From Fomes fomentarius (Eukaryota; Basidiomycota; Agaricomycetes; Polyporales; Polyporaceae), in contig JABYQN010000012.1 of the NCBI GenBank assembly GCA_022606135.1, forward strand, positions 744,001 through 808,000: a stretch of DNA of 64,000 nucleotides. Reading direction: 5' to 3'. Of this stretch, positions 1-64,000 are shown piece by piece. The notes beneath the pieces are model-generated. The model made no database searches, was not told the origin of the DNA, and was given only the letters and a program-made list of their open reading frames with translations. A program made the position numbers and the translations under genes. Position 1 is the stretch's first letter, and each line of letters opens with the position of its first letter.

Positions 1-420
1 ACTGAGCGCGGGGGTGGCTGACGGGGCACTGGCCGTGGTGGGCGTGCGCTGAGGCATCGCCTGGCATGGCATTAACCCCGTTTCTGGACAGGGATTCTGT
101 TCGCGAGGGGCGGGGAATTCCATATAGGCTCGTGCAATCTCTGGCCGATCTGCATCCGGTCGGGTCTGGGTGTCATATGGCCCTGCAATGCACTCGAAAT
201 ATGAAACTTGGCGACTGGAAACTTTGACTCTCTCTCTCCTGACTTACTTACATATACACTCCCGTGAGAGCGCGCGGGAAGCCATCACTCAACTGCTCTC
301 GGTAACTGCCCGTCTTCTAAAGCTTGCCTCCCTCCCCCGACGCCAATCTCCCGCTCCCCCTCTCCACGCTCCCCCACCGTGCCGTCCCACACCCACACTG
401 CCGTCACCTCGAACCCCGCG
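1..420. other. Upstream region of the G-alpha gene
   Basis: No coding exon or RNA gene is recognised here. The last 120 bases before the ATG at 421 are pyrimidine-rich, as is common in 5' leaders of highly expressed basidiomycete genes. Short open frames in this stretch have no family resemblance and look like chance. Confidence 0.4.
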
Positions 421-2659
421 ATGGGTGTCAAACGCTCCGTCGACGAGGACCCGCTCTCGCGCCTTCTCGCGCCCCCGCCAAACGAGACAGCCCAGGAGAG
501 GGAGATTCGCTTGCGGCTCGAGGCTGAGGCCCGCCTCACCAGCGACAGGATAGATGAGCAGCTCAAGGCGGAGCGCGCTGCACTCAAGAAGAGCAGGCCG
601 GTCAAGGTTCTTCTGCTTGGCCAGAGCGAAAGTGGTGCGTACACGCGTTGGCTCCAGGGTCGAATGTCAGTGTGACGCCTTGTCGTATCTCCAGGAAAGT
701 CGACGACGCTCAAAAGTGAGTCTTCGGTTTTTGTCACAGCACACTCGTCCTGCACTGTGATACTGCGTGCCTGTGGGTGTACGTGGGTGAGCGAGCCCTT
801 GGTCGCGTCCCGCTATACGGTCCTAGCGATAGAGGACGCCAGCGGCCCTGCTGACTCCGAGCGCCTCGCCATATGCACCCATTGCCCGCCCTACCCAACG
901 CCGCAGCACAGACAGTGCCTAGGCCAGGCGCATGCAGCCCCATCCACACCCTCCTTCGAGGCGCGTGCTGCCGTAAACCGCGATGGATGCGGCGGGTGCG
1001 CGGATATGGCAAGCAGCATTCCTAACCCCAGATCACGCATGAGCGGTTTGGCGCGCAATGCTTGATTCGAATTCCGCACAGCAAATGCACGTCACAGGGG
1101 CAGGACTAACGGAATTTCCATAGACTTCCAGCTCGCGTACTGTCAGGACCAGTGGGAGGCCGAACGCGCGTCGTGGTGCATGGTCATCCAGCTCAACCTC
1201 GTCCGCGGCATCAACACCATCCTCGACATCCTCTCGGAGGAGATGGTTGGCGTGCCTACCCCTCCCGCCGCGGACTCGGATGTGAGCGACGATGAGGAGG
1301 GACGGTTCTCGCCTGCTCCGGGCAACCCACACTTCTCGGGCAAGCACCGTCTGCTCAAGCTGCGTCTCGCTCCGCTACGAACTGTTCAGCGCGACCTCGA
1401 GGTGCGGATCGGCGTCCAGGCCGGCGCAGACTTCAATGACACCATGAGCTCACCCCCGGGCTCACCGGTGCTCGGCGGAGGCCAGCGGAAGCAAGAGTTC
1501 TTCGTCCGTTCTGCCACAAATTGGAAACACATCCGCAACGACAGCGAGGGCATGGGACGGAAATCGAAGGATGTGCAGACGCGCGAGACCGCGGACATCC
1601 TCGCTGGGTGCGCAGAGGACATGAAGGCGATCTGGGAGGACCCCGCGGTTCGCGACATGCTCCTTCGGAAGGGGATTCGCATGGAGGCGACGCCAGGATT
1701 GTCCGTCTGTCTTCGCTTACACCTCCCGTGAGATGTGCTGACGCGCTTGCAGCTTCTTGAACGATATCTACCGAATTGCCTCCCGGGACTACCAGCCTAG
1801 TGATGACGACGTCGTTCGGGCGCGATTACGGACGCTGGGCGTGCAAGAGTACAAGATCCGCTTTACTAAGGGTGAGCAGCGTGCATGCTCATCCCAACCC
1901 TCGCACTCGCTCACATTCATCTCTGTTAGGTCCTGCATCAGGTTCAGAATGGTGTATATACGACGTCGGCGGGTCTCGAACACAACGCATCGCGTGGTAT
2001 CCTTACTTTGACGATTGTGACGCCATCATCTTCCTTGCGCCGATTAGCTGTTTCGACGAGCGACTAGCGGAGGACCGACGCATCAACCGGCTGGAGGACA
2101 GCTATATGCTCTGGAAGGCGGTTGTGTCATCCAAGCTACTCGCGAAGACTTCGGTTGTGCTGTTCTTGAACAAGTGCGACCTGCTCGAGCAGAAACTCCT
2201 CAGCGGCGTCAAGGTCAGGGACTATGTCCATAGTTACGGAGACAGGTCGAACGACGTCGAGAATGCCACCAGATGTGCGTGCTGTTTCGCAGCATGTCGT
2301 CGATACGCTCCTTCGCTAATCTCGTGCTTCGTCACAGACTTTGCACAACACTTCCGGGACATCCTGAGAAAGCACTCGCCCGAACCAAGGCCGTTCCGGG
2401 TGCACATGACGTCGGTCGTGGTAAGTTCCAACAGCGTTCCTCGTGTGTGTTATCTCTCTCACGCCTGACACCTGCGTTCAGGATACCAAGGCAACAGCTG
2501 TGACGCTCTCAGTTGGTGAGTGTCTGTCACTTTTCTGTGCCTTTTCATTCGAAGCCGTTGTCGCCTGCGGCAATCGTTGACGGGGGTGTTTTTTCTTTTT
2601 CTATTATAGTTGAAGAAGGCATCCTTCGTGATCATCTACAGCGAGCCGACCTCCTTTGA
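421..2659 (+). CDS. Divergent G-protein alpha subunit (basidiomycete type), 480 aa
   Basis: Heterotrimeric G-protein alpha subunit, a GTP-binding switch that couples membrane receptors to effectors. Exons inferred: 421-634, 695-715, 1124-1700, 1753-1871, 1930-2274, 2338-2420, 2482-2515, 2610-2659; phases close exactly. The start gives MGVKRS, an N-myristoylation motif. The P-loop GQSESGKS is at residues 67-74, an arginine-finger R295 and Mg-binding T298 lie in switch I, DVGG at 322-325, and NKCD at 391-394. A serine-, proline- and glycine-rich insert of about 100 residues (roughly 105-205) sits in the helical domain. Two departures from canonical G-alpha are visible: the switch II glutamine after DVGG is Ser326, and the TCAT box is replaced by TSVV. 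The C-terminal helix ends ADLL with no pertussis-type Cys. A second possible last exon lies at 3288-3337. Family assignment is firm; coupling partners are unknown. Confidence 0.93.
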
Positions 2660-2999
2660 TTTGATTCACCCGGTCGTGCCCGTCTTTTGTTCTGTTTGAG
2701 CTGTAGGTTTCTGTGCTGTCTGCGTTCCCCATTCCCTTTGCTGCGCACGTAGTTCTCTCCTAAAGCATCGTTTAATTAGACGGCACTCTCCACCTTACTA
2801 GTGTGTACAGTAGCTCTACCTATGCCCCCCTCCCCCACGCCCACCCACTCATCTTGTCTCTGTATTGGGTATGCGTATGCTGCGCGTACAATCTTGTTGT
2901 ATGTAATACATAGTGACGACCATACTTATCTCGACCTACGCCTATCACCACTTTTGCCTTTACCGGCCCTTAGGCTAGCACGAACCCAAACGTTCTCCA

Positions 3000-3285
3000 T
3001 CATGCATCGCCCTCGTGATACCCGCTCGCGCTCTCCCTCTTCCCCCCCTTCCCTTCTGCTCTTCTATCCTACCCGCGCCCAATCTCCGGGTTCTTCTCGC
3101 TTTCGCACCCGCGCCTCCGCGCTTCCCGCTTCCGCTTTCCAATTCCGCGCCTTCGCCCCCCCCCCCTTCAGGGCTTCTTGTTGCCGTTTGCTCTCTGTTT
3201 CTGTTGTTGCGCTCGCACGGTTCCTCGTCGTTGACACGCTTGTTTTTCTCCCTCTCGCGCGCGCTCTCTCTCTCTTTTCCCATGC
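3000..3285 (+). repeat. Pyrimidine-rich low-complexity tract
   Basis: The + strand is mostly C and T here, with runs of CCTT, CTCT and TTCC, up to the acceptor of the alternative G-alpha exon. Long open frames on both strands through this tract are rich in R, S and P or in L, F and S and are composition artefacts. It could serve as an extended polypyrimidine tract, or as a 3' UTR or terminator region for the short transcript form. Confidence 0.6.
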
Positions 3286-3287
3286 AG

Positions 3288-3337
3288 TCCAGGAACACAT
3301 CTTCAAAAAGAACCTCTCCGACTCGGACCTGACGTAG
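3288..3337 (+). CDS. Alternative last exon of the G-alpha gene
   Basis: This 50-nt segment follows a long pyrimidine tract and a CATGCAG acceptor. Read in the phase left by the exon ending at 2515, it encodes 16 residues, VQEHIFKKNL followed by SDSDLT, then TAG. The regular last exon (2610-2659) is also 50 nt, in the same phase, and encodes VVEEGILRDHL then QRADLL. Both match the G-alpha C-terminal helix pattern (V, acidic, I, basic, NL, acidic, L). Splicing 2515 to 3288 would skip the first stop and use a 772-nt intron. The sequence match is direct; actual use as an alternative exon is inference. Confidence 0.7.
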
Positions 3338-5184
3338 GCCTGGGAGCCTTCTTCCGCCCGCCGGCCCGCCCGGCGAATCTGAAGAGCGATCGGGGCCCCC
3401 GGACGCGTGAGAGAGACAGTGGGGCGTGTCGTTGTTTTGCGGTGAGCTTCTCCCTTCTCCTTCCTCCTTCCTCCTTCCTCCTTGCCTTCTACTTCTACTT
3501 CTACTTCTTCTTCTTTTTCCCCTGTCCCTGCGCCTGCGCCTTCCTACTGCTTGCTTTTCTCCCACCCCCCGCGTCTCACTCACTCGATCGGGCGCCGGGT
3601 GCAGACGTGGTGACGTTTCGCGCTGCCGCGCGAGTCGTTTTCGTTTTTGGACCATGGTATCTTCCGTGTACCATGTCCCTCCCCCGGGCCCGGGGGAGCG
3701 CATCCTGCTCCCTCTCTCCTCTCTCCGGTCTGAGGCTTTGCCGTTCTGGCCTTTGGACATATGCATTGAGGATTGATCCATCAGTCCATTCATGCCGTGG
3801 TTTTTGCGCTCGGCCAGTCATGGTGCAATGGAAGTCGATGTGCTGATGTGCTTCCCCCCGTCCTCCGTCCTCTAGATTTTTTTTCTATCTCTATCTTGCG
3901 CCGGCCCCCACACAACTCGAAGCGCCGAATCGTGGATACGTATTTATCGGCTGCGTCGGACCTACTCCTTCTCCCGTCTCACACATCCCACATCCCGCAT
4001 CCCGCATCCCGCATCCTACATCTCCCTCTCCTCGGACATCGTTAAACGTCCGCCCACCGTACTGTCTCCCGCCGTCCTTATCGATCGTTCTCCCATGCAT
4101 TGCAATCTCGGTTTCTTGCTGCGCCTCCCAAGTGCCCCACCACCATTCATCCATCTATCTTGTGTCCCCGCCGAGGCGCCTGCCCCGTCTGCTCATCTAA
4201 CCTACATCCTCCTCAATCCTCCACCCTTCCCCGTCCTCCTCCATCCGCCTTGCCCATGCCCCATCTTGCCGCCATTGTGTCCCTCTGCCGACATTTTTCA
4301 GATGTCAATCGTTTCCTCGTCGCTTGTTGTATATCGTATTTGTATATCGGCGTTTCCCCCCCGCGCTTGGCCATGGTTTGCGTCAGCCTGAGTTTCGGAA
4401 GTCCCCCTAGCAGAGAGCTGGTCGCTCGTTGCTCGTGCCCGTCATACTATTTACATATGCATATATGAGCGGCAGACACCACTCGATGCCGAAGCTGCTC
4501 GTATGGTATGGTATGTACGTACGTACATAAAGTACATGGGTACATTTTATCAGTAGATAGGTCCTGTATACGGACCATTAGATCATGCCATGTTTCCGTT
4601 TTTCTTGTTATCAAAAAACTGGCGGTTGAACATAGCTAGCTTGAATATCACCAGGACTCAGACCGTTGTGTACGTGCATACTTGAAATTAATACCTTGTA
4701 TGATCCAGAGAACGCGAGGATCATGACGGTACCAATGGTACGCACGTTCAATTTCGCCCCGGCGTATAAACTGCGGTAGTCCGAATCTGCCAGTGATGCG
4801 GGCTATCTATCTACGTGCGTACTGTAGTACGAACATGCCCAATCGGCGCGAACCATCTAAGTGTGTAGAATCTACAACTTGAATATGTCTATGATGCTGC
4901 ATCGAAAAAATGTTCAGAGATGCGCTCATGCTATAGCTACGGCAGGGTCGTATAACGATACAGTGACAACCAGCATTCAGACATGTCATGATGCACGACA
5001 GTCCGTGATATCGATTCAGTAGCGAGATTGAGCGTGAACCTAACGATGCACTTACCGTCCAACATTACCATTATTCAGGCCGAGCGGGATCCACTGCCAG
5101 TGACCCTCCCTCTCCCTCCCCTTCAAAGCTTCACCCCTCCAAGATCCCGAGCTCAAACTCTCGCGGGCCGGGTCTTCCGACCGT
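3338..5184. other. Intergenic region with simple repeats
   Basis: No gene is recognised. The stretch holds a CT-rich block at 3440-3530 with TTCCTCC and CTTCTA repeats, a 7-mer tandem at 3984-4018, and a GTAC-rich patch near 4515-4535. It separates the convergent G-alpha (+) and MFS transporter (-) genes, so it should contain both 3' ends. Confidence 0.5.
3984..4018 (+). repeat. Heptanucleotide tandem repeat (CATCCCG)
   Basis: Five consecutive 7-base units: CATCCCA, three copies of CATCCCG, and CATCCTA. This is a minisatellite-like slippage repeat with no visible coding role. Confidence 0.85.
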
Positions 5185-7920
5185 TCAATACGCAGCGAAG
5201 AGCCTCGGCTCCCGCTTGAATCGTGCTGCAAAATGCACATGAGTAACTGGAGCCCGAGTGTATCCGAAAGTGCCACTGCCCCTGCCACTACCAGAACGTC
5301 ATGACACAGGAAATCCGTAAGGAGGTGCATGTGGACGTGGGGCATGGACGTATGCGGATAGATGGATAGATGGACTGTGGGGGGACGGCAGCTACTAAGG
5401 GAACGCACCGTACAGGAGGCAGAGCGCCCCGATGACTTGCACGGAGCCCGAGTAGGCGGCGACGACACGCCAGTTGTTGCCCGTCGCGCCCAGGATCGCG
5501 CCGCCGACCGGCGCGCCCGCGGCGTACCCTGTTAGTGTCACCATAACGTCAATTACTGATTACGATAATACGTAGAGAGCGCGCCGAGGAGAAGAAGAGG
5601 AAGAGGAACAAAGGGGGGTAAGGGAGGACTTGGGCGATCGAGGTTGATTGACAGGAGATGGGGAGACCAGGGAGAGACCGTGACGGACGGGTAAGGAAGG
5701 GTTAGGTGGGGGACGTACCTGGAGCGTTGAAGAGCAGGAGGAGGCCAGAAAGGCCCGCGATCCGGTCCGCGCCGTACACCTTTGCGACGACGGCGGAGAT
5801 GAGGGAGAGGAAGCAGCCGCAGAAGAAGCCGTACAAGACCGCAAACACCATCTGTGCCGCCCAAACCCGTCAGTCGCATTCGCAGCCATGATGTTTTGAA
5901 GGTGAGGCTCAAGAGTGGGGAAGAACTCAAACAGAGGAAGGGAGGTAAGGAACTCACAATCCCGGCGTAGGTAGAGACGAACGTCCAGACGAGCAGCTGC
6001 GTGAGGCCCGAGAGCGTGATCGCGAACCAGAGCGCGTTGACGGGCCCGACCCTGTCCGCCGCGAAGCCGACGAGGATGCGGCCCACCGCGGCGGAGATGT
6101 TGAGCACCGTCAGCGGGAGTGCCGAGAGCTACAGCGGAGGAGAGCGTGCGACGGGTTCAAGGGGATAGTGTGACGAGCCGGCATTTAGAGAGGTAGGCCG
6201 GTCGTTAGTGGTGGAGATTGGAGAGTTCAGGCTCTTGGATGCTCACCAATGCGCTCTGCCCCGGAGCCTTCTCGACCGTGAACGTAGGCAGGAGGAAGAC
6301 AGGCCCAAGGTAGCCACTGCAAACGAGAGTGTGAGAGTGTCAGTGTATCAGCAACAGCAGTAGATAACACGCTCAACGGACACCAACAGCGATCCGCACG
6401 ACCGTATACAAGAAATCCTCGCAAAATCAATTCACTCACAACACGGTGAAAAAGAAACAGCCGGCGAGACTCCAGAACACCGCGTCGCCGAAGAACGCGC
6501 GATCGTACCAGACGAGTGGCGGCCGCTTCGACTTCGGCGGGCGGCGTTCCTCGATCATACAGTACCCCGCGGCGAACGCGAGCGCATCAGCCGCAGCGAA
6601 GATGGCGAGAGATTTCCGGAGCCCGAGCGAGCTGAGGAGCAGCCGGTAGAGTGTCGAGCAGAGCGCGCCGCCTGGAGTCAGGGGGAAGGGGCGTTTAGTT
6701 TCGTGCGTGACACGTACAACAACAAGAAGGACAGCCTGACGGACCGATGGACGAGCCTGCGACGACGATGCCTACTGCGAGTGCGCGGTTGCGGAGGAAC
6801 CACTGACAGGGTAGTGCCACCTGGGTGCCCATATGCGGTTAGTGTGCATGCAAGTGTGAATGAGCGTGATGCTTAGTGTTGGATACGTGGTTGAATATAC
6901 GTACAATGAGTGGAAAGACGAGTGCGTCCGAGAGGCCCTGCATGACACCCTGTAAGATGGAAGCATGGGATGCTCAGCATCACTCAGAAATGGTAGCGTT
7001 TTCGACTCTACTGGGTCGATTGGCGGCAGGAGGGTGAACGCACCATCGTGAGGAAGAACTGCCAGATCTCGGTGCAGAACGCGGACGCGACCATGCTCGC
7101 GACCCACATGATCGCGCCTGCTGCAAGAAACGGCTGAGTACAAGAATAGAATGCGCATGCGGTAGCATATGAGGAGGTGAATATGTTATCGCCGTCTGCT
7201 GAGTCTGAGTTGCTCTCATATGGAAAGCGAGGTGCATGTATCGGCGCATACCTTGTATCCGCTACATGGTGTTCAGCACTTGTTGGATGATTGGATGATC
7301 GAGGATGGGATACGTACTATCGGTCAGCGAGCTTTCCTGCTACGATGCCTACTATTGTCATGATCTGTCACCACGCATCATGCGACAGATGGAGAGGAAA
7401 GCCAGGCAGAGATAGGTTGTATGGCATTTAGTGGGATGCCGATAGTATGGTGCTACAAAATGACGAGACTCACTAGACAGGACATGCTACCTAACGTAGT
7501 CAACACCGAATCTGGCGTCCCGGGGAACATATGGGACTTGAAGTATTCTTCTGTCACACCCCACACCTAAGCATACCTGGTGAGCGCCAACATGGATGAT
7601 GCGGGAAGTGCAGACAGAATGCGATGCGCACCAGACTATATGCGCAACAAATGACCTGTCAGCGCAGAAAAGTAGCGAAATACGGATAGTTGGACTGACC
7701 CCCATCCGACAGTGGCAGCGGAATACAGGAAACATCCTGACACGACGAGCCAGCCGCGGCCACCATCAGGAAAGGTGTGTTGGTGCGGTTCTTCGTCCTT
7801 CTCTTCACTGGGAGTGGGCTGAGGGGTATCTGAAGCTGTAGAGACCTCGACGACCACCTGTTCTTTGTCAGGCGTCTTCTCTTGGGTTGCCTCCCGACTC
7901 GGCGATATTGCTCGGCTCAT
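5185..7920 (-). CDS. MFS transporter, monocarboxylate-transporter-like, 450 aa
   Basis: Twelve-helix major facilitator of the fungal monocarboxylate (MCT/SLC16-like) type, probably at the plasma membrane; substrate unknown. The start at 7920 gives a charged cytosolic N-terminus of about 50 residues, then FPDGGRGWLVV opening helix 1, the family's entry motif. The loop 2-3 signature reads GKLADRYGYK, and later helices show GVMQGLSDALVFP and LNISAAVGRI. Thirteen exons by phase: 7920-7696, 7566-7474, 7364-7318, 7261-7252, 7133-7044, 6949-6905, 6820-6745, 6671-6440, 6316-6247, 6128-5958, 5851-5719, 5528-5409, 5225-5185. The last exon gives the family's usual ARFKREPRLFA tail. One exon is only 10 nt. 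The donor after exon 1 (GTCCAA) is weak, so that junction is the least sure. Confidence 0.9.
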
Positions 7921-9802
7921 GCTATCCGGGCTTGGAGCGGAGCAGTGTATGATTACGACTGTTAGAAATGACTGCGAGTAGTGAGGAAGAACACCAGGAC
8001 AAGGACAAAGAGGGAATCGGGGGTGGAAGGGGCGGAGGGCAAAGGAGGACTGCTCGCGACAGCAGGGACGACTGGTGTCATATATGTAGATTGCGAGCGA
8101 AGGCAGCCATGGCAGAGCTGTCTTTGCGTTGCCGGCGATCACAGCATAGACGAAGAAGCACGCACGAGGCGCTGCTTCGTCCGACAAGACGGGCTCGGAG
8201 CGCGAGCGCGGACCGGTCGAGGGCAGTACTGGCTGGTAGATTCTAGTCCCATGCGGGGCACGCTCAACCGATGCCATCCTCCGTGGCAGACGCCATCCCT
8301 ACCACCATTCTCCTCGCTTCTGCGTATGCCCCTCGGCGATGCTCAAGAACAGCAGGAAATATGCGAGAGTTACACAACACTGCCACGCACTCGACCTCCC
8401 TCGGCTCGATATCCGATAGTCGTCAGTGGCCTGTACGTACGCGGCTGCCAAACCGTCGTCCTTCCCGGGCGGTGGGCGTCGACCATCCAGCGTCTGGCCA
8501 CAACCGGGCTGTCGAGGGAGAAGGTATTGACCAGGACGCGATTGCGATCCGGACGCCACCATGCCGATGCTATACGCTTCGGGCAATCTTACCAAACTCG
8601 AGCGCCCAACATGAGTAGTTGTGGACAACCTCTCTTCCGGTATGGGATGCGACTGCGGACTCGCCTTTACGACATTGCACGAACGGGGCTCTCTGGGTGT
8701 GTTCGCGGACGGGAGCTTACGTGCTCACAAGGGAGCCAGGGAACGCGATGCACCGTGTACGCACTGCCTGCATGCTTACTTATCCATCCATCCATCTCGC
8801 GAGCCCAATCCAGCCAAAACCTTCCCAAACGCCACGCGCCTAGTACACTCGGAATCTTCGAGCCCCCGGCGGCGTTCACCTTCACTTTCACGTTCGCTCA
8901 AACTCGGGAAAATCGCTGCTACTAGTACTAGAATCCCCGCCGCGGACTTGCAATTTTTTAATCCTCATACGCCCTACTCGATAGGGCCACCGGCTGGCGA
9001 GAACGAGTGGCACAACTTACATAACTTGGAATTCCACCGCGCCGCGCCCCATAGCACAACGACGCCCGACTCCCAGCCGACTATATGCGTGCCCTGAGCG
9101 TTTCAATTTTTTTCTTCTCTTTCTAAATCTTTTGCGTATCGCACCCGGTTGCTAGGCTGGAACCCTGCGCAAACAACAGCCTGACGAAAAACGAAAAACA
9201 AGCTCGTATGGAGAGGCAGGGATCCCATCGGATGAGTTGGGGGTAGACAGCCTTCCCATTGATTGTATGGATCTAGGACGTGGGTCAGTAAGCGTGAGTC
9301 GTGACCACCGCATAGTGAGGAAGACCCTTCACTGCATGAATTCATGCTTGAGCACCTGTGGGAAGCGGCGTTGCAAGGGTAGGCAGCGAACATCCGGTCC
9401 CGGCGCTTCAAGTGGGAGCAAGAAACATCATCTTCGTATATGTAGTCGCACGCACGCTTCCGCTTCAGGTGGCACTTTTTGGAGATGGTCCCCACTGTGA
9501 AGTATGAGTCAGACGAGCGATATGCAACGCGGCACGTCAGTATAAGTTGACCTGAGGAATCGAGACGAAGGCTGCTCAAGCGCGTGCACTTATTTATGTC
9601 ATACATACCACATCAGATATACTATCAATGATGACAAGAGAATGGAGTCTGGACACGATGTCGTGACTCATGCCTGTGCGAGGGCGCCATGCGCTCACCG
9701 TTCAGCAATACTAGTACTATTAGTAGTGAGAAGAGTGCACCGCTGTTGGTCTTGTCCCAACGCCCCTCTTACTAGTGACCAAGTACTGCCGCTATCCCGT
9801 CA
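7921..9802. other. Intergenic, start of the accessory region
   Basis: Upstream of both the MFS gene (-) and the first DUF6535 gene (+). A long open frame at 7981-8925 (+) shows no family resemblance and no typical codon pattern. The part from about 8817 is a repeat shared with 12.9 kb. The rest, 9110-9800, contains only short degenerate stretches, with similarity just upstream of 9803 to the regions before the other two DUF6535 copies. Confidence 0.5.
8817..9105 (+). repeat. Direct repeat copy 1 (partner 12867-13160)
   Basis: The block starting CTTCCCAAACG recurs at about 12867 in the same orientation. The match includes a GGAATCTTCGAGCCCCCGG core, the phrase TTGGAATTCCACCGCGCC, and ACGACGCC further on. 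The two copies differ by small indels. It has no obvious open frame and looks like a duplicated promoter or spacer segment. Confidence 0.8.
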
Positions 9803-12227
9803 ATGTCTGACATACTAGAGCGGCACAGCCTCATTCAATCTTCATCTGACACATCTTTGCAACGAGCTTCGGAGGGTGGTGGCCAGGAAACACCAGAGAC
9901 GGTATGTGGATCTCGCAATCTGAAGTAGACAGGTGCTCAAACGGCCTCACTGTGCTGGGCATCCAACCTAGGACACTGCTCGTAGTGCATGTCTGACTAC
10001 TTTCAAATTCGCCTGTAAGGAATCTGCGTGTGAACCTGCGTCGAACGAGGAGGAGGAATGGCCTGAACTACTCCCGGGAAGCTGGTTTATCCCGTCCGCA
10101 AGGGTGCGTGAGGTGCTCTGCTTGTGTTCAAGTTTGGCAGTGACCCATCATTTCATGTAGGAACGCTGGAAGGAGCGCCGGAATGACTTCACAGCAGAGG
10201 AAAAGAAAAGGGCCTGGGACAAGACTGCCAGACTTGTCAAGGAGTACAGTGATGAGCTTGTGAAACGCTGGAAAGAAGAGATCGACACTCTCCTCGTCTA
10301 TGTGCGTCCTCGTTTATCCAACCCCCCGTCGACTACAAATGCTCATATGCATGCATCAAAGGCGGGTCTTTTCTCCGCCGTGCTTACCGCTCTCATAGTC
10401 GAGTCCTACAAGCTCCTCTCGCCCCCTCCACCAGACCCTGTCCTCGCCGCGCTCCAGCAAATTTCCGTCCAGCTCAGCAGCTTCTCTGTCAATCCTCCCT
10501 TCGTCAACTCTACTCAGCCCTACATGTCTCAGACCCTCCCTCCTGCCCCTCCCGCACCTCGGTGGGTCATATGGCTCAATGCCTTATGGTTCTCGAGTCT
10601 CATCTTCAGTCTCTCCGCCGCATCGGTCGGCATCATGGTCAAACAGTGGCTCAACGAGTACAGCACCGGGCTCTTCGGTGATTCGCGACATTTCGCTCGC
10701 CTCCGCCAACACCGCTTGCAAAATCTAGAAAGGTGGCAAGTAGCAGGGATTGTCGCAATCCTCCCGGTTCTCCTCCAGATCGCGTTGGCGCTGTTTTTTG
10801 GAGGCTTGCTCGTTCTTCTGTGGATGCTCAACTCAGACGTCGCCGCAGTCGCATCAGCGCTTATCGGTCTTCTATTTGCCTTCACCATTGGCTCGTCGTT
10901 GATCCCCATCTTTCGAGCCAATTGCTGCTATCTTTCTCCACCGGTCTACGTATTCCTCAACGCCGGGCGCTCTGCAAAGGCGGCCATGTTCCACTTGCGA
11001 CGTTCAATGTGGAATGGGCTATGTCATATCAGAAGGTTTTTGAAGTGTTCAGATGATGGCAGCGCTGCATGTTCCGATTGGGTCGAAAAGAATTTGAAGG
11101 ACAGATCCCGGACGTTCACGTGGCGGGGACACGAGCTCAAACAGATCTCCGAGTCCTCAGATGACCTTGATGTCGCGATGGTTACAAAGGCATACGCTAC
11201 CACCATGGACCTGTCCTATCTCAACGACTACGCTACCATTTGCTTCTCCGACTTTCTCCGGCCGTCGCAGGTTGGAGACTGCTACCGAGGACTGGCGTCT
11301 GAGATGGATCGCCATCGTCTAGACGGAGCTGACATTCCCCTGGCCGTACAGAGTGATCTCTGGCTTGCAATCAGGCATGCGGCAGACTCTCATATTGATG
11401 TGGATATGGGTGGTCTGCCCGCTATGGACCGATTTTGGGAGGAAATCTACAGCTGGAGAAAGATTCCTCCTGGTGCAAGCAGCCACTGGCGCAGCCACCT
11501 CTTGGCTAATGCACTGATACAGGACAACTCTTCCGTTGCATATTGGAACGTCGTCCATCGGCTCCCTAATAAAGACTATGATCACTGCAGCAATGCAGTT
11601 CGACGCATTAGTGAGCCGTCCATCCATCCCTATGTGGTGCATGGCATTGTGCTGGTCTGACGTTCAGTGGCATCAGCTGCACGCATCGTTGAGCAAGAAT
11701 TACAGGAGCACGGACAGAAAGCAGAGAATGGATCCCTTCTACGGTGCTCACAGGTTCTACAGATGCTGCTCTCCCTGGTGGGCGCAAGTTCCAGCGCGCA
11801 GGACGCACAAGATGCCGAAACGGCGCGGGTCCTCCGTGCGCTCACGCGCCATGGGCTGCTGTGCCACTTCAAGTGCTATACCACCGAGGCCAGCAAGACG
11901 CTTTCGTTCTCTCGCAACGACACCGACCTTCTGATCTCGATGCTCCGCGCACTATGTGAAGATCAAGTTCCAGACTTCATGACTCCCGAGCTGGTCGACG
12001 TGCTCGTGCTCGTCCTCGAGGTGCATCAAGCCACGTTCCACGAGAATTGGTTCTTGAAGAAGACAGGCGAGCCATGGATCTTGAAGCTGAAACGTGAGCG
12101 TGATGAGTCTCGGAAGGTGCGTCTGCCATATGTCCGCGAGTTCCTGTCAGAAGCATATTGACAAGATCAACGATATCCGTAGAATGACACTTCATGTGAA
12201 GAGGCCCAGCTATCTGCGACAGCCTGA
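9803..12227 (+). CDS. DUF6535 membrane protein, copy 1, about 705 aa
   Basis: Agaricomycete-specific integral membrane protein with the DUF6535 domain; no function is established. Exons inferred: 9803-9901, 10020-10103, 10161-11610, 11677-12116, 12183-12227. The N-terminus is acidic and polar. Exon 3 begins ERWKERRNDF and carries the domain: helix 1 in AGLFSAVLTALIVESYKLL, a proline-rich loop, helix 2 in ALWFSSLIFSLSAASVGIM followed by KQWLNEYS, and a double hydrophobic segment before IPIF. The C-terminal half is soluble and helical, with HGLLCHFKCYTT conserved in all copies. Splice sites and phases are the same in the three copies. The last exon stops at a TGA after SATA, while copy 3 continues about 40 residues further. 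Confidence 0.8.
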
Positions 12228-13239
12228 GCGGAAGACAGACGGAACCACGATGTGGCCGCTCCGAGTCACCGTGTCTCTGTCGACGGACAGCCAAGTTGTT
12301 CAGACACACACACATCGTCAACGTACGACGTGCATGCAGAGGAGTCGCCTAAGCTCAAGAAACTTGCTACCAGCGAGTCTACGGTCTTCTCGCCCTCAGA
12401 TTGAGCCATCACCCGACTCAACTGATCAGAGTCAGTCACGGATGCTTTTCTCCTGATGCATACTCTCTCGTCGCGCTCTCACCTCCCCTTACTTCATTCC
12501 GCATTCTTGGGCTCCAGGTCAAGGACACTACTTTCTCCACGCTTGCCTACCGAATATATGTGCCGTAGTGTGTATGTGTCTGTTCCTCCAGAGTATCCGT
12601 TCTCGGACCTGTCCGGTCCACGCGTTTTGACATATGCAATGCCCTTTTCTACCAACTTAGTACCTACTTGCAATGATCCGCGATCGCGTTGACCCGAGTA
12701 GATGATACACATTCTTGCTGCTCCCTTCTGTACTACCACTCGTTCTCTTCTACCGTGCGCATCGCATTCTCCGGCTTCCTCCCTCGACCCTGCATGTAGT
12801 TAGATACTCTCTCAGACCTCGACCCTACACCCGGCTTACTGACTTTAGCATGCACCTTGTGAACCGAAACCTTCCCAAACGTCACGCGCCTAGTACACTC
12901 GGAATCTTCGAGCCCCCGGCGGCGTTCACCTTCACTTCCGCGTTCGTCCAAACTCGGCAAAATCGCTGCTAGATTCAACCCCGCGGGCTAAGAATCAATC
13001 TTCTACTCAATAGGGCCACCAGAGGCGCACATCTGGCGAGAATCAGCACAACGTACGCCTGCGGCTTGGAATTCCACCGCGCCACGCTCCATACCACAAC
13101 GACGCCTGCTCAAACACACTCACGAGTACCAGCCGACTATGCGCGCGCCCTGAGCTTTTCCATACTTTCTTTTTCTTCCTTGTTTGCGTAAACTCGCCTG
13201 GTGACTCGGCAACCCTACCAAATCGGAAAGAAAAACAAG
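12228..13239 (+). repeat. Spacer shared between cassettes
   Basis: From about 12440 to 12850 this spacer resembles 26500-27400 and 35960-36200. Shared phrases include the ACATTCTTGCTGCTCCCTTCT stretch and the CTCCCTCGACCC element. At 12228-12430 the untranslated continuation of the DUF6535 reading frame is still recognisable in comparison with copies 2 and 3. No intact gene is seen. Confidence 0.65.
12867..13160 (+). repeat. Direct repeat copy 2 (partner 8817-9105)
   Basis: Same orientation as the copy at 8.8 kb, about 4 kb away. Similarity is high over the first 100 bases and then becomes patchy. Here it lies immediately before the membrane-protein relic, there it lies upstream of DUF6535 copy 1. 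Confidence 0.8.
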
Positions 13240-14870
13240 ACCTCACCTCTACTACTCGATCATCCGGTCACTAAAACACCGCACGACCGCGCGCTCACTC
13301 CCGCCGCGAGCAGGAACACCCCGTCGAACAGCGGGCCGAAGATCTGGTACTCTGGCAGCGTCGATAACAGGATCACCGCCTCCGCATCTGCGCCGTGTGA
13401 CGGCGGCGGCGGCGGCGGGAAGGACATGCGGAGCTGTATGAGCGTGGAGAGGAGGTAAATGCCTTGTGATGACGTATGCGGTGAGTGATCAGCAGGAGGA
13501 GGAGACTGCGAGGCGAAGAGGATGCACTATGACCTGCGCGAGCGTGAGCAGCATGCGTGACGCGCCGACGGGGCGGCTTGTCACCCGCAGAAGCTGTCGG
13601 AATGGGATGTCACGTCGGCATGACAGTGTATGCATAGTTCGAGATCAGAGACGCGGCGACTCCGCGGAGGACTGGTCATATGCTGCTCAAGATGTTGGTG
13701 CCGACGAGCGCGAGGCTGATCTAGAGTGAGATAACCGCGACCTTGTCTGGCGCGAGGTGCACGCAGGGCATGAAGAGGGAATATATGCGAGTACTAGGTT
13801 CACCACGTATGCGTTCGACGTTGTTTCGCTACCGGGGGCGTGGGCACTGAGCGGGGTAGCACTACATCGACGGTCGACTGCAACAGTGTGCTTTCAGTGA
13901 ACGAAAATAAGGCGAGATACAGGGGAGGGGAGACGTACGTTGAGGATATAATAGACGCAGTACACCGCGAAGAGCCGCCCGCCCCAATTACACTGCCAGA
14001 GACGGTACACGCGAACGTTGCGTCCCCTTGGCGATGTTTCCGCGACGTCTCGTACTCGAGCAGCTGCAGTCCAGTGATTTCCTGTGGCAGCTGCGAAGAC
14101 TCTAGAGACACAGACAGGGGCACAAACAGGTGGGGCGAGATGAGAACGAGACCGCTGCAAAGGAGACGGAGACGGAGACAGTCAATGAAACCTGTGCGTC
14201 GTGTTTCTGCGGCACGGTGTTGAGGTGGAAGTACACCGGCGTCAGCTCACGTTGGACGCTATTCAGGTTCACGGGTGGCAGTCTTTCTGTCGTCGCGCGC
14301 AAGGTCTTCCCTCACACGCTGCAGGCCCGATTCTGCAGTCCGCACCTCCACGTCCGTCGGATGCGACCTTGGTCGGCGCGTCAGTGCTGTGTGATGTAAT
14401 GAAAGACCGAAGGGGCACACTTCGCGCTTCGCGAGCACACGGGGAAGAAGTCCCATACCGTGTCGATGGCTCCGGACCACCCAGAGAGCGCACCAAAGAT
14501 GACAATGCCGATGACGGTGAGGCAGGAGAGCGTCGACGGGAGGACGGCGTGTGGAGACGTGCCCACGAGGAGCAGGACGTACAAGAGGCGAGGAAGAGGA
14601 GGTTCGGCAGATTCGCTGTGTCCGCGAGTTTAGAACCAGTGGTACGAACGACAAGTGCATGGGACGGAACGTACCTCCTGGCGCGGTGCCGTTGCCACTT
14701 ATATGCTGTGGCCGGCATCTCCTCTCGGTTGATGTTGAGGTGGGCGACGATGGAGGAGTCCTTGCAATATAGCAATATAGACGCCTGTATGACGTATGCA
14801 TGTGACCGGTGGCGTCTTTGTCTCTTGAACTCTCAACGTTGGGACAGCGACCATTCGACCATGAGAACGT
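13240..14870 (-). pseudogene. Relic of an unidentified membrane protein, copy 1
   Basis: This minus-strand region matches parts of 36371-37300 and 56241-57500. Shared landmarks on the + strand are GCAGTACACCGCGAAGAGC at about 13957 and the splice-donor-like CCAGGAGGTACGTT at about 14681. The minus-strand frames give hydrophobic stretches broken by stops and frame changes. A segment at 13250-13440 reads QIFGPLFDGVFLLAAGV. I do not recognise the parent family; an MFS-like transporter is one guess. It is disrupted in every frame, so it is called a relic. Confidence 0.5.
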
Positions 14871-14883
14871 GCAGCTTGCTGAT

Positions 14884-17479
14884 ATGGCCAACGCGGACCC
14901 AGTACTGAACGCTACGCCCAGACATCAAGGGTCAGGAAACTGGACGTTAAGCGGTGCCTTCAAGAGTGAATTGTAAGTCGGATCTAGGTCGGTTCCATCG
15001 CTGTCAACTGAGGTGGATGACTTTGTATATAGAGCGAATGAGGCTGTCCCTATGGTGATCCACGATGTAGAGAAACACGACACCCTCAGCTTCGACGATA
15101 TGCTCAAGTTCATACTCGAGAAAGTGGACAAGAATAAATCGATCAGCTCGGACGAACGTCTGCAGAACACCCTCCAGGCCTTACTGGGGCTATGCGCAAA
15201 CGAGGGCTTACACAGTCTGTTAGACCAATAGTATGTGGCTTGTTTGTATGCGCATACAAGTCGATTGAGTTTCTCTCCAGCTGTGCGGAGATGTCTGATA
15301 AACACGAACGCCACGAGCCTTTCGTATGTGCCCTCAACGAAGCACTCGCGAACCTCAAGAATGTCAACGTCAAGCAGTCGGACTTTCGCCCGGCGAGCGA
15401 GCTCGACATTTTGTTCTGCCGGAACGCTGACCACGAAATCCACGGATTCCATCTTGGGGCGGCTGACAACAGGCCATTAGAGACCAAGCGCAAGCCTGGA
15501 GTCGTTTTGACCTCGACACCTGCTACAAGCCGGGTTTTCAACATCGACTGGAGGGAGAGATCCGTTCAACGCCTTGTCCAGCTGCCGTCCGGAGACTTGA
15601 GCTGGCATGACGTACTCTCGGCCTGGGAGTTCAAGCTGCACTCGAAGGAGGTCGAGGCTCCTCCGCCATCTTACGGGACATCCTTGCATGACGAATATGA
15701 GACGATGGATGTTCACTCGAGGATTAAGCCCAAAATGAGGGATCCTGGGCGAAAGGACTTGCAACGCAAAGGAGCGCAGGGGGCTAAGAAATCCACCTGC
15801 AGTGGTACGTGTAAACCCGGGGGCAGTCTGTTCATATATGCTCATCTAGTACTCTCTCAGACACCTTACTCAGTAAGGCATCCCTCAACCAGGCGCGGAA
15901 AGCCGACGATGCGCTTGAAACTCAACCCGAGGACCCGCCTGCGGATGCGGTCAGATCTGACCGACCCCCGCCGGGTGTACAGTGTGCGATGCATGGCGCT
16001 GAAATTCTCTCTCGCGCTCCCGCGGTCTCACATGCTCTCGTCATGCTCATACAAGGTGCGTTCGTCTGTGCTTGGAGGCCACAGCGTGATTGACGTCGTC
16101 CTCAGACTCTATCTTCCGCATCTGGTGGTACGATCATCAAGGAGCCATCCAAACGACCGGCATCGACTTTCTCAAGGACTTGCCACGCTTCCTTGCCCTC
16201 CTCTTTGCGCTGCAACGGTTCGAACTCGAGGATTGGGGCCGCGTTCCTGAGTTTGATCTGGGCGAACAGGTACTTATGCAGGAAGGGCTAAGCGGAGATC
16301 CCGCTTCCACCAAAATCACCAACCGCATGGATCGTGAGGTAGAAGTAGATACTGCGACGCATGTGTACAAGACTTTGGGTTTCGAGGGGAGGGGGACTCA
16401 CGTCGTCGAGACCAAGTGTCACAAGGTGGCCAACGACCATCCGCCCGACGACACACCTCCAGTGGTCACCAATCTGTTGTGGGCGGACTGTACGGGGCTG
16501 TCAGAGGGCGAAGTCGTGCAGTGCGCCGCCAAGTGTGCCGGGGTGGAGCAGAAGATCGAGGACCACACGCCGCAGGTCATGGACGAGCATCAATACGACG
16601 AGCACAACACCGGTACTGTCCGTCAGAAGCTCGGAATCCCCTTGAAGGTCCATCCCGACGGGACCGAGCGCAGGGCCTATCGCGTCTCCCGCGTGATCAC
16701 GATGGGACGCTTGGAACTGCTGTGTAGGTTGACAGGGAAAGCATTCGTCAACGGCTGGTTTCAGCTGACGCGGGGTATGTTGTATTTTCTGTGTTTGGTG
16801 CTTGCGACCTTGCGAACTGGAGAGACTGACTAGGCATATAGCACATTGTCTGAACTGGGGCAAAGGCGTTCAGCACAAGGATATCAGTTTGAACAGTCTC
16901 TTGTACTACCGCAAACCCGACAAGACCCCCTGTGCAATACTGATCGACTGGGATCCCCAAGTCCCATCGTCACGGAGACATGCAGAGGCTTCGAACTGAT
17001 GGACATGGTGCCCTTCATGGCTATCGACCTTCTCAGTGAGGATGCGCTCGCCGGGCGAATTCGCCATCTGTAGTATGTACCGCCATGAACTCGAATCCTT
17101 TATATGGGCCTTCTTATGGATCGTCCGCTACCACCCGAATGGACAGAAGCTCGCCCCACCACCCTGTATCTTTGAAGAGTGGAATAATACTGACGTGAAG
17201 GCATGTCGTGGGGCGAAGTTGTGTCTCCTGTACTACGGCTATGAGGAGGTCAACACGACTGACTCTTGGCCATCCGTATCTCCCCTCGGACCTGCATCAC
17301 TCGACTATCTATAGGCTGCCGAGATAGAGCAGTCGGCAAGGAGGTGGCAGCAGCACGTCGGGGGTTGGAGTTGATAGAAGAGTGAGCGAGATGTGCCCGA
17401 TGACGTCTGGCATGATTTCTGGTCTGTGGTTCGAAAGTGGACCAAGCGCAAGCCTGAAAATGCATTACCTTCTTGATCT
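14884..17479 (+). pseudogene. FunK1-type fungal protein kinase, disrupted copy
   Basis: FunK1 is a protein-kinase-like family expanded in mushroom-forming fungi. Exons 14884-14972, 15033-15230, 15281-15804, 15861-16055, 16106-16774 and 16842 onward join in phase. The first 740 residues look sound: the N-terminal FunK1 region with FVCALNEALANLK and ASELDILFCRN, a KRKPGVVL segment, VQCAMHGAEILS, IWWYDHQG, then the catalytic core with QHKDIS (HRD-like, Asp kept) and IDWDP in the DFG position. After that it breaks: one base is missing near 16995, giving a TGA at 16997; a 7-base insertion near 17065 shifts frame against copy 2; and a stop lies at 17312. The tail past 17330 is degenerate. The catalytic lobe is therefore cut short. 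A sequencing error could explain one break but not all three. Confidence 0.8.
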
Positions 17480-17934
17480 CGCCAACTTGAAGCTAGAGTA
17501 GCACTCACGTACATCGAGGTTTGAGATTCAGATTACCGATTCGGACACAGTCATCATGAGGGTATGTTGAAGGACGTTGCAAGCAAATGAGGATTGACAT
17601 TCGGACAGGTTCACGGGCTCACTGCCGATCATTCGAATATTGGAGGTGTGATGCAACAATCGTAGGTCGAGAACAACCACAACGTACTTTCATCTTCCTC
17701 TTCTCGAGGCGCACGGCACCCTTTACTCCTTCATTCACACCATCGACCCCTTCCAAGTTCCTGCTTCCCCGGTGTTTGCGAGCACCAGTTCGACCACCAC
17801 ACTGTGCGCTCCGTGAGTCCGACATCCTCAACGCGGCAGGCAAGATCGCCCCAACAGATGAGCTCTTCTTGGCAGTGGGTCGTAGTGCATAAGCGAGGTA
17901 TCGATATCGTACAAAAAATCGCACAGGTGCTGCA
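17480..17934. other. Degenerate spacer after the FunK1 pseudogene
   Basis: Patchy resemblance to 38500-38760, the spacer between FunK1 copy 2 and the ALKBH6-like gene, interrupted by extra sequence of about 150 bases. Shared short phrases include GAGGCGCAC and GAGCTCTTC. No gene is seen. Confidence 0.5.
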
Positions 17935-18060
17935 GCCATCCTCACAATGCCCTCTAAGTTGCTTGAGCAACGCCGCACCAGCTGCGGTCACCTTCTCTCC
18001 TCCCGCACATCTGCAAGTGCGCCCGGTACAGAGGAGAGAGCGTGGGGCGACTATGTGGAC
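17935..18060 (-). pseudogene. Fragment of the ALKBH6-like gene 3' end
   Basis: The minus strand reads GGEKVTAAGAALLKQLRGH, which parallels RDVEKVTAAGGALFKKLRG, the C-terminus of the intact ALKBH6-like protein at 38785. The + strand also shares the GTCACCTTCTC phrase. Only about 30 codons of the last exon remain, without a start or the catalytic residues. It sits downstream of FunK1 copy 1 exactly as the intact gene sits downstream of FunK1 copy 2, so it marks the end of a segmental duplication. Confidence 0.75.
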
Positions 18061-19804
18061 CAGCGCATACATACAAATTGGGTATTGAACGAGAATGTTA
18101 GATCTCCCATGTTGACGTGTCCGATGTCGAGGCGTATCCGCTAAAACGCGTTTCATGAAGCGCGCACAGGCTCCTGGCCCAAGGAGATCGAGGAAAGACG
18201 ACAGGGAGCGAGGTGCTGTGACTTTGCAACAGAAGCAGCAGTGGATCTCGGTCGCATGATAGCGAGCACGTCGGATGCAAGAGGATCCGGGGGTCCGGGC
18301 ACTGTCGAGTCGAGCTGAGAAACGAGAAACGACAGGAGGATAGACGCATATGGCCATGGCAGTACAGGTGGCCCGATGTGCGGCGCAGTACAGGTTGTAT
18401 ATATCTCTATCTGCGCTCGCTTGTAGTCTGTGACAAGTGCATCGGAACAAAGACGACACATCTGTGTCCTCAGTGCATTGATCCTCCCGCCACTAGCGTA
18501 CATACAAGGAGGCGTACGGGTGTGCTGGTCCTAGTGAATACCAAGAGTCCACGGAGAGCACGGAATAGTAGGATGCTTCCCATAATCAAGAACCTGCCTT
18601 GCAACAGGCGCAACGGCGACGCCAGCCGCAGATTGAGAGTCAAAGCAGAATAGTCCGGACTGGACGATGTATGGAAAGACGGACTGGTCGTTCTCCGATC
18701 CGAGATCTGTGCGTCTCGAGCCCAAGGTTGTATGTCGAGAGGGTCCAGGAGTAGAACCAGATAGTGAGACATCACAGCCCATGGTTGCCAAACACGATTC
18801 GAGCATGATCTTGCACTATGAAAGGCGGAAGGCGGAAAGCAGAAGGGAGTGGGAAGAGGCCGCTCCTCGACGCAGCCTGAACGATTGGTGCGAAGTTAAC
18901 GGTAGTGCGTCCAAGGTGATGTCATGATACCATGACGACACCGTGCACTCAGAAGTCAATGGCGGTTGGGACTTGGGACCACGCGCTGAATACACTTGCA
19001 TGTTACAGTCTGCACGGCTTTGATTGTCTGGTATGCGCACGATCTCGGGGCTTTTACTCCAAGAGTTGAGTGCACGTTCCGGTCAGTACCAGACAGAGCG
19101 TCTGTGATGAACGCGGACGGTATCACACAAGGAGTCTGAGGGCTAGATAACGGATGCGCTGCGCGACTGGGTGGGCGAACACCGAGTCTGCCCATAGATG
19201 CCTAGACGACGGTGAATGTAGATGAGCCATGTGATTGAAATCACGGAAAGAATGACATACACGTACAGATGGATCTCACGAACGGGCTTCCGTGAGCGAA
19301 GACTGGGGTGTGAGACGTACTCAGGGCTGGACACGTCGAGCGTGCAGTGAATGCAATTGCACACTGCTTCACGCTGCATTCAGGGGCACACGAGGACGTT
19401 GGAAACGAAAGCGCAATACAGAGAGCAGGTCAAGGAAGCACTGAGAGGGATGATGGCATCGCAATCCCGAACGCAGCTAAGGATAGGAAGCGCAAGAGTT
19501 CTGGCCGGTCGAGAGTTCGGACTGAGCGGCGGCAGGATGTGTATATAGGTCAAGGATGAAGCACGCCGACAGACACTTGATAGTCAGTTGGGCGTGTACT
19601 CCTGAGGCAAGAAGAACTCACATGTCCCGGGAGACAGGTGGAGTTGCTCGTGCTGAGCGATACTGAGACCGGCAGTCGTATGACTATGCGACTCAACTCG
19701 TCCTTGAAGAAGGCGCGACACGAGGACATGCCTAGAGCCTCGATAGCGTGACAGCATGGAGAGCTCGGCTGCTACACCAACAAGCACGGCGTAACCAGTC
19801 AGAG
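18061..19804. repeat. Degenerate region; 18960-19760 repeated at 28990-29745
   Basis: 18061-18960 shows no recognisable gene. From 18960 the sequence runs parallel to 28990 onward: both copies hold AGAGGGATGATGGC and GCAATCCCGAACGCAGCT, with many substitutions and small indels. In the first part of this block both copies have a minus-strand frame beginning MQREAVCNCIHCTL, and a + frame reading EALRGMMASQSRTQL. No family is recognised. Confidence 0.55.
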
Positions 19805-20063
19805 TTCCGGTAACCTACGATGGGAGACAAAGGCAGCTGTGTACTCGTGGCGCGGCGAGCACATCCTCCTGTTCTCCGTGCAGTTCGTCGAGATCCGCAC
19901 CACCCGCACGGGCAAGCTCGTGCAGGTGATCGAGAGCGAGGTCATCCGCCGGGTGGACGTCGGCCTGCTCAGCTCGGACAGCGACGAGACGACGTTGATC
20001 ACGGTCAAGGGGCGCGAGGAGCAGGGCCTGGTCGTCGACACGCTGCGAGAGATGAATTATTGA
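19805..20063 (+). pseudogene. C-terminal fragment of a CNH (citron homology) domain
   Basis: The + strand reads WETKAAVYSWRGEHILLFS then QFVEIRTTRTGKLVQVIE and RRVDVGLLSSDSDETTLITV, ending at TGA 20063. This is the last strand set of the CNH beta-propeller found at the C-terminus of fungal Rho guanine-nucleotide-exchange factors and related proteins. No DH or PH domain or start is visible upstream, so this is an isolated tail. The matching repeat near 29.75 kb lacks it. Confidence 0.7.
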
Positions 20064-23000
20064 GGATGACAGCACAAGCTGACAGACGACCGTGCGTGCT
20101 GATGACGACGGTCTCCATGCCTCATGGGCTTTGACTGAGACGGCTGTTCAGGCTGTTGGGGTATAGAGAATGCTCGGGCGTTGAAGGTGTTGCGGACCAG
20201 ACCACAGGTATAGCCCAAGAGAGACTACAGGCCATGAGCTGTCATGATAGAGCTTGTTGAGATATGGAGGATGAGGACGGACGCAGGCAGCGACGAGAGA
20301 TAGATGGGAACTTAGGACGGACACATCCTGCGATTGAGGTACGAGGTCAGTAATCTGGCAGTATGAAGAGAGAACTTGAAGAATAACAGAGTCCTCGTGT
20401 CCCAGCCAACTACGGAACATTCATATATCCAGCATACCTTTCGCACTCGTAGCCCCTGCTCCGGTTTGTATTATGTTGGAGGTTCTGATAACGTTATCCG
20501 GCCGAGCTGCGAGAGAACCAATTGGAGAACAGAGGTTCATGCTTGCGGTCAAAGCCAAGTGTTGCCTATGTCACCCAACAGGCAGAAGCAAGTAACTATG
20601 CAAGTAGTGGGAGGGAGACACAGAGAAAAGAGAACGGTCGGTCTTAGACTTGAGGACGGAGATCGGCGGTCGCTCCTACATCCGCTACGTGGCGAGGTCT
20701 CAGGGGCGCTTTTCAAGTCGCACCGACACCGCTCGCCATGCCCACCTCAATGTCCACATCAACAGTGGCCTCAGTCCTCTAGCTAGGTACGATATCGGTA
20801 CGGATGAACGCGGGAGCTGACAGCTGGCTGAGCATACTCTCTACGCAGGACAACCTCGGGCCCTGGACGCGAGGGACTCGTACGTGGACCGCACTGGTGG
20901 ACCTAGTGATTTCGCGCCGGGCCCCCTCTTTGTCCTCTCTCTACTCAATCGACCATGGCCTCCTTAGCACGGACACAGGCCTTCACGCTCTCACTAGGTA
21001 TAGTATGGGAAGCAGGAGCACGGGCAGCCATCCTCAACGTAGGATAGCCTTCGAGCTCTGGACGGCAGTTCCCCGACGCGCTCCCTCTGCTCTCTGTTTA
21101 CTCCAGCCGCGTACCCCTCAGCCCCTCCGGTGTTCACGCATCTTTCCACTGCTCTTGTGCTAGTACGTGTGACTTGCGCGCATATTAGACGAGTAACCGG
21201 TGATTTCAAGTAAGCACCTCTTCATCCCTCGTCTCGTACGTGACCAACCTCGCAAGTATAACAAGCCTTCCTCTCCCACATGTCGTCTACCGACGCGGAG
21301 GCCTCAACTTGACGAGAGCAGCGCACTCAACTTTCATGAGTCTACTTGCGAAACTGTGCCTTCAGGTGAGCACCGGAGTCTCACTTCGTCCTTTAATCCC
21401 TCAGTCGCCTCCCAGTCTCATCGGCCGATCAGCATACTTCAATCCGAGACCGCACCCTGCCTTTCGCCGCTCTGACGGACCTAGACCACTCGGCGCGCCC
21501 GATCTCACGACTCGCGCTCTTGTTCTCGGTCGACATCTCGCTGTACGTCTACTCGAGTTCCTGTTACACGACTGCAGAAGCTAGGCCACGAATGTTGGAC
21601 GATACCTCGAATGATAGCTTTAAATTACATCGTGTCCATGCTCCACTCGCTAGGTAGGATCTTGGTAGCAACCCATATCGCGCATGCACACATAGCACAT
21701 GTGACAGCACTCCATATCTAACGCCTCCTCTGCGGTCCTCAGGTGAGATCAATGGGATTGCCATTTCGTGATTTCATTGCCATCTCCTGGACGTGCGTGC
21801 GCTCTTCCACTTGTTGATTGACACGTCTTGGACGACAGGGAGACGAGGGGCGCGATTGAGCCTCAACTGACCTTATCGACCTTCCGTACCCGCACGCGAC
21901 CTGATCGATTTCATTTTTAGTTCTCAAGGTCGTGTTCTCCGCCATCCAGGTATGTGAGTCAGATGTCGTAGCTATTTTTCTGTAGCTTCACCACGACGCT
22001 GAACCATCGCGGCTGTCCAGGTATTCAACGCTCTGCGACCTCCAAATGTGGTCGCGCGAAGATCTTACCAAAAATTTTCCTTGTACAGTTAGTAAGTGTC
22101 TGACTTGCCATTGTCAATGGTCACCCCACGATAAGGGAGATCGAGAGCCGGCCGATTGTATAGCACCTCGCGTGACTGCTGCATACCGACACGGGCATCG
22201 TCGAGTGGACAAGGCTCAGCCCCAAGGGCCGTGTTTCAAGCCGCGGGGGTGCACAAACTCGCCTTCGCCACGATAATCTTCCCTGTCTCTGCTACAATTG
22301 AACATTGCTCACGCACATGCAGCGCACCTCGCGCGACTGTGGAATAGGTGTACGCGAGGATTGCGGCAGGTCTAGCAACTTGGCGAACCTGCAGACATAG
22401 ATAGTACACGACGCCTCAGACGGTACGTGAACAGGCCTCCGACGGCTAATATACACACTGACAGGCTGCTTCTCCTTCACCGATCAAGTTGTTGGTCCGG
22501 AAGCATTTGAAACTCCCAGCGCGGTTACCGCGCTCGAGCGGCATCATGTCGTCCTCTGGTTGGGAGTTTTCGGAGATTTAGCACCTTACTGGTCAGGTGC
22601 TCTCTTGTCCACCACTGGGATTGATACCGTCTATTCCGCCAATATCTGTGCCTTGTGGGCTCCTGTCCGCTCGTCATCTGACCTCTCACTAAGTCGGCCT
22701 ATCATACAGTCTTCTCCGCCACATAGCTCATAGCCGTTTTCGCCCGTACCAGACACTCACCCTCGTTCAGCGTCTCGGAGAATGTGCACACCATACTAGG
22801 TTGACTCCATGGGACACCAATACACTTATTGCGCAGTCTCTTCCTGCCACAGTGCACCTCCGTCTCCTGACGAAGTGCGTTATCTTCCTCGCCCTCCGCC
22901 CGCGCCCCTAAGCTACAATTGCATTGCTTACCCACATCGAGACCATGGGTGATCATTCAGATGCATATGGGCATCCGCAGTGGCGGCAGTAGTCCTTCTG

Positions 23001-23850
23001 TGGCGAGAACAGGCATTGAGATATCCATAGCTCACCGGTTTGTCCACGACCACTCCACTCTACTTGTCCGCTCATGATCCGAATCTACTCTTTCGAATGC
23101 ACTCTCGTATCTTTCCCAAAACCATGTGGAACTTCCCGCGCACGTAACGGATGCGCAATTTCTGCATGCCGATTGAGCTCGTTCTGTCACGGAAGAAGAG
23201 CTTCCCTACACCTCGAGGCCCAGTGCTCAGGAGCTGTATCCTGCAACGCGTGACCCTCTTCGCGCAATTCGAGCTTCCTCATTGGTAGGTAATTATGGCA
23301 TCGCAGACGTGCGGTCGTAGAATACGATGGCGTATGTGTGCTACTGTAAAATTAGAGCATCCATGTGTATGTCGAACGGCGTTCACAACAGCAATGAACG
23401 GAACACATTCCTCGCATTTCTGTGACCTGTATGTATGCGTGTCAGAAGAGGTGGTAGAACCGCAGTATGGTCTCACTCGAATGGTCCAATGGGCGGTATG
23501 GAGGCAAGGAACAGCACCTCCCAGCCTGTCAAGGCTGCCATTCGACCTTTGGTGGAGCCGAGGAGTGAGGTCGCTGGCAAGGCATATGGGCTTAGAATTG
23601 GGATTCTGGTAGACGCCTCATGGGCGGAGATGTCATGCACCACGTCAGACGCTGTCACTGCTGTCGTAATCGGGAATAGAAGCACGGCCACATGCTGTGT
23701 GTCCTGCCTGTGCGAGGCTGCCATGCACAAGAGAGCGCGACCAACGTTCAGCAGTACTAGTAAGAAGAGCGTACCTAGGCCTCTCGCCCTGTTCGTCTGA
23801 TTCAACACCCCTCTCAGCATTCACCACATCATCGCTGCTGCTCCCCTCCA
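20064..23850 (+). repeat. Long degenerate block, repeated at 29790-33424
   Basis: This block and the one before DUF6535 copy 3 share order and orientation over more than 3 kb. Examples are the AGGTGAGCACCGGA junction at 21364 and about 30973, TCACGACTCGCGCTCT at 21505 and 31273, and the final 100 bases before each DUF6535 start. GT- and AG-like junctions are kept in places, as if an old intron-rich gene decayed. No intact frame or domain is recognised. Confidence 0.6.
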
Positions 23851-26295
23851 ATGGCTGACCTCATGGAGAATTGCGACATTCGATCTCCATCTAACACATC
23901 TCCGCAACATCCGCTAGAGGATCCTGGCCAGGAACCGCCAGAGACGGTATGTCGATCTCACACCCTGATGTGCGGTCAGTGCTCGATCGTCGTCATTGTC
24001 CTTGGCGTCCATTGTCCAGCAGTAGTCTATGCGTCTAAGTTCATAGCTAACTAGTCGATTCTGTAAGGATTCCGTGGCAAACGAGAAGGAGGAATGGCCT
24101 GAACTACTCCCACGAAGTTGGCATGTCCCGTCCGCAATTGTATGTGAGGTGCTCTGTTTGTGTTCGTCAAGGTGACCCATCAATCTATGTAGGGACGCTG
24201 GATGGAGCGTCGAGATGACTTTACACCAGACGAAAAGAAAAAGGCTTGGGACGAGACCGCGAAAATCGTCAAGGACTATAGCGACGAGCTGGTGAAACGC
24301 TGGAAGGAGGAGATCGACACCCTCCTCGTCTACGTGCGTCCTCGTTTATCCGAGTTCCCATCAACTACGAATGCTCATATGCATGCATCCAAGGCGGGTC
24401 TTTTCTCCGCCGTGCTCACAGCTCTCATAGTCGAATCCTACAAGCTCCTCTCGCCCCCTCCACCAGACCCTGTTCTCGTCGCACTCCAGCAAATTTCCAT
24501 CCAGCTTAGCAGCTTCTCCGTCAATCCTCCCTTCGTAAATTCTACTACACCGATCGTATCCCAGGCCCTCCCACCTGCCCCTCCCGCACCTCGCTGGGCA
24601 GTATGGCTCAATGCCCTTTGGTTCTCAAGCCTCATCTTCAGTCTCTCCGCCGCATCGGTCGGCATCATGGTCAAGCAGTGGCTGAACGAGTACAGCACCG
24701 GGCTCTTCGGTGATTCACGGCATTTTGCTCGCCTTCGCCAACATCGCTTGCAAAATCTGGAAAGGTGGCATGTCGCAGAAATTGTCGCAATCCTTCCGGT
24801 TCTCCTCCAAATTGCGTTGGCGCTGTTCTTTGGCGGCTTACTCGTTCTACTGTGGATCCTCAATTCAGACGTCGCTGCAGTGGCATCAGCCCTCGTCGGT
24901 CTTCTATTTGCCTTCACCATTGGCTCATCAGTTATTCCCATCTTTCGAGCCGACTGTTGCTATCTGTCTCCTCCGGTCTATGTATTCTTCTATGCTGTGC
25001 GTCCTGCAAAGGTCACCATCATCCACATCACTCTGTTATTGTGGAATGTGCTATGTCGTATCAGGAGGCTTTTGAAGTGTTCAGATGATGGCAGCACTGC
25101 ATTCTCAGATTGGCAGGACAGATCCTGGATGGTCACATGGCGGGGACGCGAGCTCAAAAAGATCTCAAAGTCCTCATTTGACCTTGATGTCGCAACTGTG
25201 ACAAAGGCATACACCACCACCATGGACCTGTCCTATCTTAACGACTATGCTACTATTTGCTTCTCCGACTTTCCCCAGGTGTCACAGGTTGCAGACTGCT
25301 ACCGAGGACTGGTGTCTGAGATGGACCGCCATCAGCTGGACAAAACAGACATTCCCCTGACCATACAAAGTGATCTCTGGCTTCCAATCAAGCATATGAA
25401 AGAGTATGCGGATATCGTTGGACATGCCTGGGATAGTTGGCATCCAATGTTTTTGGTTAAGGATGGCCTGCCCGATATGGACCGATTCTGGGAGGATAGC
25501 TACGGCCGGAGCAAAATTCCTACTCATGCAAGCAGCCACTGGCGCAACCACCTCTGGGCTAATGCGCTAATCCACGACAACACTTCCGTTGCATATGAGA
25601 GGATTGTCAGACTCTTCAATGATGAAGAATACAGACATTGCAGCAATGCAGTGCGACGATGTGGTAAGCGGTCCATCCATTTCTATGTGGTGCATGTGCT
25701 TGTCTGATGTTCAGTGTGACATCAGCTCTACGTGTCGTCGAGCAAGAAATGCGGGAGCATGGCCAAAAAGCAGAGAATGCCTCCCTCACACGGTGCTCAT
25801 GGGGTCTACAAATGCTGCTCCGCTGGGTGGGCGCAAGTTCCAGCGTGAAGGACGCACAGCCTGAGGATATCAAAACAGCGAAGGCCATCCGTGCGTTCAC
25901 GCGCCATGGGCTGCTTTGCCACTTCAAGTGCTATACCACCGAGGCTGGCAAGACACTGTCACTTGAGCGCAACAATACTGAAATTGTAATCCAGAGGCTA
26001 CGCAACCTCTGTGAAGATCAAGCTCCAGACTTCATGACTCCCGACCTGGTCGACGTGCTTGTGCAACTTTACGAGGCGCATCACGCCGAATTCCACAGGT
26101 ATCTGTACTTGGAGGAATGCAAGCCATGGATCTTGAAGCTCAAACGTGATAGTGACGAGTCTAAGAAGGTGGGTATTTATTTTTTGGAAGCTCTTGTCAG
26201 AAGCATGTTGACAAGATGAATGACCGCTATAGAACGATGATCATGGTGGTATTTCACATGGAGGGGCCCACCTCTCTGAGGCAGCGGAAGACTGA
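23851..26295 (+). CDS. DUF6535 membrane protein, copy 2, about 714 aa
   Basis: Paralogue of the genes at 9803 and 33425. Exons 23851-23946, 24068-24139, 24193-25663, 25726-26168 and 26233-26295 join in phase. This is the best-preserved copy: start MADLMENCDIR, exon 2 with KEEWPELLPRSW, exon 3 with the DUF6535 domain (FSAVLTALIVESYKLL, LIFSLSAASVGIMVKQWLNE, LPVLLQIALALFFGGLLVLL). The cytosolic-looking C-terminal half ends SEAAED and a TGA. The residues around the helices are nearly identical to the other copies, while the segment around residues 440-470 differs in length and sequence. Function is unknown; membrane location is inferred from the helices. Confidence 0.85.
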
Positions 26296-28984
26296 CGCGA
26301 CCCCGCTGCGGCCACTCGAGTCTCCGTCGTCGAACAGTCGCATTCAGACTCCCGCACATAGTCAGCCCACTTCGTGCACGCAGAGGAGTCGCAGAGGGAG
26401 CTTGCTACCAGCTCTACAATCATCTTTCCCTCGCCAGATTGAGCCGACGACCGATTCAACTCGTCAGAATCAGAGTCAGTCATGGATCCTATGTGCCTGA
26501 TGCATACTCTCCTCGCACTCTCACCTCCCCTCGCTTCATTCCGCATTCCTGGATGCGGAGTCAAGAACACTATTGTCTCCACGCTCGCCCACCTCCTCTC
26601 CGCAAACGATCCACCCAGTATAGCCTTCCGACTACATGTTCTTCCCCCCTCCCTCGTCTCAATCTTCGCATTTCAGCCCTCATATTGTATCCGCCGCACA
26701 CCCACAACTCGTCCCGTCACCTCAAGCGCGCTATGCTCCTCGCATCCCCGCACTCCTGGTGCCCTCTTAAGGATCACTAAGAGGCTCCCACTACCTTCCT
26801 ATCCCGTGGTGCTACCGAACCACGACCACGCTCTTCTGAGAGCAGGCACCCCGGCGGCCCAATTCTACTCAGTCACCTCGCCTCCACCTCACGAGTCACC
26901 AGTACCATGCATATGCCCTCTCAGCCTCGCTCACTCCAACCTCTCTCCTCATGTTGCAAACCATAGCGACCGTGCATACACACGAGCTCCCTCGCACCAC
27001 GGATCTCTGCTTGGTCTCTGCCAACCTCTTACTTCACCTCACGCTCTCGAATGTCGCCTCGCTTTCCTGTTCCCTCCCGCCCTTCCCTCTCCATGCAGTC
27101 TCGTCATCGCCCGATCTCACGTCTGTTCCCCTGATTGATGCTTTGTTCGCTCTTCTGCCTGTTCCTCCATCGTCCATTCGATCTGTCCGTTCCAAGCGCT
27201 TTTACATATGTCTCCTTTTCTCCCATCTCACCTATTTACAATGGCTCCGCCATCTAGTCGTTCCAAGTCACTCATACACGTTCTTGCTGCTCCCTTCTGT
27301 CTACCACTAGTTTTATTCCATCATCCGCATCCCGATCTCCGTCTTCCTTCCTCGACCCCACATCTATGTAGATCCTGTCTCCGACCTCGAGTTCGAACCT
27401 TATGATATTGACAGACAGAGAGCATATTTACCAACACTATTCGTACTGTGTACGACCCTACACCCGGTTTCATATGCATTGCCTTGGCCGAGCCCTTGTC
27501 CCTCGCTTTCTCCTCGAACGACGCACTGTTCGGCTTCCAAACCCGTGCACTCACGGAATATCTTGGCAAGCCAGTTCAACGTGGAACTCGCACGAGCAGC
27601 CGAAATGCGCCCTGTCAGGTCTGCAGAGGACTGCATTCTGGAGGTTAGCGCCTCGGAATGATTTACCAAGGAAAGAACTGACCGTTCATGTGCGACGCCG
27701 ATGGAGGATGTGGCAGTCACAACAGCTATGTGAACACATCCGGAGATCTTCGCATCAAGACTCCGACTGGACCAGTGGTCGATCTGCAGGTAAACGGCAC
27801 AGAATGCGCATGAGGGTGGAGGTTAGAAGATATAGTTATTGCAAAAAGTACCTAGTGTATACCAGCACAACGGCGCCATGCCGCGTATCCCACCGACACA
27901 GTGCGAGCACACCATGATTTGAGTGCGCTGCGGGAGCGGCGACGTTAGATCAAAGATAGAACATATGGTACCGGAGTTACATCGACCTACGTGGGCCGAG
28001 AACCAGAGCACTGCACCTAGAAGCACGAGTCACGGCATAATCAGTCAAACATATGTAGGAGTCACGACGGCGCGACATGAGTTCACGGATATGGAGGATG
28101 ACCAGCCAAGGCCCAAAGCCGCGGCCGGAAGAACGTAGACGAAGCGAAGCGGCCATGCTAGCCTATTGAGATTCCTGTACTAATCGGGTCTCGCAAGATG
28201 TGTTGCCCCTAAGACCCCTTGAGCCGACAGCGAGCGATGGGGTAAGTTCGGCTTTGCGACGTCCCTCAGCTATGCCTGCAACACGTAGAGCAGCCTTATG
28301 ACGAAAAGCGGGGCGACACCAGGGGGCTATCGAGCTGTCCTAGCTCCTCAAACGATGAGACTTGTTCTATGTATGTTCGTCGTACCCACAGGTTGGCTGT
28401 AGGTGGGAACTTGGATAGCGTGCTGCTGCATGGTACTCCTCCAAAAGGCGAGCAGCATATGCACAAACATGGGAATAGTTGAAAGGGATTGGGCACCGTG
28501 CTGCTAGGCAGCGGATGGGGCAGCAGACTGAGAGGGCCCTCAACGTCGTCCGAACGGCATCGTTACAAGAGCTGAGACCTTTTCCAGGCCAGCAGCGATT
28601 TGTGATGGATGGTCGGAAGGGCGGTAGGACAGCGGATGACAACTTGCCAGCCATAGCGTTGATGCGAGCAGCTGCTGCGGCTCTTCTCGTGTCACCTTAT
28701 GCGGGGACAGGCGAGGCACGGGGAGGAAGGAACTCCTAGTATGTTACAAGCTATGACAGATGGACTCACATGGTCGTTATGTCCGGTGCACATATGCCTT
28801 GCTCTTCATCGAAGGTCACCTCTTGTACAGGCCTGGCTCTCTTGGGCAGCGCCGTTTGAATGCGTCGAGTAGTAGAGGACATCCGAGATCAAGAGTCAGC
28901 GTGAGTGCAGCAACCAAGGGCAGAATGACGCACTCATGACGCACAGTCCAAACTTTGTTGGACAACCTCCGGACGCCGGTCGGT
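26296..28984 (+). repeat. Spacer after DUF6535 copy 2
   Basis: 26296-26500 still resembles the extended reading frame of copy 3. 26500-27560 is C- and T-rich and matches the spacers at 12440 and 35960. A phrase around 27480-27540, with GCCGAGCCCTTGTCC and TCCTCGAACGACGCA, recurs at about 36290. 27660-28980 shows nothing recognisable on either strand. Confidence 0.5.
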
Positions 28985-31900
28985 CCGGCCACTCATGGCG
29001 CATACACGCGCTTGAGTCGGGGGGCTTCCACTCCGAGAGTTGAGCGCACGTTCTAGTCAATACCAGACAGGTCGTTTAAGATGAATGCGCATGGTGTCAC
29101 CAAAAGAGCCTAAGGGCTACATGAGGAATGAGATGTGCGACTGCATGAACGAGCATCAAGTCCGCCCAATCGTGCCTAGTCGACAGTGAACGGGATGAGC
29201 CATCAATGGTTGAGATGGGGAAAATAACGACGTACGGATGTGTCACATGGACGGGCTTCCGTGAACGGATACTGAGGTGTGAGACGTACTCGGGGCTGGA
29301 TACTTCGAGCGTGCAGTGGATGCAATTGCACACCGCTTCGCGTTGCATCTAAGAACACACGAGGATGTCGGAGACCGAAGCGCGAGAGCAGATCAAGCAA
29401 GCACTGAGAGGGATGATGGCGTCGCAATCCCGAACGCAGCTCAGGATAGTCCACTTAGCATTGGAGAGCGTGCGAGGTCTGGCCGCTCGAGAGTTCGGAC
29501 CGAGCGGCGGCATATGTGGGTCGAGGACCAGATGAAGCTCGCTGGGAGGCACTGGATAGTCAGTTGGGTGTGCACTCCTGAGGCAAAAAGAAAAACTGAC
29601 ATTCGCTGGGCGACAGACGGAGTCACTCGTGCTGAACGATACTGAGACCACCAGCGGCTGGGCGACTCGACTCGTCCTTGAGGGCCCGACATGCACACAC
29701 GTCTAGAACCTCGATGATCTCCAGGGTGACCAGAACGGCGTCTTGGTGCACCGAGACAGCATGGACAAGAGACTAGAAATGGAGGATTACAGCATGAACT
29801 AACAGACGACCGCGCGTGCTGATAACGATGGTGTTCGTGTCTCATGTGTCTTTGGCGAGACGGCCTGTTGGGATCTTCACGTACTAGGTAGTGAGAGCTC
29901 TCTGGTGTTGCAGACGTTTGCGGTTGCGGGCGTTTGCGGTTGCGGGTATATCCAAAGAGAGTCTAGTGCAGGCCACGAGCTATAACGGGAGAGCTTGTAG
30001 AGGGATGGAGATGGGGGATGAAACTTTGAAGTCGGACGTCCGGTGTTGTGGACACGTAAACGCAGGCTACGCGTACAGCCATCGCAATCCTTCCACCGCC
30101 TTCTGGGTGGTGAGCCTGAGGATGTGGCTCAAGGACGCAGACAGCGGAGAGAGAGCGAGACAGTAACCAAACATCCTTGGCTCTGATAGATGAGGTATGA
30201 GATCAGTAGTCTGGAAGGAGCAAGAATTAAGACTCACAGAGTCCTCGTGTCCCAGCCAATTACAGCACCTTCATATATCTACGTAGTACCTTCCTCACTC
30301 TCGTAGCTCCGGTTTGTGTCAACTTTGAGGCTCGAACAGCGTTACGGGCCAGACCGCAGGGACTGATTCGAGAGCCGAGGGTCACTGTTGTGGTCGGAGT
30401 CACGTTTGCCTATAACATGCAAAGGAAAGAAACAACAGACTATGGAAGCAGTGGGAGGGAGATTCAGAATGAGAACAGTCGCCGGTGTTGGACTTGGAGA
30501 TGGACGGGAGATCGGTGGTCGGTCCGACATCCGCGACGTGGCACAGCGATGTCTCGAGGGCGCTCGCCGCTATTGATGCACACTGAGTAGCGACCGTCAT
30601 GCCCTCCTCCACGTCCGCCCGCTCTCGACTGTAAGTTTAACTCTCTTTCTCCCACAGCTCAGGCTTGAAGCTCTCGACGACAGCCTCCTATGCGCTCCCG
30701 CCACTCTCTGTATACTCCAGTGGCCGGGGCTATCCCAGTCCCCTCCTGTGTCCACGCGTCAAATCCACCGCCCTCCGCTAGGTTACTGTAGGTACTAGTA
30801 GGCGAGTAACTGGTGAGTGCCAGTCGATACCTTCCCCATCCCTCGTGTCGCCAACCTCGCAAGCTCAATAGTCACCCCTGTCCCATACGCCACCTTTCGA
30901 CACGAAAGCCTCCACCTCGACGAGAGCTGAGCACTGGGCTCTCGCGAGTCGACTTGCGCAAGCATGCCTCAAGGTGAGCACCGGATTATTATCTCGTCCG
31001 CTAATCCCTCAGGTCCTGTGCATCGAAAGTCCCGCCTGACCCCGAACGAGCTACCGCCCCAGATATGGGCAACAACGCTGAGCACCGTCGACCCCAATCG
31101 GGCCACAAGATGAGTATTCAAAGGCATTGGGCACAGATCACTGCTCTTGGCGACTCCTCGCTCCGTGCACGCCGCACGGGATGCTCCCAGTCCAATCCGT
31201 TGATGTACCTATCCGAAAACACTCCTCGCCTCTTGCCGGTCTGATAGACCCAGACCACCCAGAGCACTCGACACTCACGACTCGCGCTCTCTTGCTCAGT
31301 CGTCATCCTGCTGTCCTTGTACTCGAGCTAGCGCATGCCCTCAACCTTGTCTCGAGCGATGGACGAGACGTTGCTTTACGTCCCTTGATCACATCGTGTC
31401 CAAGGTCAGGTCGACTCGCAAAGCTGGATTTGAATCCCCTCTTGCGCACTTGAACAAGCTCACACGACAACATGGATCGTTCACGACACTCAAAAAGCCT
31501 CCTCTGCGGTCGTCAGGCGAGGTCGATGGTATCACCATTGCGACAATTCTTGTGCCATCTTCTCCCCATCAACACTACTTGGACGACCGAATGAGGGGCG
31601 ACGAGGTGCGAATACCTCATGTACCCTCCGTACCGGTGTGCGACCCCGACGCGACCTCATCGAGTTCAATTTCGGCTCTCAAGGGCCGTGTTCACTATGA
31701 AACCTCATATGCATTCTCTTCCTAGCCTGGCACGCGCGCTCGAACATCGCTCCTGCCCATGCATCCTGCAAGTTGCAACATTCTGCGACCTCGGAGTGCA
31801 TTCACGTGAAGATCGGGTGAATGTAGATCTCTTCCTGAATCCGTGGACGTCCGGCCAAGCCCGCCTCAAGATTTCCACCTTGGATACCGGCACGACAGGA

Positions 31901-33424
31901 GGTCCGACGGGAATTGGCCGACTTGCGAACCCCTTGCATACCAACACGCGACCTCGTCAATTGCGGAATCAGCTCGCAAGGCCGTGTTCTCAGCCACGAA
32001 GGTAAGGTGCAAGAATCCGCCTTTGCCATCAAACTCCCTGTACCCCTTCTGTCGCAACGGAACGTAGCTCATGTGCATGCATTGAACGTCGCGCGACTAC
32101 GGAATTCGTGTATGCGAGTACGGCGCGAGGTCGTGACCCCTCGAACATCTCGACGAACTCTCCAGCAGACGCCCGACCTCGCCTGCTGCAGGACGCCTCG
32201 GACGGTACGATATCAGGTCTCCGACGGTTGGTATAGAACTCTAACCCGCTTACAGACTAAGCTGTTCGTCCGGAACCATCGCAAACTCCCTTTCTGGCTA
32301 CCGGTTAGGTGTCCATCACCGAATCTGAAACACAGTCTACTCCGCCAGGTTCTGTACGTCTCACCCGCCACCGGAAGTCCGTCTGTCATACCACCTTCTC
32401 CGCCATACCAGTGCATGGTATACCTCATTTAATGGCCGTTCTCGCCCGGACCAGATACTCACCCTCATTCAGTTTGTCGGACACTGGGCATGTCATGCTA
32501 AGGACATTGTCCTCCTTCCGGCACTAGTCGTTCTCTGCCGTGCACGTCCGTTTTCTGACGACTATCATACGTACTCGTTCAGTTTTGTCAGACTATCGCC
32601 AGTGCAGGTGGTCCTCCTGTGAGGTCCTCGTTTTTCACTCGCGCCCCACATCGTCGAACTCAAAAGCAGATTGCTCTGCACATGCCTCGCTGATGATTTC
32701 AGCCATCGATAATTGCCCGCTATGACTCCACTGCACTAATCAATTCAATATCCGAACGTTCCTTCTTACGCCCTACTCTTCTAAGCCGTTCTATTATCTT
32801 TTCCCGGTAGCCATGTAGAGCTTCCCGCGCACGTCATCCTCTACACGCACTTTCCGGCATCTGCATGGTGATGGAACCGAGCTTACCATTTGAAATCATG
32901 GTATCGCAGACGTGCGCCGGCAGTCGTGTCAGAATGCGATGGTAGAATGCGATGACAATCGTGCATCTCGATAATTTTCAACAGCAGTGGAGAGATGGCA
33001 GTCTTATTAGCGTGTCAATTACCTGTATGCACGTCAACGAGGGCAGGTATGACTGAAATATAGTCTTACTCGAACGAGTCCGTGATCCAATTGGCGGTAT
33101 ACAGGCACCCCAAGGCCGTCATGGATGCTGTTGGACCTCGGAGGAGTGAGGTCGCTCAACTACTACTACTAGGCATAGCATGTGGAGGTGCTGCGGGTTT
33201 AGATTCGCAAGGCTGATGGACGGGAGACCACGTCAGACGCTGTCAATGCCGTGAAGATCGGGAAGCACGGTCACGTGTGTGTCGTGCCTGTACGGGGCCG
33301 CTGACAGTGGCAGCGCGGCCAGTGTTCAGCAGTACTGATCGACTCATTGAGCCTCTCGCCCTGTTTCATCCGATCCCAACGCTCCTCGCAGCACTAACCA
33401 CATCATCGCTGCTGCTCCTACCCA
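28985..33424 (+). repeat. Second copy of the degenerate block before a DUF6535 gene
   Basis: Parallel to 18960-23850 in order and orientation but lacking the CNH fragment. Between 29745 and 29790 the copy passes directly from sequence matching 19755 to sequence matching 20065. It runs straight into DUF6535 copy 3 just as the first block runs into copy 2. No intact gene is seen, though there is a leucine-rich open frame around 31230-31390. Confidence 0.6.
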
Positions 33425-35940
33425 ATGTCTGACCTCATGGAGAATCGCGACATTCGATCTCCATCTGACGCATCTCCGCAACAACCGCTAGAGGATCCTG
33501 GCCAAGGACCACCAGAGATGGTATGTTGACCTGACACCCTGATGTGTGGTCGGTGCTCGATCGTCGTCATTGTCCTTGGCGTCCATTGTGCAGCAGTAGT
33601 CTATCCGTCAGAGCTCATAGCTAACTAGTCGATTCTGTAAAGAATCCGTGGCGAAAGAGAAGGAGGAATGGCCTGAACTACTCCTGTGAAGTTGGGATGT
33701 CCCGCCCGCAAATGTATGTGAGGTGCTCTGTTTGTGTTCGTCAAGGTGACCCCTCAACTCGTGTAGCACCGCTGGTACGAGCGTGGAGATGACTTCACAG
33801 CGGAGGAAAAGAAAAAGGCTTGGGACGAGACCGCCAAAATTGTCAAAGACTACAGCGACGAGCTTGTGACACGCTGGAATAAGGAGATCGACACCCTCCT
33901 CGTCTATGTGCGTCCTCGCATATCCAAGTTCCTATCGACTATGAATGCTCATATTCATGCATCAAAGGCGGGTATTTTCTCCGCCGTGCTCACAGCTCTC
34001 ATAGTTGAGTCCTACAAACTCCTCTCTTCCCCACCACCAGACCCTATTTTCGTCACACTCCAGCAGATCTCCGTCCAGCTCAACAGCTTGTCCGTCAATC
34101 CTCCCTTCGTCAACTCTACTCAGCCGATCGTATCCCAGGCCCTTCCACCTGCTCCTCCCGCACCTCGGTGGGCTGTATGGCTCAATACCCTTTGGTTCTC
34201 GAGTCTCATATTCAGTCTCTGTGCCGCATCAGTCGGCATCATGGTCAAGCAATGGCTGAACGAGTACAGCACCGGACTCTTGGGTGATTCACGACATTTC
34301 GCTCGCCTCCGCCAACACCGCTTGCAAAATCTGGAAAGGTGGCATGTAGCAGAAATTGTCGCAGTCCTTCCAGTTCTCCTCCAGATCGCGTTGGCGCTGT
34401 TCTTTGGCGGTTTACTCGTTCTACTGTGGATCCTCAATTCAGACGTCGCTGCAGTCGCATCAGCACTCGTCGGTCTTCTATTTGCCTTCAAGATTGGCTC
34501 GTCGGTAATTCCCATCTTTCGAGCCGACTGCTGCTATCTTTCTCCTCCGGTCTACGTGTTCTTCAACGCCGGGCGCTCTGCAAAGGCTGCCATTTTCCAC
34601 TTGCATCGTTCAATGTGGAATGAGCTTTGCCATGTGAAAAGGTTTTTGAAATGCTCAGATAATGGCAGTGCTGCATTTTCCGACTGGGTGGAAAAGAACT
34701 TGAAGGACAGATCCTGGACGTTCACATGGTGGGGACACGAGCTCAGACAGATCTCTAAGTCCTCAAATGGCCTTGATGCCGCAATGGTGACAAAGGCGTA
34801 TGCCACCACCATGGACCAGTCCTATCTCAACGACTACGCCACCATTTGCTTCGCCGACTTTCTCTGGCCGTCGCAGGTTGGAGACTGCTACCGAGGACTG
34901 GCGTCTGAGATAAATCGCCACCAGCTGGACAAAACTGACATTCCCCTGACCATACAGAGTAATCGCTGGCCTGCGATTAAGCGTGCGACAGAGTTGGTCA
35001 GAGATAGTTTAGACACATCTGGACGTAGGGATATGGACCGATTCTGGGAGGACACATACAGAAGGGCGAAGATTCCTACCAGAGCAAGCAGCCACTGGCG
35101 CAACCACCTCTGGGCTAATGCACTATTGGACGGAAACACTTCCGTTGCATATGAGGAGATTGTCAAAGACTTTGGTGATGAAGATTACAGACATTGCAGC
35201 AACGCAGTTCGACGACGTGGTGAGCCGTCCATCCATCTCTATGTGGTACATGTGCTTGGCTGACAATCAGTGTGACATCAGCTGTACGTGTCGTAGAGCA
35301 AGTACTGCGGGAGCATTGCCAAAAAGCAGAGAATGGGTCCCTCAGACGGTGCTCATTGGCGTTACAAATGCTGCTCTCCTGGGTGTGCGCAAGTTCCAGT
35401 ACGAAGGACCCCGCAGAGGATGCCGAAACGGCGAAGGCCATCCGTGCGCTCACGCGCCACGGGCTGCTTTGCCACTTCAAGTGCTATACTACCGACGCTG
35501 GCAAGACACTCTCACTCGCTCGCAACAATACCCAAGTGGTAATCCGGAGGCTACGCACACTCTGTGAAAATCAAGCTCCAGACTTCATGACTCCCGAGCT
35601 GGTTGACGCGCTCATGCGACTTTATGAGGCGCATCAGGCAGAATTCCACAAGTATTTGGACGAATGCGAGCCATGGTTCTTGAAGCTCAAAGGTGAACGT
35701 GACGAGTCTAAAATGGTGCGTCTGTATGCTCGCAAGCTCTTGACGTGATTATACTGACAAGATTAACGACCTCCATAGAACGACCATGATGGCACTTCAG
35801 AGGACCAGCTCTCTGCGGCGGTAGAAGACAGATGCGACTCCACTGCGGCCACTCAAGTCTCTGTCGTTGAACAGCCGCATTCAGACACCCACCAACCTCT
35901 TGCCTCACATCACGTTTTTGAACATCACATCGCTTCATAG
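33425..35940 (+). pseudogene. DUF6535 membrane protein, copy 3, with a broken exon 2
   Basis: Exons by homology: 33425-33520, 33643-33713, 33767-35219, 35282-35715, 35779-35940. Exon 3 holds the complete domain and exon 5 is longer than in the other copies, ending HHIAS at TAG 35938. Exon 2 is damaged in two ways. The acceptor AG has moved by one base, leaving 71 nt instead of 72, and the Arg codon of the copy-2 sequence (CGA) is TGA at 33687-33689. Exons 1 and 3 share phase 0, so a transcript skipping exon 2 would encode an intact protein of about 715 residues. It is called a pseudogene with that reservation. Confidence 0.65.
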
Positions 35941-36370
35941 ATGCTCTGTTCGCTCTCCCGCCCGTGCCTCCACGATCCGTTCAAACCGTCCGTTTCAAAC
36001 GCTTTGACATCTGCCTCCTCTTCTCCCAGCTTACCTACTCACAATACTCCACTGTCTCTTCGCCCCGAGTAAACCGTACATGTTCTTGCTGCTGCCTTCT
36101 GTCGATCACTCGTTCTCTTCCACCGTGCGCTTCCCAATCTCCGTCTTTCTCCCTCGGCCCCACATGTATGTAGATCCTGTCTCAGACTTCGAGTTCCAAC
36201 GTGATGATATTGAAGGACAGAAGACATACTGACGTAGTTACCGACACCATCCGTACTATGCACGACACACCCTATGTTACATGCTTTGACTTGGCCGAGC
36301 CTTTGTCCTTGCCTACTCCTCGAACGACACATTGTTCGGCTTCGCCCGTGCACTGACAAGTTACCGCTTG
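35941..36370 (+). repeat. Cassette spacer, third copy
   Basis: Similar to 27120-27540 and to 12690-12850: the GTTCTTGCTGCT phrase, the CCTCGGCCCCACATG element and the CTTGGCCGAGCC stretch occur in the same order. No gene is seen. Confidence 0.6.
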
Positions 36371-37300
36371 GAGAGACTACGATGTACAGCTCACCTTGGA
36401 TGCTTCAGGTTCGAGGGTGTTCGAGGGTGTTCGAGTCTTTCGCCCGGCGCGCATGCTCTTCCCTCACACACTCTAGGACCGCTTCCGTAGTCCACACCTC
36501 CTGGTCCGTGGGGTGCATCCTTCGTCGGCGCGTCAGTACCGTGTAGGGTGGTATATTGTGCGACGCAAAGATGGAAGGATGCACTTTGCGCTTCGCGAGA
36601 GTACGGGGAAGAAGTCCCTTGCGGTGTGGATGACTGCGAAACCAGAGAACGCACCGAGGACGACGTTGCCGATGATGGTGAGCCGGGAGAAGCGGAACGT
36701 ACGAGTGGGCGAGGAGAAAGAGGCGGTTTGAGGTGAGGTAGATGGCGAGGCTCGCGGAGCAGATGCGCTGGGTCCACGAAGATGAAACGGGCTTGAAACT
36801 GCACAGAATACGATCGAAATTGAATGGACGGAACGTACCTCCTGGCGTGGCCATTTTTGAGCACCATGCTGTAGGATAGCGGGGTGACGAGCACGATGGG
36901 TGTGAGGAGGATGTATAGGAAGATCTTCCAGTTGCGCAGCCGCACTCTGCTCCGCCATCGACACACCCCGGAAGATACATGGGACATGACTCACCGCGGG
37001 TGAAACACCAACGCGAAGAGTGGAACGGCCGCCTCCATATCGCTGTCACGACAGGATATCCAGCTCGGTCTCCCCGGCGCCGTATTCTACAACAGATGGT
37101 GACACCCCTGATGCGCTCTGTGCGGAGAGGTCTTGCAGATCATGGTAGAGCTGACGGAGGAGGTATTCAGAAGAGCGCTGCTCTGTATTCACAAAAAGGA
37201 GATTGACGGTTAGAGCGGATGTTTGTGTGCTAGGAGGAGGTGTAAAGGGCACAACGACTAAGATATAGAGGAGCCCAGGGGGCAGGATTTCAGGCAGCAT
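36371..37300 (-). pseudogene. Relic of an unidentified membrane protein, copy 2
   Basis: The minus strand reads hydrophobic pieces such as NWKIFLYILLTPIVLVTPL and LTIIGNVVLGAFSGFAV in different frames. The junction CCAGGAGGTACGTT at about 36834 occurs in all three relics. A further segment, near 37100-37180, reads DLSAQSASGVSPSVVEY and has a counterpart, DLSAKSASGVSSL, at about 57470. Frame changes and lost segments make a functional product unlikely. It lies before FunK1 copy 2, as relic 1 lies before FunK1 copy 1. Confidence 0.5.
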
Positions 37301-37500
37301 GCCCTAGAGGAGCCTCACCGAAGCCTCACACCGACGTTGATGACGACAAGACCGAGAACCAGCAGGCGCTCATTCCCAATAGATCACATACGTCACCTGA
37401 AAGATCTGGACAGGATCTGGACCTCTTTACATAAGTTCACGCAAATGGACGTTCGCAGTTCATAACTACTAACTCGTGTACTCAACATCAACTATCACTC

Positions 37501-38499
37501 ATGCACTCGTCTGCTGAACCCTCGCTCAGACAAGACTGTCCGCGGCTGTCGGAGGGCACAATCGTGCAGTGCGCTATCCGAGAGCGTGCCTCGGGGGAAC
37601 AGAAGATCGCGGACCACATGCCGCGAGTGGTGGACGAGCCTCAAAACGACGAGTACAACACCCGTATCTTCCATGAGAGGCTCGGACTTCCCTTCAAGAA
37701 GTACCACGATGTATCCAAGGGAACCGAGAGCAAGGTCCATCGCATGATCACGATGGAACGCTTGCAACTGCTGCACACGCTGACGGGGAAAGCATTCGTC
37801 GAAGGCTGGGTCCAGTTGACGTGGGGTATGTTGCATTTATGTGCTCCTCACTTGAGATTGACTGCGCACACAGCGCATTATCTCAGCTGGTGCAACGGCA
37901 TTCAGCACAAGGGCATCAGCCTGAACAACCTCATGTACCGCCGCAATTCGGACAACACCATCTATGCAGTACTGAACGACTGGGATCTCTCCGTCGACTC
38001 GTGCGGTGGCCAGACGCAGAGCACCTTGGGACTGACGGGCGCGGCACCCTTCATGGCTATCGACCTTCTCAATCAGAGAGCCCTTGCCGGGAAAATTCGC
38101 CATCTGTACCGCCATGATCTCCTATGGGTCTTCCTATGGGTCGTCCACTGTTGCCTGAATGGAGAGAGGCTCGTCCCAATACCCCGTATCTTCAAGAAAT
38201 GGAGTACCACTGACGTGAATGCATGTGGTGGGGCAAAGTACCGTTTCCTGCGCGATGGCTATACCACGGTCAAACCCACCTCCTCGTGGACGTCAGAATC
38301 CCCGCTCGCATCTGCATTACTCCTCTATCTTCGGGTTTCCGAAGCACGGGCGCTACGAGTTGCCGTTGAGGAGTCGAAAGTGATAGAAGAGGAAGATGTG
38401 TCAGATGTAGTTTGGAAGGGGTTCTGGTCTTTTGTTCGAGAGAAGTCTAAGTGCAAGCCTGAACTGCATTCCCTTCTTGATCTTGCCAAGTTAACGTAG
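37501..38499 (+). CDS. Truncated FunK1-type kinase lacking the catalytic Asp
   Basis: Homologous to the second half of the FunK1 copy at 14884, from the residues LSEGTIVQCA onward; the whole N-terminal FunK1 region is missing. The frame is open from 37501 to the stop at 38499. A typical 48-nt intron (37826-37873, GTATGT to CAG) matches an intron in copy 1 but is a multiple of three, so spliced (316 aa) and unspliced (332 aa) forms are both open. The HRD-like motif reads QHKGIS, with Gly where copy 1 has Asp, while NNLMYRR and NDWDLS (DFG position) are kept. Without an N-lobe and with the Asp lost it cannot be an ordinary kinase. It may be a pseudokinase or a decaying gene that still happens to be open. 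Confidence 0.7.
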   Translation: MHSSAEPSLRQDCPRLSEGTIVQCAIRERASGEQKIADHMPRVVDEPQNDEYNTRIFHERLGLPFKKYHDVSKGTESKVHRMITMERLQLLHTLTGKAFVEGWVQLTWGMLHLCAPHLRLTAHTAHYLSWCNGIQHKGISLNNLMYRRNSDNTIYAVLNDWDLSVDSCGGQTQSTLGLTGAAPFMAIDLLNQRALAGKIRHLYRHDLLWVFLWVVHCCLNGERLVPIPRIFKKWSTTDVNACGGAKYRFLRDGYTTVKPTSSWTSESPLASALLLYLRVSEARALRVAVEESKVIEEEDVSDVVWKGFWSFVREKSKCKPELHSLLDLAKLT

Positions 38500-38784
38500 C
38501 ACTCATGTATGTCGCGAATCTGGATCTGGTCACAATATTACATGGTCAAGAGCATTTGAAAGCATATTCGGACTGAGATTCGGACGAGTTCATGAGCTCA
38601 CTCTGAGCTCACTGGTCACCTTGCAGGCGAATTACATCCCTTAAAGTGTACATACATCGAGGCGCACAACAGTCTTTACGTTTTAATTCACACATCATCG
38701 AATCATCCCCCGCCAGAGCTCTTCAATGTGGTGCGATGTAAAAGCCCCAGATTCAGAGTCAAATTACTGCATTCGATCCCATCC
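38500..38784. other. Spacer between FunK1 copy 2 and the ALKBH6-like gene
   Basis: Convergent 3' ends meet here. The sequence has a degenerate counterpart at 17500-17934. No gene or RNA is recognised. Confidence 0.5.
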
Positions 38785-39970
38785 TCACTGCTGTCCCCTC
38801 AGCTTCTTGAACAACGCCCCGCCAGCAGCCGTCACCTTCTCAACGTCGCGACACGTCAAGCTGTACCTCAACCCACGCTCGAGAAATCCTCCATTCTGGA
38901 CCACCTCCTTGACCTTCTCGTCTCGCAGCATCGCCGGCGCGTTCGCGATTTTCTCCCCAGGCGACCGGCTCCCAGGCGCAAAGCTGTCCTCCTGGACATC
39001 GTCGATCCCATGCAAGCGCGCCTGATACATCGACGAGGTTGTGATGACCAGGCTGCGCGGCTCGAGGAGGAGCGTGTGGGTTGGTATGGGGTCGATCGGC
39101 CGGCCTGTGCTAGACAGTGCCGAGGACGACGTGGCTGGAGTCGGTGCTGGAGGTGACGCAGGATCCGAAGAGTCGTCGCTGTACTGGTAGTAGTGGAAGA
39201 TCGTATGCGAGCCGAGGGACAACGTTGCGACTACCGGATGGTACGCTGGACCGTCTTCGTGTGGCTACGGCCTGAGTCAGGTCGTGCACTCAGTAGAGAC
39301 TCGGATCTCGATCCTCGTACCATGATGCCCTGGCCCGGTGCATACTGTGTTCAACGTTAAACGTGTCCGTTTAATCACTACACTGAGGTGCGAGCCTACC
39401 TCGTTCATGATGATATGGTTTGGTTGCCCATGTGCAGAGTGCTTGAACACGCCCGTATCTCGTATCCGTCCGATGATGTCCGGGCTGATTTCAAAGGCCA
39501 GAGATGAGCAAGACTCCATCGGCGACGGTATTGCGTGGTAGGACACACTAAGAGTTAACAAAGGAGGGCATATCTTGCGGTATCAGCGTTTTCTTCGCAG
39601 TCAGATCACCTCCTACGGTAGAACCGCATATCACTCCTAATCCTTGCACAATGAATATTTGTGGGGGTGCTCACCCCAAATTTGCAGCCTACTCCGGGTC
39701 ACAAAAGTCAGTACCTCGAAGGATGGGATCGTTGGCACATGATGACATGCCTGCGATTCGCCAGCCGCTTCCACCATGGCTGAGGGGCTTCTTCGATCTG
39801 TTTGTCGTGGCGCGAGGTCAATGAGCGTGCACCGATGCATCCGCGGAGCCTGAACACATCACGGATACCTTGCGGAGCAGATACTCCTCCTCGTCCTCCG
39901 TCACGAACTCGGGTATGTAGTACGTGGACTCCGTTCCGGGCACGAGATAGTGATCCAAGTCGATCGACAT
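38785..39970 (-). CDS. ALKBH6: ALKBH6-like 2-oxoglutarate/Fe(II) dioxygenase, 271 aa
   Basis: AlkB-family non-haem iron dioxygenase, of the ALKBH6 type. The family's nucleic-acid substrate is not well defined; cytosol or nucleus is likely. Exons: 39970-39869, 39797-39751, 39688-39675, 39612-39549, 39484-39400, 39344-39321, 39264-38785, in phase throughout. Family marks in order: YYIPEFVTEDEEEYLLRK, WWKRLANRRLQIWGG, MPSFVNSYPDII, NHIIMNEYAPGQGIMPHED, SLGSHTIFHYY. Iron ligands are H114, D116 and probably H197 in LHGI; the 2OG-binding RxSxTxR box is RYSLTCR at 245-251. Exons of 14 and 24 nt are present. The intron 39689-39750 starts with GC instead of GT. A Pro/Ser-rich insert lies at about residues 140-175. 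Confidence 0.9.
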
Positions 39971-40430
39971 CGTTGGGGCTGAGGTGGATCTATATAAATT
40001 ATTTCGGTCAGGAAGCAAACGCCAATCACTGTAGGATTATCCTACGAAGCCTCGTTGAATGAGCTTACACAGACTCAATGGAGTTCTTCGTTGACCAAGT
40101 ATGTCAACAAGGTTTGAACGCCACCAAGGTGGATGAAGCCAGAAGTAGCGCACGTTGCCAAACCGTGACCCAAGCGCTAGCACTCGCACTAAGGCTACAG
40201 CCTCAGGCCCCCCTGCGCCATTATCACACAGACTGGCAAAAATGTCGACAGGCACAGTGACGATGACATACTATGATATCACATTGCGATTAGAGCATTA
40301 GTATACTGGTACAGGTGAGATACAGAGGAGACACGAGATACTGTCAGAAGTCCACATTCAGCGTAGAGTGTACACCACCAATAGTAGCGCAGTAAGTTGA
40401 TGAAAACAATTGGAGCGATCAATTCCCCCT
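39971..40430. other. Intergenic
   Basis: Upstream of the ALKBH6-like gene and downstream of the BAG gene, both on the minus strand. Nothing is recognised beyond short A/T-rich stretches that fit a promoter and a 3' UTR. Confidence 0.5.
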
Positions 40431-42991
40431 TCACTCAGACCCGAGATCCGACCAATCGCTCTCGTTCTTCGCTGCATCGAAATCGTCCTTGGTGATGTCC
40501 AACTCCTCGAATTCCTCTCCAGCCCGCATGTCCTTCGGAGCATCGTCTGCGAGAGGCGTAGAAAAGAGAAGGAACGTGTCTTCACCGCCAGATGTCGATG
40601 CTGTCGATGCGTTTCGTGTTATAGCTAGTGCAGACGGCGCGGGAGTAGAGTCCGCGGTGAAGAATTCCGTGTCGTCCGAAGCAGACAGAGGTGGGAGCTC
40701 TGCATCCGCGGTGAGGAACGTTGCGTCGGTCGCGGCGGATGCTGTGCGAGAGATCGCCTCGAGAGCTTGGATCTGAGTCTCAGGAGCCGGTGAGGGAAGA
40801 GGGCTGGTAGATCGGATAGGTGTGAGAGGATGGGAGTCACCGGGAGCTGGAACGACCACAGGCGAGTCTAGTACTTGCTCGTCAGATGCGCTGGACTCGG
40901 GCGCAGACGCCCCTGAAGGCAGCGAGCTGGCGATCGTGCAGTCATCCCAGGTCGTTCCCTGCGCGCCATCCAAGACCGCGTTAGAATCGACAAGGAACCC
41001 GCTAGGACTCGGATCGGCCGACTCCTCTCCAATCAAATCCACATCCGAGTCGACGTCCAACACCGAGCCAGCAACGTCTCCACAACCGTCACCAGGCAGG
41101 CCAGGAGGAGAGGCCGGGTCTGTTTCCGGCAACGACGAATCAGCGAGTGAATCGCAGCTGCTTACTGCGTCTGCTGTAAGCTCACTGGTATCGTTGATGT
41201 TGTCGGTGGTGACAGGCGAGAGGATCGGAGAGGATGGGTCGCTGCCAAGGAGATAGGAAGGTTCATCGACGGCGGGGGACAAGTCGACGGTTGTGGCGTC
41301 AACGGGAGCGACAGTGGCAGGAGCAGACACGGCAGCAGAAGACGTTGGATTGGAAGTACTAGTGGGGGCGGTGGGCTCCAAGACTGACGGTCCCTCAACA
41401 AGAACCGACTCAGAGACAGTGGTGGGAGTAGAAGACTCAGCGACTGGAGCCTCCTCAGCACAGTCAACAGTGGCAGGTGCGATATCAGCCTCGGCTGGGG
41501 CGGAGGACTCCGACACATGCAAACGCTCCTTGCTCCGCTCGCGTTCCCTCTCCCTGCTCGCCTCGACGTTGCGCTCCATCGCCTCCAACGCACGCTCAAC
41601 CTCCTTCACAACCTCCCTCCGGCGCCCACGGACCTCATCGTCGCCATTACTCTCAACAGCGTCGAGACGCGTAAGCAGGTCATTCAGCGCGTGCTCGTAC
41701 GCGTGCACAGGCGTGTTGTTTGGCGTGTACGCGAGCTTCTGCTCCAATCCATCCTCGGAGATGGGGGACTCGGGCACGGGGCTGGCGAAGTTGAAGTCAA
41801 GGTGCTCGGGAAGCTCGAATGCGTCCTCGAGCTTCCGAAGTGCATCCTCGACCGTCTTGATCTCCGTCAGAGAAAGACGGCGGGCCCGGCGTGCGCGGTA
41901 GAAGTGCAGTAATTTGGCGGCGATAGCGGGTGGGAGAGCGGGCGTGCGATGTAGCTCTGTACCTTCCTTGGCAGCGCTGGCTTGGGTCTCTGGCTCTGTG
42001 GGACTAGCCGTCGGAGCAGCTGCCGGCTTTGGCGCGGGCTCAGTGGGACGGGGCTGGGTGACGGGAGTGGCTGGAATGGGTGCGGGTGTCGTCACTGGGA
42101 CGTTGAAGTGTACGTGTTTGGGCACTGAAGGTCCAGTCACGAACTCCGGCGGAGTGCGGCCACGGGAAGGCTGCTGAGCATCGAATAGGTCGGAGTAGAG
42201 GACGAGGAGAGACTCCTGGACGTCGGGGTCGGTCTCGCTGCGAATGCGTGCCTCTAACTCTTCCTTAAATGTCGGGAGCTTCGTCGGGGCGTAGCTTGGG
42301 ATGGCGGGGGAGCCGGGAGTGGGATAGGCGGCGGGAACATCTATCGCCTTTCCCTTACCTTTGCGATCAACGATAGGGGGAGCCGGGGCGTGCCCAGTGA
42401 TGGGGACGGACTGGCGAGGGACGCGGTTCATTCGCTGAAAGGATCAATGTCAGATATACATAATTGGCGCGAAAAAAAATCTGCACGCACTTCCTGTCCA
42501 CGAGCCTGGCTCGTGATAGGGACCGGGACTTCAGGAGCGACTGAGAGTCCCAGACCGAGGAGTGCCAGAAGGGAGGCCTCTTGGTTCTGCCGGGCGCGAG
42601 CACGACGCTGTGCTTCTTGACGGGCAGCAGCCTCAGCGATAGCTTGCGCACGTTGCACTTCACGCTGCCGAGCGAGGATACCATTGAGAAGCTCTGCCTC
42701 CCGGGATATGTGACTGTACGCTAGTCGCTCTGTGGAGTACGCGGAAGCGCGGTTGAACGGGCCACATGGGAAAGACTGAGCAGGGGCAAAGGGGCCTCCA
42801 TGACTGTGGAAAAAGCTTTCAGCCTGGCGTGCACGTTCGCGTTGGCGTCCGATGGCCCGCACACGAGCCTGAGCGACCGCGTACTCGTGCGCAGCATCGC
42901 GAGCGACAGAATCCAGGTAGTCGACTTCTGAGTAGTAGTCGGGAATAGGGTAAGCGGAAGCCTGCCTAGGGATTGTGGTGAAGACGAGCAT
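40431..42991 (-). CDS. BAG-domain co-chaperone, 834 aa
   Basis: BAG proteins bind the Hsp70 ATPase domain and speed nucleotide release. Two exons: 42991-42491 and 42434-40431, joined at QARGQE and RMNRVPR. The N-terminal 110 residues are charged and helical with many R, Q and E. A Pro/Ala/Thr-rich linker follows. An IQ-like basic helix, KLLHFYRARRARRLS, comes before the acidic helix VEDALRKLEDAFELP. The BAG helices are around AYEHALNDLLTRLDAVES and REVVKEVERALEAMER. The last 350 residues are acidic, rich in S, P, T and E, and presumably disordered. This layout is common in basidiomycete BAG proteins. A scrambled partial copy lies at 55985-56240. Confidence 0.82.
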
Positions 42992-43759
42992 ATTAAGATG
43001 TGTTCAGCGGGCGGAAATGTGGCAGAAGATAGAGGAGTTAGGCAAGGGGGCGGGCACTGAGAGTGTTATATAGAACCGATGGGGCAAAGCTTGCTAAGCA
43101 TTGTGAGGAACACGTCGCCCCGACGCGCGTCCTTGGTGATTCATCGCGTGTGGTTATGCTGTGGCCGTGTATTCGCTTTGTGGAATGCGCTAGACAAGGT
43201 TCCACAAGCGCCAGAACGCGCCAGAAAACGCCAGAACGCGGTCACGTGCTGGAAGGCGCGGCTGGGCTGTGTCATGGACCACAGGATAACACAGCACAGC
43301 TGTCCCGTATAGGATCCCATATCTTTATTGACACGTACCACTGACTCTCTCCCACCCTGATCCCTCCGACCATCCACGGAAACGTGGATGCGGGGCAGTG
43401 AGCGGGGTATACCGAGTTCACGTTTCCTGAACAAAGCGAAGAAACCAATTGCATTGAGAGGCGCGTCTGATGGAACTTACGCAAGGCGAGAAAAGTAGAG
43501 CAAGCGGATGTCAGACACATAGTAAAACCAAGAGATAAGTAGTTGATCTCATGGTTGAATTGATGCCTTCGGTATATGTTCAACCGCTTGCTCTTCCCCG
43601 CATTAGTAACTCCGATCGCCCATAGAAAGGGGCGAGAAGCAGTTGTCGGGGTACGATGGATGTCGACCTGGAACGCATCGGCGCAAAAGTTGTTTTCCAA
43701 GACACTACTACTAGTGATACATATACGTGCCCTGTCATATCACCAGCCCTACGCCAGTG
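42992..43759. other. Intergenic
   Basis: Contains the promoter of the BAG gene and the 3' region of the deaminase-like gene. A short GCCAGAACGCGCCAGAAAACGCC tandem around 43210-43240 is the only noticeable repeat. No gene is recognised. Confidence 0.5.
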
Positions 43760-44736
43760 TCAGCTCTGATGGTGTCGAGGGAATTGGCAAGACGTACGCA
43801 CCATTCCAGCAAAGAGACGGATGTCAGCGTGCGTTTCGTACTGTCCGCTCTGAGCATCGTTCACTTTCACAACCTCAAACCTACCCACATCCGCATCCCA
43901 GTGGAAGACCCTCTTCACTCCTGCCCATCGACACCACTCCAAACACCGCCAACAAGGCTTTGCGCTTCCCATGCCGTTTTTCGTGAAGCGTGCTACGTAG
44001 ATATCTGCCCCGTTGGCACGAGGATCGCGACGACGGGCGTCCCACCCCCGATCTCCGTCCTTGAGACGGGTCGCAGTGTTGCAGTTCAGGTGCGTGCTAT
44101 GGTCTGAGGTACTAGACCCGACGGAGTGCGATGACCCGTGTGATGAAGAAGGGCGACTCTCGCCACCACTCTCTCCGTCACTGGACAGACCACTACTCGT
44201 CCCCGGGCGCGGAGCGGGCAGATCGCTTCGACTAGGGCTGCGCCGACCACGCTTGCTCTTGGGTTGCTTAGAGCCGCGCGGGGTCACGGTAGGCAAGCTG
44301 GTCCTCGTACTCGAAGATGGCGGGAATTGACCCGTAGAGGTAATCCTCTGTACCCGCGACCCCTTTTGCCCCTTTTGTTGTATTTGATTGTGGTGTTGCA
44401 GCTGGTGAAACCCGACGCTCCATGCCTTGAACTTGCGTCTTGAACGACGGGGACATGCCAGTAAGGCTGAAGATGGCGTGCATCTCTGCATGCATAGACA
44501 CAGGCTTCACGGTGTCTCAAGCATGAGGCATATGCATTGGCCTATGAGATGTGCAGACTCACCTTGCGATGACCGTGCGTCCTGACTTCCATGCCATCAT
44601 AGTGAGGGCGGTGGTGATTGTAGCCAGACGATATGACCTTTCCTCCCTTCACCATCACTGCACCAAGCGTGAAGCACATTGAGCTCTTCGAGGCAGCCTC
44701 GGCACACTGGGAGAGGTAAAACTGAGTCTTGTTCAT
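43760..44736 (-). CDS. Cytidine-deaminase-like zinc protein, about 284 aa
   Basis: Zinc-dependent nucleoside or nucleotide deaminase fold. Exons: 44736-44563, 44504-44412, 44347-43760. It begins MNKTQFYLSQCAEAA, then LGAVMVKGGKVISSGYN, the usual first strand pair. The zinc motif MHAEMHAI (H63, E65) and the PCWRC motif (220-224) are both present. The two zinc motifs are normally some 30-40 residues apart; here about 155 residues of Ser-, Gly-, Pro- and Arg-rich sequence lie between them. The donor of intron 2 (GTTTCA at 44411) is weak, but it is the junction I found that keeps the frame. The C-terminus could instead splice at the GTGCGT near 43794. Substrate unknown. Confidence 0.75.
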
Positions 44737-44970
44737 GGTGACGAATACTGCAAGTGATGCACAGTGATGAGCGCACGATACGTCGAAGTACCGCGGAGGT
44801 GGCCATAACAACGAAATATATGGTCACCTACGTAGTATTTGGCAGCGTGATTGCAGAGAGCAGTGAGTGAGCAGTTTAAAACGTCGAAGAAGACAATTTG
44901 CACAAGGCGGAGTGACTTGATACGGCGTCACTCGCTCTAGCTACCTGCCCTGAACCTGGTCACGGGACCT

Positions 44971-44977
44971 TATAAAA
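44971..44977 (+). promoter_or_regulatory. TATA box of the eEF1B gene
   Basis: TATAAAA lies 91 bases before the eEF1B ATG. It is followed by a pyrimidine-rich stretch in which transcription would start about 25-30 bases downstream, resembling the pyrimidine leaders of translation-factor mRNAs. Confidence 0.65.
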
Positions 44978-45061
44978 TTCGCGTTTCCTCGTGCATCCTT
45001 TTTCCTGCAGGTCCTCCATCGATCTCTCTTGCTCCCACCTATCTTCCCCACTTCTACGACG

Positions 45062-46110
45062 ATGTCTGCTGATCTTACAAAGCTCGAGTCCCACCTCACG
45101 CTCCGTTCCTACGTTGAGGGGTGAGTAATTTCTTACCGTAGTATGCAGAACAACTTAGAGGTTCTCGATACGATGAATACAATGCTATGGTCCGTGTTTC
45201 CAAGAAGCGACTAGACACCGCTGCTCCAGTATGCCGATAGCTATCTACCTGGCTTTCTGATCTCATATGTCTTCTTTGTGTTTGCCCCTGGAGGAGTACT
45301 GACAGGTTTGACCATCCAGGTACACCCCATCCCAGGCAGACGTCGCTGTCTTCAAGGCAATCTCTTCTGCCCCCGATGCGTCTGCGTACCCCTCCGTCGC
45401 CCGCTGGTACACTCACATCAAGTCCTACGAGGCTGAGTTCGACTCGCTTTCTGGCTCCAGCCAGGCCGGCGAGGCGTTCATTGGCGGCTCTTCCGCTGCT
45501 CCCGTGAAGGCGGAGGACGATGACGATGAGGTTGACCTCTTCGGCTCTGATGAGGAAGAGGATGCTGCGGCTGAGGCCTTGAAGGCTGAGCGTGTTGCTG
45601 CCTACAACGCGAAGAAGGCACAGAAGCCCAAAACTATTGCCAAGGTTCGCCTATTCTCTATCAACCGTCTACTCTTGGACTGTACCTCTATCCTTCATGT
45701 ACATACGAGACTTCGAATATCATATTGACTCCTTGCACATAGTCCGTCGTTACTCTCGATGTCAAGCCTTGGGATGATGAGACCGACCTCGCCAAGCTGG
45801 AGGAGTCTGTCCGCTCGATCGAACAGCCCGGTCTCGTTTGGGGTGCAAGCAAGTTTGTCCCCATCGGTTACGGTATCAAGAAACTCCAGATCACCATCGT
45901 CATCGGTACGTAAGATTCCTATGCTGGAACTAGGCATTGTGAATGACAATATCGTTGCAGAGGATGAGCTGGTTTCCTTGGACGAGCTCCAGGAGAAAGT
46001 TGCCGAGTTCGAAGAATATGTCCAGAGCTCTGACGTCGCTGCCATGCAGAGTAAGTCCCCAGTACGCCACATGAGGGAATATGATCTGATATGCCGCTAC
46101 AGAGTTGTAG
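45062..46110 (+). CDS. EFB1: Translation elongation factor eEF1B alpha (EF-1-beta), 214 aa
   Basis: Guanine-nucleotide exchange factor that reloads eEF1A with GTP during translation elongation; cytosolic. Exons: 45062-45120, 45320-45644, 45743-45905, 45961-46050, 46103-46110. The N-terminal GST-C-like region starts [12 protein letters not shown] and contains [15 protein letters not shown] central acidic hinge reads [18 protein letters not shown]. The conserved exchange domain has [25 protein letters not shown] and the last residues AAMQKL, the universal C-terminus of the family. Length and exon phases fit exactly. The 199-nt first intron is much longer than the others and carries a C/D snoRNA. 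Confidence 0.97.
45163..45265 (+). ncRNA. Intronic C/D-box snoRNA, U18/snR18-like
   Basis: Within intron 1 of the eEF1B gene. A C box ACGATGA (6 of 7 to RUGAUGA) is at 45170-45176 and a D box CTGA at 45257-45260. Between them GGTCCGTGTTTC (45189-45200) is an exact complement of the universal 25S/28S segment GAAACACGGACC. That is the guide of U18/snR18, which in Saccharomyces cerevisiae is also encoded in the EFB1 intron. Only a weak terminal stem is visible, and the ends given are approximate. Confidence 0.75.
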
Positions 46111-46672
46111 ATGCTCCGTTCTGTGTCTCGTCTATCTGTGTGTTCATTTGGTTGTATCGGTACGGTGTACAGAACTCAAAAGAAGCAAGTGTAACGTCAT
46201 GTTGTAACCATCTACTAGAAATGCATTATAGCGACTTTCAAAGTGTCTCCCCAGCCATGCGGCCTCGTGAAGTATTGAATGATCATGATTACGGTGTATA
46301 CGGCATATCTTCTTCTATGCAAGTTCTCCGAATTCAAGTGTTTGGTTGGAACGCACCAGGGTACGTGCTCGGCGCTCAACTCCGGGTCCCATGGTGTGAT
46401 GACGACTTTTTTTGAATTGCGGAGTGATTCTCATACATTGTTTCTCCCCGTAGTTGGCGTGTGCGATAATCATTGTTGCAGGCGGGCTGACGAGGTTTGC
46501 GTGTGCGAGTTTCTCCGTTGCAGGCGGGCAGGGGAGGTTTCCATGAGTAAATCCAGAACCCAATACCACGCAATGTGTGAGCGCCAGCGCCAGCCAGAGT
46601 ATCAATACACCTCCCTGCAACGTCCCTACTCCACTGAACCTCTACTCCTTCAAAAACAACCACCTACAGGAT
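46111..46672. other. Intergenic
   Basis: The 3' region of eEF1B and the promoter of the HD-domain gene. It contains an imperfect repeat around 46460-46545, with GCGTGTGCGA and GCAGGCGGGC phrases occurring twice. No gene is seen. Confidence 0.5.
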
Positions 46673-47685
46673 ATGGCACAAGAATGGGAACTATTCGGCT
46701 TTTCGCCAGTCCCCAGAGACCCTGAGGTGCTATTCAAGGATCACCCCACGGCTTCTGGTCCGAATCCCAAGCAGGACCTGTTCGTCGCAGACGACTTCCC
46801 ATTGCCCGACACGCCGCTCGTGGGGGAAGTGCGGGCCTTCGCACAGGTACGATAGTACCCCCCTTCCCTCGACGTCGATGCGCGCAGTGGCTGATTTCTC
46901 TACTACTGTCGCAGAAAGAGCTAGATGAGCAGACTTTCAACCACAGCAACCGCGTCTTCGTGTACGGATCCGCAATCGCGAAGACGCACTTCCCGGAGTG
47001 GAAGTACTCCGAGACCCCAACCATCGTGGAGACGTACGCCCTCTCGTGCTTGATGCATGACATCGGCACGGCGGAGAAGTTCCTAGCGACGACGCACATG
47101 TCGTTCGAGTTCAAGGGCGCGATCGTTGCGCGCGATCTTATCCTCCAGCTTGGCGGACCTGAGGCGGAGGCGGACGGGGTGTGCGACGCAATTATCAGGC
47201 ACCAGGATATTTTTGTCAAAGGGTGAGACAATCGTCAAACCTTGGATCCCACTTCCCCGTTGAGTGCGTTTCATATCTGTAGGGGCAACATCACGGTTGT
47301 GGGTCAGATCCTTCAGCTTGCTACCGTTCTAGGTATGTCCACGCTTCCCTCTATGCAGTCACGAAACTGATAAACCCATCGGTTCAACAGACAATGTCGG
47401 ACTGTGCGTTGCATCTCCGGACGTTTCACTTCCTGGAGGATGCTGATACATGTCTTTCATGATAGTCGTGCCAACCTGGTCCACCCGCGCTTGATTGAGA
47501 CGACGACTGCCAAGTTCCCGCGGAAGGGGTGGTCGGAGCACTTCGCGCGCGTGATCGAGAAGGAGCTCACGCTGAAGCCATGGTGTCACACATCGACCTT
47601 CGAGGTGCCGAAGTGGCAGGCGGGTGTGCAGAGCAACTTTGCGACGGATGTGCGCGGAAACGAAGTCATGCGGCCCTTCGATTGA
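46673..47685 (+). CDS. Cyanamide-hydratase-like HD-domain protein, 254 aa
   Basis: HD-superfamily metal-dependent hydrolase fold of the fungal cyanamide hydratase (Ddi2/Ddi3) type, which converts cyanamide to urea in characterised members. Exons: 46673-46846, 46915-47222, 47283-47332, 47391-47403, 47466-47685. Metal-binding marks are FNHSNRVFVYG (first His) and CLMHDIGTAEKF (HD pair), followed by EFKGAIVARD and IIRHQDIF. The exon at 47391 is only 13 nt (DNVG), but all phases close and the last exon continues RANLVHPRLIE. Length matches the family. The true substrate in this fungus is not known. Confidence 0.88.
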
Positions 47686-48217
47686 AGATCTTCGAGGAAG
47701 GATATCGAGCGACAGAACGAACCGGATGTATTTACTAGTCCAGTACTTGAATTCTAAAAGCTATTCCCCGATATACAGCAAGCTAAGCTAAGCTGATCAA
47801 TCATACTGTTTGAATGTCCATAGTGTTCGCAACTTCGTCATCGATACTTCTCTTTACGGCACCACAGGAGACAGTTGTTATGCTGTCATTTACTATCACT
47901 GGTGAGTAGACAGCCCGGCATGACTTCAACGTTCGACACCTAATTCAGTAAGGGATGTCAGAGCCGCCTCACACCGTACCACGAAGCATGTAGTGCCCTT
48001 ACCCGACACTAACCACACCATCCCTGAGTTGTTTGTCTCAGCCGCAACCATATGCATGTCGAGATTTCGCGCAGTAGGGCGGCCACGGCGCGTAAATTTC
48101 CATAAAAGGCGAACGCGCGAATGGTTGACGCGACAAGCCTCGAGTGATGAGGCTAATAAACACGTGTCAATAAAGACTCTGGCCTTTACGTCTTCTTACG
48201 ACTTGTCTCCTCCCACC
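47686..48217. other. Intergenic, promoter of CHO2
   Basis: Holds the 3' UTR of the HD-domain gene and the CHO2 promoter. An AAGCTAAGCTAAGCT triplet repeat lies at 47780-47794. A TATA-like CATAAAAG is at about 48103. No gene is recognised. Confidence 0.5.
48161..48166 (+). promoter_or_regulatory. CACGTG E-box upstream of CHO2
   Basis: A palindromic bHLH-type site 52 bases before the CHO2 start codon. Yeast phospholipid genes carry related Ino2/Ino4 sites (core CATGTG). Whether this site acts the same way here is a guess. Confidence 0.25.
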
Positions 48218-51200
48218 ATGTCCTCCGCCACTGTGCCAGCGGAACAACACACCCATCTCAGACAGCGACGTGGACAGAGAACGCCGTCGGGCGAGACCAT
48301 CACGAACGGCAGCGAAGCAGAGACGTCGAAGCGGGAAGAAGTTGTATGGGGGAAGACACCAGGTGGCGAAGGTGTGTGGTCATCTCTTCAGGGTTACGCA
48401 ACGCCGTTGGGCTGGAGATAATCCAAACCGCCATTTGGCGGATCGGAGCCAGGACGACCCTGACCAAGCGTGCTCACACGCTCCTCGCTCGATTTGAGTG
48501 ATGGAATGCTGTGGGATCATCAATGCTCGGGAGACCCTGCAATGGCAACATCTCTCCAAATCGCAAGGTTGGCTATGATCTCACCTGTTTTCTTGCGCAG
48601 TCTTCCGTGTCCCAACTACGCATGACGTGTTGACGTTGTTCCATCCCGGATACCCCAAATCACATATCGATTTGTTCAATTTGGCGTTGCTCGGACTGCA
48701 ACTCGTCCTGTTCTTCACGCTCTCGAGGACCGCTTCCCGCATATTCTTCTTCTTGTACTTCGCGTTCTGGAGAGCTGCGTATGACGTTGGGCTCGGCTGG
48801 GTTTTGACCAAACAGAGCAAGCGTAAATGGATCGTAAGAGAGGTCCAACGTCTTGGTTGGCTGGACGAGAAGCGACGGCCTGAGGTTAGGCAATGGATCA
48901 AGATGCAACTGGTAGGAAAGATGGGCAAAGACTACTCGTTCGACGTTCGTCCGCCACTATCTCTGTCACACGACCAGAACTCAAACTTACCCACGCGCTA
49001 TGAATAGGAACTGCCGTTAGAATACAACACATGGCTCCTCTTTCGTCAGCTTGTGGACATAATTCTCCTCAAGTTCGTGACTTCAGTTCAACTCCTGATG
49101 TTACGGGCTTCAACTGACTTTATGTAGTGATTTCCTGGCGTATTGCATGTTTGCATTCTCGTGCTTCCGAGTCCCTGAAGGTCTCTCGGTCACGGTTCAT
49201 CTTATGAGGTAGCCGCCACTCTTATCTACAGCTTCCACGCAGTCGTCTCACTGAAGGACAAACTCTAACGCCCTATTAGGTGGATCGGCGGTATCGCCCT
49301 CATTGCCTTCAATCTGTGGGTAAAGACTGAGGCTCATAACGTTGTCAAGGACTATGGCTGGTATTGGGGCGATGTGTTCTTCCAGCGTGGGGCCCTTGTT
49401 TTCGATGGTGTGTTCGAGCTCGCGCCACATCCGATGTATTCCGTCGGTGAGTCCTTATCACCCATCTAACACAGAAGATGCTTCTTAATCGATACAAAAC
49501 AACCCAGGTTATGCCGGATATTACGGTCTATCACTGATCGTGGGTAGCTACGCCGTCCTATTCGTCAGTCTTGCAGGGCATGCAGCGCAGTTTGGTTTCC
49601 TAGTTTTCTTTGAGAACCCTCGTGAGCATATCTTCGGACACCTCGGACACAGTAAAGTCCCTCACACTGAGGTTTTCGTTTCATAGACATCGAGCGCACA
49701 TATGGCCAGCGCAAGCCTCTCGCCCAGCGCTCACCAATCCAACCCCGACCTTCGCACAAAACCTCTGAGGATTCGACCGTCGCCCACAGCAGACAGACCT
49801 CCGTCTCGTCGGTCGCTTCTTACGAAGCCTCGACTCCTGCCACCACAGAAGGAGAAACCGCAACGGAATCGGACGCGCCTGTTACTGAGGCGGACACTGA
49901 GACTGAGATTGAGGAAGGGACTCCGAGCACTCGTAGGACGAAGCGGTCTCCTGTTGGATCTATTTCGCCCAAAGAGGGCTCGCACCGGACTCCTCCGCGC
50001 CGCCACACGGTGTCTCAGCACGACCTGTTCCACAGGTACTTCCGCCAGGACACTCTGCTGCTGCGCAACGTCGACCTTCTTCGGTACGTACTTGGCTCGT
50101 TCTGACATTCAGATACTGACCGCGATGTTGTACAGTGCCACCGACTTCCAGCTCGTGCTTGTCCTGTCCTACGCTGCGACACTGACCCTCTTCCCTACGG
50201 GATCATTGACATTGCACTTCCTACACGCCCTGACCTGGTGCCTCTTCCACTCCTGCGGGCTAGGCTTGCTGTTACGCGCACAGTCGCAGAGCAAGTTCCT
50301 AGTTCGTCATTACCTCAAGCACTACCATTACCCTCAACATGATCGCGGCCAGGGTGCGGTACACGAGGCGTTCCAGAACTGGAAGACGATCTACAACTTG
50401 AGCATGTGCATGACCTATGGTGGGTGCATTCGTGAAGATAGTATTTCTTGAGTGATTGAATGCTTAACGCGCCTGTAGTCTCATCTGCGTGTCTGGCATG
50501 GAAGACGTACTCGATTCCCCAGCAATGGACCGTCGGGAATGAGCTGCTGCGGCACACCCTCGGTGTTGTGAGTGAATGTGGTCCGCTTGTGCTACACTCG
50601 TCCTGACATGCTCTCAGCTCATGATCGGCCTGCACATTTGGTCGAGTTTGGAGTCTTACGAAGTGCTGGGCTTATTCGGTACGTTCTCTTCTTTTAGAAC
50701 ACGAGTACCGCTCACACATGGGGCAATACAGGTTGGTTCTTTGGAGATTTCTTCATTGAAGATTTCCCTTCGCACCTCGAATATACCGGCATCTACCGGT
50801 AAGCAGGTTGTTTTCCCTGTAGTATATACAAAGACTAATGTGTGTCTGTAGGTATCTTAACAACCCTGAGGTCATCAGCGGTGCTGCGTTCTTCGGCCTT
50901 GCTCTCATTAGTGGAAGCAAGCTTGTCTTTGCCCTCGCGGTGATCCGTCACCTGTCTCAATGGTGGTTCCTCAGCAAGGTCGAGAAGTCAGTCATCTCCG
51001 TTCCTCCTCATCCCATACACCGCTGACACAGCATTGATTGCAGCCCGCACATGCGCAAGCTGTACGGCGACTCTATCCGGAGCGATGCTGGCTTTGTGAA
51101 GGTTATCAAGAAGGTTGCGCAGAAGAATGCACGTCTGCTCGAGTCCCGCGCTGGCAAGCATGCTCCCGAGATCCGGCGTGTTGCTCGCGAAGTCAAGGGC

Positions 51201-52184
51201 ACATTCGACAAGGTGTATGAAGAGACGGCCGAAGTGGTCGAAGAGTTCATCGCGAAATGTGAGTCACCCGCACACCCTCGTTGACGGTCTCATGTCTGAC
51301 GTTCATGGTTAGCTCGCCCAAGAATCACTGAGGTAGTAGAGGAAACGAAGGTTCTTCTGCAGCAATCTCGCGAACGCCTCGTAATATCGCGCGTCGCCAA
51401 TGACCTGTCCTCGTATGATTCCCGCAAGTACAAGATCTCTACTGTCCCCAGTGCTGATGGTACCCTCCGCTTCCACCTCGGCGAGCCCATCCACGTCAAA
51501 TGGCGCGCGCCACTTCACCACTCACGCAAGGACTGGATCGGGATCTACCGCATCGGCGCGAACCAGTCCAACCTCGTCACGAAGACGTCCTCACTCGGAA
51601 ACTGGGTACCCGTGCACGACGACGAGTGGGATGGGGATATCCCGCTTGAGTTGCAACGCCCGAAGCGTGGCGCGGACGATTCCGCGGACTACGAGGAGGG
51701 CGAGGTCGTGTTCAAAGGCGGTGTCGTACCCTGGCGGACGGGCAAGTATGAGGTGCGGTATCACCATGATGGCAAGTACAACGTTATGAGTCTCGATGGG
51801 CCGTTGGAGATCTTCGGTGCGTGTGGTATCCACGTAGATTCTTTCTTATGCTTACACGAATCTACATCTGCAGTCGAGCGGCCTAGCCAACTCGACTTCA
51901 CCACTGTCCGCAAGAGCCTCATGAACATTGTGGTTCTCTGCCTCGACTCGGACCCGTCTCTCGTTCCACTGTCTTGCAAGGAGCACGCACCCGACGCAAG
52001 TCCCCAGGACGGTCGCGACCCCGACGACTTCCGATTCTGGTCTGAGCGGCAGGCGAAGCGCATCTCGCTCGCGATCGAGCAGGCGTTCGATGTCGAGCTG
52101 ACACCGGAGGTCGTTGTCGCCGACGCGAACATCACCGCGCTTGCGAACCGCATTCTAGTCTCAAAGGAGCTACTGTCCGAGTGA
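48218..52184 (+). CDS. CHO2: Phosphatidylethanolamine N-methyltransferase CHO2, 995 aa
   Basis: ER membrane enzyme that makes the first methyl transfer from SAM to phosphatidylethanolamine on the way to phosphatidylcholine. Fifteen exons: 48218-48371, 48601-48944, 49008-49072, 49128-49208, 49280-49446, 49508-49621, 49687-50083, 50136-50419, 50479-50567, 50618-50678, 50732-50798, 50852-50986, 51044-51258, 51313-51816, 51874-52184; phases close. There are two methyltransferase repeats. The first has [17 protein letters not shown] and ends FFENPHIERTYG, the second has [15 protein letters not shown] and ends [10 protein letters not shown] Ser/Thr/Glu-rich loop follows the first repeat. The soluble C-terminal part includes DWIGIYRIG and [13 protein letters not shown]. 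Length is typical of fungal CHO2. Confidence 0.95.
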
Positions 52185-53436
52185 GGACTGCAGGGTGGGC
52201 TGACAGGCTGGAAGTCATCACTATATGACTCGCGCAAAAGTAATGCTCACACATCTAGATTCATTTTTCATGACTTTCACGACTGATAGGGATCGGCTAG
52301 CGGGATCTCTCTCAGACGGGGCACGAGAACTTACGTTACACCTGTGTATACTCCTGGGTAATTCATGAATATCCTTGAGCTGAAGTCGTCCGAGATCTTA
52401 ACACAGGCTCTGAACAAGATCAACTTCGATTCTCGTCCATAATGAATGGGCAGCTTCTTTCCAAGAGACATGCATCATTCTCTGGTGTTCGTGCAGCCAG
52501 ACGACCACACGATTCACGTCTGTGATGTCCGTTGCTTACGCGCTAACGAGCAGGGGCGAAGCGACAGCCTTTATACCATTAACAGAACCTCGAGAAAGGG
52601 TGCTTCAAGCGGTTATAGACATGAATTCCACCGTTGTCTGCAGTCGTTATGTAGCAGTAAGTTTCGCGATTCCGACTATCAACAACAGCGGAGTCTGCGG
52701 TCATTTATGATGAGACCGCCGAGCACTCGAACCTTGTCAGTATTAGAACTGATATCTTCATCTTGAGTGCATCGTGAATTGCGCAAGTGGTTCCTATGTA
52801 ACAACGTTGCGTTGTAGAGCCTAAAATAAGATCATATAGATATGGAGCCCAATAGCAATGTCAGGCAGGGTCAGCGTTCTGGTCAAGAGTCAGCGACCAT
52901 CCAAATACCCCCCGCTCTTTGTGGTACTCACGATGCGCAGACCGGTCCGTGACGAAGCAGATGAGAGGTCTACGTGCATTTGCGACGGGGAGAGACGGGT
53001 GCATCTAAGTATATCGTGTTTGTCGATGGGAGAAAGTGCTCAGAATATGAGCAAGTGGTGGGTCCTTCACCCGACTCCGGTCCATGCCTAGACACTCTCC
53101 GGGCCGGATGTCGATGATGATGGTTTTTTTTGAGGTTCGCGTTGACAAGTTGGACTTATACGATGAGCGGATCTCATAGTGAGACATAAAAAAGGAATGC
53201 ACACATGGTTATTTCATAACTAGAGCTACAGCAACATGAGTGAGGATGATACAACCAGGTCCAACTTCACCCGAACTTGAAGTAAACCACTACTTTTACA
53301 ACATGATGCCGTCGACGACCTGAAAACCCACACTAGAACACCAGAAGAAGACCCGAATCAGGCAGCGTCGCCTGCTCGGTTAGCAACATAAGGATATCGT
53401 AGGCATATTACACCAGTCATCCCATGCCTTCAAGCT
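52185..53436. other. Intergenic between convergent genes
   Basis: CHO2 (+) and the PL14-type gene (-) converge across this 1.25 kb. Short open frames at 52446-52766 and 52858-53091 show no family resemblance and no splice structure. No RNA gene is seen. Confidence 0.5.
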
Positions 53437-54574
53437 TCAGAGCCGCTCCGTGATAGCGACCGAGAAATCGGAAAAGTAGACATCCTGGTCTTTCGTCGAC
53501 GCCCATGAGGGATCAGAACCTGTGAACAACGGGAGGGAGTCAGCACGCCTTTCTGACAATGCCCAAACGAGCGGCACCGCGGGGTCAGTCGATCACTGAT
53601 CGACGTTACCCCGCGGGTGCCAGTGGTGCCCCAGACGGTGACAAGAGCATCCTACTCACCACCAAAGAACGTCTGCATCTGGATACCCCGGATCCTCCCC
53701 GAGGAACTGTCGCGCAGCTTGAGACCACCAACAGAGAACATGCTCTTGCCTGCGGCAAACAGCTCGATCTCGCCGTTGGCCTTCCCGACGTCGTTCAGCT
53801 TGATACGCTGGCCAATCGTCGTGCGTGCGCCGGTCTTGAACGTGAACGAGCCACGGCCGACAGACGCGCCGTAGACGTCGTTGCAGGTCGAGAACGGAGG
53901 AACGTTGCAGACGGCCTGGTTCTCGCGGAAGGCGGGCGGGAGGTAGGTGTACAGTTCACCAGCGCCGTTCGTGCGCCACATGAAGCGGACAGAGAAGCAG
54001 CCGTTGTCGTGCCTGCCTCCAGAGCACGAAAGCGCCCCCCCTTCACTGTCTCCACCATCTGTGAACGCAAAAGTTATCAGAATCGCGTGAAAGCGGGGCC
54101 TGTGAGAAGCTGAGTGGCTTACACAAACCCTGGGAGCTTGCCCCCCTTCACGAAGTCGAACCCGGGAGGGAAGTACACGTCGTAGCTGAACGTTGCCTCC
54201 TTCGCGGTGGTGAGATCAACGCCTGACGGACCGGGGGCGTAAAACGACAACCCGCCCTTGATGTCGTGGGTGAAAGTGTATGAGCCCTTGGGATAGTGCG
54301 CTTTCATGGACTTCTTTCCGTCGGGCGCAGTAACATAATCGTGCGGGAGGGCGGTAAGCACGTTGTGCGGACGGAAGGTAGCGTCAGAGAGGGGGCTCGG
54401 ACCAGGGAGACTGGGGTCCGTCGTCCAGGACTTGAGTTGTGGGGAGACGGGGAACAAGATGCTGACGGTCTTGGCACGTGTAGTGAGGTTCGACGAGAGC
54501 ACGGCGAGAGCACATGCAGGGAGAGCGAGTGCACCTGCAGAGGCGAGGAAAGCAGCGACAAGGGTCGAAAACAT
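53437..54574 (-). CDS. Secreted polysaccharide lyase family 14-type protein, 306 aa
   Basis: PL14-type lyase fold; characterised relatives cleave uronic-acid polysaccharides such as alginate or glucuronan. Secretion is predicted from the N-terminus MFSTLVAAFLASAGALALPA. An in-frame ATG at 54652 lies too close to the TATA box at 54659-54666 to be in the mRNA, so the start at 54574 was chosen. Exons: 54574-54123, 54045-53660, 53519-53437. Core motifs are FSYDVYFPPGFDFVKGGKL, RFMWRTNGAGELYTY, GRGSFTFKTGARTTIGQR and IQMQTFFGG, with DQDVYFSDFSVAI at the end. The nearer-looking acceptor TTCACAG (54061) would shift the frame; using the AG at 54046-54047 keeps it but drops a short GGDS-like segment usual in the family. 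Confidence 0.85.
53573..53621. repeat. Strong hairpin in the second intron of the PL14-type gene
   Basis: Inverted repeat: GGCACCGCGGGGT (53573-53585) pairs with ACCCCGCGGGTGCC (53608-53621), with a one-base bulge. Inside it GTCGATCA (53588-53595) pairs with TGATCGAC (53597-53604). Together this gives about 20 base pairs with a 2/3-base internal loop. The intron (53520-53659, 140 nt) is longer than most in this window. Confidence 0.8.
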
Positions 54575-54658
54575 AGCGACGAATATAGAGCGAGGTGTGA
54601 TGCGTGAGTGGGTTGAGTCCTTGTCGTTGGATGGGCTCATATTGATGGACATACCAGG

Positions 54659-54666
54659 TTTTTATA
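54659..54666 (-). promoter_or_regulatory. TATA box of the PL14-type gene
   Basis: On the minus strand TATAAAAA lies 85 bases before the chosen start at 54574. Transcription would begin near 54630-54637, excluding the upstream ATG at 54652. Confidence 0.6.
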
Positions 54667-55984
54667 CTCGACAACATACCATCCAGCGGTAGTCTTGCAC
54701 CCGGAGGAACGGCAGAAGTTGTTCAGACCGCATGCTAGCAGTTGTCGTCCAACGCACAACCCATGGCCCCATGGCTGAGAAGTTGCAGCTTTCCCGTTGC
54801 GGACAATGGACTTGCCTGACATGAATCCGGCAGTCTGTCTGTGCGGCGTAACGTAGACATCCTTGAGACAAGCCTACGCGATTGTTGGCTGCTCGTCGGT
54901 GAGCTCCGGGAAGTTGTGTGTGCGGAGGGTCGGAGGTCATCGTGGCCGCACTCGAAGGCGCGGATGCAGATTTGAAGATGGCTATTTTGGGACACAGGAA
55001 GCAAATGTTACTATGTCGCCGAACTTGCGTACTAGGGGCTGAGAACTGTATCTAGAAAACTCACTGGCAGCACTCGCACACTTACTCTACGAGGGAGCAA
55101 TTGCCCCCGGTCTCGAGACCACTGCTTGCTGGGGCAGGAAGTGAAAGTTCATGTTTGAGCGCCGGCTCGAGTCACTCCGCGGGGACTTGTGAATGGAAAT
55201 GCTGCATGCCAGTGCGCGGTGAGTTGGTTTCGAGCACAATGGAGGCAACAACTCACAGGATCGATATCCACAGGGTAGGGCGTAGTTTATGCCTTGCGAA
55301 GACAGGTAGGATCCGGAATGGAATGCCCTACTCAGATCTATCAGCCACTTGAACTCCACCTGTATCGTTTCGACAAAGGCACTGTATGATGATATGTTGC
55401 CATGTTTGAAGATGTCCCGCCAAGGCATTGGCAGTCGGAGCCTCAGTAGTATCAGGTGTACGAGAGATCTAGACGGTCGACTCGGAGGTAGTACTAGTGC
55501 CACTGCGCTGTGCTGTAACATCAACTTACGTCTTACTTGGGTAGTAGCTGAATGCGGTAACATGGTCCGCAAATAAGAGGGACGACATACGTAGAAATTG
55601 AAAGACGTGTCAGATCAAGAATCAGAGATGGACACCGTCAATTTGAAGTCGCAGAACGAACAAGACCCCACAACGTGGGGGAAAGCATGTTGAATACGCT
55701 CGGATTCGAACCCGGAGCTAGCCAGAGTCTGTCACCGTCGTGCAGCTGGACGGCGAGGGCAGGAGATGGGGGAGGAACTATAGATATCTGCGCAAGTCAC
55801 ACTAGAGGATGAGAACCAATGTGGGCGCTAGCGCTCAACCTCATACACTGGCAGTGCAGGGAGGTTTGGGTGAGCCTCAGTGAGCCTTCTTTTTTCTGTA
55901 TCATCCTCGCCTCATCTTGACTCGCACTGGGCTCCAGGCGCACGGCGGTCCCTACGTCTTTGATTCGCACATTAACAATTGCTG
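54667..55984. other. Intergenic
   Basis: No gene is recognised. A tRNA-like T-loop sequence at 55693-55704 lacks the rest of a tRNA. Open frames on the minus strand at 55087-55572 have no family resemblance. Confidence 0.5.
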
Positions 55985-56240
55985 CACCGCTCCACCTTCT
56001 TCACGACCTCATCGTCGCAATTACTCTCAACAACGTCGAGATGCTCGTTCAATGCGTGCTCGTACGCGAGCTCCTCACGCTACCGAGCGAGGATATTACG
56101 GGGAAGCTCCTCGGTCCCGGGATATGTGTACGCTTGTTGCGGAGTCGCGGTTGAATGGGAAAGACTGAGCAGGAGCGTAACTGGCAAGGGACCCGGACAA
56201 GGCTTTCAGTGTGCGCGTTGGCGGATGCGTCCGATGTCCC
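55985..56240 (-). pseudogene. Scrambled fragment of the BAG gene
   Basis: Two separate parts of the BAG gene at 40431-42991 are found side by side. 55990-56080 reads AYEHALNEHLDVVESN on the minus strand, matching the BAG helix AYEHALNDLLTRLDAVES (gene position about 41650-41710) with internal deletions. 56080-56240 matches 42660-42850 of the N-terminal exon, including GCCGAGCGAGGATA-like and GGGAAAGACTGAGCAGG phrases. The roughly 950 bases that separate these parts in the intact gene are missing. Confidence 0.75.
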
Positions 56241-57500
56241 GCACAATATCGTGTCAGCACCCGACGAGCGCGAGGCTGATCTGGCGCGAGATGACCGCGA
56301 CCTTGTCAAGCGCGAGGTGCAAGAGGGGTCGACTGCAGCAGCGCACGCTCAGTCTCGTTGCTGGCGGAAGCAAGGCGAGATACGGGGGAGAGGTATGCAC
56401 GTACGTTGAGGATGCGGTAGACGCAGTACACCGCGAAGAGCTGCCCGCCCCAGTTGAACACCCGGCCAGCGACGGCCCACGCAAATATTGCGTCCGCCTC
56501 GCGCTGTTTCAGCACGTTCCACAACATTTCATACTCGGGTGGCTGCAGCCCGGCGACTTCCTGAGCCAGGTGAGATAACGCTAGAGACACGGGCACAGAC
56601 ACAGACACGGACGCGGACACAAGCAGGTGGGGTGAGATGACTCAGAATCAGATGAGGATGGGACCACTCCAAGGGCGAGTTCACCGTTGCCGCCGAAAGT
56701 CGGGAGCGCGCGGGACAGCCAATTTCACGACTGCGCATCGTTTTTCTGCCTGCGCGACTAGGCTGAGGCTTTCGAGTAAGTACACCAGTGTAAGGAGACT
56801 ACGATGTGCAGCTGACCTTGGGCGCTTCAAGGGACTGTAAACCTTTCCTGTGGCATGAGTCCCCGTCTGTCGGATGCGCCCTTTATCGGCGCCTCGGTAG
56901 CGTGCAAACTTTGACGCTGTGCATGCACGCAAAGCGGGGTTAAGAACGCAGTATGGTCCCACACGGTGTCGATGGCTCCGGACCCAGGGAGCGCGCCGCA
57001 TGATGGTAAGGCGGGAGAGCATTGACGCCAGGACGGTGTGTCGGTGTGTGTCGGCATGCCCGCGGGGAGCGGGACGTACGAGAGGGTGAGGAGGACGAGA
57101 AAGTTCGGCATGAAGCAGAGCAGATGCGCTGGGTACGCGAAGATGGAACTGGGTGAAGGGAGAGGGCTTGAAACTGCACAGACTATGATCGAATGGACGA
57201 AACGTACCTCCTGGCGTGGTGCCGCTACTGAGTACTGAGCACTGAATACCGCCCCCTGCAAGATACGTCCATATGACGGAATACGACCGACCACGGGTGA
57301 AACTCCTTAAACGCGCTCTCTCAGAAACACAGCAACACGACGCTCCCGACTGGAGCAGCTGCTTCCGTATGCCTGTCGGGTGAGGTCGCGCTCGGAGTCG
57401 ATAGGTCTCCAGCTCGGTCCCTTCGGCGTGGAATAATAAGGACGACACCCCTGATGCGCTCTTTGCGGAGAGGTCTTAGAGATGACGGAGGTATGTGCGG
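56241..57500 (-). pseudogene. Relic of an unidentified membrane protein, copy 3
   Basis: 56250-56480 matches 13700-14030 (GCAGTACACCGCGAAGAGC at about 56425; CCGCGACCTTGTC at about 56295). 57190-57230 carries the same CCAGGAGGTACGTT junction as the other two relics. The minus strand reads VFNWGGQLFAVYCVYRILN in one frame. Frames change repeatedly and no full domain can be followed. Confidence 0.5.
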
Positions 57501-58075
57501 CCCGAAGCGTAGAAGAGTGCTGCACGCGGGCGCTAACACTCCTTCGGCTACATGCCGCTAGATCGGGATCAATCTGGACACTGTCTCGTCTTTCGCACAA
57601 TCGCCATACGCATCTCGGCTCCGCTGGTATCTACGTATACTAACATGTGCCGGTCACAAGTTCAGCTGCTGGGGCAGAACAACATTAATGGTCGAGACGC
57701 GACCCCGGTGGCGGGGTTGGCCACCGTTGTCCAACTTTCATGATAGACGATCGTTGACTGCGATAAAGTAACTCAGAAATCTCACATCAGGATTCAGGAC
57801 TCACGGCTGTCAGTGTGTGAGTGCGATTTCCTACAGCTTTCCTGTGGCTTTCCTTGACATAGTTGACATACATGTCATCTTCCGCGGACCATCACCGACT
57901 CGGTCGACGTGTGCACGTGGACCAGAAGACCGTAGTAATTGCTCTGGCCCACTGGTGACTGCCATCAGAAATTGTTCAGAATAGGATCAATCACTATCGG
58001 GCTTCAGCTTCCGTACGGAATCGTAGCTCTTCCGTGCCCTCGTTCTTCTCAGGTTCTTCTCTCTCTGCATTGACG
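57501..58075. other. Intergenic, promoter of GH16 gene 1
   Basis: No gene is recognised. A small inverted repeat, CGGTGGC and GCCACCG, lies near 57708-57728. The leader just before 58076 is pyrimidine-rich. Confidence 0.5.
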
Positions 58076-60256
58076 ATGCCCAACTCGTTGTCTCTCGCAT
58101 GCACCCTTCTCGTGGCCTCTACATCTGCACTTGCAACTACTTACCAGCTCAGCAAGGCGTATTCGGGCCAGAGTTTCTTTGACGGTTGGGATTTCGCGGA
58201 TGGCGTCGATAACGTCTTGAATGGTGCGTGTTCATCCATTCGGGGCGTCCTCGTCCTCACGCTATGCGCAGGAGCTGTTAACTGGCTTAACCAGTCAGCA
58301 GCAACATCTGCCGGCCTCGCATCCATCGACAGTGACGGTCGAACGATCATCAAAGTCGACGACAATACAATACTTCCGGACACAGGCTTAGCAAGACGCA
58401 ACTCTGTACGTCATATGTATATGTAGGCGACACCTATGGTATCATATGTGCGCTGAGTTCTTCTACTGTGTTTTTATAGGTCTCAATTAGCACCCATACT
58501 TTCTTCCCTTTAGGGAGCGTGTTCGTCCTCGACGCCAACCATATCCCATTTGGATGCTCAGTCTGGCCAGCGTTTTGGACTCGGGGTGAGAACTGGCCAA
58601 ACGGAGGGGAGATCGACATTCTGGAGACCGTAAACCTCATGCCGACCAACCAAATGGCGCTCCACACGTTGCAAGGTTGCACCCAGCCGCAGAACGTCGA
58701 GCAGTTGGGCCGATCAGTGGGGTCAGATTGCTCTGCTGGCGCTGGGACGGATTACACAGGATGTGCAGTCGCGGAGACCCAGTCAAATAGCGTCGGCGAG
58801 AACTTCGCCAATGCTGGCGGCGGTGTTTGGGCTACTCAGTTTGACACTTCAGGTATCTTGTGAGTCGAGTCATCCCTGCGACACTGTATGTTCGAATAAC
58901 GTCTGGTGCCTTTCATGCAGTATCTGGTTTTGGAGCGTCAGTCGTACGAAAGATCGTTTATGAGTGAGTGCTGATGTATCTCTGGAACTTCTCAGAGGAA
59001 GGATGTGCCGTCGGACGTGACGAGCACAGGGAAGTCTGTCGACCCGTCTGCCTGGGGCACACCGTCTGCGGCTTGGCCTGCGTCCTCCTGCAACATTCCC
59101 AATCTGTTCACACCTCAGCAACTTGTCCTTGATGTCACGCTCTGCGGTGACTTGTGCGTTCTTTCAATCTCCCTCGCCCTCAGACGGTCCTGATTGGTGT
59201 CTATACCCAGCGCTGGGAAGGCGGATGTATACAAGGCGACCTGCGGCAAAGTGGGCGTCACCGTCGGGTCGAACACCTGCGTACGTGTTGTAACCCGTCC
59301 TGTGCGTTCGCCGTGCGCTGACCCTGCACTCTTATTTACACGCAGTACGTCGAGAACGTCAACGGAACCGGTGCAAACTACGCCGATGCGTTCTTCGACA
59401 TCAACTACATCAAGGTCTACTCGCTCAACACGGGATCATCAACCTCGGATACCTCCTCACCCACTATTGGAGGCGGCAGCGACGCCGCATCTACCAAGGC
59501 GAGCACCTTGCCCACAGGCGCGATCGCAGGAGTCTCCGTTGCAGGCACTCTAGCCGCACTAGCCGTCGTGGGTATCATCTTCTGGTGCTGGAGGAGGAAA
59601 CAGCGCAGACAAAGGATGGTTGAGATCACTCCTGTCGGTATGTCGCCTCGCCTTTTGATCTCGAGCCGTTGTTTTGACTGATGTTGGGACCATAGCGTTT
59701 ACGGGGGGCGAGGTGCAACCATGTCAACTGCGAACATCTCAGACGTGGGGCGGCGTTCGGCAGGAAGTCCTTCAGAACGGACTGTATCGGGGCTCCGGGC
59801 GAGAGAGACGGCGTATGGGTCAGAGAGCGAAGGTGAGCGCAAGCTTGATCTGATACCAAGGTTCAGCGATTCTCATCGAATCTTTGCAGACAGGATACAC
59901 TTCTTGGAATCGAGACTTCGAGATTTAGAGAACCAGGTGTCTTCTACTCGGAGTCTTACGGTGCGCAGTGAGCCCCAAGCCAGTACGTTCGCTCTACAGT
60001 CTCCACGTGCCGATCTGGCTGCGTCAGCTTGGGGTCCTAATGACGCGACTTCAAAGGTTCAACAACAGACAACTCTACGGAGTTTCGCACCCCATCTGAG
60101 AGTGGCAAACACTATCAGAGTGACGCGCCCGACGTTCTTGGTGGACGGGATGACCGGCCTGGGGGACATATTCCGATTGCGGATGAGGTCGAGCCAGATG
60201 TCGCAGACGAAATCACTACAGTATACTCCGGCGCTCCTCCGCCGTATCATGCATAA
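58076..60256 (+). CDS. GH16 endo-beta-glucanase with C-terminal transmembrane helix and tail
   Basis: Family 16 glycoside hydrolase (laminarinase-like), acting on beta-1,3(4)-glucan outside the cell. The start at 58076 gives a signal peptide, MPNSLSLACTLLVASTSALA. Exons: 58076-58223, 58272-58405, 58480-58859, 58921-58936, 58996-59153, 59211-59280, 59346-59637, 59713-60056, 60119-60256, giving 559 aa. The catalytic motif GEIDILE has E138, D140 and E143, preceded by CSVWPAFWTRGENWPNG. After the enzyme domain come a Ser/Thr stalk, a helix (AGTLAALAVVGIIFWCW, about 361-384) and a stop-transfer RRKQRRQR. The tail holds a short coiled-coil-like FLESRLRDLENQ and ends PPPYHA. The segment 59832-59888 is 57 nt, GT-AG and in frame, so it may be spliced out (540 aa). 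Acceptor 59712 was chosen because it preserves the tail frame. Confidence 0.85.
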
Positions 60257-61166
60257 TGCCCATTCGCCCCGGTATTCTCTGCTGAATCACATTATGGGTG
60301 GCAGAAGGGATTACAACCATATCATTATAAGAGCGGCTGAGGTACGCGTATATCGTGACTCTTGAACACGGCGAACAAACTTACACTCTATATCGTCATG
60401 CATCTATCCGCTGCGACCATGCGCCTTGCCTTAGTATCTCTGAGAAGTCTCTGCTGCAGTGCATGGAATAGCGAGCGCTCTCAATGTAGTTGTGTAGGAC
60501 CAGCGGTCCGGTGTAATTTAAATAGTTTGATTAACAGTCATAGTAGAGCAGTGACTGTCACACATGCTTTGATGACAGTTGCATCATTGCCACTAGCTGA
60601 CTGTGTAAGTAACTTTCTGATCTTGGACTGCCGCGGCATTGTCCCGACTTCCTGTCCTCCTCCTCCCCTGTATCTTCACACACCGTCTTTTGCACTCTAT
60701 CCATGTCTGAACAGCTTGAGCATGAGCGTGATGCGGCCTACTCCCGATAGCCACGACCAAGAAGGGTCTTCTAAGTAACTATTCATACATGGCCATGTCA
60801 GTGGCACCTGATGTGCTCGCCATGGCTCAACATTCAAGTGGCTGATGATCGTTGCGATGCCAGCGCATCACGACGCTTGGCTTTCAAGGGCCAGGCATTT
60901 TATATGTAGTTGGAAAAATATACTTACAGACTCCCAGGCTGCCCAGGTTTTTGGCATGATCACAATTCACCGAGTTTGGCGGGCCATCTCCGACACAGAT
61001 GACATGTCCGCATGGTCCAGGAGACCGCAGTTATGAAAACGTTCGTCTTGCGGAAGCTCGCGGAACACATTACATACATACATCTCGCGCGTTACTAGCC
61101 TCGATCCCGGATCATATAGCCCATGCATTTCATCGGTCCCCCGCATCGTCGCCCGCTTCATCCACG
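60257..61166. other. Intergenic between the GH16 paralogues
   Basis: 3' UTR of GH16 gene 1 and promoter of gene 2. Small open frames at 60362-60778 and near 60845 show no family resemblance. No RNA gene is seen. Confidence 0.5.
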
Positions 61167-62772
61167 ATGCCCACTCTGGCGTTCGTGGCATATACCCTCC
61201 TTCTGGCCTCCACGACCGCATTCGCTGCTACGTTCAAACTCCACAAGGAATACTCAGGCAAGAGCTTCTTCGATGGTTGGGATTTTGCGAGCGGCCCGGA
61301 CAACATAACGCACGGTACGCTTCCATCCACATCGAATATCAACGGCCTTCATGGCGCTCATGTTACGCACAGGAGCGAACAACTGGCTGAACCAGTCAGC
61401 GGCGAGGTCTTCTGGCCTCACCTCCATTAACAAGGACGGACGTGCGATCATCAAGGTCGACGACACCACCGACCTACCAAGCACGGGGCAGCAACAACGG
61501 GATTCTGTACGCCGCCGCCCCTGACACTAGTGATACGTCTTGAAAGCTTGACGCGCTGACGTTTCTCTTCTCCTTCGCCACAGATCTCAATAAGCACACG
61601 CGATTACTTCCCCGTCGGGAGCGTGTTCATCCTCGACGCCAACCACATCCCGTTCGGATGCTCGGTCTGGCCGGCGTTCTGGACGCGTGGCCAGAACTGG
61701 CCAAATGGGGGGGAGATCGACGTCATCGAAACCGTGAACCTCATGCAGACGTACCAGATGGCACTTCACACATTACAAGGATGCTCACAGCCGCAGGACG
61801 TCTCGCAGTTGGGCAAGGCGTTGAGCACGGATTGCTCTTCCGCGACGAACAGTCAAGGATGTGCGGTCATGGATAGTCAGGACGACACCGTCGGGGAGGG
61901 TTTTGCCAGCGCTGGTGGAGGTGTCTGGGCCGTTCAGCTTGACCCTACGGGTATCTTGTGAGTCAAGGACAGACTCGAAGATTGTATGTTTCTACTGACA
62001 TATGTACTCTTGCATGCAGTATTTGGTTCTGGAGCGTGAGTCACGTCTAATGCACAGAGTCAACACATTGTTCACTCACGACGTATATTTGGCTCTACGC
62101 ACAGAGGAAGAACGTGCCGTCCAACCTGAAGGAGACGGCGAAGTCTGTCGACCCGTCTACTTGGGGCACCCCGTCTGCTGCATGGCCCGGGTCCTCCTGC
62201 AGAGTGTCCGACCTCTTCTCGCCTCAGCAGCTCATAATCAGCATTACTCTTTGCGGCGACTTGTGCGTCTTTGAGTATGAACGCCCCACATGTTGATTTA
62301 ACGAGTTGCCATCTTCTAGCGCTGGAAAAGGGGACGTGTATAGGACCACGTGTGGAAAGCCCGGTGCGGATGTTGATGACAATACCTGCGTGCGTTACAT
62401 ATTACCGGCCATAGAAGGACTCAAAGCTGACTCGTATCCTCCCCTCTGCAGTACACGGAGAATGTGGTGGGCTCGGGCACGAATTACGCGGACGCGTTCT
62501 TCGACATCAACTACCTGAAGGTCTTCTCGCGCAACGTCACGGCCTCCGAAGAGGCCTCTAGCACCAGCGGCACCGTCTCACTTCCCTCCGGCGTAAGCAC
62601 TGCAAATGGGGCGCAGAGCAGTGGCACGTCTCTCGGGAACGGCACTACGTCCACAGGCGTGAATGGCACCACGGATGGTAATGGGAGCGGGAACAGTGCG
62701 CGCTCTGTCGAGGTCGTTGGTGCGACGATATTCGGAGCGGCGGCTATTGCAGCGTTTGCGTGGGAGTTGTGA
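61167..62772 (+). CDS. GH16 endo-beta-glucanase, probably GPI-anchored, 406 aa
   Basis: Tandem paralogue of the gene at 58076, with the same intron positions. Exons: 61167-61314, 61373-61506, 61584-61957, 62020-62035, 62105-62262, 62320-62389, 62452-62772. Signal peptide MPTLAFVAYTLLLASTTAFA. The catalytic motif GEIDVIE follows VWPAFWTRGQNWPNG. The C-terminus has a Ser/Thr/Gly/Asn-rich stalk with several NxT/S sites and then ends in a short hydrophobic segment (VVGATIFGAAAIAAFAWEL) with no basic tail. That is the layout of a GPI-attachment signal, with a candidate omega site around GNS. The 16-nt exon 4 is identical in length to that of gene 1. Confidence 0.9.
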
Positions 62773-63772
62773 GATGCTATATACCATGAGTATTCGTTGA
62801 GGGGACTAACTTATGTATATGTGTAATGGAGAATTTCGACCCGGTCTGTTACCAGGGGTAACAGCAGTCTGGCAGTGGGAGAGGCGGAAACGACATTATT
62901 AAGGGTCGATGTCGACGTCAACTGTGTCACTGAAAGCACGGTATGAGCAAAAGGAAGTGTGGGTAGGCTATGTGAAGTAGAATGCTATTGGGTGACCAGA
63001 GGAGTCGAGCTGAATGCACGTTTCAGCCATGAAGCATCGTATATTGCAAATAAAACACACGATGTCATATTCTGATACTCAAGCGTTCCTCCGAGCGATG
63101 AAGAGACAGGGGGGTTGACACGGACGGACCCGTCCAATGCTTCCAGACACGAGGAATTCTCCGTCCGATGAGAACGTTGGCCTAGTCACAGCACTATGGT
63201 GTTCCCTGATCACAGTCATGCGAGCGTATCCCATTCTCAGACGTACATGTCCGCACACGCGGAGGCAATGAGTCTCCCGTCGAGTATGCGCATATTGGAC
63301 AGATGACGCATAAGACGGACCGGTACCGCAATTGGAAGTGGTTTAGATGGTTGACAGCTGGGCTGCGGCAATATCGAGTTTCCTGCAACGAACTCTAGCA
63401 AAGGGCACATCACGGGAAAGTCACAGAGCATATCAAACCGTATAGTGGCTCGGATTCGGATTCGGATTCGGATCCGGCTTCGACGCAACAGAGTCCGGCA
63501 GACTGGCATCTTCGATGGGTTTCTGGATAAACATGATCTCCCTTGCATACAGCAAGAGGGGCATGATATTAAGTATACAGGGGGGTCCGAGTTCTTCTCC
63601 AGAAACACATATTATGCCTTTGCACATAGGTGGCCGCTGGATGGTGCTCGGAGGAGATATATATACATATGCTATGACTCACTGATACTCGTGTCATTGC
63701 TCGCCACGCAAAATACCTGTCCGCATTCCCATCAATGGGAGCATCCCGACCGGCACCAACGGGGTAAAGCTA
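62773..63772. other. Intergenic
   Basis: No gene is recognised. The stretch contains a short CGGATT tandem at 63451. Small open frames here are composition-driven. Confidence 0.45.
63451..63477 (+). repeat. CGGATT hexanucleotide repeat
   Basis: Four consecutive CGGATT-type units ending in CGGATCCGG. Translated frames through it give alternating RI repeats, an artefact. Confidence 0.85.
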
Positions 63773-64000
63773 TCATTCTAATGGAGCCACCGAGAGCAAG
63801 GATGGTAGGAAAGTTGACTCCTTTGTCAGAGACAGTCGTGGCGAGCCTAGCGCAGCAGGAAGTGCAGCGAGCAATCTGGGTGCATCGCTGTCACAGAACA
63901 TGCAGCAATTGAGAACAGCAGTGCGCATTGAGTATAACGGTCAATCTCACCTCTCTCCGATCCGCAGAACCACTGCTCCGCCGTCCCCTGCGAGCCAGAG
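63773..64000 (-). CDS. Possible 3' end of a gene running off the right edge
   Basis: On the minus strand the window edge reads LWLAGDGGAVVLRIGE up to a GTGAGA donor at 63950. A 63-nt intron ends TGTGACAG, and the frame continues DAPRLLAALPAALGS and on to a TGA at 63773-63775. Phase, intron length and splice signals fit. No family is recognised from these roughly 55 residues, so this could be chance. Confidence 0.35.

Follow-up and report, generated by a model that had tools for sequence, protein, structure and literature searches.

A G-alpha gene of Fomes fomentarius with two candidate last exons encoding the end of the alpha-5 helix

The window analysed here, a stretch of 64,000 nucleotides of Fomes fomentarius DNA, opens with a G-alpha gene whose last coding exon is present in two copies (A and B) that have diverged and would serve as alternative last exons. 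From sequence comparisons we conclude that A and B are in all likelihood alternative last exons of old origin that encode the end of the alpha-5 helix; the best reading is that of two interchangeable exons that would swap its receptor-facing end. Joining the donor at 2516 to A would remove an intron of 94 nt, the 3′ end then being formed within the 628 nt ahead of B, and joining it to B would skip A and remove an intron of 772 nt. The swap would concern only the last 15 residues, the outer end of alpha-5, which is the part entering the receptor, and one G-alpha body could answer two receptor sets via its two forms. We regard this explanation as a whole, a two-form G-alpha made by alternative last exons and serving two receptor sets, as probable. 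Both exons are presumably used in F. fomentarius, exon choice is probably tied to the choice of 3′ end, and the tail swap is predicted to change receptors. To reach B, the intron has to be 772 nt long and to pass over a coding exon, an arrangement that is unusual in mushrooms and counts against the explanation; the counter-evidence weakens the present use of B in F. fomentarius more than it weakens B as a genuine exon.

The gene and its two last exons

The G-alpha gene is complete and lies on the + strand, and its seven common exons span 421-2515 (Table 1). All six introns between them are of the GT..AG type and keep one frame, which yields a protein of 480 amino acids with either tail. The Pfam G-alpha family (PF00503, cut-off 48.8 bits) is matched with 299.5 bits when the protein ends in A and with 301.0 bits when it ends in B. 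The spliced protein contains GQSESGKST, DVGGS and NKCD, which we take to be the P-loop, DVGG and NKxD motifs of nucleotide binding; switch I is presumably held by exon 4, as judged by motif, and exon 3 probably encodes the helical domain, as judged by position. The best explanation is that the gene codes for a heterotrimeric G-protein alpha subunit from a subfamily found across mushroom-forming fungi. Intron 2, which lies inside the P-loop coding region, has a length of 408 nt versus 52-63 nt in the other five common introns.

Table 1. Features of the G-alpha gene in the window (position 1 is the first nucleotide of the window).
Feature	Position	Strand	Remarks
Exon 1	421..634	+	start codon and first part of P-loop (GQSESG)
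Exon 2	695..715	+	KSTTLK, remainder of P-loop
Intron 2	716..1123	+	408 nt
Exon 3	1124..1700	+	
Exon 4	1753..1871	+	
Exon 5	1930..2274	+	DVGGS of switch II and NKCD
Exon 6	2338..2420	+	
Exon 7	2482..2515	+	DTKATAVTLSV plus G, start of alpha-5, in both forms
Donor	2516..2521	+	GTGAGT, for both A and B
Candidate branch site with pyrimidine tract and acceptor of A	2574..2609	+	TCGTTGAC; putative role
Last exon A	2610..2659	+	VEEGILRDHLQRADLL, then TGA (2657-2659)
Candidate branch site with long pyrimidine tract and CATGCAG acceptor of B	3228..3287	+	TCGTTGAC again; putative role
Last exon B	3288..3337	+	VQEHIFKKNLSDSDLT, then TAG (3335-3337)

Both last exons are 50 nt long, are entered in one phase (the split codon is G|TT or G|TC, both Val) and end with an in-frame stop of their own. 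Two coding last exons of equal phase, each with its own stop, thus lie behind one donor, an arrangement like that of GNAO. The gene model agrees with the earlier note in the coordinates and letters of A, B and the donor as well as in equal length, phase and in-frame stops. The encoded tails have 6 of 16 residues in common. Retention of the intron at 2516 would allow translation for 13 residues past the neighbour of the shared GTT codon before a stop is reached inside the intron; a full alpha-5 therefore needs a spliced last exon.

The acceptors read ..CTATTATAG for A and ..CCCATGCAG for B. The long pyrimidine tract and CATGCAG acceptor described for B in the earlier note are borne out: 18 of the 20 nucleotides at -25 to -6 are pyrimidines, the highest value of the eight introns compared (A 16, the other six 8 to 15). 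Ahead of both acceptors we found a direct repeat, TCGTTGAC..TGTTTTT, starting at 2574 and 3228 (80% over 20 nt). A function as branch site is conceivable, and the repeat may go back to the duplication of the exon, although one such repeat may also be due to chance. Inverted repeats able to pair the two acceptors amount to three pairs, the best of 12 nt (2453-2464 with 3405-3416), and were judged not meaningful. A search against Rfam gave no match at gathering scores within 1-6000.

The codon make-up lends modest support to B as a coding sequence, with 16 codons to judge from. Third positions in B are G or C in 14 of 16 codons, in flanks of 55-58% GC (P of 0.007 to 0.012 for at least 14), and second positions have 19% GC; the common exons have 75% and 43%, respectively. 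Exon A, an undoubted exon, has G or C in only 6 of 16 third positions (38%), and third-position GC therefore separates real exons poorly.

Exon B in related fungi

The orthologue set comprised 121 models, namely the best 120 of 2036 protein matches (7999 best-sharing candidates were scored) and one found in a search with the B tail. According to tail scores 113 of the 121 end in A, one ends in B (P0015) and seven in neither; the latter (P0013, P0014, P0021, P0025, P0032, P0106 and P0113) are cut short or misannotated at the tail. None of the 121 models has both tails. Since the protein database holds one protein per 90% cluster and usually one model per gene, the scarcity of B (1 of 121) says little. 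The model from Ganoderma sinense (P0013) ends in VVDGGIFHYS, which is not an A-type tail; this ending may derive from exon B, or it may result from a bad gene model.

The B-type model comes from Lenzites betulinus and ends ..TLSA-VWDKIFAKNLKDADLA. Its tail is identical to VQEHIFKKNLSDSDLT of the window at 9 of 16 residues, with the same junction and the same length. The annotated tail of its close relative, the Trametes gibbosa protein P0012, is of the A type. Both proteins are 90% identical overall, with 435 of 475 aligned positions identical before the tail and 5 of 16 within it (hypergeometric P 1.6e-8). The abrupt change exactly at the junction is accounted for by alternative exons together with annotation of one model per gene. 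Because both tails are found in the window, and A- and B-type tails in the Trametes/Lenzites group, the common ancestor of the two lineages very likely had both, as far as the sequences can tell. The annotation of two close species with different tails suggests that one-model-per-gene annotation can hide such exons. Lack of any conserved sequence for B was named by the earlier note as grounds for giving up its proposal; the Lenzites tail speaks against such a lack, albeit in one relative.

Using the B tail of the window as query gave 19 matches, with P0015 as the sole B-type, and the Lenzites tail gave 10 matches, with no B-type beyond P0015. Comparison of viral and prokaryote contigs with an alignment of 43 orthologue rows yielded pattern matches (48 and 39, respectively), of which none was confirmed.

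B changes faster than A, as seen in the 9 of 16 residues that it shares between the window and Lenzites. This bears on the alternative that survives best, which we nevertheless consider unlikely: B might be a relic of an ancient duplication of the last exon, once used and still used in Lenzites, that is now silent or nearly silent in F. fomentarius, where A does the work. A near-constant A in the closest models (15 or 16 of 16 tail residues identical in P0001-P0012, P0016, P0017 and P0020), next to a B that differs at 7 of 16 residues between F. fomentarius and Lenzites, would fit such a loss, as would the A tail of the representative model of each of the two nearest relatives listed, Lentinus tigrinus and Polyporus arcularius. 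However, frame, length, stop, acceptor and pyrimidine tract of B are all intact, and this would be unlikely for a dead stretch of 50 nt over a genus-level split.

The receptor-facing tail and its possible use

The last residues of G-alpha are a main determinant of receptor choice. Compared with the tail of human Gi1 (its end taken to be KNNLKDCGL), B is identical at 7 of 16 residues, the B tail of Lenzites at 8 and A at 4. With KKNLSDSDL beside KNNLKDCGL, B looks nearer to a typical G-alpha tail than A does. AlphaFold models were made for P0015 (B type) and P0012 (A type) from 43 sequences each and reached mean pLDDT values of 72.7 and 74.0. Both end in a single unbroken helix (466-490), with confidence dropping towards the tip of alpha-5 (mean pLDDT for residues 481-490 is 54 in P0015 and 59 in P0012). 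In the PDB, the P0015 model matches G-alpha subunits best, and many of these are parts of receptor complexes or heterotrimers; the query TM-scores reach only 0.37 to 0.45 among the best 50 matches, owing to large low-confidence parts of the model. The modelled B tail is compatible with a normal alpha-5, and receptor preference is not readable from the model.

The catalytic Gln of switch II (DVGGQ) is absent from the protein, which has DVGGS. The motif was located in all but two of the 121 orthologue models, and in none of these 119 is it DVGGQ: DVGGTR occurs in 69, DVGGSR in 38, DVGGAR in 10, and DVGGHR and DVGGIR in one each. Two paralogues of F. fomentarius (L037 and L044) retain DVGGQ. Judged by these alignments the missing Gln is a trait of the subfamily that leaves Pfam membership unaffected. 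GTP hydrolysis or the response to RGS proteins may be unusual in the subfamily, and normal hydrolysis is not assured.

A more specific form of the preferred explanation is that a G-alpha lacking the catalytic Gln kept a second, more typical-tailed last exon, whose regulated choice would switch receptor sets, and that this exon has been kept since before the lineage of the window (closest to Lentinus and Polyporus among the relatives listed) parted from the Trametes/Lenzites group. Taken jointly, these statements seem to us possible but a little short of probable.

To our knowledge, the pairing of receptors with G-alpha subunits in mushroom fungi is largely open. A constant body with a changing receptor-facing tail is a natural swap experiment. 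The two forms of GNAO couple to different receptors. In PMC5896119, alpha-5 is named as a determinant of receptor choice, and GNAO is described as having mutually exclusive exons 7-8, which are alternative C-terminal coding exons. Like GNAO, the gene in the window would be a single G-alpha gene with alternative C-terminal coding exons; GNAO has duplicated a pair of exons, whereas in the window it is one last exon of 50 nt. The GNAO event is dated to vertebrates there (PMC5896119), and its origin would thus be separate from that of the fungal case. The same text reports that preGNAS of amphioxus (Cephalochordata) has alternative final two exons encoding alpha-5, and it is proposed that these may alter the receptor range (PMC5896119). 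The gene in the window would share this choice of C-terminal exons encoding alpha-5. The animal gene alternates two exons with copies described as 80-81% alike, in contrast to one exon and 6 of 16 common residues in the fungal gene.

In the mushroom fungus Schizophyllum commune, exon skipping makes up 1% of the coding-region events in transcripts, though a junction count puts such events in coding regions at 1,527, and mutually exclusive exons occur in 171 genes, mostly in UTRs, according to PMC5034255. Such exon choices are thus made by a mushroom fungus, with the difference that the mutually exclusive exons reported there are mainly untranslated, whereas A and B are coding. The main text of PMC5034255 uses neither the term G protein nor G-protein, and a search of PMC10532568 for G-protein and exon-skipping terms gave no hit. 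No fungal G-alpha with alternative last exons was found among the literature matches listed, most subscription journals lying outside their scope. To that extent the earlier note's statement that no fungal example is known holds; the principle itself is not new, the closest cases known being GNAO and preGNAS of animals. If the explanation is true, a fungus has reached independently the trick of animal GNAO and amphioxus preGNAS, and the result would be a splicing-made receptor-switching device that is new for fungi as far as the literature was searched.

Splicing to B might also be a regulatory choice: a B form with poor coupling or none would dampen signalling and would not serve a second receptor set. 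We regard this as quite improbable. The final residue of B is Thr (Ala in Lenzites), that of most A-type models Leu, Met or Ile; this difference would suit such a role, and opposing roles are reported for the mouse splice forms G-alpha-o1 and o2 of one G-alpha in PMC11808459. In B, however, both leucines of the Gi1 tail and its K/N/D pattern are kept, features for which a decoy that does not couple would have no use.

Exon B and other G-alpha sequences in the window and the genome

The two strands of the window contain 8352 AG dinucleotides, of which 5137 are followed by 16 open residues in the phase of exon B. Scored against the Lenzites P0015 tail, B is the best of these 5137 (BLOSUM62 score 44); A scores 20 and the best place outside both exons 16. 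Against a panel of G-alpha tails, which includes A and B themselves, A scores 75 and B 77, and the best candidate in the remainder of the window (2 x 58 kb) 23. That 3288-3337 is an intergenic stretch resembling a G-alpha tail by chance is hardly credible and was rejected on these scans: it does sit in pyrimidine-rich DNA, but it tops all open 16-mers against an independent tail.

Two further origins of B were rejected. It could be a piece of a second, degraded G-alpha gene; in 2660-5400, B alone was matched by the two proteins of the window at better than E 0.4 (1.3e-6). The 12 best matches of orthologue proteins in this region had E-values of 0.002 to 0.055; one (P0015) is exon B, and the other 11 are 22-35% identical, some of them crossing stops, and were taken as noise. 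B could also be a dispersed repeat or a copied paralogue tail; the 156-nt stretch containing B and the degenerate pattern IF-x-KNL-x-D each occur once in the 40.9-Mb assembly. The paralogue tails nearest to B are those of L032 and L035 (8 of 16); since the B tail of Lenzites agrees with them at only 5 of 16 residues, we claim no origin of B from these loci.

A search for G-alpha genes in the F. fomentarius assembly (40.9 Mb, 24 contigs) gave 44 matches, which were grouped by eye into 16 loci (L031-L046) beyond the gene in the window, located on contigs C1, C2, C4, C5, C9, C10 and C17. A tail is readable in 12 of the 16, and in 10 of these 12 it lies directly behind an AG in the phase of exons A and B. 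With the gene in the window included, a tail can be read at no fewer than 13 G-alpha loci of the genome. The 2.8 to 3.2 kb downstream of each of the 12 paralogue tails were scanned for a second tail (an AG acceptor, the phase of the split codon and a stop 15-19 residues on), and no convincing one was found there; the extra candidates behind L042 and L035 scored 15 and 14, both less than the background maximum of 23. Since neither the L037 nor the L042 tail lies behind an AG in this phase, the scan did not recover these two. L040, L041, L043 and L046, which have no clear tail by eye, were left out; two tail candidates at L041, both with a score of 27, were judged unconvincing. L032 and L035 are located approximately 28 kb apart on C9 and have identical tails, VQEMIIMSNLEGLGLTE.
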